Assembly: GCF_035751725.1 (NCBI RefSeq)
Contig: NZ_CP142104.1
Coordinates: forward strand, 5,766,001-5,830,000
Length of the DNA: 64,000 nucleotides
Reading direction: 5' to 3'
From: Pseudomonas frederiksbergensis
Lineage (GTDB): Bacteria; Pseudomonadota; Gammaproteobacteria; Pseudomonadales; Pseudomonadaceae
Shown here piece by piece: positions 1 through 64,000 of the stretch (positions within the stretch are counted from its first letter, which is position 1; the number at the start of each line of letters is the position of its first letter). The notes beneath the pieces were generated by a model. The model saw nothing but the letters and a program-made list of their open reading frames with translations, was not told the origin of the DNA and searched no databases. Made by a program: the position numbers and the translations under genes.

Positions 1-796
1 CCGACTCCAGGACGCTGGCATTGCCGGCGTAGGACTGCTGGGTGGCGACGATTTCCTTGATGTGATCGATTCGGCGGGTCAACTGCGCCAACTCGGCGAT
101 CATGACCTGCTGCTCGATTGCCAGCGCATCGGCCAGCTTGTCCAGATAGTCCGGTAGCGCGCGCCCTTTCGGATCGCTGCTGATGAAATCGCCAAGATCG
201 TCGGGGTGCTCTTTCATCAGTTGGGCAACCTTGGCCACGCCCGGCCCCTTCGACGTGTGCACCTTCTCGTAGAGAACCTGGGCGGAAACGTTGACGCTGT
301 TGAGCACATTGCCTACGTTGTGCAGCACATTGGTGGCAATTTCCGCCATGCCGGCCCGGCGAGCCGTGGTAACCAGCTCAGCCTGCGCCTCGCGCAACTC
401 GTCGTTGACCCTGGCCAACTGCTGCGGGCTGGGGATTTTCAAGGCCGCGGGTATCAGGCGGATCAACAGGATGGCAGTGATCACCGAAGCAATGGCGGTG
501 ATCACCTTGACCAGCGCCGACAGCCAATAATAAGGGTGCCAGATGGTCAGGATTTCCATTATGTGGCTGGTTCCGCAGGCCAGGATAAACACCCCGAACG
601 CCGCGATCATCCAGTCGAACGGGACGTCCTTGCGCTTGTTGATGAAGTAGATGAGCGTGAACGGAATCGAGATATAGCTGAGGGTGATCAGGCTATCGGC
701 GATCACGTTGGTCCACAACAGATCGGGACGCCACATATAGCAATGCCCGTGGGGCATGAAGCGCTTGTCGGTCAACAGCGCCAACAGATCGTTCAT
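1..796 (-). CDS. Membrane sensor histidine kinase with ethylene-receptor-like N-terminal domain (3' part outside window)
   Basis: The frame is open from an ATG at 796 to the window edge, giving 265 codons of a longer protein. A GAGGAAG ribosome site lies just upstream of the ATG. Residues 28-116 form three hydrophobic helices that align with the copper/ethylene-binding domain of plant ETR1. Asp34, Tyr41, Pro45, Cys74 and His78 sit at the same mutual spacing as ETR1 Asp25, Tyr32, Pro36, Cys65 and His69 (all offset by 9). Cys74 and His78 are in the motif ACGTSH. A charged helix follows, then LHNVGNVLN around His159, which looks like a histidine-kinase H-box. The ATPase domain would lie beyond the edge. 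The protein probably sits in the inner membrane and signals by autophosphorylation. Ethylene binding is inferred from the motif only; the kinase call is likely but its catalytic domain is not visible. Confidence 0.82.
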   Translation of the reverse strand, partial: MNDLLALLTDKRFMPHGHCYMWRPDLLWTNVIADSLITLSYISIPFTLIYFINKRKDVPFDWMIAAFGVFILACGTSHIMEILTIWHPYYWLSALVKVITAIASVITAILLIRLIPAALKIPSPQQLARVNDELREAQAELVTTARRAGMAEIATNVLHNVGNVLNSVNVSAQVLYEKVHTSKGPGVAKVAQLMKEHPDDLGDFISSDPKGRALPDYLDKLADALAIEQQVMIAELAQLTRRIDHIKEIVATQQSYAGNASVLES

Positions 797-970
797 TTTC
801 ACTTCCTCGTTGTGCCGGTGATCCCGCCAAGTGCCGTGCGGACAAATCCAGCGTAGCAGAGCCCTCCTCCGTACTGTTTGCCCCAGGATGACGCCATCGC
901 CCCGGTAATATCCTGCGAAGATTTCGCCGTGAAACCAGCTCCCGGCTCAGTTTCGCCGGACTAATCTTCA

Positions 971-991
971 AGGGCCGCAGGACGCGGCCCT
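971..991. promoter_or_regulatory. GC-rich hairpin in the comM leader
   Basis: AGGGCCGC (971-978) and GCGGCCCT (984-991) form an 8-bp stem with a 5-base loop. It ends 21 bases before the comM start codon. No T-run follows on the plus strand, so it is not an obvious terminator for the upstream region. It may be a leader structure or chance in GC-rich DNA. Confidence 0.35.
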
Positions 992-1012
992 CCAACAGTC
1001 AAGGAACGCTAC

Positions 1013-2506
1013 ATGTCGCTCGCCATCGTCCATAGCCGCGCCCAAGTGGGGGTCGAAGCCCCTGCCGTTACCGTTGAAGTTCATCTCGCAAATGGCTTGC
1101 CGTCGCTGACGATGGTCGGCTTGCCGGAAGCGGCGGTGAAGGAAAGCAAGGACCGGGTGCGCAGCGCGATCATCAATTCGGGACTCAATTTCCCAGCGCG
1201 GCGCATCACCCTGAACCTCGCGCCGGCAGATCTTCCCAAGGACGGCGGCCGGTTCGACCTGGCGATTGCCCTGGGGATCCTGTCGGCCAGCGTGCAGGTG
1301 CCGACCTTGATGCTGGACGACGTGGAGTGCCTCGGCGAACTGGCCTTGTCCGGTGCCGTACGACCAGTGCGCGGCGTGCTCCCCGCAGCGCTGGCGGCGC
1401 GCAAGGCTGGACGCATGCTGATGGTGCCCCGGGCCAATGCCGAGGAAGCGTGCCTGGCGTCGGGGCTGAAAGTGATTGCCGTGGACCACCTGCTCGAAGC
1501 GGTGGCGCACTTCAACGGCCACACCCCCGTCGAGCCCTTCGTGTCCAACGGGCTGCTCTCGGCCAGCAAACCCTATCCCGACCTCAGCGAAGTGCAAGGC
1601 CAGGCTGGGGCCAAGCGCGCATTGCTGATCGCGGCGGCGGGGGCTCACAACTTGTTGTTCAGCGGCCCGCCGGGCACAGGCAAGACATTGCTGGCGAGCC
1701 GTTTACCGGGATTGTTGCCGCCGCTGGTCGAAAGCGAAGCCCTGGAAGTCGCGGCGATACAGTCCGTCGCCAGTGGCGTGCCGCTAAGCCATTGGCCGCA
1801 ACGGCCGTTTCGCCAGCCACATCATTCGGCATCCGGCCCGGCGCTGGTGGGTGGCGGGTCGAAGCCGCAACCGGGGGAGATCACCCTCGCCCACCACGGC
1901 GTACTGTTCCTGGATGAGTTACCGGAATTCGACCGAAAGGTCTTGGAAGTCTTGAGGGAGCCCCTCGAGTCGGGACACATCGTGGTGTCGCGTGCCCGGG
2001 ATCGCGTGCGCTTTCCAGCGCGCTTCCAACTGGTCGCGGCCATGAACCCGTGCCCCTGTGGATATCTTGGCGAACCCAGCGGCCGCTGCTGCTGCACGCC
2101 GGACATGGTGCAGCGGTATCGCAACAAGCTGTCCGGTCCGCTGCTCGACCGTATCGACCTGCACCTGACCGTGGCGCGCGAAGCCACGGCGCTGAATCCC
2201 AAGGGCGCACCCGGTGACGATACCGCCACAGCAGCCGAGCGCGTGGCCGAAGCCCGTGAGCGCCAGCAAACCCGCCAAGGCTGCGCCAACGCCTTCCTCG
2301 ACCTGTCGGGGTTGCGCCGTCATTGCAAACTGTCCCCGACCGACGAAGCATGGCTGGAAACCGCCTGCGAACGATTGACCCTGTCGCTACGGGCCGCCCA
2401 TCGCCTGCTGAAGGTCGCCCGCACCCTGGCCGACCTTCAGCAATTGGAACGAATCAGCCGCGAGCACCTGGCCGAAGCCCTCCAATACCGGCCCGCAACG
2501 CCATGA
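1013..2506 (+). CDS. comM: YifB/ComM family AAA+ ATPase (Mg-chelatase-like)
   Basis: 497 aa, the usual length for the YifB/ComM family. The N-terminal ChlI-type domain (about residues 1-130) includes GLPEAAVKESKDRVRSAI. The AAA+ core has a Walker A GPPGTGKT near residue 218, the FRQPHHSAS segment and a Walker B-like LFLDELPEF. A Cys-rich stretch (NPCPCGYLG, then GRCCC) and the C-terminal Mg-chelatase domain follow. ComM is known as a hexameric helicase that promotes branch migration during natural transformation, and it is widespread even in species not known to be competent. An AAGGAA site precedes the ATG. It is followed 7 bp later by the convergent DUF4432 gene, so it is probably monocistronic. 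Confidence 0.95.
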   Translation: MSLAIVHSRAQVGVEAPAVTVEVHLANGLPSLTMVGLPEAAVKESKDRVRSAIINSGLNFPARRITLNLAPADLPKDGGRFDLAIALGILSASVQVPTLMLDDVECLGELALSGAVRPVRGVLPAALAARKAGRMLMVPRANAEEACLASGLKVIAVDHLLEAVAHFNGHTPVEPFVSNGLLSASKPYPDLSEVQGQAGAKRALLIAAAGAHNLLFSGPPGTGKTLLASRLPGLLPPLVESEALEVAAIQSVASGVPLSHWPQRPFRQPHHSASGPALVGGGSKPQPGEITLAHHGVLFLDELPEFDRKVLEVLREPLESGHIVVSRARDRVRFPARFQLVAAMNPCPCGYLGEPSGRCCCTPDMVQRYRNKLSGPLLDRIDLHLTVAREATALNPKGAPGDDTATAAERVAEARERQQTRQGCANAFLDLSGLRRHCKLSPTDEAWLETACERLTLSLRAAHRLLKVARTLADLQQLERISREHLAEALQYRPATP

Positions 2507-2512
2507 AAAGGG

Positions 2513-3727
2513 TCACGGCTTGCTCAGGTCCACCAACGGCGTGTCGCGCACTTCGGTTTTTCGATCGCCCTGGATGTCATCGATGCGCTTCAGAGCCTTG
2601 TCCACAGCCCCCTTGTCAGCCAGGAGGCTGTAGTGAATCTGGAACTGCTTGCGCTCTTTCGGTGCAATGCCAGGCACCAGGCCCAGCGGACGCTGGTAGC
2701 GACGGTTATAGGAAAAGCTGGTGCCAGGCTCCAGACCGGTCACATAGCCCTGGCCTTGGGTATCGGTATTCTTCCACAGGGAAAACACTGGAAGCGTACC
2801 GGTGTTGAAGCCCACCGCCACGCCGAGACTTCCGGCCTTGTTGTGCAGCACGGTCAGCGTATCGCCCTTGGCGTCGGCGTAAGGCACGACGTTGTAGACG
2901 GTTTCATCGTAATCCTTGGTAGGGGCTCGATAGGTGGTCCAATCCTTCAGGTCACCCTTGGCCTTGTCATTGAACGGCGAGACCTGTTTGACCGGCGCTG
3001 CGAAGCGAGCCCCCTGTTCCAGGAACGGCGTGCTGAAATTGCTGTGGTAGAGCGCCTGGTATTCCTTTGGATAATCGCCATTGTTGGTCAGCGTGTCGTT
3101 GAGGGCAAAGGTCACGCTACCGGGTTCGGTGACCAGCTCGGTCTGGACCGAGAAGTCGACCTTCTTGAACGCCTGCTCCTTCAACTCGCCGCGCAGCGTG
3201 ATGGCGTAAGGAGGTTTTTCATCGATGTGCAACGTTACCTTGTTCGCCGGGATGTTCGCGGCGCGCCCATGCAAAGTGAGCAGTTCGCCGTTGTCCATGC
3301 CCGGATGGCCTACCCATTCGTAGCCGCAGCGAGTCACCAGTTCATTGAAGCCTTCGAGCCAGCCCAGGCCACCTCGGCCGTTAAGTTCGATGAATGATGG
3401 ATTGACCACTTCCTTGACCGGTGAATCCCAGCCCATGCGTACATCGCCGACCGAAGCCTGCAACACGTTCATGCCGCGGGTGGGGACGACTGAGAGCTTC
3501 ATGGTGCCATTGTCGATGTCGACGATGCTGACGCCCTCCTGGCGACCGCCATGGAGGGTACGCATCGTCACGGAAAACGGCTTGTCGGTTTTCACGCCGA
3601 GTTGCTGGCTGGTGATTTGCCAGGGTTGGGCGGCCTTATCGGTGTCAAGCAGGACGTAATCCCACGCCATCGCATGGGAAGCAGCGCCCATGGCGCCGAG
3701 GGCAACGAAGAGTTTGAGCGAATTCAT
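2513..3727 (-). CDS. Secreted aldose 1-epimerase-like protein (DUF4432)
   Basis: The start is placed at the ATG at 3727 because the protein then begins MNSLKLFVALGAMGAASHAMA, a clean signal peptide with AMA cleavage at about residue 21, and an AAAAGG site lies upstream. An in-frame start at 3802 would add 25 residues without signal character. The mature part (404 aa in total) resembles the DUF4432 group of the galactose-mutarotase-like beta-sandwich fold, with VPTRGMNVLQ, GWLEGFNELVTRCG and YQALYHSNFSTP. It probably binds or epimerises a sugar in the periplasm. The substrate is unknown and the neighbours give no clue. Confidence 0.8.
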   Translation of the reverse strand: MNSLKLFVALGAMGAASHAMAWDYVLLDTDKAAQPWQITSQQLGVKTDKPFSVTMRTLHGGRQEGVSIVDIDNGTMKLSVVPTRGMNVLQASVGDVRMGWDSPVKEVVNPSFIELNGRGGLGWLEGFNELVTRCGYEWVGHPGMDNGELLTLHGRAANIPANKVTLHIDEKPPYAITLRGELKEQAFKKVDFSVQTELVTEPGSVTFALNDTLTNNGDYPKEYQALYHSNFSTPFLEQGARFAAPVKQVSPFNDKAKGDLKDWTTYRAPTKDYDETVYNVVPYADAKGDTLTVLHNKAGSLGVAVGFNTGTLPVFSLWKNTDTQGQGYVTGLEPGTSFSYNRRYQRPLGLVPGIAPKERKQFQIHYSLLADKGAVDKALKRIDDIQGDRKTEVRDTPLVDLSKP

Positions 3728-3844
3728 GGAAACGGCCTTTTCTTGGAGTTGTGCGGATTTTATAGACTTGAAGAAACGTTTCAGCAAGCCGAAAAACAGC
3801 AATCACCTTAAAAAATCCGCGGGTAAGGATTTGAGAGTTTCTAT

Positions 3845-3867
3845 GCGGGCGAGCCTGCTCGCGGTGA
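3845..3867. repeat. REP-type palindrome
   Basis: GCGGGCGAGCCTGCTCGCGG contains the inverted pair GCGAGC/GCTCGC typical of Pseudomonas REP elements. It lies between the DUF4432 and chemoreceptor genes, 28 bp from a second REP-like hairpin. Confidence 0.75.
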
Positions 3868-3894
3868 CCTTTCGCCCAGACAACCCGAAACCCC

Positions 3895-4012
3895 GTGGCG
3901 AGGGAGCTTGCTTGCTCTCGACTACGCAGCGGTCGCAAGCCTCGACGTTGGGGGCTGCCGGGAGAAGGCCCGGGGGCCTGCTTCGCAGGCCAGCGGGAGC
4001 AAGCCCCCTCAC
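3895..4012. repeat. Cluster of degenerate REP-like hairpins
   Basis: GTGGCGAGGGAGCTTGCTTG (from 3895) is a REP half with the GGGAGCTTGCT core. From about 3960 to 4012 an inverted arrangement follows, with GGCCTGCTTCGCAGGCC in the middle and GCGGGAGCAAGCCCCCTC after it. Together with the REP at 3845 this fills most of the 320-bp gap between two minus-strand genes. I see no gene here. Confidence 0.65.
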
Positions 4013-4047
4013 CACAGGGGTCGGGTTGGCTTGCTATGGATGGGACT

Positions 4048-6024
4048 TCAGCGGAACCGATCGACTTCCTTGCGCAGGTCCTGCGCCAGTTTTTCAAGTT
4101 CCTTGGCGGTGATCGCCAGGTTCGACACCACTTCGCGCTGTTCGCTGTTGGCCATCGCAATGCTCTGCAAGTTGCTGCTCAGCAGGGTCGCGGTGCTGCT
4201 TTGTTCCTGGGTCGCGGTGGTGATCGCAGCGAATTGCTGGCCGGCGGAGCGGCTTTGCTCATCGATTCGCGCCAGGGCCGAGGCCACGTTGGCGTTACGC
4301 GACAAGCCTTCCTGCATGAGCAGATTGCCCTTCTCCATCGTGCTGATGGCGTTGCCGGTTTCTTGCTGGATGCTGTTGATCATCCCGGAAATTTCGTCGG
4401 TGGCCTGGCGAGTGCGCGAGGCCAGGCTACGAACCTCGTCGGCCACGACGGCAAAACCACGACCTTGTTCGCCGGCTCGGGCGGCTTCGATGGCGGCGTT
4501 CAGCGCCAGCAGGTTGGTTTGCTCGGCAATCGAGGTGATCACACCGACGATGCCGCCGATTTCCTGGGAGCGCTGGCCCAGTGTGTTGATGACCGTGGCA
4601 GTGCTGTTCAAGGCACCAGCAATCTGCTCCAGGGACGACGATGCTTCCTCCATCGAGGTCCGACCGATCCGGGTTTGCTGGGCATTGTCCTGGGCCAGGC
4701 GTTCGGTATTGCCCATGTTATCGGCGATGTTCAGCGAGGTGGCGCTGAACTCTTCCACTGCCCCGGCCATGCTGGTGATTTCTCCGGACTGCTGCTCCAT
4801 CCCTTCGTACGCGCCGCTGGACAATCCGGACAGCGCCTGGGCACGACTATTGACCTCTTGCGAAGCTTTGCGGATGTGCTCGACCATGGTCGACAAGGCG
4901 TGGCTCATCTGGTTGAACGCACGGGCCAGTTGGCCGATTTCATCGTGGCTCGAAACATTCAGGCGCACGCTCAGGTCGCCGGCACCCAATGCTTCGGCCT
5001 GACGCACCAAGTCGCCGAGCGGAGCCAGTTTGCTGCGCAACAGCCACACCGCCGCGCCTACCGCCAGCAACATGGCCAGCAGGCTGCCGATCGCCAGTTG
5101 TGTGCCGACGCTCCAGGTCACTGCGTTGATCTCGGTTTTCGGCATGCTCGCCACGACGGCCCAAGGCCCGCCCTCGAACGGCACGGCGACACTGTAGAAT
5201 TCTTCCGCGGTGTCGGCCCAGAAGGCACCCTTGCCCGGCTTCTTGATCAGCGCCGTGATGGCGGCGGTAGCGTTGTCGAGCGCCTGCACGCCAGCCGGCG
5301 GCACCAGCCATTTGTTCTGTTCGTCCAACAACGCCAGCGAACCGGTCTGGCCGATGCGGAACCGCTTGAGGTTTTCGAATTGCGCATTCTGCGCATCGGT
5401 GTAATCGAATCCTACATACAGCACCGCAATGATCTTGCCGCTGGTGTCGCGTACAGGGGTGTACTGCGACATGTAGAAACGTCCGAAAAGCAAGGCTCGG
5501 CCGATATAGCTCTGGCCGCTGATCACCGGGCCATAAGCCGGGCCGGCACGGTCGAGCACAGTGCCGATGGCCCTTGTCCCGTCCTGCTTGCTGACCGATG
5601 TACTGACGCGGATGAAATCGTCACCGCTGCGCACGAATATCGTGGCTACCCCGGCGGTCATCGCCTTGAACTCATCAACTTCCTTGAAGTTGTTGTTCAG
5701 CACTTCATTGCCCAGGCTCAAGCCAGGAGTCTGCACGCCCGCCACCGTCACCGGCTGGTCCGGGTGCACGCTCAAGCCTGCGCTGAAACGCTTCTCGAAC
5801 AGCCCCGCCAGCCGCTGCGTGCTTTCGCGCAACGTACTGTGGAACGTATTGAGCTGGTCGGCCATCAGGCGCGCTTCGCTGGCCAAGTGCTCTTCACGGG
5901 TGGAAAGGTTTGCGGCGTCCAGCGAACGCAAGGCAAAGACGGTACTGCCGGAGATCACGACCGCCAATATCACGGCGAGGGCAAGGCCTAGCTGCGAGGC
6001 GATCCGGGCACGGGGTTGAGACAT
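4048..6024 (-). CDS. Methyl-accepting chemotaxis protein with periplasmic Cache sensor
   Basis: 658 aa from the ATG at 6024, which has AGGAG 8 bases upstream; a longer frame to 6195 adds 57 residues with no ribosome site. The order is an N-terminal membrane helix (about residues 13-33), a periplasmic Cache_3-Cache_2 type ligand domain (about 34-315, with [22 protein letters not shown]), a second membrane helix, a HAMP domain ([17 protein letters not shown]) and a long cytoplasmic coiled-coil signalling domain. The hairpin tip is [20 protein letters not shown], which contacts CheA and CheW. There is no C-terminal CheR-tethering pentapeptide; the protein ends KEVDRFR. The ligand cannot be read from the sequence. 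It stands alone and is probably monocistronic. Confidence 0.93.
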
Positions 6025-6210
6025 GACGGCTCCTGGCCGAGAGACCGGATCGTCCTGATCACGTCGCACGCTCGGCATTTTGATTCGATGAGGATTGAAT
6101 GGGCCCTTTCTGAACGAAGGTTCTATGTTCACGGAGTCGGCCAGGATGCCGAATACTTGAGCGCCTTGGAGGGAATAATACCAAGTGGCTAGCACGGCAC
6201 CTTCATCGTT

Positions 6211-7131
6211 TCAGCCCAGGCGTTCGACCTCGGGTAGCTGCATGGCCTTGACCTCGCCCTGAAGAAAGTCGCTGAGCCTGCGCAGACGTTCCCCTCCGGG
6301 CCGGGTTTTCGGCCAGACCAAATAATAATGCTCGCCGCTGGCAACGGCCGTCGGCCACGGCAGGCTCAAGCGTCCCTGGGCCACATCCTCGGCGACCATC
6401 AACAAATCCCCCATGGACACACCGTAGCCACGCGCGGCCGCGATCATGCCCAGCTCCAACGTATCGAACACCTGCCCGCCCCTGAGCGAGACCTTGTCCG
6501 ACAAGCCCATGCGCTGCAACCAATTGCGCCAGTCCCGGCGATCCGGAGTGGGGTGCAACAGCTCGGCCTTGGCCAATCGCGCCGCATCCCAAGGCTGATC
6601 ATTGAGCAAATTCGGAGCGCCTACCGGGATCAATTCCTCGGGGAACAGCAAGCTGGCCTCCCAATCCGCAGGAAAATGCCCATTGCCCAGCAGTACCGCG
6701 CAGTCGAAGGGCTCGGTGTTGAAATCCACCGAATCGACGTCCATCCAGGCGCTCGTCAGTTGCACTTCGTTGCCGGGTTGCAAATGACGGAAGCGGCTCA
6801 GGCGCGCCAGCAGCCAGCGCATGGTCAGGGTCGACGGCGCCTTCATCCGCAGGATGCCGTCCTCGCCATGCAACGTGTGGCAGGCCCGCTCCAGCGCCAT
6901 GAACCCTTCCCGCACGCCCGGCAACAGCAGGCGCGCCGCCTCGGTCAGTTGCAGGTTGCGCCCGCTGCGCTGGAACAGCCGACAGGCAAAGTGATCTTCC
7001 AACGTGCGGATGTGCCGGCTGACGGCGCTCTGGGTGATCGAGAGCTCCTCGGCGGCGCGGGTGAACGAGCTGTAGCGCGCGGCGGCCTCGAATGCCCGTA
7101 GCGCATAAAGCGGAGGAAGACGACGAGACAT
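6211..7131 (-). CDS. LysR-family transcriptional regulator (GcvA-like)
   Basis: 306 aa. The N-terminal winged HTH (about residues 5-65) has LYALRAFEAAARYSSFTRAA, then SITQSAVSRHIRTLE and LFQRSGRNLQLTEA, typical of the GcvA subgroup. A periplasmic-binding-protein-like effector domain follows. It is divergent from the MATE transporter gene 158 bp away, the usual LysR arrangement, so the transporter is the first candidate target. The effector is unknown. The gene order matches the PAO1 LysR/MATE pair. Confidence 0.9.
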   Translation of the reverse strand: MSRRLPPLYALRAFEAAARYSSFTRAAEELSITQSAVSRHIRTLEDHFACRLFQRSGRNLQLTEAARLLLPGVREGFMALERACHTLHGEDGILRMKAPSTLTMRWLLARLSRFRHLQPGNEVQLTSAWMDVDSVDFNTEPFDCAVLLGNGHFPADWEASLLFPEELIPVGAPNLLNDQPWDAARLAKAELLHPTPDRRDWRNWLQRMGLSDKVSLRGGQVFDTLELGMIAAARGYGVSMGDLLMVAEDVAQGRLSLPWPTAVASGEHYYLVWPKTRPGGERLRRLSDFLQGEVKAMQLPEVERLG

Positions 7132-7289
7132 TGCAAAAGCTCCAAGACGCGGTTTGCAAACCCTACCAGAAACCCGTCAAGCATGAGTTTTAATCATGCC
7201 AGCGATCTTTTTTATCCTTTTGTGCAATCTGCCGGGAGGGCCGAGAATCGTCGCTCTACTGCCTTGTTTGAACATGGAGCGTGATGATC

Positions 7290-8684
7290 ATGCAGCATCC
7301 TGCGCGTACCGAACTCTGGGCCATCCTGCGGCTGGCTGGGCCGTTGATTGCTTCGCAGTTGGCGCACATGTTGATGGTGCTGACCGACACCCTGATGATG
7401 GCTCGCCTGAGCCCCGAGGCCTTGGCGGGCGGCGGGCTTGGGGCGGCGACCTATTCGTTCGTGTCGATTTTCTGCATCGGCGTGATCGCGGCGGTGGGCA
7501 CCTTGGTAGCGATCCGCCAGGGCGCCGGCGACATCGAAGGCGCCACCCGGCTGACCCAAGCCGGATTATGGCTGGCCTGGTTGATGGCGCTGGTGGCCGG
7601 CCTGCTGCTGTGGAATCTCAAGCCGGTGCTGCTGATGTTCGGCCAGACCGAAACCAACGTGCTTTCCGCCGGGCAGTTTCTGCTGGCACTGCCGTTCGCG
7701 CTGCCCGGTTATTTGAGCTTCATGGCGCTGCGTGGCTTTACCAGCGCCATCGGGCGGGCCACGCCGGTGATGGTGATCAGCCTCGGCGGCACGGTGGCCA
7801 ACTTCCTGCTCAACTATGCGCTCATCACCGGCATGTTCGGCCTGCCAAAGCTCGGCCTGATGGGAATCGGCCTGGTCACGGCCATCGTCGCCAACTGCAT
7901 GGCACTGGCGCTGGCCTGGCACATTCATCGGCACCCGGCCTATCGTGCCTACCCATTGCTTGCCGGGCTGTCGCGGCCCAACCGCCAATACCTCAAGGAG
8001 CTGTGGCGCCTGGGCCTGCCGATTGGCGGCACTTACGCAGTGGAAGTCGGTCTGTTCGCGTTCGCTGCCCTGTGCATGGGCACCATGGGCAGCACGCCGC
8101 TGGCGGCGCACCAGATCGCCCTGCAGATCGTCTCGGTGGCCTTCATGGTTCCGGCGGGCATGTCCTACGCCATCACCATGCGCATCGGCCAGCATTACGG
8201 TGCCGGGCAATTGCTCATGGCGCGCCTGGCCGGGAGGGTCGGGATCGGCTTTGGCGCGGCCGCCATGCTGGCGTTTGCCATGGTGTTCTGGCTGCTGCCG
8301 AATCAGTTGATCGGCCTGTTCCTGGACCATGAAGACCCGGCGTTCCGCCCGGTCATCGAGCTGGCGGTGAGCCTGTTGGCCGTGGCGGCGTGGTTCGAGC
8401 TGTTCGACGGTACGCAAACCATTGCCATGGGCTGCATCCGCGGACTGAAGGACGCCAAGACCACCTTTCTGGTCGGCCTGGGCTGCTACTGGCTGATCGG
8501 CGCGCCGGCGGCGTGGTGGATGGCTTTCCAATTGCACTGGGGCCCAACCGGCGTCTGGTGGGGCCTGGCGCTGGGGCTGGCCTGCGCGGCGGTGAGCCTG
8601 ACGTTGGCATTTGAGTGGAAGATGAAGCGGATGATTCTCAGCGAGCCGGGGCAGCGCAGCTTCGAAGCGATCCAGGCCAAATGA
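7290..8684 (+). CDS. norM: MATE-family multidrug/Na+ (or H+) antiporter, NorM type
   Basis: 464 aa with about twelve hydrophobic helices in two repeats. It opens LWAILRLAGPLIASQLAHML and carries the MATE signature region VLTDTLMMARL. Starts at 7281 (GTG), 7284 and 7290 are all in frame; 7290 is chosen because a GGAG at 7276 is then 10 bases away, while the others are too close. MATE pumps export cationic drugs in exchange for Na+ or H+ at the inner membrane. The divergent LysR gene suggests regulated expression. The substrate range is unknown. Confidence 0.9.
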   Translation: MQHPARTELWAILRLAGPLIASQLAHMLMVLTDTLMMARLSPEALAGGGLGAATYSFVSIFCIGVIAAVGTLVAIRQGAGDIEGATRLTQAGLWLAWLMALVAGLLLWNLKPVLLMFGQTETNVLSAGQFLLALPFALPGYLSFMALRGFTSAIGRATPVMVISLGGTVANFLLNYALITGMFGLPKLGLMGIGLVTAIVANCMALALAWHIHRHPAYRAYPLLAGLSRPNRQYLKELWRLGLPIGGTYAVEVGLFAFAALCMGTMGSTPLAAHQIALQIVSVAFMVPAGMSYAITMRIGQHYGAGQLLMARLAGRVGIGFGAAAMLAFAMVFWLLPNQLIGLFLDHEDPAFRPVIELAVSLLAVAAWFELFDGTQTIAMGCIRGLKDAKTTFLVGLGCYWLIGAPAAWWMAFQLHWGPTGVWWGLALGLACAAVSLTLAFEWKMKRMILSEPGQRSFEAIQAK

Positions 8685-8706
8685 ACTCGCTCCCACCGGG
8701 TTTGTG

Positions 8707-10377
8707 TCAGCTGATTTCCAGCATCGATTGCTGGTCACCCTCGAACGTCAGGTATTCCACCAACTCCACCAGCGGCAACGGCTTGCTGATCAGGAACCCC
8801 TGCACCTGATCGCATCCGAAACCGCGCAGCAAGTCCAACTGCTCGCGGGTCTCGACGCCTTCGGCCACCACTTCGAGGTTGAGGTTATGGGCCAGGTTGA
8901 TCATCGCGTGCACCAGCTTGCGGTTCTCCTCACGCTGTTCCATGCCGCCGACGAAGCTCTTGTCGATCTTGAGCAGCGCAATCGGCAGGCTGTTGAGATG
9001 CACGAACGAAGAGAACCCGGTGCCGAAATCGTCCAGGGAAAACCGCACCCCCAGGCGTCCCAGGGCATCCATGGTCTGCTTGACCAGTTCGCTGCGACGC
9101 ATGACGGCAGTTTCGGTGAGTTCGAATTCCAGCCACTGGGCTTCGACGCCGCGTTCGGCAATCAGTCGACTCAGGGTCGGCAGCAGTTGGCTGTCCTGGA
9201 ACTGCCGGAACGACAGGTTGATCGCCATGTGCAGCGGCGCCAGCCCGCGCTCGCGCAGGGCCTGCATATCGCGCAGGGCACGGGAGATCACCCAGTAGCC
9301 CAACGGCACGATGAGGCCACTTTGCTCGGCCAGCGGCACGAACTCACTCGGCGGCAACAACCCGCGCTCGCCATGACGCCAGCGCACCAGGGCTTCGAGG
9401 CCGACAATCGTGCCATCGGCCAGGTTCAGCCGAGGCTGGTAATGCAATTCCAGTTCATCACGACGCAATGCCCGTCGCAGCTCGCTTTCCAGGTCGGCGA
9501 GGCTGCGGGCATTGCGGTTGATGCGCTCATTGAAGATGTGAAAGGTGCAGCCTTGGGTGCTCTTGGCCTGCTGCATGGCAATATGGGCATGCCACATCAA
9601 GGGGTCCGCGCCGGCCTGCGCCCGGGCGTGGGCAATGCCCAGGCTGCAACCGATCAACAGGCTTTCACCGTCCACCCAGTAGGGTTCGGCCATGGCTTCG
9701 GTGATGCGTTCGGCCATCCACTCCGCTCGTTGGGGCGCGCGGCGGGTGTCGATCAACAGGGCGAACTCGTCGCTCCCCAGCCGGGCCAACTGATCGCCGG
9801 CCTCCAGCGCGCCCTTGAGCCGCGAGACCACTTGGAGAATCAAACGATCGCCGGCCTGGTGGCCGAGGGCGTCATTGGCGTGGCGGAAATTGTCGAGATC
9901 CAGGTGACCGAGGGCCAGGCCACGGCCTTCGTTTTCAGCCAGGCGCGCCGCCAGCAAGGTCTGGAAGCCCTGCCGGTTGGCGATGCCGGTCAAAGGGTCC
10001 TGCTCGGCGAGCCGTTGCAGGGTGTTTTCCAGCACCCCTCGCTCGCGCACGTGGCGCAGGCAACGGCGCAGCGTCGCCTCGTCGAGGGTGTCGCGCACCA
10101 GCCAGTCGCTGACGCCATCCGGGGACGCCGCAGGCTCGTGCTCAAGCAACAGAACCGTCGGCAGACGACAACGTCCCGGCCCCGGCTGCAGGGTAGCAAC
10201 GGTCAGCAGCACCGCGTTGCGGTTGTCCTCGAACAGGCTGCTGACCGAGTCCCAGCTCGGGGCACTGATCAACACGACCGAGGGCCCCAAGGGCGCCAGG
10301 CACTCGCGCAGTATCGCTGACCACTCAGGCGTTTCGGCCAACAACAGCAAACGCAAGGGTTCGACAGGCGTAGACAA
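8707..10377 (-). CDS. GGDEF/EAL cyclic-di-GMP protein, probably an active phosphodiesterase with a degenerate cyclase domain
   Basis: 556 aa. Residues 1-115 look like a degenerate receiver domain. A GGDEF domain (about 125-290) starts DPLTGIANRQGF, but its signature reads RLGSDEF instead of RGGDEF, so cyclase activity is doubtful. The EAL domain (about 310-550) keeps EALVRW, ELTETAVM, LDDFGTGFSS and VAEGVET, the metal and substrate residues expected of a working phosphodiesterase. No membrane segment or signal peptide is visible. From its place between a MATE gene and rep it corresponds to PA5295 (ProE) of P. aeruginosa, a c-di-GMP phosphodiesterase affecting exopolysaccharide. That assignment rests on synteny. 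Confidence 0.9.
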   Translation of the reverse strand: MSTPVEPLRLLLLAETPEWSAILRECLAPLGPSVVLISAPSWDSVSSLFEDNRNAVLLTVATLQPGPGRCRLPTVLLLEHEPAASPDGVSDWLVRDTLDEATLRRCLRHVRERGVLENTLQRLAEQDPLTGIANRQGFQTLLAARLAENEGRGLALGHLDLDNFRHANDALGHQAGDRLILQVVSRLKGALEAGDQLARLGSDEFALLIDTRRAPQRAEWMAERITEAMAEPYWVDGESLLIGCSLGIAHARAQAGADPLMWHAHIAMQQAKSTQGCTFHIFNERINRNARSLADLESELRRALRRDELELHYQPRLNLADGTIVGLEALVRWRHGERGLLPPSEFVPLAEQSGLIVPLGYWVISRALRDMQALRERGLAPLHMAINLSFRQFQDSQLLPTLSRLIAERGVEAQWLEFELTETAVMRRSELVKQTMDALGRLGVRFSLDDFGTGFSSFVHLNSLPIALLKIDKSFVGGMEQREENRKLVHAMINLAHNLNLEVVAEGVETREQLDLLRGFGCDQVQGFLISKPLPLVELVEYLTFEGDQQSMLEIS

Positions 10378-10650
10378 GCTGACTCCCTAGACTCTGCAAG
10401 GTGGTAGGCGCGGGGCATTATGACGCGCCAATGGTCAATCACCAATGCCAATGGTTCTCAAACACCCACTTTTGAGGGTTTATTCACCCAAAAACGAACG
10501 TTAGACCTAAATTCTGTCCGCATCCTGAGGGAAAGTCACAAAAGCGGCAATTGCAATGATGTGCCGCGTCACAAGTCGGACAGGCCAGCACAATTCTCAG
10601 AGCCTGTTAAAATGCCGGCCCATTTCGCAAACGACTCCCTGAACCCTGTC

Positions 10651-13283
<2,633 letters not shown>

Positions 13284-13316
13284 TCCCCCGTTCAACCCTG
13301 GGGGAGTTGCGGGCCG

Positions 13317-15239
13317 CTAAGGTGCAGTCGCCTTGAGTCCCGCCAGCAGCAGCCGCTGGTACAACTCCTCCTTCAGCCCTTCCGGGGTCGTCAACTGCAT
13401 CCGCTCCAGATGCCCGGCAAACTCCCAGGGCTCCGGCGCATCCAGCGCGGCTTTGCCCAGTTCCAGAATCTCGGTGAGCTTGAACTTGCTCTTGAGCCAG
13501 TTCAGCGCCCGCAACAAGTCCCGCTCGACCCCATCGAAATCGCAGCCCAGCGGATATTCGGGAAACAGGTTCGGATGCCGTGCCTGGATCGCCTGCAAAC
13601 GCTCCGATGTATTGTCGGCAAAGCGTGGATCGAGACGAAAATCCTTCGGCAGCTTGCCAGCATTTTGCGCTTGCTCGATCAGCCCGGGCTGGAAGCGCGA
13701 GTCGCTGATATTCAGCAACGCCTCGATCACCGCGGCGTCGGTCTTGCCCCGCAGGTCGGCGATGCCGTACTCGGTTACCACGATGTCGCGCAGGTGCCGG
13801 GGAATCGTGCAGTGCCCGTAGTCCCAGACAATATTGGAACTGACCACCCCTCCTGACTCTCGCCAACTGCGCAACAGCAGGATCGAGCGCGCTCCTTCCA
13901 GCGCATGCCCCTGGGCAACGAAGTTGTACTGCCCGCCCACGCCGCTGAGTACCCGCCCATCTTCCAATTGATCGGCCACCCCGGCACCCATCAAGGTCAT
14001 GGTGAAGACGGTGTTGATGAAGCGTGCATCGATGCGCTGCAAGCGCTTGAGCTGCTCCTGGCCGTACAACTCGTTGATATAGCTGATGCGCGTCATGTTG
14101 AATTCACGCAGACGGCTCTGCGGCAGCTCCCGCAGACGCTCGTAGAAACTGCTCGGACCGAGGAAGAACCCACCGTGTATGCAAATGCCGTCGGGTTGCG
14201 CCGCCTCGTCGAGTGTCCCGGCGTTGGCCTGCGCCTGGGTCGGCTCGTCGGGATAGACCTTGCGCCGGATGATCCCGGCCTCCGCCAGCACCAGCAAACC
14301 GTTGACGAACATCTCACTGCATCCATACAGCCCCTTGGCGAATGGCTCGACGCCGCCCTCACGCTCGATCAACTGCGCCCACTGGCTGAGGTTCACATCT
14401 GCCAGCAGGGCCTGGTAACCGGCGTTATCGGCTTGGCGCGCCAGCAGTGCCGCCGTCAATGCGTCGCCCATGGAGCCGATGCCGATCTGCAACGTACCGC
14501 CGTCGCGCACCAAGGTACTGGCGTGCAGGCCGATCAGGTGGTCCTGGATACCCACCGGCATGTTCGGTGTGGAGAACAGCGTGTGGCTGTCCTTTTCGTC
14601 GATCAGCAAGTCGAAGTCGTCGATGCCTATTTCCGCATCCCCAGGCATATAGGGCAAATCGCTATGGACCTGGCCAACCATGAGAATCGTTTCCCCCGCC
14701 TCGCGCCGCTTGGCAATCATCGGCAACAGATCCAGGGTAATGTCCGGGTTGCAGCTCAGGCTCAAGCGATCCGGATGCTCGGGATCGCTCGCCACCAGTT
14801 GGGCGATCAGGTTCAGGCCGGCCCCGTTGATGTCCCGGGCCGCGTGGCTGTAGTTGCTGCTGACATAGTCCTGCTGGGCGGACGCGCTGTGCAGAAGGCT
14901 GCCGGGCTGCATGAAGAATTGTTGGACGCGTATATTGGCCGGCAGGCTGTCGCGCTGCAGGTCGGCGAGGTAATCGAGTTCGGGATAATCGCCGAAGACC
15001 CGTTCGACGAAGGGTTCGAGGAAGCGCTTCTGCAACCCATCGCCCAGGCTCGGTCGGCCCAGGCTCAGCGCCGTGTAGAGGGTCAGTTGTCGCTCGGGCA
15101 GTTGCGCGATGCGCCGGTACAGCGCGTTGGCGAACAAGTTGGGCTTGCCCAGCCCCAGGGGCATGCCGAGGTGGATATGCGTGGGCAGGCGCTCAAGCAC
15201 ATCATCCACCGCCTGTTCGATTGAACACAACTGCACCAT
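13317..15239 (-). CDS. Acetyl-CoA hydrolase/transferase family protein
   Basis: 640 aa. The N-terminal half has an AcCoA_hydrolase-like fold (HIHLGMPLGLGKPNLFANAL). The C-terminal half carries the glycine-rich loop LSGVGGQYNF and VVTEYGIADLRGKT, both typical of the Cat1/acetyl-CoA hydrolase-transferase family (class I CoA transferase fold). It probably moves or hydrolyses CoA from short or branched acyl-CoAs. It is longer than the roughly 500-aa classical members. It converges with xpt and sits alone. The acyl substrate is not predictable here. Confidence 0.85.
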   Translation of the reverse strand: MVQLCSIEQAVDDVLERLPTHIHLGMPLGLGKPNLFANALYRRIAQLPERQLTLYTALSLGRPSLGDGLQKRFLEPFVERVFGDYPELDYLADLQRDSLPANIRVQQFFMQPGSLLHSASAQQDYVSSNYSHAARDINGAGLNLIAQLVASDPEHPDRLSLSCNPDITLDLLPMIAKRREAGETILMVGQVHSDLPYMPGDAEIGIDDFDLLIDEKDSHTLFSTPNMPVGIQDHLIGLHASTLVRDGGTLQIGIGSMGDALTAALLARQADNAGYQALLADVNLSQWAQLIEREGGVEPFAKGLYGCSEMFVNGLLVLAEAGIIRRKVYPDEPTQAQANAGTLDEAAQPDGICIHGGFFLGPSSFYERLRELPQSRLREFNMTRISYINELYGQEQLKRLQRIDARFINTVFTMTLMGAGVADQLEDGRVLSGVGGQYNFVAQGHALEGARSILLLRSWRESGGVVSSNIVWDYGHCTIPRHLRDIVVTEYGIADLRGKTDAAVIEALLNISDSRFQPGLIEQAQNAGKLPKDFRLDPRFADNTSERLQAIQARHPNLFPEYPLGCDFDGVERDLLRALNWLKSKFKLTEILELGKAALDAPEPWEFAGHLERMQLTTPEGLKEELYQRLLLAGLKATAP

Positions 15240-15328
15240 CCGACCCTCCGGGACATTCCATGAATGTGGGTTGGACCGAGCTTGCCGGGTCTTGGTTGCG
15301 ATGAACAGTCCTGAAAAATCCCAGGCGC

Positions 15329-15356
15329 AAAAAAGCCGCTCGTAAGCGGCTTTTTT
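15329..15356. terminator. Rho-independent terminator, probably bidirectional
   Basis: A6, then GCCGCT, loop CGTA, AGCGGC, then T6. The A-run on one side and T-run on the other allow use on either strand. It lies just after the stop of the minus-strand cytochrome c5 gene. Confidence 0.9.
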
Positions 15357-15374
15357 GTGAGCGATGCGGGCGTA

Positions 15375-15800
15375 TTACAGGCCAGACATCTCTTTGATGG
15401 CGCCTTTGAGCTCTTCATCGGAGCAATCGGCGCAGGTGCCTTTCGGCGGCATGGCGTTAACGCCGGTGATGGCCTTGGCCAGGATGCCGTCGAGACCACC
15501 TTGATGGTCGGCGCGTTCTTTCCAGGCTGCCTTGTCGCCAATTTTTGGAGCGCCCAGCAAGCCCGTGCCGTGGCAAGCATTGCAATGCTTGGCAATCACG
15601 TCTTTTGGCGCCTTGGCACCGCCAGCGCCGCCAGCCGCAGTGGCCACTTCCATTCCCTTGCATTCCTTGCCCTGGACGCAAACCTGGCCTACGGGTTCAA
15701 GGCGCTTGGCGATTTCATCGTTGGGCGCCGCTTGAGCGCTCGCAGCCCATAGGGCCAATACGGTTGCTGGTGCAGCCAGCATTTTCATAATTAGGTTCAC
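15375..15800 (-). CDS. cycB: Cytochrome c5-type monohaem protein
   Basis: 141 aa from a GTG at 15800, chosen because GAGGG lies 7 bases upstream; an ATG at 15788 lacks a site. A signal peptide ends SAQA near residue 24. The haem site is CNACH at residues 73-77 and the sixth ligand is probably the Met in NAMPPKG. Cys41, Cys47 and the pair in GTCADC may form disulfides. The Gly/Ala-rich linker before the haem domain is usual for c5. It is a soluble or weakly bound periplasmic electron carrier. A terminator follows at once. Confidence 0.9.
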   Translation of the reverse strand: MNLIMKMLAAPATVLALWAASAQAAPNDEIAKRLEPVGQVCVQGKECKGMEVATAAGGAGGAKAPKDVIAKHCNACHGTGLLGAPKIGDKAAWKERADHQGGLDGILAKAITGVNAMPPKGTCADCSDEELKGAIKEMSGL

Positions 15801-15971
15801 GCGTACACCCTCAATGGTGGCTAGTCACGCCTGCGGCCACGGTTTGCAGGCGGGCGCAAGTATAGCGGTAAGCCTGTCACTTCGAAACAACCCCAAAGTC
15901 ACAAGGGTCTTGTTTGTCATGACAGCCCAACAGGTGGGCGCCTATGCCGTGCGGGCCTGGCGCCTCTTGGT

Positions 15972-16520
15972 CTAGAAATTGGCCGGCGTGGCTGCGCTGA
16001 TCAGTCGCGCCGGCACGTCGAACGGATTACGGAAACGGTGTGGCTTGGTGCTTTCGAAATAGTAGCTGTCGCCCGCCTCGAGCACGAAGGTTTCGGCACC
16101 GACGACCAATTCCAGCCGCCCTTCCACCAGGATTCCGGTTTCCTCGCCTTCATGGGTGAGCATCTCGTCACCGGTGTCGGCGCCAGGCGGATAGATTTCA
16201 TTCAAAAACGCAATCGCCCGGCTCGGGTGCGCCCTGCCTACCAGTTTCATGGTCACGGCGCCGTCGGAGATGTCGATCAGTTCGTTGGCTTTGTAGACGA
16301 TCTGGGTCGGTTTCTCCTGGAGGATTTCTTCGGAGAAAAACTCGACCATGGACATGGGAATCCCGCCAAGGACCTTGCGCAGCGAGCTGATCGAGGGGCT
16401 CACGCTGTTCTTCTCGATCATTGAAATGGTGCTGTTGGTGACGCCCGCGCGCTTGGCGAGTTCACGCTGGGAAAGGCCTTTGAGTTTACGAATGGATTGC
16501 AGTCGTTCACCGACGTCCAA
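15972..16520 (-). CDS. pauR: HTH-cupin regulator PauR/PuuR (polyamine catabolism repressor)
   Basis: 182 aa from a TTG at 16520, supported by GGAGG 8 bases upstream. An N-terminal HTH_3 (residues 5-60, LSQRELAKRAGVTNSTISMI) is joined to a C-terminal cupin (about 105-180, THEGEETGILVEGRLELVVG). This architecture and its place next to dadX and cycB match PauR of P. aeruginosa, which represses polyamine-catabolism operons and responds to gamma-glutamyl-putrescine/cadaverine intermediates. Candidate regulon members in this window are the FAD oxidase at 20.6 kb and KauB at 30.9 kb; that link is inference. Confidence 0.88.
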   Translation of the reverse strand: MDVGERLQSIRKLKGLSQRELAKRAGVTNSTISMIEKNSVSPSISSLRKVLGGIPMSMVEFFSEEILQEKPTQIVYKANELIDISDGAVTMKLVGRAHPSRAIAFLNEIYPPGADTGDEMLTHEGEETGILVEGRLELVVGAETFVLEAGDSYYFESTKPHRFRNPFDVPARLISAATPANF

Positions 16521-16648
16521 TGCTGGAGCCTCCAGGGAATCAGGTTGTGTGTAAAGTGAGCGTTATCATGGCGACAGCGTTCAGTATTTACAACACCTTG
16601 GCCCGAATCCTGTGCGGTGAAGCGACTTTCGGTAGGTCACGCTGGGTG

Positions 16649-17722
16649 TCAGCCCTCGGAATAGAGCCTTGGCACCCGCCGCAGGTTGCAGAAAATCTGG
16701 TAGGGAATCATGTCGGCAGCCTTCGCCACGTCACTGGCGAGGACATTCTTGCCCCACAGCTCCACGGTTGAGCCAAGCCCGGCTTGAGGAATATGGGTCA
16801 AGTCAACGGCCAGCATGTCCATCGATACCCGTCCGACCAGTTGGCTAGGCTGCCCGTCCACCATCACCGGCGTACCGTTGGGCGCCTGGCGCGGATAGCC
16901 GTCGGCGTACCCCATGGCAACCACACCGACTCGGGTCGGTTGCGCCGTGACAAAGCGCGCACCATAACCCACGGGCTCGCCGGCGGGAAGTTCACGCACG
17001 CTGATGATTTTCGATTCCAGCGTCATCACCGGTTGCAGGCGCGAAGCAACGGCATTCGCCTCCTCGAAAGGTGTCGCGCCGTACAACATGATGCCGGGCC
17101 GCACCCAGTCGCTGGGAATCTGCGGCCAGCCCAGCACTGCCGGCGAGTTGCGCAGACTGACCTCGGCCATCAAGCCCTGGCGGGCCTGCTCGAAGACCGC
17201 CAGTTGCTGAAGGCTGCTGGTGTCGTGCAGTTCATCGGCACGGGCGAAGTGGCTCATCAATACAATCTTCGCCACCTTGCCACTGGCCAGCAGGCGCCGA
17301 TACGCCGGCTGGAAATCGTTCGGGTGCAATCCAACCCGATGCATGCCCGAATCGAGCTTGAGCCAGACCGTGATCGGCTTGCTTAGCGTCGCGCGTTCGA
17401 TCGCTTCGAGTTGCCATAATGCATGCACCACGCACCACAAATCATGCTCGACGATCAAGGCAAGCTCATCGGCCTCGAAAAACCCTTCCAGCAGCAGGAT
17501 GGGCCCGCGAATCCCACCGGCCCGAAGCTCCAGGGCCTCTTCGATGCACGCCACCGCGAAGCCGTCCGCCATATCTTGCAAGGCTTCGGCGCAGCGCACC
17601 GCGCCGTGCCCATAGGCGTCGGCCTTGATGACCGCAAGAGCCTTGGCCCCCGTAACTTCGCGGGCCAATTGATAGTTGTGACGCAGGGCTTGGAGATCGA
17701 TCAGGGCACGGGCAGGACGCAT
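16649..17722 (-). CDS. dadX: Catabolic alanine racemase
   Basis: 357 aa, PLP-dependent, fold type III. The PLP lysine is Lys33 in [11 protein letters not shown] and the second catalytic base is the Tyr of PVGYGARF near residue 253. It converts L-alanine to D-alanine for oxidation by DadA. It is the third gene of dadA-ridA-dadX on the minus strand; the 97-bp gap before it may hold a processing site. No strong ribosome site precedes the ATG. Being in the dad cluster marks it as the catabolic isozyme rather than the cell-wall Alr. Confidence 0.95.
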
Positions 17723-17819
17723 GGCGGCAGGCTTCTAGGCAGTCATGAGTAAAAAAACCGGCGCGGGCTGACGGCTTCAACCATCAACAGCGCCGGGAGA
17801 GGGAGAGTTTCGCCAGCTT

Positions 17820-18173
17820 TCAGGGCAGCGCAGCCACGACGGACAGTTCCACCAGGATCTGCGGTTCGCACAACTTGGCCTCCACCGTGGCGCGCGCCGG
17901 GGCGACGCCCTTGGGCAGCCACTTGTCCCAGATTGCGTTCATGCCCGCGAAATGGGCATCGATGTCCTTCAGGTAGATGGTCACCGACAGCAAGCGTTGC
18001 TTGTCGGTCCCAGCCAGGTCCAGCAGGCGCTCGACATTGGCCAGAGCCTCGCGAGTCTGCTGCTCGACTCCGGCGCTCATGTCGTCGCCGACCTGTCCGG
18101 CCAGGTAAACGGTGCCGTTGTGCACGACAACCTGACTCATGCGGTCATTGGTGAGCTGGCGCTGGATTGCCAT
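17820..18173 (-). CDS. RidA-family protein linked to dadA
   Basis: 117 aa from the ATG at 18173, which has AGGAG 10 bases upstream. It is a RidA/YjgF fold protein with [10 protein letters not shown] and an Arg in [11 protein letters not shown] at the position that binds the substrate carboxylate. RidA enzymes hydrolyse reactive enamines/imines. Its start lies 29 bp inside the end of dadA, which implies translational coupling. DadA produces an imino acid, so a dedicated deaminase here makes biochemical sense. It differs from the canonical ridA at 48.3 kb. Confidence 0.88.
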
Positions 18174-19449
18174 GTTTTGCGGACTCCTGGGGTTTGCTGC
18201 CATAACGGGAAATATCGAGGCCTTCGGCGCTGATCTGCGGCTTTTTCTTCGCCATCAGGTCCGCCAGCAGGCGACCGGAACCGCAAGCCATGGTCCAACC
18301 GAGGGTGCCGTGGCCGGTGTTCAGGAACAAATTCTTGAACGGGGTAGCACCCACGATGGGTGTGCCGTCCGGGGTGGTCGGGCGCAGGCCTGTCCAGAAA
18401 CTGGCCTGGGCCAAGTCTCCGCCCCGAGGATAAAGGTCGTTGACGATCATCTCCAGGGTTTCGCGCCGACGCGGGTTCAGCGAGAGGTCAAAACCGGCAA
18501 TTTCCGCCATGCCACCGACGCGAATACGGTTGTCGAAGCGGGTGATCGCAACCTTGTAGGTCTCGTCGAGAATGGTCGAGGTCGGTGCCATTGCCGGATC
18601 TGTGATCGGCACGGTCAGCGAGTAGCCCTTGAGCGGGTAAACCGGCGCGCGGATACCGAGGGGCTTGAGCAGTTGCGGCGAATAGCTGCCCAGGGCCAGG
18701 ACATAACGGTCGGCCGTTTCCAGCTTGCCGTCGATCCACACGCCGTTGATACGGTCACCGGCGAAATCCAGGCGCTCGATGTTCTGGTCAAAGCGGAATT
18801 GCACGCCGAGCTTCACGGCCATTTCCGCCAGGCGAGTGGTGAACATCTGGCAGTCGCCGGTCTGGTCGTTGGGCAGGCGCAGCGCACCGGCGAGGATGTC
18901 GGTGACATTGGCCAAGGCCGGCTCGACGCGGGCGATGCCTTCGCGATCGAGGACTTCAAAGGGTACGCCGGACTCCTTCAACACGGCGATGTCCTTGGCC
19001 GCGCCATCGAGCTGGGCCTGGGTGCGGAACAGTTGGGTAGTGCCGAGGCTGCGGCCTTCGTAGGCAATGCCGGTTTCGGCGCGCAACTCGTCGAGGCAGT
19101 CACGGCTGTATTCGGACAGGCGAACCATGCGCTCCTTGTTGATCGCATAGCGGCTGGCGGTGCAATTGCGCAGCATCTGCGCCATCCACAGATATTGATC
19201 AATGTCGGCAGTGGCCTTGATCGCCAGCGGTGCGTGACGCTGCAGCAACCACTTGATGGCCTTGAGCGGCACACCCGGCGCGGCCCAAGGCGAGGCGTAA
19301 CCTGGCGACACCTGCCCGGCGTTGGCGAAGCTGGTTTCCATGGCAGGCGCCGGCTGACGGTCGACCACCACCACTTCAAACCCGGCACGGGCCAGATAGT
19401 AAGCACTGACGGTACCGATGACGCCGCTACCCAAGACCAGAACGCGCAT
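18145..19449 (-). CDS. dadA: D-amino acid dehydrogenase, small subunit
   Basis: 434 aa. It opens [20 protein letters not shown], the Rossmann FAD-binding GxGxxG, and ends with the DAO-family motif [15 protein letters not shown] and [16 protein letters not shown]. It oxidises D-alanine and other D-amino acids to 2-oxo acids via the imine and passes electrons to the respiratory chain at the inner membrane. It heads dadA-ridA-dadX and is divergent from lrp 155 bp away, which fits Lrp control of the dad operon known in pseudomonads and enterics. Confidence 0.96.
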
Positions 19450-19604
19450 GTTGAAACCCTCATCGCGGATAACCGCTGACGTTTGTTATACAAAGCTTAG
19501 ATGCGCGCAGTGTAAAAAAGATCAGCCAGTGCTTTTCACTATATAAACACCTATATTTGGCGAGAATTCTCGGCAAAAACCGTTTTCATGGAGGCGCATC
19601 ACCT

Positions 19605-20093
19605 GTGCGTACCAATACCCAGACCAAACGCGAGCTGGACAAGATCGACCGCAACATCCTGCGCATCCTCCAGGCGGACGGGCGAATTTCCTTCACCGAG
19701 TTGGGGGAAAAGGTTGGCCTCTCCACGACGCCGTGCACCGAGCGGGTCCGACGCCTGGAGCGCGAAGGCATCATCATGGGCTACAACGCCCGGCTCAATC
19801 CGCAACACTTGAAGGGCAGCCTGCTGGTGTTCGTCGAGATCAGCCTCGACTACAAGTCCGGCGACACCTTCGAAGAATTCCGACGCGCAGTGCTGAAATT
19901 GCCTCACGTGCTGGAGTGTCACCTGGTGTCGGGGGATTTCGATTACCTGGTGAAGGCGCGGATTTCCGAGATGGCCTCGTACCGCAAGCTGCTGGGCGAC
20001 ATCCTGCTCAAATTGCCCCACGTGCGCGAGTCCAAGAGCTATATCGTGATGGAGGAAGTGAAGGAGAGCCTGAACCTGCCGATTCCGGATTGA
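19605..20093 (+). CDS. lrp: Leucine-responsive regulatory protein (Lrp/AsnC family)
   Basis: 162 aa from a GTG at 19605 with a GGAGG-like site about 10 bases upstream; upstream in-frame starts give a poor N-terminus. The N-terminal HTH is LDKIDRNILRILQADGRISF, then LGEKVGLSTTPCTERVRRLE. The C-terminal RAM effector domain (about 75-155) includes GDFDYLVKARI. It lies opposite dadA and probably activates the dad operon in response to alanine. The length fits the P. aeruginosa Lrp as remembered. Confidence 0.93.
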   Translation: MRTNTQTKRELDKIDRNILRILQADGRISFTELGEKVGLSTTPCTERVRRLEREGIIMGYNARLNPQHLKGSLLVFVEISLDYKSGDTFEEFRRAVLKLPHVLECHLVSGDFDYLVKARISEMASYRKLLGDILLKLPHVRESKSYIVMEEVKESLNLPIPD

Positions 20094-20109
20094 GCCCGGC
20101 TCCAGGCCG

Positions 20110-20463
20110 CTAGACCAGCACCTGGCGGGTGCTGGCCATGTATTCATGAATCTGCTTCTCGACACGCGGATGGATCAACTCCACCGGACGTCGACCATTG
20201 GGGCACGGCAGGGTCGCCGTCGTACCAAACAGCCTGCAGATCAGCGGCCGCTCGTCATACACCGTGCAACCGTTCGGCCCCAAGTGCACACAGTCGAGCG
20301 CCTCCATGGCGGCATCTTGCTCGGCGCGGGTCTTGCGCGGCAGGCGCGCCATCTCCTCCGGCGAGGTGGTCACCGGACCGCAGCAGTCGTGACAGCCCGG
20401 CACGCACTCAAACGTAGGAATCTGCTGACGCAGCGTGCGGATTTTTTGACTGTTGCAGCTCAT
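20110..20463 (-). CDS. YkgJ-family cysteine-cluster protein
   Basis: 117 aa. The Cys pattern CVPGCHDCCGP near the N-terminus and CVHLGPNGCTVYDERPLICR later is the CxxCxxCC plus C...C...C signature of the YkgJ (CxxCxxCC/UPF0153) family, probably binding zinc or an Fe-S cluster. No signal peptide. The function is unknown. It converges with lrp and has no obvious operon partner. Confidence 0.85.
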   Translation of the reverse strand: MSCNSQKIRTLRQQIPTFECVPGCHDCCGPVTTSPEEMARLPRKTRAEQDAAMEALDCVHLGPNGCTVYDERPLICRLFGTTATLPCPNGRRPVELIHPRVEKQIHEYMASTRQVLV

Positions 20464-20609
20464 CGAGGCGGTTACCGGGTCTGGACAGGCTTGGATTGTG
20501 CCTTAAAAGCCGCAGGCCAGACACCGCCAGCCGACCAGTGTTGCCGACGGAGGAAAGCACGGCTTATGCTCCGTAAAATTTCTCAAACACAACAATCAGG
20601 ATTACGCAC

Positions 20610-21923
20610 ATGAACGCCCGTGTTCAGCAACCTGTCCCGAGCCACGCGCACGCCGCCTCTTATTACGCCGCCAGCAGCCTGCCGCAGCCGGACCATCCGG
20701 TGTTGCAGGGCGAACTGGTCGCGGACGTCTGCGTGGTGGGCGGCGGGTTCTCCGGGTTGAACACGGCCATCGAACTGGCCGAGCGCGGGATGAGCGTGGC
20801 ACTGCTGGAAGCGCACAGGATCGGCTGGGGCGCCAGCGGGCGCAACGGCGGCCAGTTGATTCGCGGCGTTGGCCACGGCCTCGACCAGTTCGCGTCTGTC
20901 GTCGGCACCGACGGTGTTCGTCAGATGAAACTGATGGGGCTCGAGGCGGTGGAAATCGTCCGGCAGCGAGTCGAGCGTTTTCAGATTTCCTGCGACCTGA
21001 CCTGGGGTTACTGCGACCTCGCCAACAAACCTGGCGACCTCGAGGGCTTTGCCGAAGACGCCGAAGAGCTGCGCAGCCTGGGTTATCGCCATACGACCCG
21101 GCTGCTGCAAGCTGACGAGATGCACAGCGTTGTCGGTTCGGATCGCTACGTCGGCGGGTTGATCGACATGGGCTCGGGCCATCTGCATCCGCTCAACCTG
21201 GCGCTGGGAGAAGCGGCGGCGGCCCAGCAACTGGGGGTTCGACTCTTCGAACGATCAGCCGTCACCCGCATCGACTATGGCCCTGAAGTGAAGGTGCATA
21301 CCCAGCACGGCTCGGTCCGCGCCAAGACGCTGGTACTGGGCTGCAACGCCTACCTCAACGGCTTGAACCAGCAATTGAGCGGCAAAGTGCTGCCGGCCGG
21401 CAGCTACATCATCGCTACCGAGCCGTTGGGCGAAACTCAGGCACGTGCGCTATTACCGCAGAACATGGCGGTTTGTGATCAGCGGGTGGCGCTGGATTAC
21501 TACCGGCTTTCAGCGGATCGCCGCTTGTTGTTCGGTGGGGCTTGTCATTATTCCGGGCGCGATCCGCAGGACATCGGCGCCTACATGCGTCCGAAAATGC
21601 TCAAGGTTTTCCCTCAGCTAGCGGACGTGAAGATCGACTATCAATGGGGCGGGATGATCGGCATCGGCGCCAATCGCCTGCCGCAGATCGGTCGCCTCAA
21701 AGACCAGCCGAACGTGTATTACGCCCAGGCCTACTCCGGCCATGGAGTAAACGCCACGCACCTGGCGGGCAAACTGTTGGCCGAAGCGATCAGTGGCCAG
21801 CAGGGAGGTGGCTTCGATTTGTTTGCCCAGGTCCCGCACATGACGTTCCCGGGCGGCAAGCATTTGCGCTCGCCACTCCTGGCATTGGGGATGTTGTGGC
21901 ATCGGTTGAAAGAACTGGTGTGA
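20610..21923 (+). CDS. FAD-dependent amine oxidoreductase (gamma-glutamylputrescine oxidase-like, PuuB/PauB)
   Basis: 437 aa. A DAO-family Rossmann motif (CVVGGGFSGLNTAIELAERG, about residues 40-60) and GASGRNGGQLIRG fit PuuB-type enzymes that oxidise gamma-glutamyl polyamines to aldehydes with H2O2 release. The C-terminus has YAQAYSGHGVNATHLAGKLL, typical of the family. An AGGA site precedes the ATG. By synteny it matches PA5309 (PauB4), one of several PauB paralogues. The aldehyde would be oxidised by KauB (30.9 kb). The exact amine is uncertain. Confidence 0.85.
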   Translation: MNARVQQPVPSHAHAASYYAASSLPQPDHPVLQGELVADVCVVGGGFSGLNTAIELAERGMSVALLEAHRIGWGASGRNGGQLIRGVGHGLDQFASVVGTDGVRQMKLMGLEAVEIVRQRVERFQISCDLTWGYCDLANKPGDLEGFAEDAEELRSLGYRHTTRLLQADEMHSVVGSDRYVGGLIDMGSGHLHPLNLALGEAAAAQQLGVRLFERSAVTRIDYGPEVKVHTQHGSVRAKTLVLGCNAYLNGLNQQLSGKVLPAGSYIIATEPLGETQARALLPQNMAVCDQRVALDYYRLSADRRLLFGGACHYSGRDPQDIGAYMRPKMLKVFPQLADVKIDYQWGGMIGIGANRLPQIGRLKDQPNVYYAQAYSGHGVNATHLAGKLLAEAISGQQGGGFDLFAQVPHMTFPGGKHLRSPLLALGMLWHRLKELV

Positions 21924-21967
21924 CTGTGGCGAGGGAGTTGGCTCCCGCGCCATAGGCTTCTATCGAT

Positions 21968-22213
21968 TCAAAGTCGCCAGAACGGCTTCAGGCCTTCCGC
22001 CCGAGCCTGCTCCCGACTCAGCCCGATGTCACGCAACTGTTCGGTCGACAGGTCGAGCAAGGCTCTGCGTGTATGCAAACGATGCCAGAACAGTCCCCAG
22101 CGACTCAGGCCGGGCGGAGCATTGCGCAAGTCCCCGCTGCGCAGCTCCTTCGCCTGCCCAGCCGCCAGTTCCTGACTGTGTAACGTCAGCCGCACATCGC
22201 TCAAGCCGTTCAT
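21968..22213 (-). CDS. Small DUF1127 protein
   Basis: 81 aa. The C-terminal half carries the DUF1127 pattern: WHRLHTRRALLDLSTEQLRD, then IGLSREQARAEGLKPFWR. AGGAG lies 8 bases before the ATG. DUF1127 proteins are short, basic and often stress- or phosphate-related; some bind RNA. It is divergent from the MocR regulator and shares a 180-bp promoter region with repeated ATACAG boxes, so it may be a MocR target. Confidence 0.82.
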   Translation of the reverse strand: MNGLSDVRLTLHSQELAAGQAKELRSGDLRNAPPGLSRWGLFWHRLHTRRALLDLSTEQLRDIGLSREQARAEGLKPFWRL

Positions 22214-22275
22214 TTTGATCGCTCCTGTTTACTTGGGTAGCCAGAGCTTTCATGATGCGCGGACAGCCACAAGCA

Positions 22276-22358
22276 ATACAGATTCAACCGATACCTTTTA
22301 TAACCATACAGATTGGGCATTTTCGACACTGAATCGAAGTTTTGTGCCACAACTGTAT
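22276..22358. promoter_or_regulatory. Candidate MocR operator: two direct ATACAGATT boxes plus an inverted CTGTAT
   Basis: ATACAGATT occurs at 22276-22284 and again at 22306-22314, exactly 30 bp apart (about three helical turns). CTGTAT at 22353-22358 is the inverted half. Direct repeats spaced by whole helical turns, with extra inverted halves, are typical of MocR-family operators. The region lies between divergent DUF1127 and MocR genes. No experimental support. Confidence 0.5.
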
Positions 22359-22393
22359 GGGTTGTCGCTTTCCTACTTCATCGAGAATGCACC

Positions 22394-23824
22394 ATGACTC
22401 TGTACGTGAATCTCGCCGAGCTGCTCGGCACCCGTATCGAACAGGGCTTCTACCGCCCCGGTGACCGGCTGCCGTCGGTGCGTGCCTTGAGCTCCGAACA
22501 TGGGGTGAGCCTGAGCACGGTCCAGCAGGCTTATCGCATGCTGGAAGACAGCGGCCTGGCGACTCCGAAACCCAAGTCCGGATATTTCGTCCCGGTCAGC
22601 CGGGAACTGCCGGACCTGCCAGCGGTAGGCCGTCCAGCCCAGCGCCCGGTAGACATTTCCCAATGGGACCAGGTGCTCGAACTGATACGCGCCATACCGC
22701 GCAAGGACGTGGTGCAACTGGGCCGCGGCATGCCGGATATCCACTCGCCGACGATGAAACCCTTGCTGCGTAGCCTGGCGCAGATCAGCCGGCGACAAGA
22801 CATGCCCGGCCTGTATTACGACAATATCTACGGCAATCTGGAACTGCGCGAACAGATCGCCCGGCTGTCGCTGGATTCCGGCTGCCAACTGGGCGCCAAC
22901 GACCTGATCGTCACCACCGGGTGCCATGAAGCATTGTCCGTCAGCGTTCGCGCCACGTGCGAGCAAGGGGACATCGTCGCGGTGGACTCTCCCAGCTTCC
23001 ACGGCGCCATGCAGACGCTCAAAGGCCTGGGCATGAAAGCCTTGGAAATCCCCACCGACCCACTCACCGGCATCAGCCTGGAAGCCTTGGAGCTGGCGTT
23101 GGAACAATGGCCGATCAAGGCCATACAGTTGACGCCTAGCTGCAACAACCCGCTGGGCTACATCATGCCCGAGGCCAACAAGCGCGCCTTGTTGACCTTG
23201 GCACAGCGTTTCGATGTGGCGATTATCGAAGACGATGTGTATGGCGAACTGGCTTACACCTACCCACGCCCACGCACGATAAAGTCCTTCGACGAAGACG
23301 GTCGCGTCCTGCTCTGCAGCTCTTTTTCCAAGACCCTGGCGCCGGGCTTGCGAGTGGGCTGGGTTGCACCCGGCCGCTATCTGGAACGGGTGCTGCACAT
23401 GAAATACATCAGCACCGGATCCACCGCGCCGCAGCCCCAGATCGCCATTGCAGAATTTCTCAAGGCTGGCCATTTCGAGCCGCATTTGCGCAGGATGCGT
23501 GGGCAATACCAGCGAAATCGCGACGTAATGATCGACTGGGTGAGCCGATATTTTCCCCAGGGCACCCGCGCCAGTCGCCCCCGGGGCAGCTTCATGCTCT
23601 GGGTCGAACTGCCGGAAGGTTTCGATACGCTGAAGCTCAACCGCATGCTTCATGATCAAGGAGTACAGATCGCCGTCGGCAGTATTTTTTCGGCGTCAGG
23701 CAAGTACCGCAATTGCCTGCGCATGAACTACGCGGCCAAGCCAACGGCACAAATCGAGGATGCCGTGCGCAAAGTCGGCACAGCAGCCGGCAGACTGCTG
23801 GCGGACGTGCCCGATGGTCCCTGA
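22394..23824 (+). CDS. MocR-family regulator (GntR HTH fused to aminotransferase-like domain)
   Basis: 476 aa from the ATG at 22394, where the protein begins MTLYVNLAELLGTRIEQGFY, a GntR winged helix (PGDRLPSVRALSSEHGVSLS). Residues from about 95 on form a fold-type I aminotransferase domain with the PLP lysine in SSFSKTLAPGLRVGW and TPSCNNPLGY. MocR proteins usually sense PLP plus an amine or amino acid and control a divergent gene. Here that gene is DUF1127, and the FAD amine oxidase lies just beyond it. The ribosome site is weak. Confidence 0.9.
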   Translation: MTLYVNLAELLGTRIEQGFYRPGDRLPSVRALSSEHGVSLSTVQQAYRMLEDSGLATPKPKSGYFVPVSRELPDLPAVGRPAQRPVDISQWDQVLELIRAIPRKDVVQLGRGMPDIHSPTMKPLLRSLAQISRRQDMPGLYYDNIYGNLELREQIARLSLDSGCQLGANDLIVTTGCHEALSVSVRATCEQGDIVAVDSPSFHGAMQTLKGLGMKALEIPTDPLTGISLEALELALEQWPIKAIQLTPSCNNPLGYIMPEANKRALLTLAQRFDVAIIEDDVYGELAYTYPRPRTIKSFDEDGRVLLCSSFSKTLAPGLRVGWVAPGRYLERVLHMKYISTGSTAPQPQIAIAEFLKAGHFEPHLRRMRGQYQRNRDVMIDWVSRYFPQGTRASRPRGSFMLWVELPEGFDTLKLNRMLHDQGVQIAVGSIFSASGKYRNCLRMNYAAKPTAQIEDAVRKVGTAAGRLLADVPDGP

Positions 23825-23858
23825 GCGGTGCGCGCCCACACCCAAGGCACCGCGGAGC

Positions 23859-26275
23859 TCAGCCTTCCTGGCAAGCCACCTCGAGACGGTCGTAGGGTTC
23901 GGTTGAAGCGGGCAATTGGCGGGTGTCGAATTCCAGACGGCAGACTCGCTCATCGGCACGCGTCACGTTGAGCCGAACCACGTCGGGGGCGTCCTCCAGG
24001 TAGACCAGGCCAGCGTCGACTACCGTCGTCAGGTACTGCCCATCATGGTCATAGACGCCCAGGCCTTTCGCCACGGGCGTGCCTTCTTCGTTGCGCACGT
24101 ACAGCATCAGACGGCGAACCATGCCGGCCTGGAAGTCGAGCCGCGGGACCGCGCCACGCGCCGCGCGCACTTCTTGGAACCCGTTAGGCACTTCGACGTT
24201 GCGCGGCAAGCTGACCGTGTCGATCTCAATGCGGCTCGCCTGGTAGGCCGGCAACGCGGCCGCCACTGCACGCCCCGCGCCGTCGGTCCAGACGGGCCCT
24301 TGGGAAGTGCCAATCTTGATTCCCGCGGAGTCGCCGACCTTGAGCAGACCAAACGTGTCGCGCAGCGGATACGGCGAAGGCGTAACACCCTCCTCATGCA
24401 TCGCCAGCCCGCCGCGCAACGTCAGGTCATAATGACGCGCGCCAGCGCTGGTCTGGGCATATCCCAGCTCGGCGCTGGTGTAACGGGGCAAGGCGTTGAG
24501 CCTGGCATTGAGGTCGTTCCGGCCATCGGCGGAACGGTCTGCACCGATGCTGTAACCCAGGCTGTCACTGACCTGCTCGGTATAGCGCGCGCCCGTACGC
24601 AGCCCCCGTGAATCATCGTGACGAGCGGAAGTGCTCAGCCTTCGGTTACGCCCCAAGGGCACACCAACATTGGCGAACACACCGGTCCTGCCTGCCTGTT
24701 CAGCCCGGTCATGCTCGACACTCAATGAAAACGTCGCCCAATCGAATGCCCGTGACCATGCCGTACTGATGCGCGAGTTGCCGTTCCCGCCCGCGCCTTT
24801 GTAGCGAGTCAGCGATCCGCTGATTGCGCCCCACGACGAATCCGCCCGCCTCAGCGATAGACTCCAGTGATGGGTCGCCCGGGCAAACGGATCACCAACG
24901 GCAGGGTCGAGACTCGCCTCGGACAGATATCGAAACCCGGAACTGCGCTGGCCGGCCGTCAGTCCGACGGTTAGCCCGGCGCCCACCACGGTGTTGAGCC
25001 TAGCCTGCACTTCTTGGCCACGAGTGCCTGGCGCCGTGCGTGAACCTAGCTGTTGCAGGCCTAGTATTGTCGTTCGGGTCAATGCCTGGGAGATCCCCCA
25101 GCCCACGGACTGGTACCCTTCGGCCCCCATCCACCCTGCGCTTGTCTGGGTCTGCGGGCCCCATCGCCAATCCCGGCTGGCCGCAAAGAAAGCCGGCGTG
25201 TCACGCTCGCCCCCAGCGAACTGCCTGATCTTGCCTGCCGCCAACCCATAACTGGATACAGCCCCGAGCCTTGCCGGACGCACATCCGCGGCAGGCACAT
25301 GAAAGTCGCGACGTTCGCCGTTCTCTTCAAACACGCTGACTTGCAGGTCCACCCGGTCACTGATCAACGGTAGATCGCGCAACGTGAACGGCCCCGCGGG
25401 CACCAGCGTGGTGTAAATCACTATTGCGCTCTGGCGGACCTCGACCCGGGCCGTCGAATAGGCCAGCCCGTGGACCAACGATCCAGCCCCCAACCCATCC
25501 CACCCGACGAAAGCGCATTTTCAGGAAAGATTTGCACACCCGTGAAAGGTCCCGTGGAAAACAACGGCGAACGCATATTCAACTGGCCCAGTTGAACATG
25601 CGCATCGAAGCGCTCCCACGTCTTGGAAGCCTGGGTGTACAACGTCTCGAAACGCGTTACGCCCTGGAACGATGTGTAGTTCTGGCGACTGCGGACCACC
25701 CAATCTCCCGCATTGAAGCCCAGTTCGGTGCCCACGCTGCGATAGGAGCTGGACTGGCCGGCAGCGGAGCCGGCAATGACCAGCGCGTCGTAGTTCAACA
25801 CGCCGGCCACACCCCCCGAATCCCAGCTTCCACGGCTCTCGGCGGGTCTCAAGAGCCAGTCTGCGGGGACCACCAGATGCACAAGGTTTTGCCCAGGATC
25901 GAGCCGCACCTGAGCACCGGCCAACCCTTGGGTAACAGATACGCACTGCGAATCGCCAGCGCCGGGATACGCATTAAACGACGTGGCAATACCCGCGCGC
26001 TCAAGCAGGTTCGCATCGAGGCACAGCTGCCCTTCACTATCGAACCTCGCCATGACCTGCCCGGATGGAATGCCATTGACGCTCAAGGCGACACGATGGC
26101 GCCCAGCAGCAAAGCGTGCGGCGCGGCGAAAATATTCGGCGACATCCGGATCCACTCCCCGGGCCTGCAGCACCGAGCGGTCAAATTCAGCGGATGCTTG
26201 TGCCGAGGCCTCGGCCCGGGCAATCGACATCAAGACCAGGCTGCCGCCAAGCCGCCAAAGGACACCCAGGCGCAT
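23859..26275 (-). pseudogene. Fimbrial outer-membrane usher, split by a one-base frameshift
   Basis: An N-terminal piece (26275 to 25421, 284 aa) and a C-terminal piece (25493 to 23859, 544 aa) together make one usher of about 800 aa. The first has the signal region and the PapC N-domain (ASAEFDRSVLQARGVDPDVA, SVNGIPSGQV), then TGVQIFPENA. The second resumes with LVHGLAYSTARVEVRQSAIV, which in intact ushers follows directly. The frames meet at a run of five C on the plus strand (25487-25491); a sixth would restore GWGAGSLVHG. The ATG overlaps the chaperone stop as TAATG. The usher would export pilins through a beta-barrel. This may be a true mutation, phase variation by slippage, or a sequencing error. 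Confidence 0.82.
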
Positions 26276-26979
26276 TATTGCAGGCTCAAGCGTGCGTCAT
26301 GACTCGCCGCCGCAAACCCGTAGGTAGTGGCTGGGAACAGCCGCACATGGGTGCCCAGGCTCGAGGGGGTGGTGAACGTCAACGTTTCCCCAGGCAAAAT
26401 ATAGGTCCGCCCCAGATCAAGTGTCGTACCGCCTGGAATCAAACTCACTGATCTTGCCAGCCTGACGACGTAGGGGCTGGGATTGCTCACGCTGACCTGC
26501 CCGGTCTTGGCGCTCCAGACCAGTCGCGTCCAAGGCATTCGCTCAATCGCCAGGTGTGCCGGGCGAATAATGACCGGGATGTTCTGACGCACGCCCATGG
26601 AAATCTGTGCGCCACCAGCCGCGGGACGCGCCTTGATGCCTTCGAACACCACGCGCTTGAGCCGCTCCGTCTGCAAAGGAGCGCCACTGTGCAGGATAAA
26701 ACGCACCTGCTGGCTCTGCCCGGGCTCGACCCGAGCCACAGGCGGATTGACCAGGAGCAACGGCTCCAAGTCCTCTGGAACATCCAAGACAGAGCTGTAA
26801 AGCAGCGCCGGTTGTTCATCGGTGTTCTTGATATTCAGAGTCGCCTCACCCTTGCCCTGATCGACAATCACTACCGGCGTTTCCGGGACCATTCCAGCGG
26901 CCTGGGCGCTGGAGGCTATAAATGGCAGGCACAACGCTGCCACCGTGTTCAATACCGGCAAGCAATTTCGCAAAAACAT
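26275..26979 (-). CDS. Periplasmic pilus-assembly chaperone (PapD family)
   Basis: 234 aa from the ATG at 26979 (GGAG 6 bases upstream), starting with a signal peptide that ends SSAQA near residue 27. It has the two-Ig-domain chaperone pattern: PVVIVDQGKGEATLNIKNTD, then VARVEPGQSQQVRFIL and the conserved KRVVFEGIKAR with a C-terminal beta-rich domain. It donates a strand to pilin subunits in the periplasm. It lies between the DUF1120 subunit gene (132-bp gap) and the usher (one-base overlap) in a minus-strand operon. Confidence 0.88.
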   Translation of the reverse strand: MFLRNCLPVLNTVAALCLPFIASSAQAAGMVPETPVVIVDQGKGEATLNIKNTDEQPALLYSSVLDVPEDLEPLLLVNPPVARVEPGQSQQVRFILHSGAPLQTERLKRVVFEGIKARPAAGGAQISMGVRQNIPVIIRPAHLAIERMPWTRLVWSAKTGQVSVSNPSPYVVRLARSVSLIPGGTTLDLGRTYILPGETLTFTTPSSLGTHVRLFPATTYGFAAASHDARLSLQ

Positions 26980-27111
26980 GGGAATCTCCAGAAGCACCGG
27001 CCGAGACATGCCTGGCATGTCTCGTCGGCAGCAAACCAACCCGCCGGAGCGCAGACTTTTCAGGTCATTGCAGGCCTTTCAACGCTCACGACGCTCCGTC
27101 ACTTTTAGGCG

Positions 27112-27762
27112 TCAGAGGTAAAACACATCGAACGTGACCGAACCATCAAGATCGAACTCATCGGTAGTCGGCGGCAACTCGGAAGTGGCGCGGATGGCCG
27201 CGGCGACTTTCATCGGCAATGTATGAAGACGAGCAGGAGCAGGGCCGTTTGCCAAGCTTGAACCCCAGGAGTAAGTCGTCGGCGCATTGGTAATCAAACC
27301 ATTGGTCGGAACACTCCAGCTCGGATTGGCCAGCGTTCGCGCCAGCAAGATCTGCGGGACACCATCAGCCCGCGGCAAGCCACTCAACAGACCGAAACCA
27401 CCGATTCCAACCCCCTGGGTGCTGCCCAGGCCGTAATACAGTTCTTCGCCCGAACGACCATTGAATGCCAGACCGGGAACCTTGGATGCACCGCGATTAT
27501 CGGTGACGGCAATCTCCACGGATGCCGGGGCGCTACAGGTGATTTGCAAGCTGATATCGCGCTGGGGAAGATCGTTCTGCCTGTCGGGCGCCAGGGTCGA
27601 AGAGAAAATCCGACCGAGATTGACATCGCTACCGCCAGCAAATGCCGGAATGCAGGATGTCGGGATAACGCGGCCTGTCACGTTCAAATCAACACTGGCC
27701 GCCTGGGCGATCAAGGGTGTAGAGGCAGCGGCCAAACAGCTGGCCAAGAGTAGTTTTTTCAT
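27112..27762 (-). CDS. DUF1120 fimbrial/adhesin subunit-like secreted protein
   Basis: 216 aa from the ATG at 27762, where MKKLLLASCLAAASTPLIAQ gives a clear signal peptide; a frame extending to 28152 adds 130 unlikely residues. The mature protein shows DUF1120 features: VTGRVIPTSCIPAF with a Cys pair (second Cys in QITCSAPAS), IAVTDNRG, YGLGSTQGVGIGGF and a C-terminal SVTFDVFYL, an alternating hydrophobic strand like the chaperone-binding end of pilins. It is the first gene of the subunit-chaperone-usher operon and probably the only structural subunit present. Confidence 0.8.
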   Translation of the reverse strand: MKKLLLASCLAAASTPLIAQAASVDLNVTGRVIPTSCIPAFAGGSDVNLGRIFSSTLAPDRQNDLPQRDISLQITCSAPASVEIAVTDNRGASKVPGLAFNGRSGEELYYGLGSTQGVGIGGFGLLSGLPRADGVPQILLARTLANPSWSVPTNGLITNAPTTYSWGSSLANGPAPARLHTLPMKVAAAIRATSELPPTTDEFDLDGSVTFDVFYL

Positions 27763-28034
27763 AGTCACGTACCTGCAAAAGAGAAAGGGATGCAGCCATG
27801 CAATGGCAATCGGGGAAAGAGAACCAACCACCCGTCCAATGCCTGCGTATCGTTGCCCATCAGGTAGGATTTTTATGTAGGAAAAGACTTTGCAAGGAAC
27901 TGGCTTTTTCAGCATGGCTTGTGGCCTTTCAACTTCTGTAGCAAGTTCCCACAGCCTGAGGCGTCGTATCCCGCAAACAGGATGAATCACAAAGCCATGC
28001 CATACTTCCTCGCAACGATCCGGGACGACTTGAT

Positions 28035-29600
28035 TTGAGACCACATTCGACGCTGCCCTTTGCTCTGCTGCTTGCGACGCTTCTCTGCGGCTGTACGAGC
28101 CTGGACATTTCTCGCGAGCCCAGCCAGGCGTTGCCAGCGGAGCAATCGACATTCGGTCGCTCAGTCCAGGCCCAGGCCGCGCTTCACGAGGGTCGCTCAG
28201 GTTTTCGCCTGCTATCGGACAGCACCGAGGCCTTCACCGCCCGTGCCGAATTGATCCGCAATGCCCAGAGCAGCCTGGACTTGCAGTACTACATCGTCCA
28301 CGACGGGATCAGCACGCGAATGCTGGTGGACGAGTTGCTCAAGGCCGCCGACCGGGGCGTGCGCGTGCGCATCCTGCTGGACGACACCACCAGCGACGGG
28401 CAAGAGCAGACCATCTCGACGCTCGCTGCCCACCCCAACATCCAGATCCGTCTGTTCAACCCTTTGCACCTTGGGCGCGCCACTGGCGTGACCCGCAGCC
28501 TCGGACGGCTCTTCAACCTGTCATTGCAACACCGCCGCATGCACAACAAGCTTTGGCTGGCGGACAACAGCATGGCGATCGTCGGGGGCCGAAACCTGGG
28601 TGATGAGTACTTCGATGCCGAACCCAACCTGAACTTCACCGACATCGACCTGCTCGGCGTCGGACCGGTGGCCGAGCAGTTGGGACATAGCTTCGACCAA
28701 TACTGGAACAGCGCCCTGAGCAAGCCCATCGAACAATTCATGTCCCATCGGCCCGCCGCCCAAGAACTGGTCGAAAGCCGCTTGCGCCTGCAAGCGTCCC
28801 TGGAGCAGACGCACAAGGAAAACCAGGCGCTGTATCAACAGCTGACCACCTACAAGACCCAGCCACGCCTGGATACCTGGCGCAGTCAATTGATCTGGGC
28901 CTGGAACCAGGCGTTGTGGGATGCGCCGAGCAAAGTGCTGGCAAGGGATGAGCCTGATCCCCAATTGCTGCTGACGACGCAACTGGGGCCGGAGCTGAGC
29001 GGAGTGAGCGAGGAGTTGATCATGATCTCGGCCTACTTCGTTCCCGGCCAGCCGGGCCTGGTGTACCTGACCAGTCGCGCCGATGCCGGCGTATCGGTGA
29101 GCCTGCTGACCAACTCGCTCGAAGCCACTGACGTGCCTGCGGTGCACGGCGGCTATGCGCCGTATCGCAAGGCCCTGTTGCAGCACGGCGTGCGCCTGTT
29201 CGAACTTCGACGACAGCCGGGCGATGATGGCAGCAGCCCGCATCTGTTCTATAGCAAGTCCTACGGCGAGTCGGACTCCAGCCTGCACAGCAAGGCGATT
29301 ATTTTCGACCGGCAAAAGTCCTTCATCGGCTCGTTCAATTTCGACCCGCGCTCGGTTCTGTGGAATACCGAGGTCGGTGTGCTGGTGGACAGCCCGGAGC
29401 TTGCCGACCAAGTGCGCGAGCTGGCCTTGCAGGGCATGGCGCCGACCCTGAGTTATCAGGCCCGGCTCAAAGACGGAAGGTTGGTCTGGACCACTGAAGA
29501 CAACGGCAAGCTACACGACCTGGACCGTGAGCCTGGTAGCTGGTGGCGTCGGTTCAATGCCTGGTTCGCCACCACCATCGGGCTTGAGAGCATGCTTTAG
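28035..29600 (+). CDS. Phospholipase D / cardiolipin-synthase-like lipoprotein
   Basis: 521 aa from a TTG at 28035, which is the first possible start in this frame. The N-terminus is a lipoprotein signal with LLATLLCGC, lipidation at the first or second Cys. Two HKD motifs are complete: HNKLWLADNSMAIVGGRN near residue 169 and HSKAIIFDRQKSFIGSFNFD near 418, as needed for phosphatidyl transfer. Family members include cardiolipin synthase C-like proteins. Lipid anchoring suggests action at the outer or inner membrane. Its end overlaps the convergent MFS gene by 4 bp. Confidence 0.88.
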   Translation: MRPHSTLPFALLLATLLCGCTSLDISREPSQALPAEQSTFGRSVQAQAALHEGRSGFRLLSDSTEAFTARAELIRNAQSSLDLQYYIVHDGISTRMLVDELLKAADRGVRVRILLDDTTSDGQEQTISTLAAHPNIQIRLFNPLHLGRATGVTRSLGRLFNLSLQHRRMHNKLWLADNSMAIVGGRNLGDEYFDAEPNLNFTDIDLLGVGPVAEQLGHSFDQYWNSALSKPIEQFMSHRPAAQELVESRLRLQASLEQTHKENQALYQQLTTYKTQPRLDTWRSQLIWAWNQALWDAPSKVLARDEPDPQLLLTTQLGPELSGVSEELIMISAYFVPGQPGLVYLTSRADAGVSVSLLTNSLEATDVPAVHGGYAPYRKALLQHGVRLFELRRQPGDDGSSPHLFYSKSYGESDSSLHSKAIIFDRQKSFIGSFNFDPRSVLWNTEVGVLVDSPELADQVRELALQGMAPTLSYQARLKDGRLVWTTEDNGKLHDLDREPGSWWRRFNAWFATTIGLESML

Positions 29601-30739
29601 ACGGGCTGTGTCGCTCCGAAAGCCCCTTGTCGCAACAACAGGATCACCAACCCGAACGCCCCTGCCGCCATGAACAGGGGCAGCGCATGCCCGCTGATCC
29701 ATTGGCTGCCCGCCCCCGCCAGCAAAGGACCGACCAGGCATCCAATCCCCCAAAGCTGAGCGATATGAGCATTGGCCCGCACCAGCGCATCGTCGCGATA
29801 ACGCTCGCCGATCAGAATCAGCGACAGGGTGAACAGCCCTCCCGCGCTGGCGCCAAACAGTACCCACAGCGGCCAGATGAAGAGCGTGTCGATCAACAGG
29901 GGCACCGCCAGGCTGGACACCATCAAGACCACCGCGCAACCAGTGAACAACGACCGACGCGAAAGGCGATCGGCCAAGGCACCGATGGGCAGTTGCAGCA
30001 AGGCATCGCCAACCACCACCGTGCTGACCATCGCCAGCGCGACATCGGCGCCAAAGCCCTGGCGCAAGCAATAGACCGGCAGCAGTGTCAGGATCATGGC
30101 TTCGAATGCGGCGAACAACGACACGGCCCAGCCAATCGCCGGCAAGCCACGGCAGAATTCCCACAGATCCTTGAAAGTGACCGCGCTGGCTTCGCTGGTG
30201 GGCGCCCCGCTGCGGCCAAGCAACAGCAACGGCGAGACCAGTAGCAGGCCGACACCCACCCAGAAGCCATAGTCGTGATCGGTCCCCAATGCGCCCAGCA
30301 GCAACGGGCCGGACAATTGACTCAGGGCATAGCTGCTGCCATACAGCGCCACCAACCGACCGCGCCATTGTTCGATGACCAGTTGGTTGATCCAGCTCTC
30401 GCCAAGAATGAACACCAGCGTCAGGACCACGCCAATCACCAACCGCAGCAGCAACCACACCGGATAGCTGGGCAACAGCGCCAGCAACCCGATGGACAGC
30501 GCCCCACCCCAGAGGCACAGGCGCATCAACGCCGCCGTGCCGAAGTACGCCGCCAGCCGGCTCGAAACCTTGGCCCCGACCAGTACCCCGACCGCCGGCA
30601 TGGCAGCCATCACGCCGATGGCGAACGAGCCGTAGCCCCAGCCCTCCAGGCGCAGCGACACCAGCGGCATGCTCACGCCCAGCGCCAGGCCGACACTCAG
30701 GACAGACGCCAACACGGCGAAATAAGTCGCCCAACGCAT
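29597..30739 (-). CDS. MFS transporter, YcaD-like
   Basis: 380 aa from the ATG at 30739 with AGGAG upstream; the longer frame to 30871 runs into a REP-type repeat and is rejected. It has about twelve hydrophobic helices and MFS loop signatures, for example GVLVGAKVSSRLAAYFG after helix 2 and LIGERYRDDALVRANAHIAQ late in the protein. It is an inner-membrane uniporter or proton symporter of unknown substrate. Position matches the MFS gene PA5311 next to kauB in P. aeruginosa, so amine-related transport is possible but unproven. Confidence 0.85.
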   Translation of the reverse strand: MRWATYFAVLASVLSVGLALGVSMPLVSLRLEGWGYGSFAIGVMAAMPAVGVLVGAKVSSRLAAYFGTAALMRLCLWGGALSIGLLALLPSYPVWLLLRLVIGVVLTLVFILGESWINQLVIEQWRGRLVALYGSSYALSQLSGPLLLGALGTDHDYGFWVGVGLLLVSPLLLLGRSGAPTSEASAVTFKDLWEFCRGLPAIGWAVSLFAAFEAMILTLLPVYCLRQGFGADVALAMVSTVVVGDALLQLPIGALADRLSRRSLFTGCAVVLMVSSLAVPLLIDTLFIWPLWVLFGASAGGLFTLSLILIGERYRDDALVRANAHIAQLWGIGCLVGPLLAGAGSQWISGHALPLFMAAGAFGLVILLLRQGAFGATQPV

Positions 30740-30782
30740 TTCCACGCTCCTGTGGATAGATTTCAAGCGTTGTACATAACAG

Positions 30783-30872
30783 TGTGGGAGCGGGCTTGCT
30801 CGCGAAAGGGGAATGCCAGTCAACAGAACCGTTGAATGTAAAACCGCCTTCGCGAGCAATCCCGCTCCCACA
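30783..30872. repeat. Head-to-head pair of REP-type elements
   Basis: TGTGGGAGCGGGCTTGCTCG (from 30783) and its near-exact inverse at 30848-30872 (CGCGAGCAATCCCGCTCCCA inside) flank 40 bp. Each half is itself a REP hairpin with GCGAGCAAGCCCGCTCCCACA character. This is a REP doublet between the MFS and aldehyde dehydrogenase genes. Confidence 0.85.
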
Positions 30873-30917
30873 ATGGTCTATCGGCAAGCCCCGGGTGAAT
30901 CCGGAGCTGTCATTTCG

Positions 30918-32411
30918 TCATAGCTTGATCCAGGTCGCCTTCAGCTCGGTGTACTTGTCGAATGCATGCAACGACTTGTCCCGGCCGTTACCCGACTGCT
31001 TGAACCCACCGAACGGCGCGGTCATGTCGCCGCCGTCGTACTGGTTGACCCAGACGCTGCCGGCGCGCAGTGCCTTGGCGGTCAGGTGAGCCTTGGAAAT
31101 GTCCTTGGTCCACACAGCGGCTGCCAGGCCATAAGGCGTGTCATTGGCGATCTGGATGGCCTCTTCGGCGCTGTCGAAGGCGATGACGGACAATACCGGG
31201 CCGAAAATCTCTTCCTGGGCAATTTTCATCGCGTTGCTCACGCCGTCGAAAATCGTCGGTTCGACATACGTACCGCCGGTTTCCTCGAGGATCCGCTTGC
31301 CGCCCGCCACCAGTTTGGCGCCATCGCTGTGACCAGCCTCGATATAGGACAGTACGGTATTCATCTGCTGGGTATCGACCAGGGCGCCGACATTGGTGGC
31401 TGGGTCCAGCGGGTTGCCGGGCTTCCAGCTCTTGAGCGCCTCGATCACCAGCGGCAGGAAGGTGTCCTTGATGGAACGCTCCACCAGCAGGCGCGAACCG
31501 GCGGTGCAGACTTCGCCTTGGTTGAAAGCGATGGCGCTGGCGGCGGATTCGGCGGCGGCTTGCAAGTCCGGGGCATCGGCAAATACGATGTTCGGGCTCT
31601 TGCCGCCGGCTTCCAGCCAGACGCGCTTCATGTTGGATTCACCGGAATAGACCATCAATTGCTTGGCGATCCGCGTAGAGCCGGTGAACACCAGCGTATC
31701 GACATCCATGTGCAAGGCCAGGGCCTTGCCAACGGTGTGGCCGTAGCCCGGCAGGACGTTCAGCACGCCTTTGGGAATGCCGGCCTCAATCGCCAGGGCA
31801 GCGATGCGGATCGCGGTCAACGGGGATTTTTCCGAAGGCTTCAGCACCACGGAGTTGCCCGTGGACAGAGCCGGGCCGAGCTTCCAGCAAGCCATCATCA
31901 GCGGGAAGTTCCACGGCACGATCGCGCCGACCACTCCGACGGGTTCGCGGGTCACCAAGCCCAACTGATCGTGCGGCGTAGCGGCCACTTCGTCGTAGAT
32001 CTTGTCGATGGCTTCACCGCTCCAGCTCAGTGCCTGGGCGGCCCCGGGCACGTCGATATTCAGCGAGTCGCTGATGGGCTTGCCCATGTCGAGGGTTTCC
32101 AGCAGGGCAAGCTCCTCGGCGTTCTGCTTGAGCAGGCCGGCAAAGCGAATCATCGCAGCTTTGCGCTTGCTCGGCGCCAGGCGCGACCAGACGCCGGAAT
32201 CGAAGGTGGAGCGGGCATTTTCGACGGCGCGCTGGGCGTCGGCCACGTCACAACTGGCGATCTTGCCCAGCTGGCGCCCATCGACCGGGCTGAGGCAATC
32301 AAAGGTTTCGCCGGACACCGCATCGGTGTATTCGCCGTTGATGAACGCGCGGCCTTCGATCTTCAGGTCGCGGGCACGCTGTTCCCAGTCGGCACGAGTC
32401 AGGGTGGTCAT
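30918..32411 (-). CDS. kauB: 4-guanidinobutyraldehyde/gamma-glutamyl-aminobutyraldehyde dehydrogenase (KauB/PuuC type)
   Basis: 497 aa, a full-length NAD(P)+-dependent aldehyde dehydrogenase. Catalytic Cys is in FNQGEVCTAGSR near residue 302, the base is the Glu of LEAGGKSPNI, and VVGAIVPWNFPLMMACWKLG is the cofactor region. AGAGGAGG lies 8 bases before the ATG. KauB oxidises aldehydes from polyamine and arginine breakdown. It is the likely partner of the FAD amine oxidase at 20.6 kb. The MFS gene downstream points the same way. Confidence 0.9.
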   Translation of the reverse strand: MTTLTRADWEQRARDLKIEGRAFINGEYTDAVSGETFDCLSPVDGRQLGKIASCDVADAQRAVENARSTFDSGVWSRLAPSKRKAAMIRFAGLLKQNAEELALLETLDMGKPISDSLNIDVPGAAQALSWSGEAIDKIYDEVAATPHDQLGLVTREPVGVVGAIVPWNFPLMMACWKLGPALSTGNSVVLKPSEKSPLTAIRIAALAIEAGIPKGVLNVLPGYGHTVGKALALHMDVDTLVFTGSTRIAKQLMVYSGESNMKRVWLEAGGKSPNIVFADAPDLQAAAESAASAIAFNQGEVCTAGSRLLVERSIKDTFLPLVIEALKSWKPGNPLDPATNVGALVDTQQMNTVLSYIEAGHSDGAKLVAGGKRILEETGGTYVEPTIFDGVSNAMKIAQEEIFGPVLSVIAFDSAEEAIQIANDTPYGLAAAVWTKDISKAHLTAKALRAGSVWVNQYDGGDMTAPFGGFKQSGNGRDKSLHAFDKYTELKATWIKL

Positions 32412-32642
32412 GCGAGTGTCCTCCTCTTATTGGGTAGGAACGCCGCGGCACCCGCAGCGCTCAAGAATTCTGCCCGGCCAGCCGGTTTTCGGCGCTGTTT
32501 TCGGCACGGAACATCCGCCACCCTAAACCAGCCGCCGGGGATGTTTCAATATATTTGACACAAGGCTGGCAAACGACCTTGCGATGTTCGTTTTAATAAA
32601 CATAGACTCGACGCTTCCAAGCCATCACCGGAGATCAAGCGC

Positions 32643-33005
32643 ATGAGCATCGAGGACATCGTCGATTTCGGCCAGGCCAACACCCCCGCCGATCGTTACC
32701 GCCCGGATCCGGCCAAGGTGCTCAAGGGGGATCCCGAACAAGCGGTGTTCAATCATTACAACAGCCCATGCGGCCAGATGAATGCCGGGGTCTGGGAAGG
32801 CGCCGTCGGCCAGTGGACGGTCAACTATACGGAGCACGAATACTGCGAAATCGTCCAGGGCGTCTCCGTGCTGCGCGACAGCGATGGCAATGCCAAGACG
32901 CTTCGGGCCGGCGATCGCTTTGTGATTCCCGCGGGATTCAAGGGCACCTGGGAGGTGCTGGAACCGTGCCGCAAGATCTACGTGGTGTTTGAAGCGAAAG
33001 CCTGA
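32643..33005 (+). CDS. Small cupin-fold protein (DUF861-like)
   Basis: 120 aa from an ATG with GGAG 9 bases upstream. A single cupin barrel is visible: WTVNYTEHEYCEIVQGVSVL and LRAGDRFVIPAGFKGTWEV, the (S)-ureidoglycine aminohydrolase/DUF861 style. The Glu-rich first motif lacks the usual two His, so metal binding is uncertain. It is divergent from kauB 231 bp away, and may share regulation with amine catabolism. The function is unknown. Confidence 0.78.
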   Translation: MSIEDIVDFGQANTPADRYRPDPAKVLKGDPEQAVFNHYNSPCGQMNAGVWEGAVGQWTVNYTEHEYCEIVQGVSVLRDSDGNAKTLRAGDRFVIPAGFKGTWEVLEPCRKIYVVFEAKA

Positions 33006-33175
33006 GTTGCACCGTAAAAGCCAGTGACACTTAATCAATGGTCATCTGGCGCAGCGACAACTAAAACGTTCCACAGGCACCACGCAAATTATCGTCGCAG
33101 CAGCACGCGCAGGACGCGCGGGCAACCCGAACGGTGAGTGCCTCAACTTTTGAATTATTAGCAAGGAGGCTAGAA

Positions 33176-33421
33176 ATGCCTGATCGAAACGACGTCATTG
33201 TCACGCCCACACCTAACGATCAATGCGACATCGCCATCGCCCGGTACACCATCGGCCAAAAATGCACCCCTGAATTACTTGAAGAGGTTCGAGCCCTGGC
33301 CAACGGGGCCCCTGTTCGGGCTACCGGGCCCAAATACCCTACAAGCTGGGATCTTCGCCCGCGACGTATCAATCTTCAGACCGATGCCAACAGGATCATC
33401 ATCGGCATCAAATGTGGTTGA
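33176..33421 (+). CDS. I78-family peptidase inhibitor-like small protein
   Basis: 81 aa. The ATG at 33176 follows a strong AAGGAGG; an in-frame GTG further up is unsupported. The pattern DQ-type NDQCDIAIARYTIGQKC, then LLEEVRALANGAPVRATGP, DLRPRRINLQTDANRI and terminal IKCG matches the potato-inhibitor-like I78 family, including the C-terminal Cys-Gly. No signal peptide or lipobox is visible, unlike many I78 members, so it may act in the cytoplasm. A terminator follows. Confidence 0.75.
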   Translation: MPDRNDVIVTPTPNDQCDIAIARYTIGQKCTPELLEEVRALANGAPVRATGPKYPTSWDLRPRRINLQTDANRIIIGIKCG

Positions 33422-33433
33422 CCGCTAAACCAA

Positions 33434-33472
33434 CAAAAAAGGGCCCGTATCTCACGATACGGGCCCTTTTTT
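33434..33472. terminator. Strong bidirectional Rho-independent terminator
   Basis: A-run, GGGCCCGTAT, loop CTCACG, ATACGGGCCC, then T-run. It is a perfect 10-bp stem and serves both the I78 gene (plus) and rpmG (minus). Confidence 0.95.
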
Positions 33473-33490
33473 GTAAGAGGGAAAAATCAA

Positions 33491-33646
33491 TTACTTGATT
33501 TTGCCTTCCTTGTAGATCACGTGCTTGCGAACAACCGGATCATATTTCTTGATCTCGATTTTGTCCGGGGTAGTACGCTTGTTCTTGTCGGTAGTGTAGA
33601 AGTGACCAGTACCGGCGCTCGAGATCAAACGAATCAATTCACGCAT
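33491..33646 (-). CDS. rpmG: 50S ribosomal protein L33
   Basis: 51 aa, starting [20 protein letters not shown] and ending [11 protein letters not shown]. Normal L33 length. The four zinc-binding Cys of the C+ paralogue type are absent, so this is a zinc-independent L33. It lies 11 bp after rpmB on the minus strand, the standard rpmB-rpmG operon, and is followed by a terminator. Confidence 0.97.
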
Positions 33647-33657
33647 GATTAGCTCCC

Positions 33658-33891
33658 TTAAACCTTGCCATCGCGACGAAGTTCGGCCAGCACGACACTG
33701 ATGCCACGCTTGTCGATGATGCGCATGCCCTTGGCAGATACGCGCAGACGTACGAAACGTTTCTCTTCTTCAACCCAGAAGCGGTGATGCTGCAGGTTCG
33801 GCAGGAAACGACGACGGGTTTTGTTGTTTGCGTGGGAAATGTTATTCCCAGTCACCGGACCCTTACCGGTAACTTGACAGACTCTAGACAT
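33658..33891 (-). CDS. rpmB: 50S ribosomal protein L28
   Basis: 77 aa, starting [20 protein letters not shown] with [11 protein letters not shown] typical of L28. It is first in the rpmB-rpmG operon. Its long 5' region (33892-34338) is shared with the divergent peptide-binding protein gene and contains a 7-bp hairpin close to the start. Confidence 0.97.
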
Positions 33892-34338
33892 GCCTCAGCC
33901 CTCTAAACCTCATGCCCAACCCGGCATGGGTTGGCCGCTTAATCTCTCAGTCATTTGGCGCCAGGCGCCGCGTTTCTTTAAGGGTCTTACCGGCTACACC
34001 TACAGTGAAGGAACCGGGCCCCTAGAAAAGAGCGCTGCTTTATACCAGAAAGACCCAGGCACAACAACAGCCGGTGTGATTTGTCTTCGTTGTAAATCGT
34101 CGCCCAACAGCCCCAGGCGGCTGGCGCAAGGGTCGGCGACGCCCTTACCGCTCGTCGTGGCGCGCAGGTTTTTTCTGGTCGATGGCGAGTTCGCGCCCAG
34201 GACACCTTCTGCGAAGCGCAGGAAAGAGTGCCGGAAAATGCAAAAAGGGGATAGTCATTTGCAGGCGAGGCCACTAGGGTAGACCTTTTCCAGACTGCAC
34301 TCGCAGATGGGCCTCCGACCTGCACAGGAAATCAAATC
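33892..34338. other. 447-bp divergent intergenic region between rpmB and the ABC-transporter binding protein gene
   Basis: No convincing gene. Frames on both strands exist but look random (rich in Arg/Ser/Pro, no ribosome site). CCAACCC (33916-33922), loop GGCAT, GGGTTGG (33928-33934) is a perfect 7-bp hairpin in the rpmB leader. The region must hold promoters for both neighbours. I could not place them firmly. Confidence 0.6.
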
Positions 34339-35925
34339 ATGCGCCTCGCTGCCCTATCACTGTTGCTCGCCCCTCTGCTGATCAGCCCGCTGGCCCAGGC
34401 CGCCGCCCTGAGCGTATGTACCGAGGCCAGCCCGGAAGGGTTCGATGTCGTTCAATACAATTCACTGACCACCACCAATGCTTCGGCCGACGTGCTCATG
34501 AACCGCCTGGTGGACTTCGACACGGCCAGCGGCAAGGTGGTGCCGAGCCTGGCCGACAGTTGGGAGGTCTCGCCCGATGGCCTGACCTATGTCTTCAAGC
34601 TGCGTCCCCGGGTCAAGTTCCATCGCACCGACTATTTCACACCGCGCCGCGACCTGACCGCCGAAGACGTCAAGTTCAGCTTCGATCGCATGCTGGATCC
34701 GGCCAACCCTTGGCACAAGGTTGCGCAAAGTGGCTTCCCTCACGCCCAGTCCATGCAACTGCCGGCGCTGATTACCAAAATCGACGCGCTGGACCCTCTG
34801 ACCGTGCGATTCACGCTGGGCCACGCCGATTCGACTTTCCTGGCCACATTGAGCATGGGTTTTGCCTCCATTTATTCAGCCGAGTACGCCGACCAATTGA
34901 TGAAGGCCGGCAAGCCGGAACAACTCAACAACCAGCCCATCGGCACCGGCCCGTTCATTTTCAACCGCTTCCAGAAAGACGCCTCGATTCGCTACAAGGC
35001 CAACAACGAATACTTCGGCGGCAAGCCGCAGGTAGACCCTCTTATCTTTGCCATCACCCCGGACGCCAACGTTCGCCTGCAGAAACTGCGACGTAATGAA
35101 TGCCAGATCGCATTGTCGCCCAAGCCACTGGACGTACAGGCTGCCAAGCAGGAGCCCACGCTGAAAGTGGAACAGACTGACGCTTTCATGACCGCTTTCC
35201 TGGCGATCAACAGCCAACACCCGCCCTTGGATAAACCGGAAGTCCGCCAAGCCATCAATCTTGCCTTCGACAAGGCCAGTTACCTCAAGACTGTTTTCGA
35301 AGGCACCGCCGAAGCGGCCAACGGTCCTTACCCACCGAACACATGGAGCTACGCCAGAAACCTGCCCGGCTATGCCCATGATCCGGCCAAGGCCCGGGAC
35401 TTGCTCGCCAAGGCCGGTTTGAAGGAAGGCTTCAAGACCACAATCTGGACCCGCCCTTCCGGCAGCCTGCTCAACCCCAATCCAAGCCTGGGGGCACAGT
35501 TGCTGCAATCGGACCTGGCGGAAATCGGCATCCAGGCGGAAATCCGCGTGATCGAATGGGGCGAGCTGATCCGCCGCGCCAAGGCCGGCGAGCATGACCT
35601 GCTGTTCATGGGCTGGGCTGGGGATAACGGTGATCCGGACAATTTCCTCACCCCGCAATTTTCCTGCGCGGCGGTCAAGTCCGGCACCAACTTCGCCCGT
35701 TATTGCAACCCGGACCTGGACAAGCTGATCAGTGCAGGCAAGACCACCAGTGAACAAGGCGTGCGCACCAAACTCTACGAACAGGCCCAGGCGCAGATAC
35801 AGCAGCAGGCCCTCTGGCTGCCGTTGGCGCACCCGACCGCCTTCGCGTTGACCCGCAAGGATGTGCAGGGTTATGCGGTGAGCCCGTTTGGGCGCCAGGA
35901 TTATTCCAAGGTCAGTCTCAAATAA
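34339..35925 (+). CDS. Periplasmic peptide-binding protein of an ABC transporter (SBP_bac_5, DppA-like)
   Basis: 528 aa with a signal peptide ending LAQA (about residue 21). Family motifs include YVFKLRPRVKFHRTDYFTP, FSFDRMLDPANPW and NQPIGTGPFIFNRFQKDASI. It delivers di- or oligopeptides to an inner-membrane ABC permease. No permease or ATPase gene is adjacent, so it is an orphan relying on a dpp-type transporter elsewhere. By position it matches the PAO1 binding protein PA5317, as remembered. Confidence 0.92.
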   Translation: MRLAALSLLLAPLLISPLAQAAALSVCTEASPEGFDVVQYNSLTTTNASADVLMNRLVDFDTASGKVVPSLADSWEVSPDGLTYVFKLRPRVKFHRTDYFTPRRDLTAEDVKFSFDRMLDPANPWHKVAQSGFPHAQSMQLPALITKIDALDPLTVRFTLGHADSTFLATLSMGFASIYSAEYADQLMKAGKPEQLNNQPIGTGPFIFNRFQKDASIRYKANNEYFGGKPQVDPLIFAITPDANVRLQKLRRNECQIALSPKPLDVQAAKQEPTLKVEQTDAFMTAFLAINSQHPPLDKPEVRQAINLAFDKASYLKTVFEGTAEAANGPYPPNTWSYARNLPGYAHDPAKARDLLAKAGLKEGFKTTIWTRPSGSLLNPNPSLGAQLLQSDLAEIGIQAEIRVIEWGELIRRAKAGEHDLLFMGWAGDNGDPDNFLTPQFSCAAVKSGTNFARYCNPDLDKLISAGKTTSEQGVRTKLYEQAQAQIQQQALWLPLAHPTAFALTRKDVQGYAVSPFGRQDYSKVSLK

Positions 35926-35972
35926 CCCTGCCTGAAGCGCTCCCACAAGGATTCATATCGTCAGATCCGACC

Positions 35973-36647
35973 TCACATCCACCCATACTCCGCCATGGAC
36001 AGCGGCTCCCCGTCACCGATGATGAAATGGTCGAGCACCCGCACATCGATCAGCTCCAGAGCCTCCTGGAGCCGCTCGGTGAGCACGCGGTCGGCTTGGC
36101 TCGGCTCGGTGTTGCCGGAAGGGTGGTTGTGGCACAGGATCACCGCGGCGGCGTTGTGGGCCAAGGCTCTCTTGACCACTTGGCGAGGATGGACGCTGGC
36201 GCTGTCGATCGAGCCGCGAAACAGCGCCTCGAAGGTCAGCACCTGATGCTTGGCATTGAGGAACAGGCAGCCAAACACCTCATGGGGTTCGTGGCGCAGC
36301 ATTGATTTGAGATACTCACGAACCGCGAACGGGCTTTCCAGCGTGGTTCTTTCCCGGGCCCGCTCAGCCAAATGCCGACGACTCATTTCCTGGGCGGCTT
36401 GTAGCTGGGCAAATTTTGCCGGCCCGAGGCCCACATGGCTGCTGAAAGTGATCTGGTCCGCTTCCAGCAGCGCGCGCAGGCTGCCAAACTGGATCAAGAG
36501 TTGTCGCGCCAGATCCACCGCGCTTCTACCCGCCACGCCCGTGCGTAAAAAAATCGCCAGCAGTTCGGCGTCTGAAAGGCTCCCCGCCCCCGACGCCAAC
36601 AACCTTTCCCGCGGCCGTTCGGCCACGGGCCAATCCCGAATACTCAT
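35973..36647 (-). CDS. radC: RadC/JAB-domain protein
   Basis: 224 aa from the ATG at 36647 with GGGAG upstream; a 289-residue frame is open but its extension is arbitrary. An N-terminal helix-hairpin-helix region ([20 protein letters not shown]) is followed by the C-terminal JAB metalloprotease-like domain with [14 protein letters not shown] and the conserved acidic residue. The repair role once given to RadC is not supported; the function is open. It is divergent from coaBC, the usual arrangement. Confidence 0.92.
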
Positions 36648-36792
36648 GGCATCTCCCTGATAGTGGGCGCCGCTGTTCCGTAGCGGACGCTGTGATATCT
36701 TAGCCCATCTTTTTTGCAGGCGATTTTCACCCAGGCAGGCTGCTGCCGAGGGGTTCGTCTTGCACTGACCACTGAAATCGAAAGGCAGGCCT

Positions 36793-38001
36793 ATGCAGCG
36801 GCTGTATCGGAAACGCATCGTTCTGGGCGTCGGCGGCGGCATTGCCGCCTACAAGAGCGCCGAGCTGGTTCGCAGGCTTATCGACCAGGGCGCGGAAGTG
36901 CGGGTCGTCATGACCCGTGGCGGCAGTGAGTTCATCACCCCGTTGACCATGCAAGCCCTGTCCGGACACCCGGTCCACCTGGATTTGCTCGACCCTGCGG
37001 CTGAAGCAGCCATGGGCCACATTGAACTGGCCAAGTGGGCCGACCTGGTGTTGATCGCCCCGGCCACGGCCGACCTGATCGCCCGCCTGGCCCAGGGTAT
37101 CGCCGACGACCTGCTGACCACCCTGGTGCTCGCCACCGACGCCGTGGTTGCCGTCGCGCCGGCCATGAACCAGGCCATGTGGCGCGACCCGGCTACCCAG
37201 GCCAACCTGCAATTGCTGGAAAGCCGCGCCCTGAAAGTCTTCGGCCCAGCCTCCGGCAGCCAGGCCTGCGGCGATGTCGGCATGGGTCGCATGCTTGAGG
37301 CCACCGACCTGGCCCAGTGCGCCGCCGATTGCTTCAAGCGCGAGGCCCTGACGGGCAAGCACGTGCTGATCACCGCCGGGCCGACCCAGGAAAACATCGA
37401 CCCGGTGCGCTACATCACCAACCACAGCTCCGGAAAAATGGGCTTCGCCCTCGCCGAAGCGGCCGTCGAGGCTGGCGCCCGAGTGACGCTGATCACCGGC
37501 CCGGTGCACCTGCCGACCCCAGACCGGGTCACGCGCATCGACGTGGTCAGCGCGCGGGACATGCTCGCGGCCTGCGAAGCGGCCATCCCGTGCGACCTGT
37601 TCATCGCCTCGGCTGCGGTAGCGGACTACCGACCTGAAGTCGTCGCCCCGCAAAAATTGAAGAAAGACCCTACAAGCGGCGACGGCCTGCTCCTGCAAAT
37701 GGTGCGCAACCCGGACATCCTGGCCACCATCGCCACTCGTCCCGATCGTCCGTTCAGCGTGGGTTTCGCCGCCGAAACCGAACACTTGCTCGATTACGCG
37801 GCGCGCAAGCTCAAGGACAAGAACCTCGACTTGATTGTCGCCAACGACGTCGCCAACCCGAGCATCGGCTTCAACAGCGAAGAAAACGCCTGCAGCGTGA
37901 TCGACCGCCAGTTGCACGCCACGCTTTTCGCCCAGACCAGCAAGGGCAAGATCGCCCGCCAACTGATCACTTTCATCGCCGAACGGCTGAACCAGGTTTA
38001 A
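36793..38001 (+). CDS. coaBC: Bifunctional phosphopantothenoylcysteine decarboxylase / phosphopantothenate-cysteine ligase
   Basis: 402 aa. The N-terminal CoaC flavoprotein domain (about 1-185) has [20 protein letters not shown], the catalytic His of [11 protein letters not shown] and the PAMNQAMW loop. The C-terminal CoaB domain has [20 protein letters not shown] and [14 protein letters not shown]. It makes 4'-phosphopantetheine from phosphopantothenate and cysteine for CoA. It lies 5 bp before dut, so the two are co-transcribed. Confidence 0.96.
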
Positions 38002-38006
38002 TTCCA

Positions 38007-38462
38007 ATGCACGCGCTACAAGCCAAGATCCTCGACCCTCGCATCGGCAACGAATTTCCGCTGCCGCAATACGCTACACCGGGCTCCGCCGGTCTCGACC
38101 TGCGGGCGATGCTCAAGCAGGACACGGTGCTGGAACCGGGCCAGACCCTGCTGATTCCTACCGGCCTGTCGGTGTACATCGGCGACCCGGGCCTGGCCGC
38201 GCTGATCCTGCCGCGCTCGGGGCTTGGCCACAAGCACGGCATCGTGCTGGGCAACCTGGTAGGCCTGATCGATTCCGACTACCAGGGCGAACTGATGGTG
38301 TCGTGCTGGAACCGCGGCCAGACCGCTTTCAACATTGCCATCGGCGAGCGCATTGCCCAACTGGTGCTGGTGCCGGTGGTCCAGGCTCACTTCGAGCTGG
38401 TCCAGGAATTCGACGAAAGCCAGCGTGGCGCCGGCGGTTTCGGGCACTCCGGTAGCCATTGA
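38007..38462 (+). CDS. dut: Deoxyuridine 5'-triphosphate nucleotidohydrolase
   Basis: 151 aa, trimeric dUTPase. The five motifs are present: [47 protein letters not shown] and the C-terminal [10 protein letters not shown]. It converts dUTP to dUMP, preventing uracil in DNA. It is second in coaBC-dut; algC follows after 258 bp, which holds no gene I can support. Confidence 0.97.
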
Positions 38463-38720
38463 TGCGGCGTTTGCGGCCGGGCGCCCTGCCCGGCTGCTTT
38501 ATTAAGCTTCTGTTTCAGGACTAAATATGCGTAACGGCTGCCGACGAGGTTTCCCACCCGGAATCAAGGTTTTAGACCGTTCAGACCGGGATAACGCTGT
38601 CTCATGGCACTTTCCCACCGCGAACTCTCTGCCAAAAACGTCGTCATACCCTTCAGCTTGAGCCTGCCGACGCCAAATGTCGGTGTGTCCAGTCACTTTC
38701 CTGAGTAGAGCGCCCCGCCC

Positions 38721-40118
38721 ATGAACACCCCAGCCGCAATTGCCCCGATCTTTCCCGACAGCATCTTCCGCGCCTACGACATCCGTGGCGTCGTGCCGGA
38801 AACCCTGACGGCTGAAACTGCCTATTGGATTGGCCGCGCCATCGGCTCCCAGAGCCTGGCCCAGGGCGAACCGAACGTGAATGTTGGCCGCGATGGCCGC
38901 TTGTCCGGCCCGGAACTGGTCGAGCAACTGATCAAGGGCATCGCCGACAGCGGTTGCCATGTCAGTGATGTCGGCCTGGTGCCAACACCGGCGCTGTACT
39001 ATGCCGCCAACGTGCTGGCCGGTAAATCTGGCGTGATGCTCACCGGCAGCCACAACCCGTCGAACTACAACGGTTTCAAGATCGTCATCGCCGGCGACAC
39101 CCTCGCCAACGAGCAGATCCAGGCGCTGCACACCCGTCTCAAGACCAATGACTTGAGCAGCGGCAAGGGCACCGTGACCAAGGTCGACATCCTCCCGCGC
39201 TACAACGATGAGATCGTCAAGGACGTAAAACTCGCCCGCCGATTGAAAGTGGTGGTCGATTGCGGCAACGGCGCGGCCGGCGTGATCGCACCGCAATTGA
39301 TTGAAGCCCTGAATTGCGAAGTCATCCCGCTGTTCTGCGAGGTCGACGGCAACTTCCCGAACCACCACCCGGACCCGGGCAAGCTGGAAAACCTGCAAGA
39401 CCTGATCGCCAAGGTCAAGGAAACCAACGCCGACCTGGGCCTGGCCTTCGACGGCGACGGCGACCGCGTGGGCGTGGTGACCGAGACCGGCAGCGTCGTA
39501 TTCCCGGACCGCCTGTTGATGCTGTTCGCCAAAGACGTAGTGGCGCGCAACCCCGATGCTGAGATCATTTTCGACGTGAAATGCACCCGTCGCCTGGTGC
39601 CGTTGATCAAGGAATACGGCGGTCGCCCGCTCATGTGGAAAACCGGCCACTCGTTGATCAAGAAAAAAATGAAACAGAGCGGCGCCCTGCTGGCCGGCGA
39701 AATGAGCGGCCACATCTTCTTCAAGGAACGCTGGTTCGGTTTTGATGACGGCATCTACAGCGCGGCACGCCTGCTGGAGATCCTCAGCAAGGAGCAATCC
39801 AGCGCGGAAGAGCTGTTCGCAACCTTCCCGAACGATATTTCTACGCCAGAAATCAATATCCATGTGACCGAAGAGAGCAAATTCAGCATCATTGATGCAC
39901 TGCACGACGCCCAGTGGGGCGAAGGCGCCGAACTGACCACCATCGACGGTGTGCGGGTCGACTACCCACAAGGCTGGGGCCTGGTTCGCGCCTCCAACAC
40001 CACACCGGTGCTGGTGCTGCGTTTCGAGGCCGACAACGAGGCCGAGCTGCAGCGCATCAAGGATGTTTTCCACACCCAACTCAAACGTGTTGCACCTGAT
40101 CTCAAACTACCGTTTTGA
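38721..40118 (+). CDS. algC: Phosphomannomutase/phosphoglucomutase
   Basis: 465 aa. The phosphoserine loop is GVMLTGSHNPSNYNGFKI (Ser near 108), the metal loop is AFDGDGDRVGVVT, the sugar-specificity loop is GEMSGHIFFKERWFGFDDG, and the phosphate-binding loop is RASNTTPVLVLRFEA. It interconverts Man-6-P/Man-1-P and Glc-6-P/Glc-1-P for alginate, LPS and other polysaccharides. AlgC of PAO1 is very similar over its full length. A weak match to an AlgR-like ACCGTTC lies at 38576 but is not convincing. Confidence 0.97.
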   Translation: MNTPAAIAPIFPDSIFRAYDIRGVVPETLTAETAYWIGRAIGSQSLAQGEPNVNVGRDGRLSGPELVEQLIKGIADSGCHVSDVGLVPTPALYYAANVLAGKSGVMLTGSHNPSNYNGFKIVIAGDTLANEQIQALHTRLKTNDLSSGKGTVTKVDILPRYNDEIVKDVKLARRLKVVVDCGNGAAGVIAPQLIEALNCEVIPLFCEVDGNFPNHHPDPGKLENLQDLIAKVKETNADLGLAFDGDGDRVGVVTETGSVVFPDRLLMLFAKDVVARNPDAEIIFDVKCTRRLVPLIKEYGGRPLMWKTGHSLIKKKMKQSGALLAGEMSGHIFFKERWFGFDDGIYSAARLLEILSKEQSSAEELFATFPNDISTPEINIHVTEESKFSIIDALHDAQWGEGAELTTIDGVRVDYPQGWGLVRASNTTPVLVLRFEADNEAELQRIKDVFHTQLKRVAPDLKLPF

Positions 40119-40144
40119 TTTTTGAATCACCACCGGAGCCCTGA

Positions 40145-41050
<906 letters not shown>

Positions 41051-41060
41051 GCGATACCGT

Positions 41061-41104
41061 TAAAAAAAGACCCCGCTCAATCTGGTTGAGCGGGGTCTTT
41101 TTTT
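41061..41104. terminator. Rho-independent terminator after argB
   Basis: A7-GACCCCGCTCAA, loop, TTGAGCGGGGTC-T8. A 12-bp perfect stem ends the coaBC-dut-algC-argB stretch; its A-run could also serve the minus strand after pyrE. Confidence 0.95.
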
Positions 41105-41119
41105 ACACTTTTGCAGATG

Positions 41120-41157
41120 CTCTTGTGGCAAGGGAGCTTGCTCCCTCGCCACAAGAG
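41120..41157. repeat. REP-type element forming a 38-bp near-perfect hairpin
   Basis: CTCTTGTGGC and GCCACAAGAG enclose AGGGAG-CTTG-CTCCCT; only one of 17 pairs is mismatched. This is the Pseudomonas REP core GGGAGCTTGCTCCC. It lies between the argB terminator and the pyrE stop. Confidence 0.9.
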
Positions 41158-41173
41158 CCAATCAGCGGTTTTC

Positions 41174-41818
41174 TCAGACGCCGAACTGTGCCCGATAAGC
41201 CTCTACCGCCGGCAGATGCTGCTTGAGCTGCGGATCGTCGGCCAAGAATTCCAGCACCTGGTTCAGCGACACAATGCTGATCACCGGAATGCCGAAGTCA
41301 CGCTCCACTTCCTGGATCGCCGACAGCTCGCCGTTGCCGCGCTCCTGGCGGTTCAGGGCGATCAGCACACCGGCAGCCTTGGCGCCTTCCTGGGAAGCGA
41401 TGATCTGCATCACTTCGCGAATGGCGGTGCCCGCAGTGATCACGTCGTCGATGATCAATACTTCGCCGGTCAGCGGCGCGCCGACCAGGCTGCCGCCTTC
41501 GCCGTGGGCCTTGGCTTCCTTGCGGTTGAAGCACCAGGGCAGGTCGCGGCCGTGGTGTTCGGCCAGGGCGACAGCGGTGGTGGCGGCCAGCGGGATGCCT
41601 TTGTAGGCCGGGCCGAACAATACGTCGAACGAGATGCCGCTCTCGACGATGGCTGCGGCATAGAAACGGCCCAACTGCGCCAGGGCGGTTCCACTGTTGA
41701 ACAAGCCCGCATTGAAGAAGTACGGGCTGGTGCGCCCGGACTTGAGGGTGAATTCACCGAAGCGCAAAACGCCGCGATCGATGGCAAAGCGAATGAAATC
41801 GCGCTGATACGCCTGCAT
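41174..41818 (-). CDS. pyrE: Orotate phosphoribosyltransferase
   Basis: 214 aa. The PRPP loop is [16 protein letters not shown] (about residues 120-135), and [16 protein letters not shown] is the N-terminal signature. It makes OMP from orotate and PRPP in pyrimidine synthesis. It is divergent from crc with an 82-bp shared promoter region, the same pair seen in other pseudomonads and gamma-proteobacteria-like crc loci. Confidence 0.96.
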
Positions 41819-41862
41819 GAAAAAAGCCTCAAATACCGCGGATTTAGCTAAATAGGTACACG

Positions 41863-41879
41863 GCGTGTATCATACACGC
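41863..41879. promoter_or_regulatory. 17-bp perfect palindrome between pyrE and crc
   Basis: GCGTGTAT-C-ATACACGC, 22 bases before the crc start and 45 bases before pyrE. TATCAT within it could serve as a -10 box for crc. A regulator site overlapping the promoter is plausible; the binding protein is unknown. Confidence 0.45.
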
Positions 41880-41900
41880 ACGTGATTTTTGGGGCCATTT

Positions 41901-42680
41901 ATGCGGATCATCAGTGTGAACGTCAATGGTATTCAGGCTGCAGTCGAGCGTGGTTTGCTCAGTTGGCTGCAAGCACAGAATGCCGACGTCATCTGCCTGC
42001 AGGACACCCGCGCCTCCGCCTTTGAACTGGACGATGCAGCCTTCCAACTGGATGGTTACTTCCTTTATGCCTGCGATGCCGAAGTCCCCGCCCAAGGTGG
42101 CGTGGCTCTGTACTCGCGGCTGCAACCGAAGGCTGTCATCAACGGTCTCGGTTTCGAGACGGCGGACCGCTACGGGCGCTACCTGCAAGCCGATTTCGAC
42201 AAGGTCAGCATCGCGACCTTGCTGCTCCCTTCGGGGCAGAACGGCGATGAAGATTTGAATCAGAAATTCAAGTTGATGGACGACTTCGCCCGTTACCTTG
42301 ATAAACAGCGGCGCAAACGTCGCGAGTACATTTATTGTGGCTCGCTGTACGTGGCGCAGCAGAAGCTGGATATCAAGAACTGGCGCGACAGCCAACAGTC
42401 TCCTGGCTTCCTGGCGCCGGAACGGGCCTGGATGGACGAGATCATTGGCAACATGGGTTATGTCGACGCCCTGCGTGAAGTCAGCCGTGAAGGCGACCAA
42501 TACAGCTGGTGGCCAGACAACGAGCAGGCCGAGATGCTCAACCTCGGCTGGCGTTTCGACTACCAGTTGCTGACGCCCGGGTTGCGCCGCTTCGTACGCA
42601 GCGCCCGCCTGCCGCGCCAGCCACGGTTCTCGCAGCATGCGCCGCTGATCGTGGACTACGACTGGACGCTGACGATCTAA
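41901..42680 (+). CDS. crc: Catabolite repression control protein Crc
   Basis: 259 aa from the ATG at 41901 (MRIISVNVNGIQAAVERGLL), the length of Crc in P. aeruginosa. It has the exonuclease/endonuclease/phosphatase (EEP) fold, but Crc is known to lack nuclease activity and to act with Hfq in repressing translation of catabolic mRNAs at A-rich sites. WWPDNEQAEMLNLGWRFDYQ is a recognisable C-terminal segment. The ribosome site is weak. A terminator follows at 42696. Confidence 0.96.
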   Translation: MRIISVNVNGIQAAVERGLLSWLQAQNADVICLQDTRASAFELDDAAFQLDGYFLYACDAEVPAQGGVALYSRLQPKAVINGLGFETADRYGRYLQADFDKVSIATLLLPSGQNGDEDLNQKFKLMDDFARYLDKQRRKRREYIYCGSLYVAQQKLDIKNWRDSQQSPGFLAPERAWMDEIIGNMGYVDALREVSREGDQYSWWPDNEQAEMLNLGWRFDYQLLTPGLRRFVRSARLPRQPRFSQHAPLIVDYDWTLTI

Positions 42681-42695
42681 GCGTCATTCGCACCC

Positions 42696-42729
42696 ATAAA
42701 AAAACCGACAGCAATGTCGGTTTTTTTAT
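42696..42729. terminator. Rho-independent terminator after crc
   Basis: A-run, CCGACA, loop GCAA, TGTCGG, T7. It is bidirectional and also sits downstream of the minus-strand DUF4870 gene. Confidence 0.92.
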
Positions 42730-42744
42730 GAGCGTTCATTCAAA

Positions 42745-42764
42745 TGTGGGAGCTGGCTCCCACA
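42745..42764. repeat. REP-type palindrome
   Basis: TGTGGGAGCTGGCTCCCACA is a perfect 20-bp palindrome of the GGGAGC class, between the crc terminator and the DUF4870 gene. Confidence 0.85.
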
Positions 42765-42785
42765 AGGGCAATGCACCATTGATCG

Positions 42786-43154
42786 TTATTTAACCAACCG
42801 CCAGGTAAACGGATACCGATACGGCTGCCCTTCATTGGCTTTCACGCCACCAATGATGGTCAGCACCAGCGCACCGATGGCCACCAGGCCGAACAGGAAG
42901 AAGCCGATGACCACAATCATCAGCAGCAGGCTGATCGCCGAGGCAATCGCCACGGTGATCTGGAAGTTCAGCGCTTCCTTGCCCTGGGCATCGATGAACG
43001 GGTCGGATTCACGCTTGAGTTGCCAGAGCACCAGCGGCCCGATCAGCGTGCCAAACGGAATCCAGATCCCCAACAAGGCGGACAGGTGACAAAACATTGC
43101 CCATTGCCGCGCTTCTTTGCTCGGTTGGGGCAACAGGACTTGCTCATCACTCAT
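42786..43154 (-). CDS. DUF4870 membrane protein
   Basis: 122 aa with AAGGAG before the ATG. Three to four hydrophobic segments are visible: the first around MFCHLSALLGIWIPFGTLIG, the last two around residues 70-105. KRESDPFIDAQGKEALNFQI is the DUF4870 hallmark. It is an inner-membrane protein of unknown role. It follows rph by 30 bp on the minus strand and may be co-transcribed. Confidence 0.85.
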   Translation of the reverse strand: MSDEQVLLPQPSKEARQWAMFCHLSALLGIWIPFGTLIGPLVLWQLKRESDPFIDAQGKEALNFQITVAIASAISLLLMIVVIGFFLFGLVAIGALVLTIIGGVKANEGQPYRYPFTWRLVK

Positions 43155-43184
43155 GACATTCTCCTTGTCTGAAGCGCCTAACGA

Positions 43185-43907
<723 letters not shown>

Positions 43908-44173
43908 AGGGAACACCTGTACAGGGGACGGAAAACTGCCGGACATTATAGAGCCGTGGGCCGCTAGAGGGCAGTTCTAAAAAACCGATGCGACAGGTGA
44001 GCACGCCCGAAGTCCCGACCGACGGGCTGCAGCGCTTTTGTAACCGGAGCTGTTTGGGCGCATGCGTCCCACTGCGCTACAATCCTGCGCCTTTGCTGTT
44101 CTTCAGCATCAATCCACAGATCCCAGGCCCCACGAACCACGGTTGTGGCCGGCTTGCATAGCGAGGAATCCCC

Positions 44174-45037
44174 ATGGTGCACAGCATGACCGCCTTCGCC
44201 CGTGTCGAAAAGGCCGGCGCCCAAGGCACGCTGAGCTGGGAATTGCGCTCGGTCAATAGCCGCTACCTGGAGCCGCACCTGCGCCTGCCAGAGTCCTTCC
44301 GCGACCTCGAAGGCGGTGTGCGCGAAGCGCTGCGCCAGGGCCTGTCCCGGGGCAAACTGGAATGCACCCTGCGTTTTACCGAAGAAAGCAGCGGCAAGAC
44401 GCTGCAAATCGACCGCGAGCGCGCGGCACAACTGGTCGCCGCTGCCGAAACCGTCGCCAGCCTCATCAAGAATCCCGCCCCCCTGAACCCGCTGGAAGTC
44501 CTGGCCTGGCCAGGCGTCCTGGTAGGTGACGCCAGCGATCCACAGGCGCTGAACGCCGAGGCGCTGGCGCTGTTCAACCAAGGCCTGAAAGAACTCAAGG
44601 CCGGTCGCGAACGCGAAGGCGCGGAGCTGGCTCGGCTGATCAACGAGCGCCTGACGTCCATTGAAGAGGACGTCACCACACTGCGCGAACTGGTCCCGCA
44701 GATGCTCGCCACCCAGCGCCAGAAAGTCCTCGACCGCTTCGCCGACATGAAGGCCGAGCTGGACCCGCAGCGCCTCGAACAGGAAATGGTCATGCTCGCG
44801 CAAAAGAGCGACGTGGCCGAAGAACTCGATCGCCTGAGCACCCACATCATCGAAGTCCGCCGGGTGCTCAACTCCGGCGGCGCGGCCGGTCGCCGCCTCG
44901 ACTTCCTGATGCAGGAGCTCAACCGCGAAGCCAATACACTGGGCTCCAAAGCCTTCGACCCGCGCAGCACGCAGGCGGCGGTCAACCTCAAGGTGTTGAT
45001 CGAGCAAATGCGCGAACAAGTGCAGAACATTGAGTAA
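44174..45037 (+). CDS. yicC: YicC-family endoribonuclease
   Basis: 287 aa. It begins MVHSMTAFARVEKAGAQGTL and ends with the DUF1732 region (RRLDFLMQELNREANTLGSK, then VNLKVLIEQMREQVQNIE). GAGGAA precedes the ATG. YicC proteins are oligomeric endoribonucleases implicated in sRNA turnover. A TACAAT at 44078 could be a -10 box, but the -35 is poor. It lies 12 bp before gmk, so it is in the same transcript. Confidence 0.93.
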   Translation: MVHSMTAFARVEKAGAQGTLSWELRSVNSRYLEPHLRLPESFRDLEGGVREALRQGLSRGKLECTLRFTEESSGKTLQIDRERAAQLVAAAETVASLIKNPAPLNPLEVLAWPGVLVGDASDPQALNAEALALFNQGLKELKAGREREGAELARLINERLTSIEEDVTTLRELVPQMLATQRQKVLDRFADMKAELDPQRLEQEMVMLAQKSDVAEELDRLSTHIIEVRRVLNSGGAAGRRLDFLMQELNREANTLGSKAFDPRSTQAAVNLKVLIEQMREQVQNIE

Positions 45038-45043
45038 GGCTAA

Positions 45044-45670
<627 letters not shown>

Positions 45671-45837
45671 ACAGCCCTTCCCAAAACCGCTGCGACGGCT
45701 TTACATTGGTACTCGCAGCGCGCCGAGGGGTTTGGTTAAAAAATCAGCGCTTCCCTAAACGCTGGTGTTTTTTTAAACTGTCGAGTCCGCTCGCCCAACC
45801 GGGCAGCGCGCATATTGCATTCGCTCCGAGGAATACC

Positions 45838-46101
45838 ATGGCCCGCGTAACCGTTGAAGACTGCCTAGAACACGTGGAAAACCGCTTTGAGCTGGTCATG
45901 CTCTCTACCAAGCGTGCCCGTCAACTGGCCACCGGCGGCAAAGAGCCATTGGTCCAGTGGGAAAACGACAAGCCTACCGTGGTAGCGCTGCGTGAAATCG
46001 CCGAAGGCCTGATGAGCTACGAGTTCATCGCCAACGCTGAAATCGTTGAAGACGAACCGCTGTTCGCAGCGTTCGAGGACGAGTCCAACGAGGCGGTCTA
46101 A
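45838..46101 (+). CDS. rpoZ: RNA polymerase omega subunit
   Basis: 87 aa from the ATG at 45838 ([20 protein letters not shown]). The frame is open further upstream but those residues are not omega-like. GAGG lies 8 bases before. It helps fold beta-prime and forms part of ppGpp site 1. spoT follows 60 bp later. Confidence 0.96.
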
Positions 46102-46161
46102 GCCTATGCCTGGTCGACGTAGCACGGCGCGGGGTCACAGCAGACGGCAGGAGTCATCATC

Positions 46162-48267
46162 ATGCCGAGCATAGACGCCCTCGCCGATCGCTTATCGGCC
46201 TACCTCGGCACGGACCAGGTCAACCTGGTCCGCCGAGCCTATTTCTACGCCGAACAAGCCCACGACGGCCAGCGCCGCCGCAGCGGCGAGGCGTACGTCA
46301 CGCACCCGCTTGCGGTGGCGAATATTCTTGCCGACATGCACATGGACCATCAGAGCCTGATGGCGGCCATGCTGCACGACGTGATCGAAGACACCGGCAT
46401 CGCCAAGGAAGCGCTGCAAGCGCAGTTTGGCGAAACCGTGGCCGAACTGGTCGACGGGGTCAGCAAGTTGACCCAGATGAACTTCGAGACCAAGGCCGAG
46501 GCCCAGGCCGAGAACTTCCAGAAAATGGCCATGGCCATGGCCCGCGACATCCGCGTGATCCTGGTCAAGCTCGCCGACCGTTTGCACAACATGCGCACCC
46601 TGGAAGTGCTGTCTGGCGAAAAACGCCGGCGCATCGCCAAGGAAACCCTGGAAATCTACGCACCCATCGCCAACCGCCTGGGCATGCATGCGATCCGCAT
46701 CGAGTTCGAGGACCTGGGCTTCAAGGCGATGCACCCGATGCGTTCGGCGCGCATCAACCAGGCCGTCAAGCGCGCCCGGGGCAACCGCAAGGAAATCGTC
46801 AACAAAATCGAAGAGTCCCTGAGCCATTGCCTGGCGATCGACGGCATCGAAGGCGAAGTCAGCGGGCGACAGAAGCACCTCTACGGCATCTACAAGAAAA
46901 TGCGCGGCAAGCGCCGGGCCTTCAACGAGATCATGGACGTCTACGCGTTCCGGATCATCGTCGACAAGGTCGATACCTGCTACCGCGTGCTGGGGGCTGT
47001 ACATAATTTGTACAAACCGTTGCCAGGGCGCTTCAAGGACTACATCGCGATCCCCAAGGCCAACGGCTACCAGTCGCTGCACACCACGCTGTTCGGCATG
47101 CACGGCGTACCGATCGAGATCCAGATCCGCACCCGCGAAATGGAAGAGATGGCCAACAACGGCATCGCTGCCCATTGGCTGTACAAATCCAGCGGCGACG
47201 AACAACCCAAGAGCACCCACGCCCGCGCGCGGCAGTGGGTCAAGGGTGTGCTGGAAATGCAGCAGAGGGCTGGCAATTCCCTGGAGTTCATCGAGAGCGT
47301 GAAGATCGACCTGTTCCCGGACGAGGTCTATGTCTTCACGCCCAAGGGCCGGATCATGGAGCTGCCCAAAGGCTCCACGGCCGTGGACTTTGCCTATGCC
47401 GTGCACACCGACGTCGGCAACAGCTGCATCGCCTGCCGCATCAATCGCCGCCTGGCACCGTTGTCCGAGCCATTGCAAAGTGGCTCCACGGTGGAAATCG
47501 TCAGCGCCCCCGGCGCGCGACCCAACCCGGCGTGGCTCAACTTCGTGGTCACCGGCAAGGCCCGCACGCATATCCGTCACGCACTGAAGCTGCAGCGCCG
47601 CTCCGAATCCATCAGCCTGGGCGAACGCCTGCTGAACAAGGTGCTAAACGGTTTCGACAGTTCGCTGGACAAGATCCCGACGGAACGCGTGCAGGTCATG
47701 CTCAACGAATACCGTCTCGAATTGATCGAAGACCTGCTCGAAGACATTGGCCTGGGCAATCGCATGGCCTACGTCGTCGCCCGCCGCCTGCTTGGCGAAG
47801 GCGAACAGCTGCCAAGCCCTGAGGGCCCACTGGCGATTCGCGGCACCGAAGGCCTGGTGCTCAGCTATGCCAAGTGCTGCACACCGATCCCGGGCGACCC
47901 GATTGTCGGCCACCTGTCCGCCGGCAAGGGGATGGTGGTGCACCTGGACAACTGCCGCAACATCAGCGAAATCCGCCACAACCCGGAAAAATGCATCCAG
48001 CTTTCGTGGGCCAAGGATGTCACCGGCGAATTCAACGTCGAACTGCGCGTCGAGCTGGAGCACCAGCGCGGCCTGATTGCCCTGCTGGCCAGCAGCGTCA
48101 ACGCCGCCGACGGCAACATCGAGAAAATCAGCATGGACGAACGCGACGGTCGTATCAGCGTCGTCCAACTGGTGGTCAGCGTGCACGACCGTGTGCACCT
48201 GGCCCGCGTGATCAAGAAACTGCGCGCCCTGACAGGGGTCATCCGCATCACCCGGATGCGCGCATAG
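46162..48267 (+). CDS. spoT: Bifunctional (p)ppGpp synthetase/hydrolase SpoT
   Basis: 701 aa. The HD hydrolase domain is intact (AMLHDVIEDTG near residue 70; LADRLHNMRTLE). The synthetase domain carries RFKDYIAIPKANGYQSLHTT, the RFKD form seen in bifunctional enzymes. TGS (about 385-450, DEVYVFTPKGRIMELPKGST), helical and C-terminal ACT domains (ELRVELEHQRGLIALLASSV) follow. It degrades and, weakly, makes ppGpp under carbon, fatty-acid or iron stress. It is followed 33 bp later by ridA. Confidence 0.97.
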   Translation: MPSIDALADRLSAYLGTDQVNLVRRAYFYAEQAHDGQRRRSGEAYVTHPLAVANILADMHMDHQSLMAAMLHDVIEDTGIAKEALQAQFGETVAELVDGVSKLTQMNFETKAEAQAENFQKMAMAMARDIRVILVKLADRLHNMRTLEVLSGEKRRRIAKETLEIYAPIANRLGMHAIRIEFEDLGFKAMHPMRSARINQAVKRARGNRKEIVNKIEESLSHCLAIDGIEGEVSGRQKHLYGIYKKMRGKRRAFNEIMDVYAFRIIVDKVDTCYRVLGAVHNLYKPLPGRFKDYIAIPKANGYQSLHTTLFGMHGVPIEIQIRTREMEEMANNGIAAHWLYKSSGDEQPKSTHARARQWVKGVLEMQQRAGNSLEFIESVKIDLFPDEVYVFTPKGRIMELPKGSTAVDFAYAVHTDVGNSCIACRINRRLAPLSEPLQSGSTVEIVSAPGARPNPAWLNFVVTGKARTHIRHALKLQRRSESISLGERLLNKVLNGFDSSLDKIPTERVQVMLNEYRLELIEDLLEDIGLGNRMAYVVARRLLGEGEQLPSPEGPLAIRGTEGLVLSYAKCCTPIPGDPIVGHLSAGKGMVVHLDNCRNISEIRHNPEKCIQLSWAKDVTGEFNVELRVELEHQRGLIALLASSVNAADGNIEKISMDERDGRISVVQLVVSVHDRVHLARVIKKLRALTGVIRITRMRA

Positions 48268-48300
48268 CGCCTCACCCGCCCACATTACAAGGAGTCATGA

Positions 48301-48681
48301 ATGACCAAGACCGTAATCTCCAGCGACAAGGCCCCGGCCGCCATCGGCACTTACTCCCAGGCGATCAAGGCGGGTAATACCGTGTACATGTCCGGCCAGA
48401 TCCCGCTGGACCCGAAAACCATGGAGCTGGTCGAGGGCTTCGAAGCCCAGACCGTGCAAGTTTTCGAGAACTTGAAGGCCGTGGCCGAGGCTGCCGGCGG
48501 CTCATTCAAGGACATCGTCAAGCTCAACATCTTCCTCACCGACCTGAGCCACTTCGCCAAGGTCAACGAGATCATGGGCAAGTATTTCGACCAGCCTTAC
48601 CCTGCCCGCGCCGCCATTGGCGTGGCCGCCTTGCCAAAAGGCGCCCAGGTCGAGATGGACGCTATCCTGGTCATCGAATAA
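48301..48681 (+). CDS. ridA: 2-iminobutanoate/2-iminopropanoate deaminase RidA
   Basis: 126 aa, canonical Rid[21 protein letters not shown] and the catalytic Arg in [20 protein letters not shown] are present. It hydrolyses 2-aminoacrylate-derived imines and so protects PLP enzymes. It lies just after spoT with an AAGGAG site. Together with the dad-linked copy there are two RidA-family genes in the window. Confidence 0.95.
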
Positions 48682-48736
48682 ACAACCCGGCGCAGCCTCA
48701 CCCGTTGCGCCGTTTTCGTTCTGAAAGGATTCCTTC

Positions 48737-49477
48737 ATGCGCAAAGCGCTTGCCTTCTCGCTGCTTGCCCTCCTCCTGAGCGGCTGCGCCAGCAACCCTG
48801 CCGACCGTGACATCAGCGGCACCTGGATCAACCAGGCCGCCATCGACGCTGCCGCCAAGGGCGGCCCGCTTCGCGAAGCACTGCAGGCCTACGGGCCAAA
48901 CCTGGAATGGGACGTCAACACCCGGGCCGGCCAGGCGCGCTACACCAATGGCTTTGAAAACGTTGAAGGCAAGTTGCTGGGCGAAGAAGACGGCGCCTGG
49001 AAAGTCAACTTCTACGGCAGCTCCGCCAGCGAACTCAAGCGCGACGGCGACCAGTTGAGCCAGACCGCTACCGAGAACGAACCACAGCAGGTGTTCGACC
49101 GTGCGCAAGTACAGGTACCGGAAGGCGCACCGATTGGCGCCAGTTTCGAACGAGCCCTGTATTCGGCTTATCTCGGCGGCACCTGGAACATTGCCGAAGG
49201 TCCCGGCCAGGGTGCCACCGTGCAATTCCAGCCTGATGGCCAGGTCAGCGGCTTGCCGGGCGCCGATCGCTACGCCTTGTGCCTGGCTGGCGGCTGCGCC
49301 TCCATGAGCAATGGCAACGACAATATCTGGCTACAGCAGAACGGCCTGGGCAACACCTGGATCTTTGCCCGCGACGGCAAGAAGCTGGAAATCTTCGAGA
49401 CCGTCAACGCGTCTCTCGCCGATGAAATTCCATCGTTCACGCCGGGCGCTCGCAAGTGGGTGCTTGAAAAACAATAG
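48737..49477 (+). CDS. Conserved hypothetical lipoprotein
   Basis: 246 aa. The lipobox is LLLSGCASNP with Cys17. Asp is not at +2 (Ala is), so outer-membrane location is likely. The rest is a beta-rich soluble protein, with GTWINQAAIDAAAKGGPLRE early and a second similar module GTWNIAEGPGQGATVQFQPD near residue 150, perhaps two META/HslJ-like or lipocalin-like halves. The function is unknown. It corresponds by position to PA5340. Confidence 0.8.
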   Translation: MRKALAFSLLALLLSGCASNPADRDISGTWINQAAIDAAAKGGPLREALQAYGPNLEWDVNTRAGQARYTNGFENVEGKLLGEEDGAWKVNFYGSSASELKRDGDQLSQTATENEPQQVFDRAQVQVPEGAPIGASFERALYSAYLGGTWNIAEGPGQGATVQFQPDGQVSGLPGADRYALCLAGGCASMSNGNDNIWLQQNGLGNTWIFARDGKKLEIFETVNASLADEIPSFTPGARKWVLEKQ

Positions 49478-49495
49478 GAGCCCCGACGGGTCCCC

Positions 49496-49521
49496 CTGTG
49501 GGAGCTTGCTCGCTCCCACAG
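49496..49521. repeat. REP-type hairpin, possibly acting as terminator
   Basis: CTGTGGGAGC-TTGCTC-GCTCCCACAG, a perfect 10-bp stem of the REP class, followed by TTTGTTTTG. It lies between converging genes and could end both transcripts. Confidence 0.8.
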
Positions 49522-49543
49522 TTTGTTTTGAGGTGACTGTAAA

Positions 49544-50404
49544 TCAGCAGCGCCCTTCCAGAATCGCCGCATACCCCTCGCGAAAACTCGGATAACGCGG
49601 CACCCAGCCCAACGCCTTCGCCCGGGCATTGCTGCAGCGCTTGCTGCCGGCGCGGCGCACGCTGGCGTCTTCGGCCCATTCGGTGACGCCCATATAATCG
49701 CGCAACCAGCCCACCACCTCGGCCAGCGGCGCGGGGGCATCGTCGACACCGATGTAGCAGTCTTCCAGCGTCCGGCCCTGATGATCAGCTTTCAGCAGGT
49801 ACGCCAGCAGGCCGGCGGCATCGTCGGCGTGGATGCGATTGGCGTACAGCGGTGGATCGATCACCACGCGATAGCCTTGGCGTACCTGGCTCAGCAGCCA
49901 TTCCCGGCCCGGTCCATAGATGCCGGTCAGGCGCACACGACTGGCCGGGATGCCGCTGTCGAGCGCCAATTGCTCGGCCTCCAGCATCACCTGTCCGGAA
50001 TAACCGCCCGCCTCGGTAGACGAGCTTTCATCGACCCATTCGCCTTTCTGCTGCCCGTACACACTGCTGCTGGACACGAAAAGCAATCGCCTGGGCCGCT
50101 GGCCATGCTGTTCCAGCCAGCCCAACACATGCCGTAACCCTTCGACATAAGCCGTGCGATAGCCCGCCTCGTCATGATCGGTGGCGGCGGCGCTATAAAC
50201 TACATAATCCAAGGGGCCCGTGGGCCAATCAGCGGGGCATTGCTCGCTGAACAAGTCTCCTGCGACGCCGACAACCCCCGCCGGCAGGTTCGAAACCGTA
50301 CGCCGCAAGCCATGGACGCGCCAATGCTCGGCCACCAGTTGGCTGGCCAGGCGACCACCAATATCACCGCAGCCGGCGATCAAAACAGAAGGCGCGGACA
50401 TCAT
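49544..50404 (-). CDS. NAD(P)-dependent epimerase/dehydratase-like SDR protein
   Basis: 286 aa. The N-terminal Rossmann motif is IAGCGDIGGRLASQLVAE (GxGxxG). SSSSVYGQQKGEWVDESS matches the extended-SDR catalytic Ser region, but the YxxxK pair is not in its usual form (YSGQVMLEAE), so it may be an atypical SDR. AGAGGAG lies before two tandem ATGs (50404 and 50401). The substrate is unknown. It is divergent from exbB. Confidence 0.82.
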   Translation of the reverse strand: MMSAPSVLIAGCGDIGGRLASQLVAEHWRVHGLRRTVSNLPAGVVGVAGDLFSEQCPADWPTGPLDYVVYSAAATDHDEAGYRTAYVEGLRHVLGWLEQHGQRPRRLLFVSSSSVYGQQKGEWVDESSSTEAGGYSGQVMLEAEQLALDSGIPASRVRLTGIYGPGREWLLSQVRQGYRVVIDPPLYANRIHADDAAGLLAYLLKADHQGRTLEDCYIGVDDAPAPLAEVVGWLRDYMGVTEWAEDASVRRAGSKRCSNARAKALGWVPRYPSFREGYAAILEGRC

Positions 50405-50589
50405 GAACTCCTCTGGAAAAGCCGCAGACTAGCCCTCGAGAGGGACGAGCGGCTAGCCATACGCGAAAAAAAGTTACTGTATTACTTTTGTTAACAAGAA
50501 TTACTTGCAATAATGCTCGCCACTTTTGTTCTCGGCCTCACGAGGCCTGGAAGAACATCAACCTTCTTTAATTCTCAGGTCCGGCCAGC

Positions 50590-51561
50590 ATGACACGCTC
50601 TCTCTCTTCCGCTTCGCCAACCAACCGACCTCGCGCCTGGAGCGCAGTGGCAGCCTTGTTGCTCAGCCTGATGCTGGCGCCAAGCGCCGCCTTCGCTGAT
50701 GCCCAGGCGCCCGCCACGACACCGGCCACCACGCCTACGGCCGCCCAGGCACCCGCCGACCCGGCCGCCCCCGTTGCGACGCCCGTGGCCACCGATCCGG
50801 CCCAGGCCGTCGAGGCCGACACTCCCCAAGTGCTCGAAGCGGACAATACCCTGGGCATGGCCCACGACCTGTCGCCCTGGGGCATGTACAAGAACGCCGA
50901 CGTGGTCGTCAAAGCCGTGATGATCGGCCTGGCCATCGCCTCGATCATCACTTGGACCATCTGGATCGCCAAGGGCTTCGAACTGCTGGGCGCCAAGCGC
51001 CGCCTGCGGGGTGAAATCGCCGCGCTGAAAAAAGCCGCCACGCTCAAGGAAGCCAGCACCACCGCCGGCAAGGAAGGCACCCTTGCCAACCTGCTGGTGC
51101 ATGACGCCCTCGAAGAGATGCGCCTGTCGGCCAACAGCCGCGAGAAGGAAGGCATCAAGGAGCGCGTCAGCTTCCGCCTCGAGCGCCTGGTCGCGGCCTG
51201 CGGTCGCAACATGAGCAGCGGCACCGGCGTGCTCGCTACCATCGGCTCCACCGCGCCGTTCGTCGGCCTGTTCGGTACCGTGTGGGGGATCATGAACAGC
51301 TTCATCGGCATCGCCAAGACCCAGACCACCAACCTCGCCGTCGTCGCCCCCGGCATCGCCGAAGCCTTGCTGGCGACCGCACTGGGGCTGGTTGCGGCCA
51401 TCCCGGCGGTGGTCATCTACAACGTCTTCGCCCGCTCCATTGCCGGCTACAAGGCCCAGGTTTCCGATGCTTCGGCCGAAGTCCTGCTGCTGGTCAGCCG
51501 CGATCTCGATCACCTGCCGCCCGAGCGTGGCTCGCAACCGCACATGGTGAAAGTGGGGTAA
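50590..51561 (+). CDS. exbB: TonB-system energiser ExbB
   Basis: 323 aa. It has a signal peptide (cleavage about AAFADA, residue 37), an Ala/Pro-rich periplasmic stretch (38-90) common in Pseudomonas ExbB, a first membrane helix (VVKAVMIGLAIASIITWTIW) and the MotA/TolQ/ExbB core with GVLATIGSTAPFVGLFGTVW and two more helices. With ExbD it uses the proton gradient to drive TonB. First gene of exbB-exbD-tonB. Iron (Fur) control is expected; the A/T-rich upstream region has only a partial Fur-like match. Confidence 0.95.
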   Translation: MTRSLSSASPTNRPRAWSAVAALLLSLMLAPSAAFADAQAPATTPATTPTAAQAPADPAAPVATPVATDPAQAVEADTPQVLEADNTLGMAHDLSPWGMYKNADVVVKAVMIGLAIASIITWTIWIAKGFELLGAKRRLRGEIAALKKAATLKEASTTAGKEGTLANLLVHDALEEMRLSANSREKEGIKERVSFRLERLVAACGRNMSSGTGVLATIGSTAPFVGLFGTVWGIMNSFIGIAKTQTTNLAVVAPGIAEALLATALGLVAAIPAVVIYNVFARSIAGYKAQVSDASAEVLLLVSRDLDHLPPERGSQPHMVKVG

Positions 51562-51567
51562 TCGGCC

Positions 51568-51996
51568 ATGGGCCTGCATTTGAAAGAAGGCGCAGACGAC
51601 GATCTGGCCGAGAACCACGAAATCAACGTCACGCCGTTCATCGACGTGATGCTGGTGTTGCTGATCATCTTCATGGTGGCCGCCCCGCTCGCCACCGTGG
51701 ACATCAAGGTTGACCTTCCGGCATCGACGGCCAAGCCATCGCCACGGCCGGAGAAACCGGTGTTCCTGAGCGTCAAGGCCGACCAGCGCCTGTTCCTGGG
51801 CGAAGAGGAAATCAAGGTCGAGAGCCTCGGCCCGACCCTGGACGCCAAGACCCAGGGCAAGAAAGACACAACGATCTTCTTCCAGGCCGACAAAGGCGTG
51901 GACTACGGCGACCTGATGAGCGTGATGGACGCCCTGCGCGGCGCCGGTTACCTGAAGGTCGGCCTGGTCGGACTCGAGACGGCGCCGAAGAAATGA
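51568..51996 (+). CDS. exbD: TonB-system energiser ExbD
   Basis: 142 aa. One membrane helix (PFIDVMLVLLIIFMVAAPLA) carries the essential Asp of the ExbD/TolR family, followed by a periplasmic domain. It lies 6 bp after exbB and overlaps tonB by 4 bp (ATGA), so the three are translationally coupled. Confidence 0.95.
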   Translation: MGLHLKEGADDDLAENHEINVTPFIDVMLVLLIIFMVAAPLATVDIKVDLPASTAKPSPRPEKPVFLSVKADQRLFLGEEEIKVESLGPTLDAKTQGKKDTTIFFQADKGVDYGDLMSVMDALRGAGYLKVGLVGLETAPKK

Positions 51997-52748
51997 TCAC
52001 GACGCGCCAAAAGCTGACGCGTTACAGCGGTAGCCTGGCCGTGGTGCTGGGCGTGCACGCGCTGGCCATCGCACTGACGCTGAACTGGACGACACGTGCG
52101 CCCATCGAGTTGCCGCCCCAGGCGATGATGGTCGAACTGGCCCCGGTTCCAGCACCGCCACCGCCTGCCCCGCCGAAAGTCGTCGCACCGCCGCAACCGC
52201 CCGAGCCGGTGGAAGAGCTGCCGCTGCCGAAACTGGCCGAAGCACCGAAGGCGGAAATCGCCGTGCCCAAGCCGGTCAAGCCCAAGCCGAAGCCTCAACC
52301 GCCCAAGCCCAAGCCGGTGGAGAAGAAGCCGGAGCCGCCGAAGGAAACACCATCGGAGCAAAAGCCCGCCGACACCCAGCCCACCCAGGCCCCCACCGAA
52401 AAGTCGGCGCAGCCGGCCCCAGGCCCTTCGCCCGCGCAAATGGCGGCCAAGGCCAGCTGGCAAGGCACGCTGCTGGCGCACCTGGGCAAATACAAGAAGT
52501 ACCCGGCGAGCGCCCAGGCACGCGGCAAGGAAGGCATGAACCGCTTGCGGTTCGTGGTGGATGCCGAGGGCAACGTCGTGTCCTTCGAACTGGTGGGCAA
52601 GTCAGGCAACGCCGATCTGGACCGGGCCACCCTGGAAATGATCCGTCGCGCCCAACCGCTGCCCAAGCCACCGGCCGACCTGTTGACCAACGGCACGGTC
52701 GAACTGACGGCGCCGTTCCTGTATTCCATCGACAAGCGTCGGCGCTGA
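51993..52748 (+). CDS. tonB: TonB energy-transducing protein
   Basis: 251 aa. It has an N-terminal membrane anchor (VVLGVHALAIALTLNW), a long Pro/Lys-rich spacer (about 45-145, repeated KPKP and PPKP units) and a C-terminal TonB domain (about 160-245) including YPASAQARGKEGMNRLRFVV and the SGNADLDRATLEMIRRAQPL helix. It spans the periplasm to outer-membrane receptors for siderophores and others. A terminator follows. Confidence 0.95.
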   Translation: MITTRQKLTRYSGSLAVVLGVHALAIALTLNWTTRAPIELPPQAMMVELAPVPAPPPPAPPKVVAPPQPPEPVEELPLPKLAEAPKAEIAVPKPVKPKPKPQPPKPKPVEKKPEPPKETPSEQKPADTQPTQAPTEKSAQPAPGPSPAQMAAKASWQGTLLAHLGKYKKYPASAQARGKEGMNRLRFVVDAEGNVVSFELVGKSGNADLDRATLEMIRRAQPLPKPPADLLTNGTVELTAPFLYSIDKRRR

Positions 52749-52759
52749 GCTCAAATTGC

Positions 52760-52790
52760 AAGCCCCTGTTCCAGGGGCTTCTTATTTTCT
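52760..52790 (+). terminator. Rho-independent terminator after tonB
   Basis: AAGCCCCTG, loop TTC, CAGGGGCTT, followed by a T-rich tail CTTATTTTCT. The 9-bp stem closes exbB-exbD-tonB. Confidence 0.88.
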
Positions 52791-52880
52791 GGCGAGTGTC
52801 GCACCGCGCCTCCAGTCTGATAACGTGCGTCTATCGATTGCAGCCGGTATGCTTGGCTCGCAACTTCACGGACGTTCGCC

Positions 52881-53801
52881 ATGACCCTCACAGAATTACG
52901 CTACATCGTGACCCTCGCCCAAGAGCAGCATTTCGGCCACGCGGCCGAACGTTGCCATGTCAGCCAGCCGACACTCTCGGTGGGCGTGAAAAAGCTTGAA
53001 GACGAACTCGGTGTGCTTATTTTCGAGCGCAGCAAAAGCGCGGTGCGCCTGACCCCGGTGGGTGAAGGCATCGTGGCACAGGCGCAAAAAGTGCTGGAAC
53101 AGGCACAGGGCATTCGCGAGCTGGCCCAGGCCGGCAAGAACCAGCTGACCGCCCCGTTGAAAGTCGGCGCGATCTACACCGTCGGGCCGTACCTGTTTCC
53201 GCACCTGATTCCACAACTGCACCGGGTCGCCCCGCAGATGCCGTTGTACATCGAAGAAAACTTCACCCACGTGCTGCGCGACAAGCTGCGCAACGGCGAG
53301 TTGGACGCGATCATCATCGCCCTGCCGTTCAACGAAGCCGACGTACTGACCTTGCCGCTCTACGACGAACCTTTCTACGTCCTGATGCCGGCCCAGCATC
53401 CCTGGACCCAGAAAAAAACCATCGACGCCGGCCTGCTCAACGACAAGAGCCTTTTGTTGCTCGGCGAAGGCCACTGCTTCCGCGACCAGGTGCTCGAAGC
53501 CTGCCCGACGCTGACCAAGGGCAGCGAAGGCGCCAAGCACACCACCGTGGAATCCAGCTCCCTGGAAACCATTCGCCACATGGTCGCTTCGGGCCTGGGC
53601 ATTTCGATCCTGCCGTTGTCGGCGGTGGATAGCCACCATTACTCCCCCGGCGTGATCGAAGTCCGCCCGCTGACGGCGCCGGTGCCGTTCCGTACCGTTG
53701 CCATCGCCTGGCGCGCCAGCTTCCCGCGACCCAAGGCCATCGAGATCCTCGCCGACTCGATCCGCCTGTGCTCCGTGGCCAAGCCGCCCGCCGCCAAGTA
53801 A
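52881..53801 (+). CDS. oxyR: Hydrogen-peroxide-sensing LysR regulator OxyR
   Basis: 306 aa. The N-terminal HTH is LRYIVTLAQEQHFGHAAERC and SQPTLSVGVKKLEDELG. The redox pair is Cys199 in GEGHCFRDQ and the second Cys in VLEACPT nine residues on, as in E. coli OxyR. Peroxide forms the disulfide and activates katB, ahpB/CF and related genes. recG begins 9 bp after its stop, so the two form an operon, as known for P. aeruginosa oxyR-recG. Confidence 0.97.
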   Translation: MTLTELRYIVTLAQEQHFGHAAERCHVSQPTLSVGVKKLEDELGVLIFERSKSAVRLTPVGEGIVAQAQKVLEQAQGIRELAQAGKNQLTAPLKVGAIYTVGPYLFPHLIPQLHRVAPQMPLYIEENFTHVLRDKLRNGELDAIIIALPFNEADVLTLPLYDEPFYVLMPAQHPWTQKKTIDAGLLNDKSLLLLGEGHCFRDQVLEACPTLTKGSEGAKHTTVESSSLETIRHMVASGLGISILPLSAVDSHHYSPGVIEVRPLTAPVPFRTVAIAWRASFPRPKAIEILADSIRLCSVAKPPAAK

Positions 53802-53810
53802 GCCGTTGCC

Positions 53811-55886
53811 ATGACTGAGCTGTCGAAAGTGCCGGTGACGACACTCAAGGGTGTCGGTGAAGCCATGGCCGAGAAACTGGCCAAGGTCGGCCTGGAAAAC
53901 CTCCAGGACGTGCTGTTTCACCTGCCGTTGCGCTATCAGGATCGCACCCGCGTGGTGCCCATCGGTCATTTACGGCCCGGGCAGGATGCCGTGGTGGAAG
54001 GCACCGTCAGCGGCGCCGACGTGGTCATGGGCCGGCGTCGCAGCCTGGTGGTGCGCCTGCAGGACGGCACCGGCGGGCTGAGTCTGCGCTTCTATCATTT
54101 CAGCAATGCGCAAAAGGAAGGCCTCAAGCGTGGCACCCGCGTGCGCTGCTACGGCGAGGCCCGGCCCGGTGCATCGGGGTTGGAGATCTATCATCCGGAA
54201 TACCGCGCCATCACCGGCGACGAACCGCCGCCCGTGGCGGAAACCCTGACGCCGGTCTACCCGCTCACCGAAGGCCTGACCCAACAGCGCCTGCGCCAGC
54301 TCTGCCAGCAGACGCTGACGATGCTGGGCCCCACCAGCCTGCCGGACTGGTTGCCCAAGGAGTTGGCGCGCGATTATCAACTTGCACCGCTGGCCGACGC
54401 GATTCGCTACTTGCATCACCCACCCGCCGACGCGGATGTGGAAGAACTCGCCCTCGGCCACCACTGGGCCCAGCATCGCCTCGCCTTCGAAGAGCTGCTG
54501 ACCCATCAGCTGTCCCAGCAACGCTTGCGCGAAAGCCTGCGCTCGCTGCGCGCCCCGGCGATGCCCAAGGCGACGAAACTGCCGGCGCGGTACCTGGCCA
54601 ATCTCGGTTTCACCCCCACCGGCGCGCAGCAGCGGGTCGGCAACGAGATCGCCTACGACCTGAGCCAGCCCGAGCCAATGCTGCGGTTGATCCAGGGCGA
54701 CGTTGGCGCGGGCAAGACCGTGGTCGCCGCCCTCGCCGCGCTGCAAGCCTTGGAAGCGGGCTACCAGGTGGCGTTGATGGCGCCCACCGAGATCCTGGCC
54801 GAACAACACTTCATCACCTTCCAGCGCTGGCTCGAACCCCTGGGCATCGAAGTCGCCTGGCTGGCCGGCAAGCTCAAGGGCAAGAACCGCGTCGCCGCCC
54901 TCGCGCAGATCGCCGAAGGCGCGCCGATGGTGGTCGGCACCCATGCGCTGTTCCAAGACGAGGTGCAGTTCAAGAACCTTGCCCTGGTGATCATCGACGA
55001 ACAGCACCGCTTCGGCGTCCAACAGCGCCTGGCCTTGCGGCAGAAAGGCGTCGGCGGGCGGATGTGCCCGCACCAATTGATCATGACCGCGACGCCGATC
55101 CCGCGGACCCTGGCGATGAGCGCCTACGCCGACCTCGACACTTCGATCCTCGACGAACTGCCCCCGGGCCGCACGCCGGTCAATACCGTGCTGGTTACCG
55201 ATACCCGACGAGTGGAAGTCATCGAGCGCGTGCGCAGCGCCTGCGCCGAGGGCCGGCAGGCCTATTGGGTTTGCACCTTGATCGAAGAGTCGGAAGAGCT
55301 GACTTGCCAGGCGGCCGAGACCACTTTCGAGGACCTCACCGCCGCGCTCGGCGAGCTGAAGGTCGGGTTGATCCACGGTCGCATGAAGCCCGCCGAAAAA
55401 GCAGCCGTGATGGCCGAATTCAAGGCCGGCGCCCTGCAGTTGCTGGTCGCCACCACCGTGATCGAAGTCGGCGTCGACGTCCCCAACGCCAGCCTGATGA
55501 TTATCGAAAACCCTGAGCGCCTGGGCCTGGCGCAGCTGCACCAGCTGCGTGGCCGGGTCGGCCGGGGCAGCGCCGCCAGCCATTGCGTGCTGCTGTACCA
55601 CCCGCCGCTGTCGCAGATCGGCCGCCAGCGCCTGGGCATCATGCGCGAAACCAACGACGGTTTTGTCATCGCCGAAAAAGACCTCGAACTGCGCGGCCCG
55701 GGTGAAATGCTCGGCACGCGCCAGACGGGTCTGCTTCAATTCAAGGTGGCCGACCTGATGCGCGACGCCGACCTGCTCCCGGCGGTACGCGATGCCGCCC
55801 AGGCGCTGCTGGAGCGCTGGCCCGACCATGTCAGCCCGTTGCTGGACCGCTGGCTGCGCCATGGGCAGCAATACGGCCAAGTGTGA
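53811..55886 (+). CDS. recG: ATP-dependent DNA helicase RecG
   Basis: 691 aa. A wedge/OB domain (about 55-150) precedes the SF2 helicase core with Walker A GDVGAGKTVVAALAALQA, DEQH (IIDEQHRFGVQQRLALRQ), TATPIPRTLA and motif VI QLRGRVGRG. RecG reverses stalled forks and moves Holliday junctions. It is coupled to oxyR, linking peroxide damage to repair. Confidence 0.97.
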   Translation: MTELSKVPVTTLKGVGEAMAEKLAKVGLENLQDVLFHLPLRYQDRTRVVPIGHLRPGQDAVVEGTVSGADVVMGRRRSLVVRLQDGTGGLSLRFYHFSNAQKEGLKRGTRVRCYGEARPGASGLEIYHPEYRAITGDEPPPVAETLTPVYPLTEGLTQQRLRQLCQQTLTMLGPTSLPDWLPKELARDYQLAPLADAIRYLHHPPADADVEELALGHHWAQHRLAFEELLTHQLSQQRLRESLRSLRAPAMPKATKLPARYLANLGFTPTGAQQRVGNEIAYDLSQPEPMLRLIQGDVGAGKTVVAALAALQALEAGYQVALMAPTEILAEQHFITFQRWLEPLGIEVAWLAGKLKGKNRVAALAQIAEGAPMVVGTHALFQDEVQFKNLALVIIDEQHRFGVQQRLALRQKGVGGRMCPHQLIMTATPIPRTLAMSAYADLDTSILDELPPGRTPVNTVLVTDTRRVEVIERVRSACAEGRQAYWVCTLIEESEELTCQAAETTFEDLTAALGELKVGLIHGRMKPAEKAAVMAEFKAGALQLLVATTVIEVGVDVPNASLMIIENPERLGLAQLHQLRGRVGRGSAASHCVLLYHPPLSQIGRQRLGIMRETNDGFVIAEKDLELRGPGEMLGTRQTGLLQFKVADLMRDADLLPAVRDAAQALLERWPDHVSPLLDRWLRHGQQYGQV

Positions 55887-55965
55887 GCACGCGCTCAGTT
55901 TTCTGGACGCGCCTTCTGGACAAGCTGGTTATACTGACCCACTTGTAGGAAAACGGATACAGACC

Positions 55966-57363
55966 ATGACTGAAGCTGCCCTCGTCCCCGAAACCCCGCA
56001 CGCTCCGTCTGTTATTCGGCAATTGCTCGAGAAACTGGGCATCGCCTTTGACGAAGTCATCGAGCGGCCGGGCCTCAACCCCGCTCGCAAAGTGCAGGCC
56101 GTGCTGTTGCATGATGCCGTCGGCGCGCTCATGGTCCTGTTTCCGCAAAGCCAGTTGCTGGACCTCAACCGCTTGGCCGAACTCACTGGCCGCAAGCTCA
56201 CGGCGGTGCCGACCGAGCGCCTTGAACGCATGCTCGGCAAACACAGCCTGAGCCTGCTGCCCGGCCTGCCCGCGCTGACCAGTTCGCCCTGCCTGTACGA
56301 AGAAGGCCTGCTGCGCGAGCCCAAGCTGCTGATCAACTCGGGCGAGCCGGGGCTGCTGCTGGAAGTCACCAGCGAAGCGTTCAAGACCATGCTCACCAAG
56401 GCCAGCGCCGCGACGTTCGGCGAGCCGTTGAGCAATATCACGCCCAACCTGGACCGCCCGGACGACGACCGCAAGGAAATCACCCTGGCCGTGCAGGCGT
56501 TCACCGCGCGGCGCATCCAGCAACGGCTGGAAGAAACCATCGAAATCCCGCCGCTGGCTGAAACCGCGCAAAAAATCATCAAGCTGAGGGTCGACCCCGA
56601 CGCCACCATCGACGACATTACCGGCGTCGTTGAAACCGACCCTGCCCTGGCCGCCCAAGTGGTGAGCTGGGCCGCATCGCCGTATTACGCATCACCGGGC
56701 AAGATTCGTTCGGTGGAGGACGCCATCGTCCGCGTGCTTGGCTTCGACCTGGTGATCAACCTGGCCCTGGGCCTGGCGCTGGGCAAGACCTTGAGCCTGC
56801 CCAAGGATCACCCGCAACACACCACGCCGTACTGGCAGCAATCGATCTACACCGCCGCTGTCATCGAAGGCCTGACCCGCGCCATGCCCCGCGCCCAGCG
56901 CCCGGAAGGCGGCCTGACCTACCTGTCGGGCCTGCTGCACAACTTCGGCTACCTGCTGCTGGCCCACGTGTTCCCGCCGCACTTCTCGCTGATCTGCCGG
57001 CACCTGGAGGTCAACCCGCACCTGTGCCACAGCTACGTGGAGCAACACCTGCTGGGCATCAGCCGCGAGCAGATCGGTGCCTGGCTGATGCGCTACTGGG
57101 ACATGCCCGACGAACTGGCCACCGCCCTGCGCTTCCAGCACGACCCCCACTACGATGGCGAATACGCCGCCTACCCGAACCTGGTATGCCTGGCCGTACG
57201 CCTGCTGCGCTCACGCAGCATCGGCTCCGGCCCCGACGAAGACATCCCGGATGCGCTGCTCGATCGCGTCGGGCTGACTCGGGAAAAGGCCAATGATGTG
57301 GTGAGCAAGGTGCTTGAGGCCGAAGTACTGCTGCGGGAACTGGCTTCGCAGTTCAGCCATTGA
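55966..57363 (+). CDS. YbaK/ProRS-like domain fused to an HDOD signalling domain
   Basis: 465 aa from the ATG at 55966; a longer frame would start inside recG. Residues 10-150 resemble the YbaK/aminoacyl-tRNA deacylase fold (IAFDEVIERPGLNPARKVQA, then MVLFPQSQLLDLNRLAELTG), though a catalytic Lys is not certain. Residues about 195-400 are HDOD (IPPLAETAQKIIKLRVDPDA, LTYLSGLLHNFGYLLL). HDOD proteins are often regulators. A TATACT at 55931 may be a -10 box. The matching PAO1 gene is PA5346 by position. The function is unknown. Confidence 0.82.
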   Translation: MTEAALVPETPHAPSVIRQLLEKLGIAFDEVIERPGLNPARKVQAVLLHDAVGALMVLFPQSQLLDLNRLAELTGRKLTAVPTERLERMLGKHSLSLLPGLPALTSSPCLYEEGLLREPKLLINSGEPGLLLEVTSEAFKTMLTKASAATFGEPLSNITPNLDRPDDDRKEITLAVQAFTARRIQQRLEETIEIPPLAETAQKIIKLRVDPDATIDDITGVVETDPALAAQVVSWAASPYYASPGKIRSVEDAIVRVLGFDLVINLALGLALGKTLSLPKDHPQHTTPYWQQSIYTAAVIEGLTRAMPRAQRPEGGLTYLSGLLHNFGYLLLAHVFPPHFSLICRHLEVNPHLCHSYVEQHLLGISREQIGAWLMRYWDMPDELATALRFQHDPHYDGEYAAYPNLVCLAVRLLRSRSIGSGPDEDIPDALLDRVGLTREKANDVVSKVLEAEVLLRELASQFSH

Positions 57364-57389
57364 TGGCCGGCTGGGAGTGGAGCCTTTTT

Positions 57390-57418
57390 GTGGCAGGGGG
57401 GTTGGCTTCCCCCGCCAC
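57390..57418. repeat. REP-type inverted repeat
   Basis: GTGGCAGGGGGGTTGGCTTC...CCCGCCAC pairs GTGG(C)-GGGGG with CCCCC-GCCAC around a GGC loop. It lies between converging genes and follows a short T-run. Confidence 0.7.
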
Positions 57419-57432
57419 CGATCCACAGCCAC

Positions 57433-58797
57433 TCAAGCCAGATAGCGGACGAACCAGCTTCCAAAGGTGCGGGGCAAAACTATGCCGGGTCGCCGCGTAA
57501 AACCGCTAACGACAATCCGTCCGTCTGACATTAGCGCCATGTCCTCGACAGTCGCCTCATAGTCTTCTTCGTTAAAAAGCACAAAGCCACTGCCATTGAA
57601 GGTCAGGTCCAACGAACCATCAGAGCGCAAACGCGCCGTCAGCGCTTTGTCTACTCCCGTGTCAATATAACCGGCCCTGCCGACAGTGCCCGCGGCGACG
57701 ATGGACCCGTCTGCCTGCCATGCGCAGCGATGCCAGTTATGCCCCTTATCCACTAACTTAGAGAACAGTGGCTGCCCGCTATTGAAAGCAAAATCGAGAA
57801 ATCCATCGTGAGTTAACACAAACATCAGACCCTGCCTGTCGTAGCCTTGGTCTGCGTCGGGCCAAGAATCCCCTGCAACAACAATCGCGCCGTCGCTTTC
57901 TCTCACCGCCAGCGCATTCGCATACGCGTAACGGAGATTCGGAACGGTCATAAAGCCCTTGCCGGCATTGAAACTGGTATCGAGACGTCCCGTTGCATCC
58001 AGACGCATCACATAAATACTGGAATCCAGAGTGTCGTTGCGATCTTCCCCGAAAACCAACACTTTGCCATCTGCTTGAAGGGCAACACCTTTGACAGTGG
58101 TACCGAAAAGGGGAATACCTGGCAACTCGATGTCCACGGATCCACTTCCGTTAAACGTGTCGTCAGGAGTGCCATCCGGGTTAAGACGAAGCACCACCCA
58201 GTGTGAACGGTTGATGCCGACATATACCAAACTGCGCAGAATGATCTTTCCATCCGGCTGCTCAACTGCAGAGGGGCCATTATCGGCTGAAGATCGCGTG
58301 GCCTGTGCGGAGGGTCCTCGGTCCTGCCACCTAAACGTCACCGGCCCATCTTCCCTACCTTCACCCCCTGGCTCAAAATGGAACGGAACCCAGCGCACAC
58401 CATCCTTGCCAAAGGCCGTATTCAGTTGCCCATCTTGTAAGAACCGCACGAGATAAAGACCGTAAGAACTGGTCACCTTCACCAGCCATCCACCATCAAT
58501 TAGGCCGCAGATGTCGATGATCTCGTCCAAACGTGCATCTAGGGAGAACTCCAGTACGCCCGTCCCGGCTCCACCAAACTCCCTATCGATCGACCCATCC
58601 TCGTTCACTTTCGCCAATCCGAAGGCGCCGGTTTTTTCCGGTAAGAGCACGGTGATCAGTAGCTTGTTGCCAGCTAGCGGCAGGATGGCTTGCGTGAAGT
58701 GGCCTCCTAATTCACCGGTCGGCCATTTCAACACCCCACCTTCGGCAAAGGTCGGGTCCAACGTACCTGAGTTTTCAGGGTGAGTGGATCGAGACAT
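57433..58797 (-). CDS. Delta-60 repeat (beta-propeller-like) protein
   Basis: 454 aa from the ATG at 58797; GGAG is 9 bases upstream, inside a longer frame from a TTG that is therefore rejected. Seven copies of the short motif LDxxFxxxG are spaced about 55-65 residues apart (LDPTFAEGG, IDREFGGAG, LNTAFGKDG, PDDTFNGSG, LDTSFNAGK, LDFAFNSGQ, LDLTFNGSG), with VALQADGKVLVFG-type strands between them. This is the delta-60 repeat pattern of large secreted or surface propellers. No signal peptide is visible. The base composition looks a little more A/T-rich than the neighbours. The function is unknown. Confidence 0.8.
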   Translation of the reverse strand: MSRSTHPENSGTLDPTFAEGGVLKWPTGELGGHFTQAILPLAGNKLLITVLLPEKTGAFGLAKVNEDGSIDREFGGAGTGVLEFSLDARLDEIIDICGLIDGGWLVKVTSSYGLYLVRFLQDGQLNTAFGKDGVRWVPFHFEPGGEGREDGPVTFRWQDRGPSAQATRSSADNGPSAVEQPDGKIILRSLVYVGINRSHWVVLRLNPDGTPDDTFNGSGSVDIELPGIPLFGTTVKGVALQADGKVLVFGEDRNDTLDSSIYVMRLDATGRLDTSFNAGKGFMTVPNLRYAYANALAVRESDGAIVVAGDSWPDADQGYDRQGLMFVLTHDGFLDFAFNSGQPLFSKLVDKGHNWHRCAWQADGSIVAAGTVGRAGYIDTGVDKALTARLRSDGSLDLTFNGSGFVLFNEEDYEATVEDMALMSDGRIVVSGFTRRPGIVLPRTFGSWFVRYLA

Positions 58798-58941
58798 GAT
58801 TTTGGCTCCTATCAAGAAATGAAATCCAATACGGATATCGAGTCATGGAGCCTTCAAACAGCCGCGCATACACCTGTCATTGCTGACAGTTCTTTCAACC
58901 ATTTAGGGATAAAAATTCAGTCTGCTAAGCCAAACCATTGC

Positions 58942-59325
58942 TCAAGACTTCGGCTTGGCCTTCTTCGGCTTCAAGTACTTGGTCAGCCCTTGGAACCAGA
59001 TCACCAGCGCCGGGTTGCCCTTGATCTGGATCGACTTGTCCTGGATCCCCGTCATGAACGCCAACTGCTTGTTCTTGGCCTGCATCGTGGCAAAGCCATA
59101 GGCAGCGTCCTTGAACGCGATGGCGAAGGCCGGCGTTGGATAAACACCCGACTGGCTGGTGATGCGCTGGTTCTTCACGGTGAAGTGCCGGGCAACCTTG
59201 CCGTCCAGGGTTTGCAGCTGGAACACCAGCTCTTTGTCGCCCAACTGCTGCTGGAACGCCGGATTGGTGCGGCTGGCCTTGCCCATCAACCACCCCAGCA
59301 TCCACAACAGGAAACGAAATTTCAT
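58942..59325 (-). CDS. Conserved hypothetical protein, possibly SCP2-like
   Basis: 127 aa from the ATG at 59325 (GAGG 8 bases upstream; a GTG two codons earlier is too close). A hydrophobic N-terminus (FRFLLWMLGWLMGKASRTNP) is followed by an alpha/beta domain with LQTLDGKVARHFTVKNQRIT and IKGNPALVIWFQGLTKYLK, which suggests a sterol-carrier (SCP2) type fold. The tail is Lys-rich. By position it matches PA5347. The fold is a guess from sequence pattern only. Confidence 0.65.
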   Translation of the reverse strand: MKFRFLLWMLGWLMGKASRTNPAFQQQLGDKELVFQLQTLDGKVARHFTVKNQRITSQSGVYPTPAFAIAFKDAAYGFATMQAKNKQLAFMTGIQDKSIQIKGNPALVIWFQGLTKYLKPKKAKPKS

Positions 59326-59578
59326 CGGCACAGCCTCGTGAGAAAAATGAACGGCTGGCGCAGTTTAGCGATTCTTCAGCGGAACGCCATCATCGAATCC
59401 GTTTAGCGGAAGATCGGCCATATTTTGCGCATGATGACTGCCAAGTCACGTTTAGAAGCGACATTCGCTTGACTTCAGGTCTATCGGACATTTCCTTCAA
59501 AACGGCGAGCTGTTCATGAACTAGGCAGCGCAACCGAGCGCGGCTAACCTCTGTTCGTCATCGCAAAAAACGGTGACA

Positions 59579-59685
59579 CGGACGTGCAAGTCCGGACTGG
59601 TACGCAATTGTTTATGGCTATTGATCGAGCATTTTTTTATGCTCGCGTCCGTTATGGCAATTGTGCGTGGGAGACCTTCGGGTCT
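59579..59685 (+). ncRNA. Hairpin-rich leader upstream of the DUF6124 gene (candidate structured RNA)
   Basis: Three hairpins lie in 107 bases: CGGAC-GTGCAA-GTCCG (59579-59594), CGAGCAT-TTTTTT-ATGCTCG (59626-59645, 7 bp) and AGACC-TTCG-GGTCT (59672-59685, a stable C(UUCG)G tetraloop). CAATTG at 59605-59610 can pair with CAATTG at 59658-59663, enclosing the second hairpin. The downstream gene has no clear ribosome site, so the structure may control its translation. I recall similar leaders before related genes in other pseudomonads, but cannot verify it. The remainder of 59332-59781 holds no gene I can support. Confidence 0.5.
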
Positions 59686-59781
59686 GCCGGCGGTACCGGA
59701 CCGGTCTTGCACACCTACGTACAGTTGCCACCTCTTCGAATGCAAGCGAAAGGATGTCGACCCCAACTCTGGTACATAGAT

Positions 59782-60165
59782 ATGGTCAAGCATTCACCGA
59801 ATCCACCGCAGAAAGAATACAGATCCCGCGTCGAAAAAATCGAAGAACAATGCCTCGAAGACGCCACCAACCGCGCCCTCGACTACTACCTAAAACCCCA
59901 ACCCGCCCCGCCGCCGGAACCCGATAAAGACCAGCTCTTCATCGTCTCCCCGCACATCGACACCGAAACCCTGCTCGCCAACGCCTCCGAAGACCTGCTC
60001 TCCATCAGCACCATCGCCGCCGACCTGGCCGACGACATCGACGAATCACGCCGCTGCATCGCCCTGGCGATCAGCCGCATGGCCGATGGGGTTCAGTTGC
60101 TGGTTGAGCGAGCGTTGGATCATTTGGAAACGAAGGGGGTGGCAGCGTCAGCTGCCAAGGGATAG
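59782..60165 (+). CDS. DUF6124/DUF3077-type small protein
   Basis: 127 aa from the ATG at 59782 (MVKHSPNPPQKEYRSRVEKI). The N-terminal half is charged and Pro-rich (LKPQPAPPPEPDKDQLFIVS). The C-terminal half is helical: DTETLLANASEDLLSISTIA, then ADDIDESRRCIALAISRMAD. This is the Pseudomonas-restricted DUF6124 pattern, often multi-copy. The frame stays open 66 codons upstream through the hairpin leader, so a longer product is possible. The ribosome site is poor. The function is unknown. Confidence 0.75.
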   Translation: MVKHSPNPPQKEYRSRVEKIEEQCLEDATNRALDYYLKPQPAPPPEPDKDQLFIVSPHIDTETLLANASEDLLSISTIAADLADDIDESRRCIALAISRMADGVQLLVERALDHLETKGVAASAAKG

Positions 60166-60300
60166 GACGGACATAGAGGCAAGCCGAGCCGACGCCATTG
60201 CGAGCATGCTCCCACAGAAGAAACACGGCCTCACCAAAAGCCAGGTCGGCCCTAAGGCCGCCTCGGCTTGGCTTCTGATCTACGGGCCCCGTTAACCACG

Positions 60301-60416
60301 ATGGCCGAACGCAGGCATTGCGCAATGGGCAACCCGGCATGGATGCCGGGTTAGCCGCGCTGGGTCATGGATGACCCTTCGCGGCGGCCCACGGAGCAAT
60401 GCCTGCGTTCGGGCAT
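60301..60416. repeat. 116-bp element able to fold into a three-way junction
   Basis: A 17-bp outer stem (60305-60321 with 60396-60412) continues, after a 4x4 internal loop, into TGGGC/GCCCA in the same register. Inside lie two arms: AACCCGGCAT-GG-ATGCCGGGTT (60331-60352), and GCCGCG/CGCGGC (60354-60359 with 60380-60385) capped by GGGTCAT-GG-ATGACCC (60362-60377). The remaining 60166-60551 sequence has no gene; it includes a REP half (about 60204), a GGCTTGGC/GCCAAGCC pair at 60265 and 60448 and an A/T hairpin at 60466-60491. Probably a dispersed Pseudomonas repeat. Confidence 0.72.
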
Positions 60417-60551
60417 GCCGAGCCTAGGCGAGGCACCGAGTGGTGGGGCCAAGCCTTTTTTGCTTACTTTTTTTGGCGTCTGAAAAAAAGTGAGTCGCCG
60501 TAAGGGCGAAACCGCCAGCCGCCATCACCGCAGCAACGGATATGCACCCGA

Positions 60552-61493
60552 TCAAACATTCGGGCAAGGCACCGGAGCCCAGTCACCCAGGTCCGGGTTT
60601 TTGCACATGCTGTTCACCTGAGTAGTACCCGCGCTGGCAACCTGCTTGCTTTCATCCTGCTTGGCCTTGGCGGTCTGCAGGGTCTTCTCGGTGGCGACCG
60701 CTTCTTTGGGCACGGTTGGCAGCACCGGTGGCTTCTTCGCCGGCTTCACGATTTTCTTGGTCTTGGTACTGGTCTGCGCCACAACCTGGGTAGTGTCAGC
60801 CGTCGCTACGGTCACCACGTCGGTACGCTGCACACCCACTTGCTGCAGGTCTTTCTCGTAAGCCTGGGTGTAGTTGTTCAGGTCTTCGGCAGCCTTGCCG
60901 TTCACCGCAACGATCAGGTCGTTCGACTCTTTCAGGCCAGCGACGATTTCCGCCAGGCGCTTGCGACCCTCGGTGTCGTTGACAGTCTTGGCCTTGCGGT
61001 CGGCAACCAGTTTGCTGAATGCGTTCTGGTAGCACTGCTGGGAAGCCCTTGCGTACGCGGTGCTGCGGTCGATGTCCGAAGCGCTCTTGCTGACGTCGGC
61101 GGCGTAGGAGGCGATGCGCATGTTGTCGTCGGCGATCTGCTTCTGGCGTTCGGTGTAGTAACCGGCAGCACCACCGGCGAAGGCGCCGCCCGCGGCACCG
61201 ATGGCGGCGTTGCGACCACGGTCTTCCTTATCGGCGGTCAGGGCGCCCAGCAGCGCACCACCGACGGCACCGACGGCTGCGCCGGTGACGACCGACTTGG
61301 TCATGTTGCCTTCGGTGGAACGCAGATGTTGCACCGGCTCGTAGCAGTTCGGGTAGTACTCGACCTTGGTGCTCGACGCGACCTTGGAGGTCGGCGACGT
61401 GGCGCAACCGGTCAGTACGGTGCTGAAGCCGACAGCGACCAGCAGCAGGTGACGCTTGGAAACCGAAGCCAAAGGTTTACGGGAGAAAAGCAT
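60552..61493 (-). CDS. tagQ: TagQ-like lipoprotein of the type VI secretion regulatory pathway
   Basis: 313 aa. The lipobox is FSTVLTGCAT (Cys near residue 30). A glycine-zipper stretch, AAVGAVGGALLGALTADKED and AAIGAAGGAFAGGAAGYYTE (about 70-115), could insert in or pack on the outer membrane. A long helical region follows and a Lys/Pro-rich part near 240. In P. aeruginosa TagQ anchors TagR at the outer membrane. It is the last gene of tagS-tagR-tagQ here, 85 bp after tagR. No strong ribosome site. Identity rests on the neighbours and features. Confidence 0.8.
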   Translation of the reverse strand: MLFSRKPLASVSKRHLLLVAVGFSTVLTGCATSPTSKVASSTKVEYYPNCYEPVQHLRSTEGNMTKSVVTGAAVGAVGGALLGALTADKEDRGRNAAIGAAGGAFAGGAAGYYTERQKQIADDNMRIASYAADVSKSASDIDRSTAYARASQQCYQNAFSKLVADRKAKTVNDTEGRKRLAEIVAGLKESNDLIVAVNGKAAEDLNNYTQAYEKDLQQVGVQRTDVVTVATADTTQVVAQTSTKTKKIVKPAKKPPVLPTVPKEAVATEKTLQTAKAKQDESKQVASAGTTQVNSMCKNPDLGDWAPVPCPNV

Positions 61494-61578
61494 AGTTGTG
61501 TTCTCGTTTAAGTGTTGACCAGCTCAGCGCGGCGCTATCGCCGCCTGAGTCCCTTCCAAGCTCGCTGACAACGAACAC

Positions 61579-63306
61579 TCAAGACCGCTGAGCATTCGAT
61601 GCGAGCAATTCCTTCAATATCGCCGCCGGGTCGGCTCGTTTCTGCTGACGATAAGCCCCGACATGACGAACGAATAATGTTGCACGCGCCACCAGGCTCT
61701 TGCCCAGTACCGGTTTGCGCTCAAGCTCTTCCTTGATGCGCTGGAACTGCGCCTGGATCACGACATCGGTGTAGCGCGTGCCGGTTGCCAGGTTGTCGAT
61801 GTAGATCGCCACCGCGCCGTCCAGCGCACTGCGCCCGTTATCGATGGCCGTGGCGAACAGCGTGGCGCTGGCCTCGTCCTTGGCGTCCAAGGCCGCCTGC
61901 CGACTGTTCTGCAGGTTGGTCAGGCGAATGTTGTAGTTGTTGATGGTCTCGGCCACCAGGGCCGAAGACTGGATCAGGTTGCCCGCCGCTTCCTCGCGCT
62001 GCTGGGCGATGAGCGAGACGTTGCGCTTGAGCTCTTCGTTGACCAGGCCCAGCTCGGCTTGCAGGCGTGGATCAGCGCTGGCGGCGATGATGCTGTCCAA
62101 TCGCTTGGTCGGGTCGTCGGCGTCATCGATGGCATCGGTCAGGGACGCGAGTCGCCCTTCTTTCTGCCACTGGGCGAACAATTCCTTGTACCGCGAACGC
62201 GGCGCCGACAACGCGCCGACGGCCACGCGGAAACCAGTGGTTTCGTTGCTCTGCTCGGTGCCGTCGGCGGCAAACAGCGGGTACTCGCGGCGCATGCCGG
62301 TGAACAACGTGCCCTCGCCTTCCAGGTAATTGCCGCCCTTGACCACGAAACCGCCATAAGCGCCCTGGCGGCGGCCGGCGTGCACCAATTGAAAGGATTC
62401 CTGGACCATCTCGGCGGCGTTACCGACCACGTCGAACAAGCCGATGGGGTTCGGCAACCTGGTGCCGATGGGCATCAGCCGCGCGGCCTGGCCGGTGCCG
62501 CCGGCAACCTGGTTGAACACCGCCCAATCGGCCAGCGGCCCGTCGCTTTCGCTGCCTTCCAGGCGTCGTGGGAACAGTCGGCCTTCCAAGTCTTGACGGC
62601 TGACGGCGTGCCCACCCCGGGCGGCGAATTCCCATTCCACTTCGGTGGGCAGGCGCACGAAGCCCAGGCCGCCGTCCTCGGCGGACGTGCCGCGACCGCT
62701 CACCGGCAGCAGGTCCTTGTGATATTTCATCAGCCAGGCGCTGTACACCGCCGAGAAGCGCTCGGCTTCGAACTTCGACAATTTCACCTTGGGCAACCGC
62801 CCCGCCACGCCTTGGGGCAACTCGGCTTGCAAGGTTTCGCAGGCCGGTGCCGGCTCACCGCTGGCCAACGACTGGGCCTGGGCCATGACCTGGGCGTACT
62901 GGCGGGCGGTGACTTCGTATTTGCCGATGAAATACAGCATCGGCTTGAGCGGCGTCTTGGCGTCGGTCTTTGGCATCAACGGCGTGATGGTCTTGTTCCA
63001 GTCCTTGGGCAGGTCCTTGAGGGTGAACTGGCCGTTGATGAAGTCCCGGCGATAACCGGAGATGAATGACTGTTGATAGCCCGCCTCGCCCTCGCTGAAC
63101 GGATAACCGAGGCTGATCTCGCGATCGTCCAGGGTGCCCTGGGCGAGGATGTAGACGTAGCGGAACACCATTTGCCCTTCACATGGCAGCGGCAGGCTGA
63201 CGTCGTCGGGCAATGGCTTGGGGTTGTCCAGCTTGTCCGTGCTCTCATCTGCCCAGGCCAGGCTGGCCAGGCTCAGCGCCACGGCGGCGCCCAATAACTT
63301 ATACAT
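61579..63306 (-). CDS. tagR: TagR-like formylglycine-generating-enzyme-fold protein (T6SS threonine phosphorylation pathway)
   Basis: 575 aa from the ATG at 63306 (AAGGA 8 bases upstream; MYKLLGAAVALSLASLAWAD is a signal peptide). The FGE-sulfatase (SUMF1-like) domain, about 90-380, has GKYEVTARQYAQVMAQAQ, VRLPTEVEWEFAARGG, GLFDVVGNAAEMVQ and GGNYLEGEG. The catalytic Cys pair of true formylglycine enzymes is not obvious, so it is probably non-catalytic. A long helical C-terminus follows. TagR activates the PpkA kinase from the periplasm. It overlaps tagS by 8 bp. Confidence 0.86.
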   Translation of the reverse strand: MYKLLGAAVALSLASLAWADESTDKLDNPKPLPDDVSLPLPCEGQMVFRYVYILAQGTLDDREISLGYPFSEGEAGYQQSFISGYRRDFINGQFTLKDLPKDWNKTITPLMPKTDAKTPLKPMLYFIGKYEVTARQYAQVMAQAQSLASGEPAPACETLQAELPQGVAGRLPKVKLSKFEAERFSAVYSAWLMKYHKDLLPVSGRGTSAEDGGLGFVRLPTEVEWEFAARGGHAVSRQDLEGRLFPRRLEGSESDGPLADWAVFNQVAGGTGQAARLMPIGTRLPNPIGLFDVVGNAAEMVQESFQLVHAGRRQGAYGGFVVKGGNYLEGEGTLFTGMRREYPLFAADGTEQSNETTGFRVAVGALSAPRSRYKELFAQWQKEGRLASLTDAIDDADDPTKRLDSIIAASADPRLQAELGLVNEELKRNVSLIAQQREEAAGNLIQSSALVAETINNYNIRLTNLQNSRQAALDAKDEASATLFATAIDNGRSALDGAVAIYIDNLATGTRYTDVVIQAQFQRIKEELERKPVLGKSLVARATLFVRHVGAYRQQKRADPAAILKELLASNAQRS

Positions 63307-64000
63307 CGCGAATTCCTTCACACGCCTGGATGCGCGCCACCCGCCAGCCACCACATGCCGCCGCGACGGCGCTGACGCCGAGCACGGCCACCAGGGCCAA
63401 GGTGTAGTGACGCACCAGCAGATGACTGGCGTATTCACCGGGCATCTGCGCAAATAAATGATTCAGGCCCGACTGCGCCAGGCCATACAGCCCGGCGCTC
63501 AGCAGGGCCGCAAAGGTGGCGCTGTAGAGCGCCTGCAACACCACGAACAACAACAGCGCCGCCGTGGACACGCCCAACAGGCGCAACACCGACAGTTCCC
63601 GGCGCTTGCGCTCGACCGCCGCCAGGGCACCGGCAAAAATCGCCGCGAACGCGCCGGCCAAGGCCAGCCCGGCGATGATCCAGAACACGATCGACAGATT
63701 GCGGCTCAGCGATTGCACTTGGGCGATGGTCTGGGCCTGGGTCGAGACCAGCAGGTTCTGCCCGGCGAAAAACTGCCGCAGTGGCTCCACATCGCCGAGG
63801 CTGCGGGCATACAAGCGAAACGCCGGATACACCCGTTGCCCACTCATGCCCACCGCATCGCCCGGCCAACCGAACGCGGGCACGGCACGACCGTCGCGGT
63901 AATCTTCCGCCGCTTCGAGCAAGGCCAGCGGCGCGAACAAGCCATCCCGGGCGAAGGCTTCCAGCGGCAACACGTGCAGCACTTGCACCTGGGTGCGCTG
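63299..64000 (-). CDS. tagS: TagS-like ABC transporter permease (FtsX family), C-terminal part only
   Basis: About 233 residues lie inside the window; the N-terminus is beyond the right edge. Three or more hydrophobic helices are seen (IVFWIIAGLALAGAFAAIFA, LLLFVVLQALYSATFAALLS, LALVAVLGVSAVAAACGGWR) around the FtsX-like loop ERKRRELSVLRLLG. The stop GTATAA overlaps the tagR ATG by 8 bp (ATGTATAA), so the two are coupled. In the type VI pathway TagS works with the ATPase TagT, expected just outside the window, followed by ppkA. Confidence 0.83.
   Translation of the reverse strand, partial: QRTQVQVLHVLPLEAFARDGLFAPLALLEAAEDYRDGRAVPAFGWPGDAVGMSGQRVYPAFRLYARSLGDVEPLRQFFAGQNLLVSTQAQTIAQVQSLSRNLSIVFWIIAGLALAGAFAAIFAGALAAVERKRRELSVLRLLGVSTAALLLFVVLQALYSATFAALLSAGLYGLAQSGLNHLFAQMPGEYASHLLVRHYTLALVAVLGVSAVAAACGGWRVARIQACEGIRDV

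Follow-up and report, generated by a model that had tools for sequence, protein, structure and literature searches.

The gene at the edge of the analysed window (the whole stretch of 64,000 nucleotides) encodes a histidine kinase in which an ethylene-receptor-type sensor, ETR1_N, is joined directly to a bacterial kinase core of the HNVGN type followed by a HATPase_c domain. Our favoured reading, which we hold with moderate confidence, is that this is an accessory kinase in which an ethylene/Cu(I) sensor signals through the HNVGN kinase to IHEDF regulators and on to cyclic di-GMP ("HNVGN kinase" and "IHEDF" are names coined here from sequence motifs). Judged from the protein sequence, ethylene sensing is likely; the cyclic di-GMP output, drawn from genomic association, is plausible. 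The sensor is of a known kind, and the HNVGN kinase half and the predicted output look new. This output half was beyond the view of the initial annotation, whose interpretation is partly supported overall, and it is the less expected part of the protein.

The frame of the gene continues intact and stop-free past the window in the genome sequence of the strain (G000:C1:5765519-5766000). We place the start at the ATG at 796, with a GTG at 802 as an alternative. The encoded protein is 100% identical to a protein of Pseudomonas frederiksbergensis SI8. Features within the window are given in the table.

Table. Features of the ETR-type kinase gene and its divergent neighbour; positions are those of the window.
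Feature	Position	Strand	Remark
ETR-type histidine kinase gene, 5' 62% (residues 1-265 of 425)	1..796	-	
Shine-Dalgarno-like AGGAAG, 5' of the ATG at 796	802..807	-	by eye, putative
ETR1_N (PF25487), residues 26-121; putative site for Cu(I)/ethylene in three predicted membrane helices	434..721	-	
Asp34 codon (= ETR1 D25, AzoEtr1 D35)	695..697	-	
Cys74 codon (= ETR1 C65, AzoEtr1 C75)	575..577	-	
His78 codon (= ETR1 H69, AzoEtr1 H79)	563..565	-	
Lys97 codon, helix 3 (= ETR1 K91, AzoEtr1 K98)	506..508	-	
His159 codon, predicted phosphorylated His, H-box LHNVGNVLNSV	320..322	-	from position and conservation
comM-like (Mg-chelatase-type ATPase) gene, divergent neighbour, marks insertion site	1013..2506	+	

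The assignment of the sensor was supported at the level of the domain and of single residues. The match of residues 26-121 to ETR1_N (E 3.2e-38, 130.3 bits versus a cut-off of 27) is far above chance, and three runs of hydrophobic residues (about 31-53, 57-86 and 88-124) are consistent, on hydropathy only, with three membrane helices; a sequence search of solved structures returned no ETR relative. The initial annotation had placed Asp34, Tyr41, Pro45, Cys74 and His78 each nine positions above an ETR1 counterpart, which is correct, and Ile44 and Ile71 complete a set of seven, so that Asp34, Tyr41, Ile44, Pro45, Ile71, Cys74 and His78 correspond to ETR1 Asp25, Tyr32, Ile35, Pro36, Ile62, Cys65 and His69. 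These seven ETR1 residues are reportedly the list that Wang et al. 2006 found to be required for ethylene binding. The available text of PMC11819568 aligns ETR1 D25/C65/H69/K91 with D35/C75/H79/K98 of AzoEtr1, for which the counterparts in our protein are D34/C74/H78/K97. It describes C65 of ETR1 as required for copper coordination and H69 as a predicted copper ligand, and links the helix-3 lysine (ETR1 K91) to receptor output (PMC11819568).

We aligned 48 domains, namely those of the 20 Pseudomonas carriers and 28 of the 31 further matches from a draw across the phylum (the three left out, G579, G683 and a third match in G559, are weak or fragmentary). All seven residues are present in 20/20 Pseudomonas and 17/28 other pseudomonadotal domains, and the helix-3 lysine in 20/20 and 25/28. 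The Cys/His pair to which the initial annotation had drawn attention is conserved, with Cys74 in 20/20 and 28/28 and His78 in 20/20 and 26/28, so the loss of conservation that the annotation named as grounds for refutation is not seen. Taken with the domain score, the presence of the binding residues in every Pseudomonas carrier upholds the earlier proposal of a histidine kinase with an ethylene-receptor-type sensor. Two pseudomonadotal members of the family (L109 and L110) retain Cys65 and have Arg in place of His69 and Ala in place of Pro36; these variants perhaps sense something else.

The same comparison bears on an alternative that we regard as unlikely, in which the ETR1_N sensor of our kinase holds copper and feeds the same kinase output, and the natural signal is, in place of plant ethylene, another small ligand, copper or silver itself, redox state or light. 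It would fit the incomplete set of residues outside Pseudomonas, which indicates varied sites on the same fold, the description of SynEtr1 as a receptor of both ethylene and light (PMC11819568), and the best ACC deaminase match of our strain, which falls below the family cut-off (235 versus 392 bits). Against it stand the seven residues and the output lysine, invariant across the Pseudomonas domains, and AzoEtr1, which is reported with the seven residues and binds ethylene (PMC11819568).

In the kinase half, Pfam identified HATPase_c (PF02518) at residues 303-413 with 67.2 bits. HisKA was absent from the 425-residue protein up to E 0.01, and an HNVGN H-box (HNIGN in L026) occupies its place. 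Pfam gave no match to PAS, GAF, receiver or MCPsignal domains, nor to CHASE, which is the sensor domain of the Xanthomonas kinase PcrK. In a nine-row alignment the N- and G-box motifs N313, N317, DNGEG and GHGFGL are invariant. Outside Pseudomonas the sensor keeps other company: the HN-N H-box pattern occurs in 0/28 of the other pseudomonadotal ETR1_N proteins, and 9/28 have a HEIRTP-type box, the remainder being judged by eye or unclassified. ETR1_N thus sits on other kinase types in these proteins, which indicates that sensor and output have been shuffled. In a 13-row kinase tree the ETR kinases of P. gingeri and P. batumici group with a hybrid HNVGN paralogue from our own genome (90/89, not starred) and the Duganella kinase is unplaced. 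The grouping is suggestive of more than one fusion, though not proof, and ETR1_N may have been joined to the HNVGN module more than once.

The gene is patchily distributed. PF25487 was found in 20/298 Pseudomonas genomes including our own, in 0/14 control genomes, in 29/398 genomes drawn from the phylum (28 above the cut-off) and in 1/198 genomes of a family draw, our own genome alone. Carriers among the relatives include P. brassicacearum, P. thivervalensis (type strain, L115), P. mediterranea and P. corrugata, and their subgroup comprises both plant growth-promoting and plant-pathogenic bacteria (PMC8461476). For our own strain, the plant-associated label given in the initial annotation is not established.

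The surroundings of the gene show that it is an accessory gene occupying more than one site. It adjoins comM in 17/20 Pseudomonas carriers (our own and 16 relatives) and lies near gyrB in the remaining three (L026, L027, L028). We take the genes flanking the first insertion site to be comM and ubiK. Both kinds of site also occur empty: in a relative that lacks the gene (L205) the comM-ubiK gap is about 0.2 kb, and in L196 gyrB lies directly beside a chemosensory MCP gene with no ETR gene between them. For the empty-site comparison ten relatives were fetched, in some of which the flank reached ubiK. On the other side of the gene, glnK is within reach in 14 of the 17 comM-site genomes, with different genes in L037, L039 and L042. 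A nitrogen link via glnK-amtB was considered and rejected, as a sigma-54 consensus scan of 16 kb of L005 gave 5 hits versus a shuffle mean of 10.35 and the stretch from 8800 to 11100 of L005 yielded no sigma-70 site; with the empty comM-ubiK site of L205, we interpret glnK-amtB as a bystander.

A mobile gene in decay, with little present function, would account for the patchy presence, the use of at least two sites and the empty sites in relatives, and also for the disrupted frame of one assembly of P. corrugata (L044:4595-5848, L124:7899-9278), caused either by a real lesion or by sequencing error. We nevertheless consider it highly improbable, since the frame is open over at least 418 codons in 19 of the 20 carrier genomes and the binding, H-box and ATPase motifs are invariant bar one HNIGN in the nine-row alignment, where identity falls to 61%. 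A second P. corrugata entry (P0073) encodes 425 residues with both domains present.

The candidate partners of the kinase emerged from co-occurrence. With up to a set number of candidates scored per genome across the 298 Pseudomonas genomes, the HNVGN kinase was found in 114 and the IHEDF receiver in 116, both in 114 and neither in 182. Two genomes (G018, G138) thus had the receiver without the kinase, and none the kinase without the receiver. All 20 ETR-positive genomes carry both. Fisher tests of these co-occurrences gave 1e-81 and 2e-9, values that ignore shared descent and hence are no true probabilities. In a separate draw of 95 genomes in the order, the IHEDF receiver was present in three: our own; G877, which has a true HNVGN kinase on a different contig; and G869, in which 24 bp separate a kinase with a variant H-box, HNIRN, from a receiver that is divergent and has an altered motif. 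Among the kinase matches listed, other good full-length ones examined in G876, G888, G922 and G437 have ordinary HE-N H-boxes, and these four genomes have no receiver match; further HNVGN kinases may occur elsewhere in the draw. A kinase from Verrucomicrobiales (L188) has the HNVGN box without an ETR match, and no IHEDF receiver occurs in the 9344 bases available for that locus. The receiver of the L028 regulator also served as a query; that scan scored 8000 candidates in a size range around 747 residues, and its hits were left out of all counts.

Physical linkage was observed in two lineages. First, in G149 (L028) the ETR kinase lies tail-to-tail with a REC-PAS-GGDEF-EAL gene; at E 1e-15 the ETR kinase is the sole HNVGN kinase found in that genome (12/12 candidates scored) and its neighbour the sole IHEDF receiver found (10/30 first-look candidates scored). 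Second, in Duganella sp. BJB480 (L128) an ETR-HNVGN kinase at 8001-9272, 64% identical to ours, overlaps a REC-PAS-GGDEF-EAL-REC gene by 4 bp, and a REC-kinase gene follows. With the IHEDF query the receiver of this REC-kinase reaches 208 bits, the exact IHxDF motif being unmatched. The receiver-PAS-GGDEF-EAL partner is thus paired with the ETR kinase in both loci; it is unlinked in our own genome. The Duganella locus as a whole (L128:2559-13401) holds five co-directional signalling genes, the other two encoding a GGDEF-EAL protein that also contains PAS and two receiver domains, and a solute-binding-domain hybrid kinase with Hpt.

Across the 79 named ETR loci (80 less L188, which has no ETR match), a GGDEF or GGDEF-EAL regulator directly follows the ETR kinase in L128, L131 and L132, and in L178 a regulator follows after a small receiver. 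In the phylum sample a GGDEF-matching gene adjoins the ETR gene, or is one gene away from it, at 5/28 loci (L087, L096, L101, L102, L104). Most ETR loci have no GGDEF-type neighbour. Six cyanobacterial loci (L155, L159, L161, L162, L164, L165) show a different arrangement, with tandem ETR1_N proteins of about 515-521 and 1023-1232 residues, possibly paired receptors, followed by a receiver gene, which in L161 is truncated where the contig ends.

Three paralogues of the HNVGN core are present in our own genome: one is a hybrid kinase (L045), and of the two further kinases one has a DAHL domain (Pfam). An IHEDF REC-kinase gene lies next to the paralogue at 1258820-1259674, which is clustered with two IHEDF GGDEF-EAL genes, so that a distant cluster at about C1:1257408-1265786 combines an HNVGN kinase with three IHEDF-receiver proteins, 2/3 fused to GGDEF-EAL and 1/3 a REC-kinase. 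All three receivers retain the Asp that is probably phosphorylated, and the Lys. The first regulator has an intact GGDEF and a degenerate EAL and is a predicted cyclase, and the second has SDEF, a degenerate GGDEF, with an intact EAL and is a predicted phosphodiesterase. The cluster also includes a gene that by eye resembles cytochrome c peroxidase. The proposed link from the ETR kinase through IHEDF receivers to cyclic di-GMP is based on this paralogue cluster, the L028 and L128 pairs, the co-occurrence in 298 genomes, the order draw and the lowering of cyclic di-GMP and biofilm by ethylene in A. brasilense (PMC11819568), with most weight on the genus-wide counts and the two linked loci.

These observations suggest the following route. 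By analogy with ETR1, SynEtr1 and AzoEtr1, the membrane domain would hold Cu(I) via Cys74 and His78, with Asp34 in a positioning role, and bind ethylene; binding would alter, and most likely lower, autophosphorylation at His159, as expected of an inverse agonist. From the genomic pairing, phosphate would pass from His159 to IHEDF response regulators, the targets in our own genome being the predicted cyclase, the predicted phosphodiesterase and the REC-kinase of the distant cluster. Ethylene may thereby set the level of cyclic di-GMP and, through it, attachment or motility. For the complete plant-hormone-to-second-messenger circuit in both Pseudomonas and Duganella, running from the Cu(I)/ethylene sensor through the HNVGN kinase and IHEDF receiver to a cyclase or phosphodiesterase, we regard the case as evenly balanced.

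A different wiring of the ethylene sensor, for example to chemotaxis proteins or an unlinked DNA-binding regulator instead of IHEDF receivers and cyclic di-GMP, seems to us quite unlikely. It could draw on our own locus, where no regulator is adjacent, on AzoEtr1, which adjoins a stand-alone receiver (PMC11819568), and on L026 and L027, where the ETR gene is divergent from an MCP-CheY-CheA cluster. At the comM site (17/20 carriers) no regulator was identified beside the ETR gene, the neighbours being fully listed for some genomes. However, the same MCP-CheY cluster occurs in L194, L195 and L196 with no ETR match within the adjoining 1.5 kb, so the neighbourhood in L026 and L027 looks incidental and was rejected as specific evidence for chemotaxis wiring; the co-occurrence and the G149 and Duganella pairs favour IHEDF receivers.

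ACC deaminase scored above its cut-off in 10/20 ETR-positive versus 27/278 ETR-negative Pseudomonas genomes (Fisher 2e-5, ignoring the relatedness of genomes). Our own genome has no such gene above the cut-off, and we treat ACC deaminase as context only and not as part of the mechanism.

The initial annotation had called ethylene sensing in this setting not well described. This is fair for Pseudomonas and does not extend to bacteria at large, since putative ethylene receptors in many proteobacteria, plant-associated ones included, are in print (PMC11819568, PMC7700396) and ethylene binding by AzoEtr1 has been demonstrated (PMC11819568). The main texts of PMC11819568 and PMC7700396 use the word "Pseudomonas" 0 times. 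The P. thivervalensis SC5 genome paper treats ACC and ethylene genes in a section of their own, where its available text lists acdS and a homologue of tlpQ, with "ethylene receptor" appearing 0 times. A literature search of titles and abstract starts returned no paper on a Pseudomonas ethylene receptor; Lacey and Binder 2016 and Carlew et al. 2019 may list some. For the present kinase there is a specific family of candidate partners, well supported by genomic association, whose predicted outputs make and break cyclic di-GMP, and its pseudomonad carriers can be grown and mutated, so a direct test is possible.

Compared with known systems, the kinase is closest in outline to AzoEtr1 of Azospirillum brasilense, a bacterial histidine kinase with an N-terminal ETR1-type domain whose D/C/H/K residues lie one position higher (PMC11819568). 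AzoEtr1 differs in having 525 residues, a PAS domain and a linked stand-alone receiver of 135 residues (PMC11819568), whereas our kinase has no PAS match, is of the HNVGN type and has no linked regulator at its site. In A. brasilense ethylene lowers cyclic di-GMP and biofilm by a pathway that the authors call unknown (PMC11819568), and the circuit proposed here, if true, would be a candidate for that missing link. SynEtr1 of Synechocystis likewise carries an ethylene-binding domain on a signalling kinase (PMC6682694, PMC11819568), but it is a light sensor as well and acts on Slr1213 and a small RNA, parts not seen here. Plant ETR1 shares the seven ethylene-binding residues and the helix-3 lysine; plant receptors, however, signal through a Ser/Thr kinase and for the most part do not depend on kinase activity (PMC11819568), whereas our protein contains a bacterial kinase core and lacks a receiver. 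The ethylene response of Pseudomonas through TlpQ is chemotactic (Kim et al. 2007, via PMC5827301) and is mediated by a chemoreceptor (MCP), not an ETR1_N kinase. Lastly, PcrK-PcrR of Xanthomonas couples a plant-hormone receptor kinase to a response regulator that degrades cyclic di-GMP, which demonstrates that a cyclic di-GMP phosphodiesterase can serve as the output of a hormone-receptor kinase (PMC7700396). PcrK senses cytokinin (PMC7700396), and our protein has no CHASE match. The proposed circuit, if true, would be for ethylene what PcrK-PcrR is for cytokinin.
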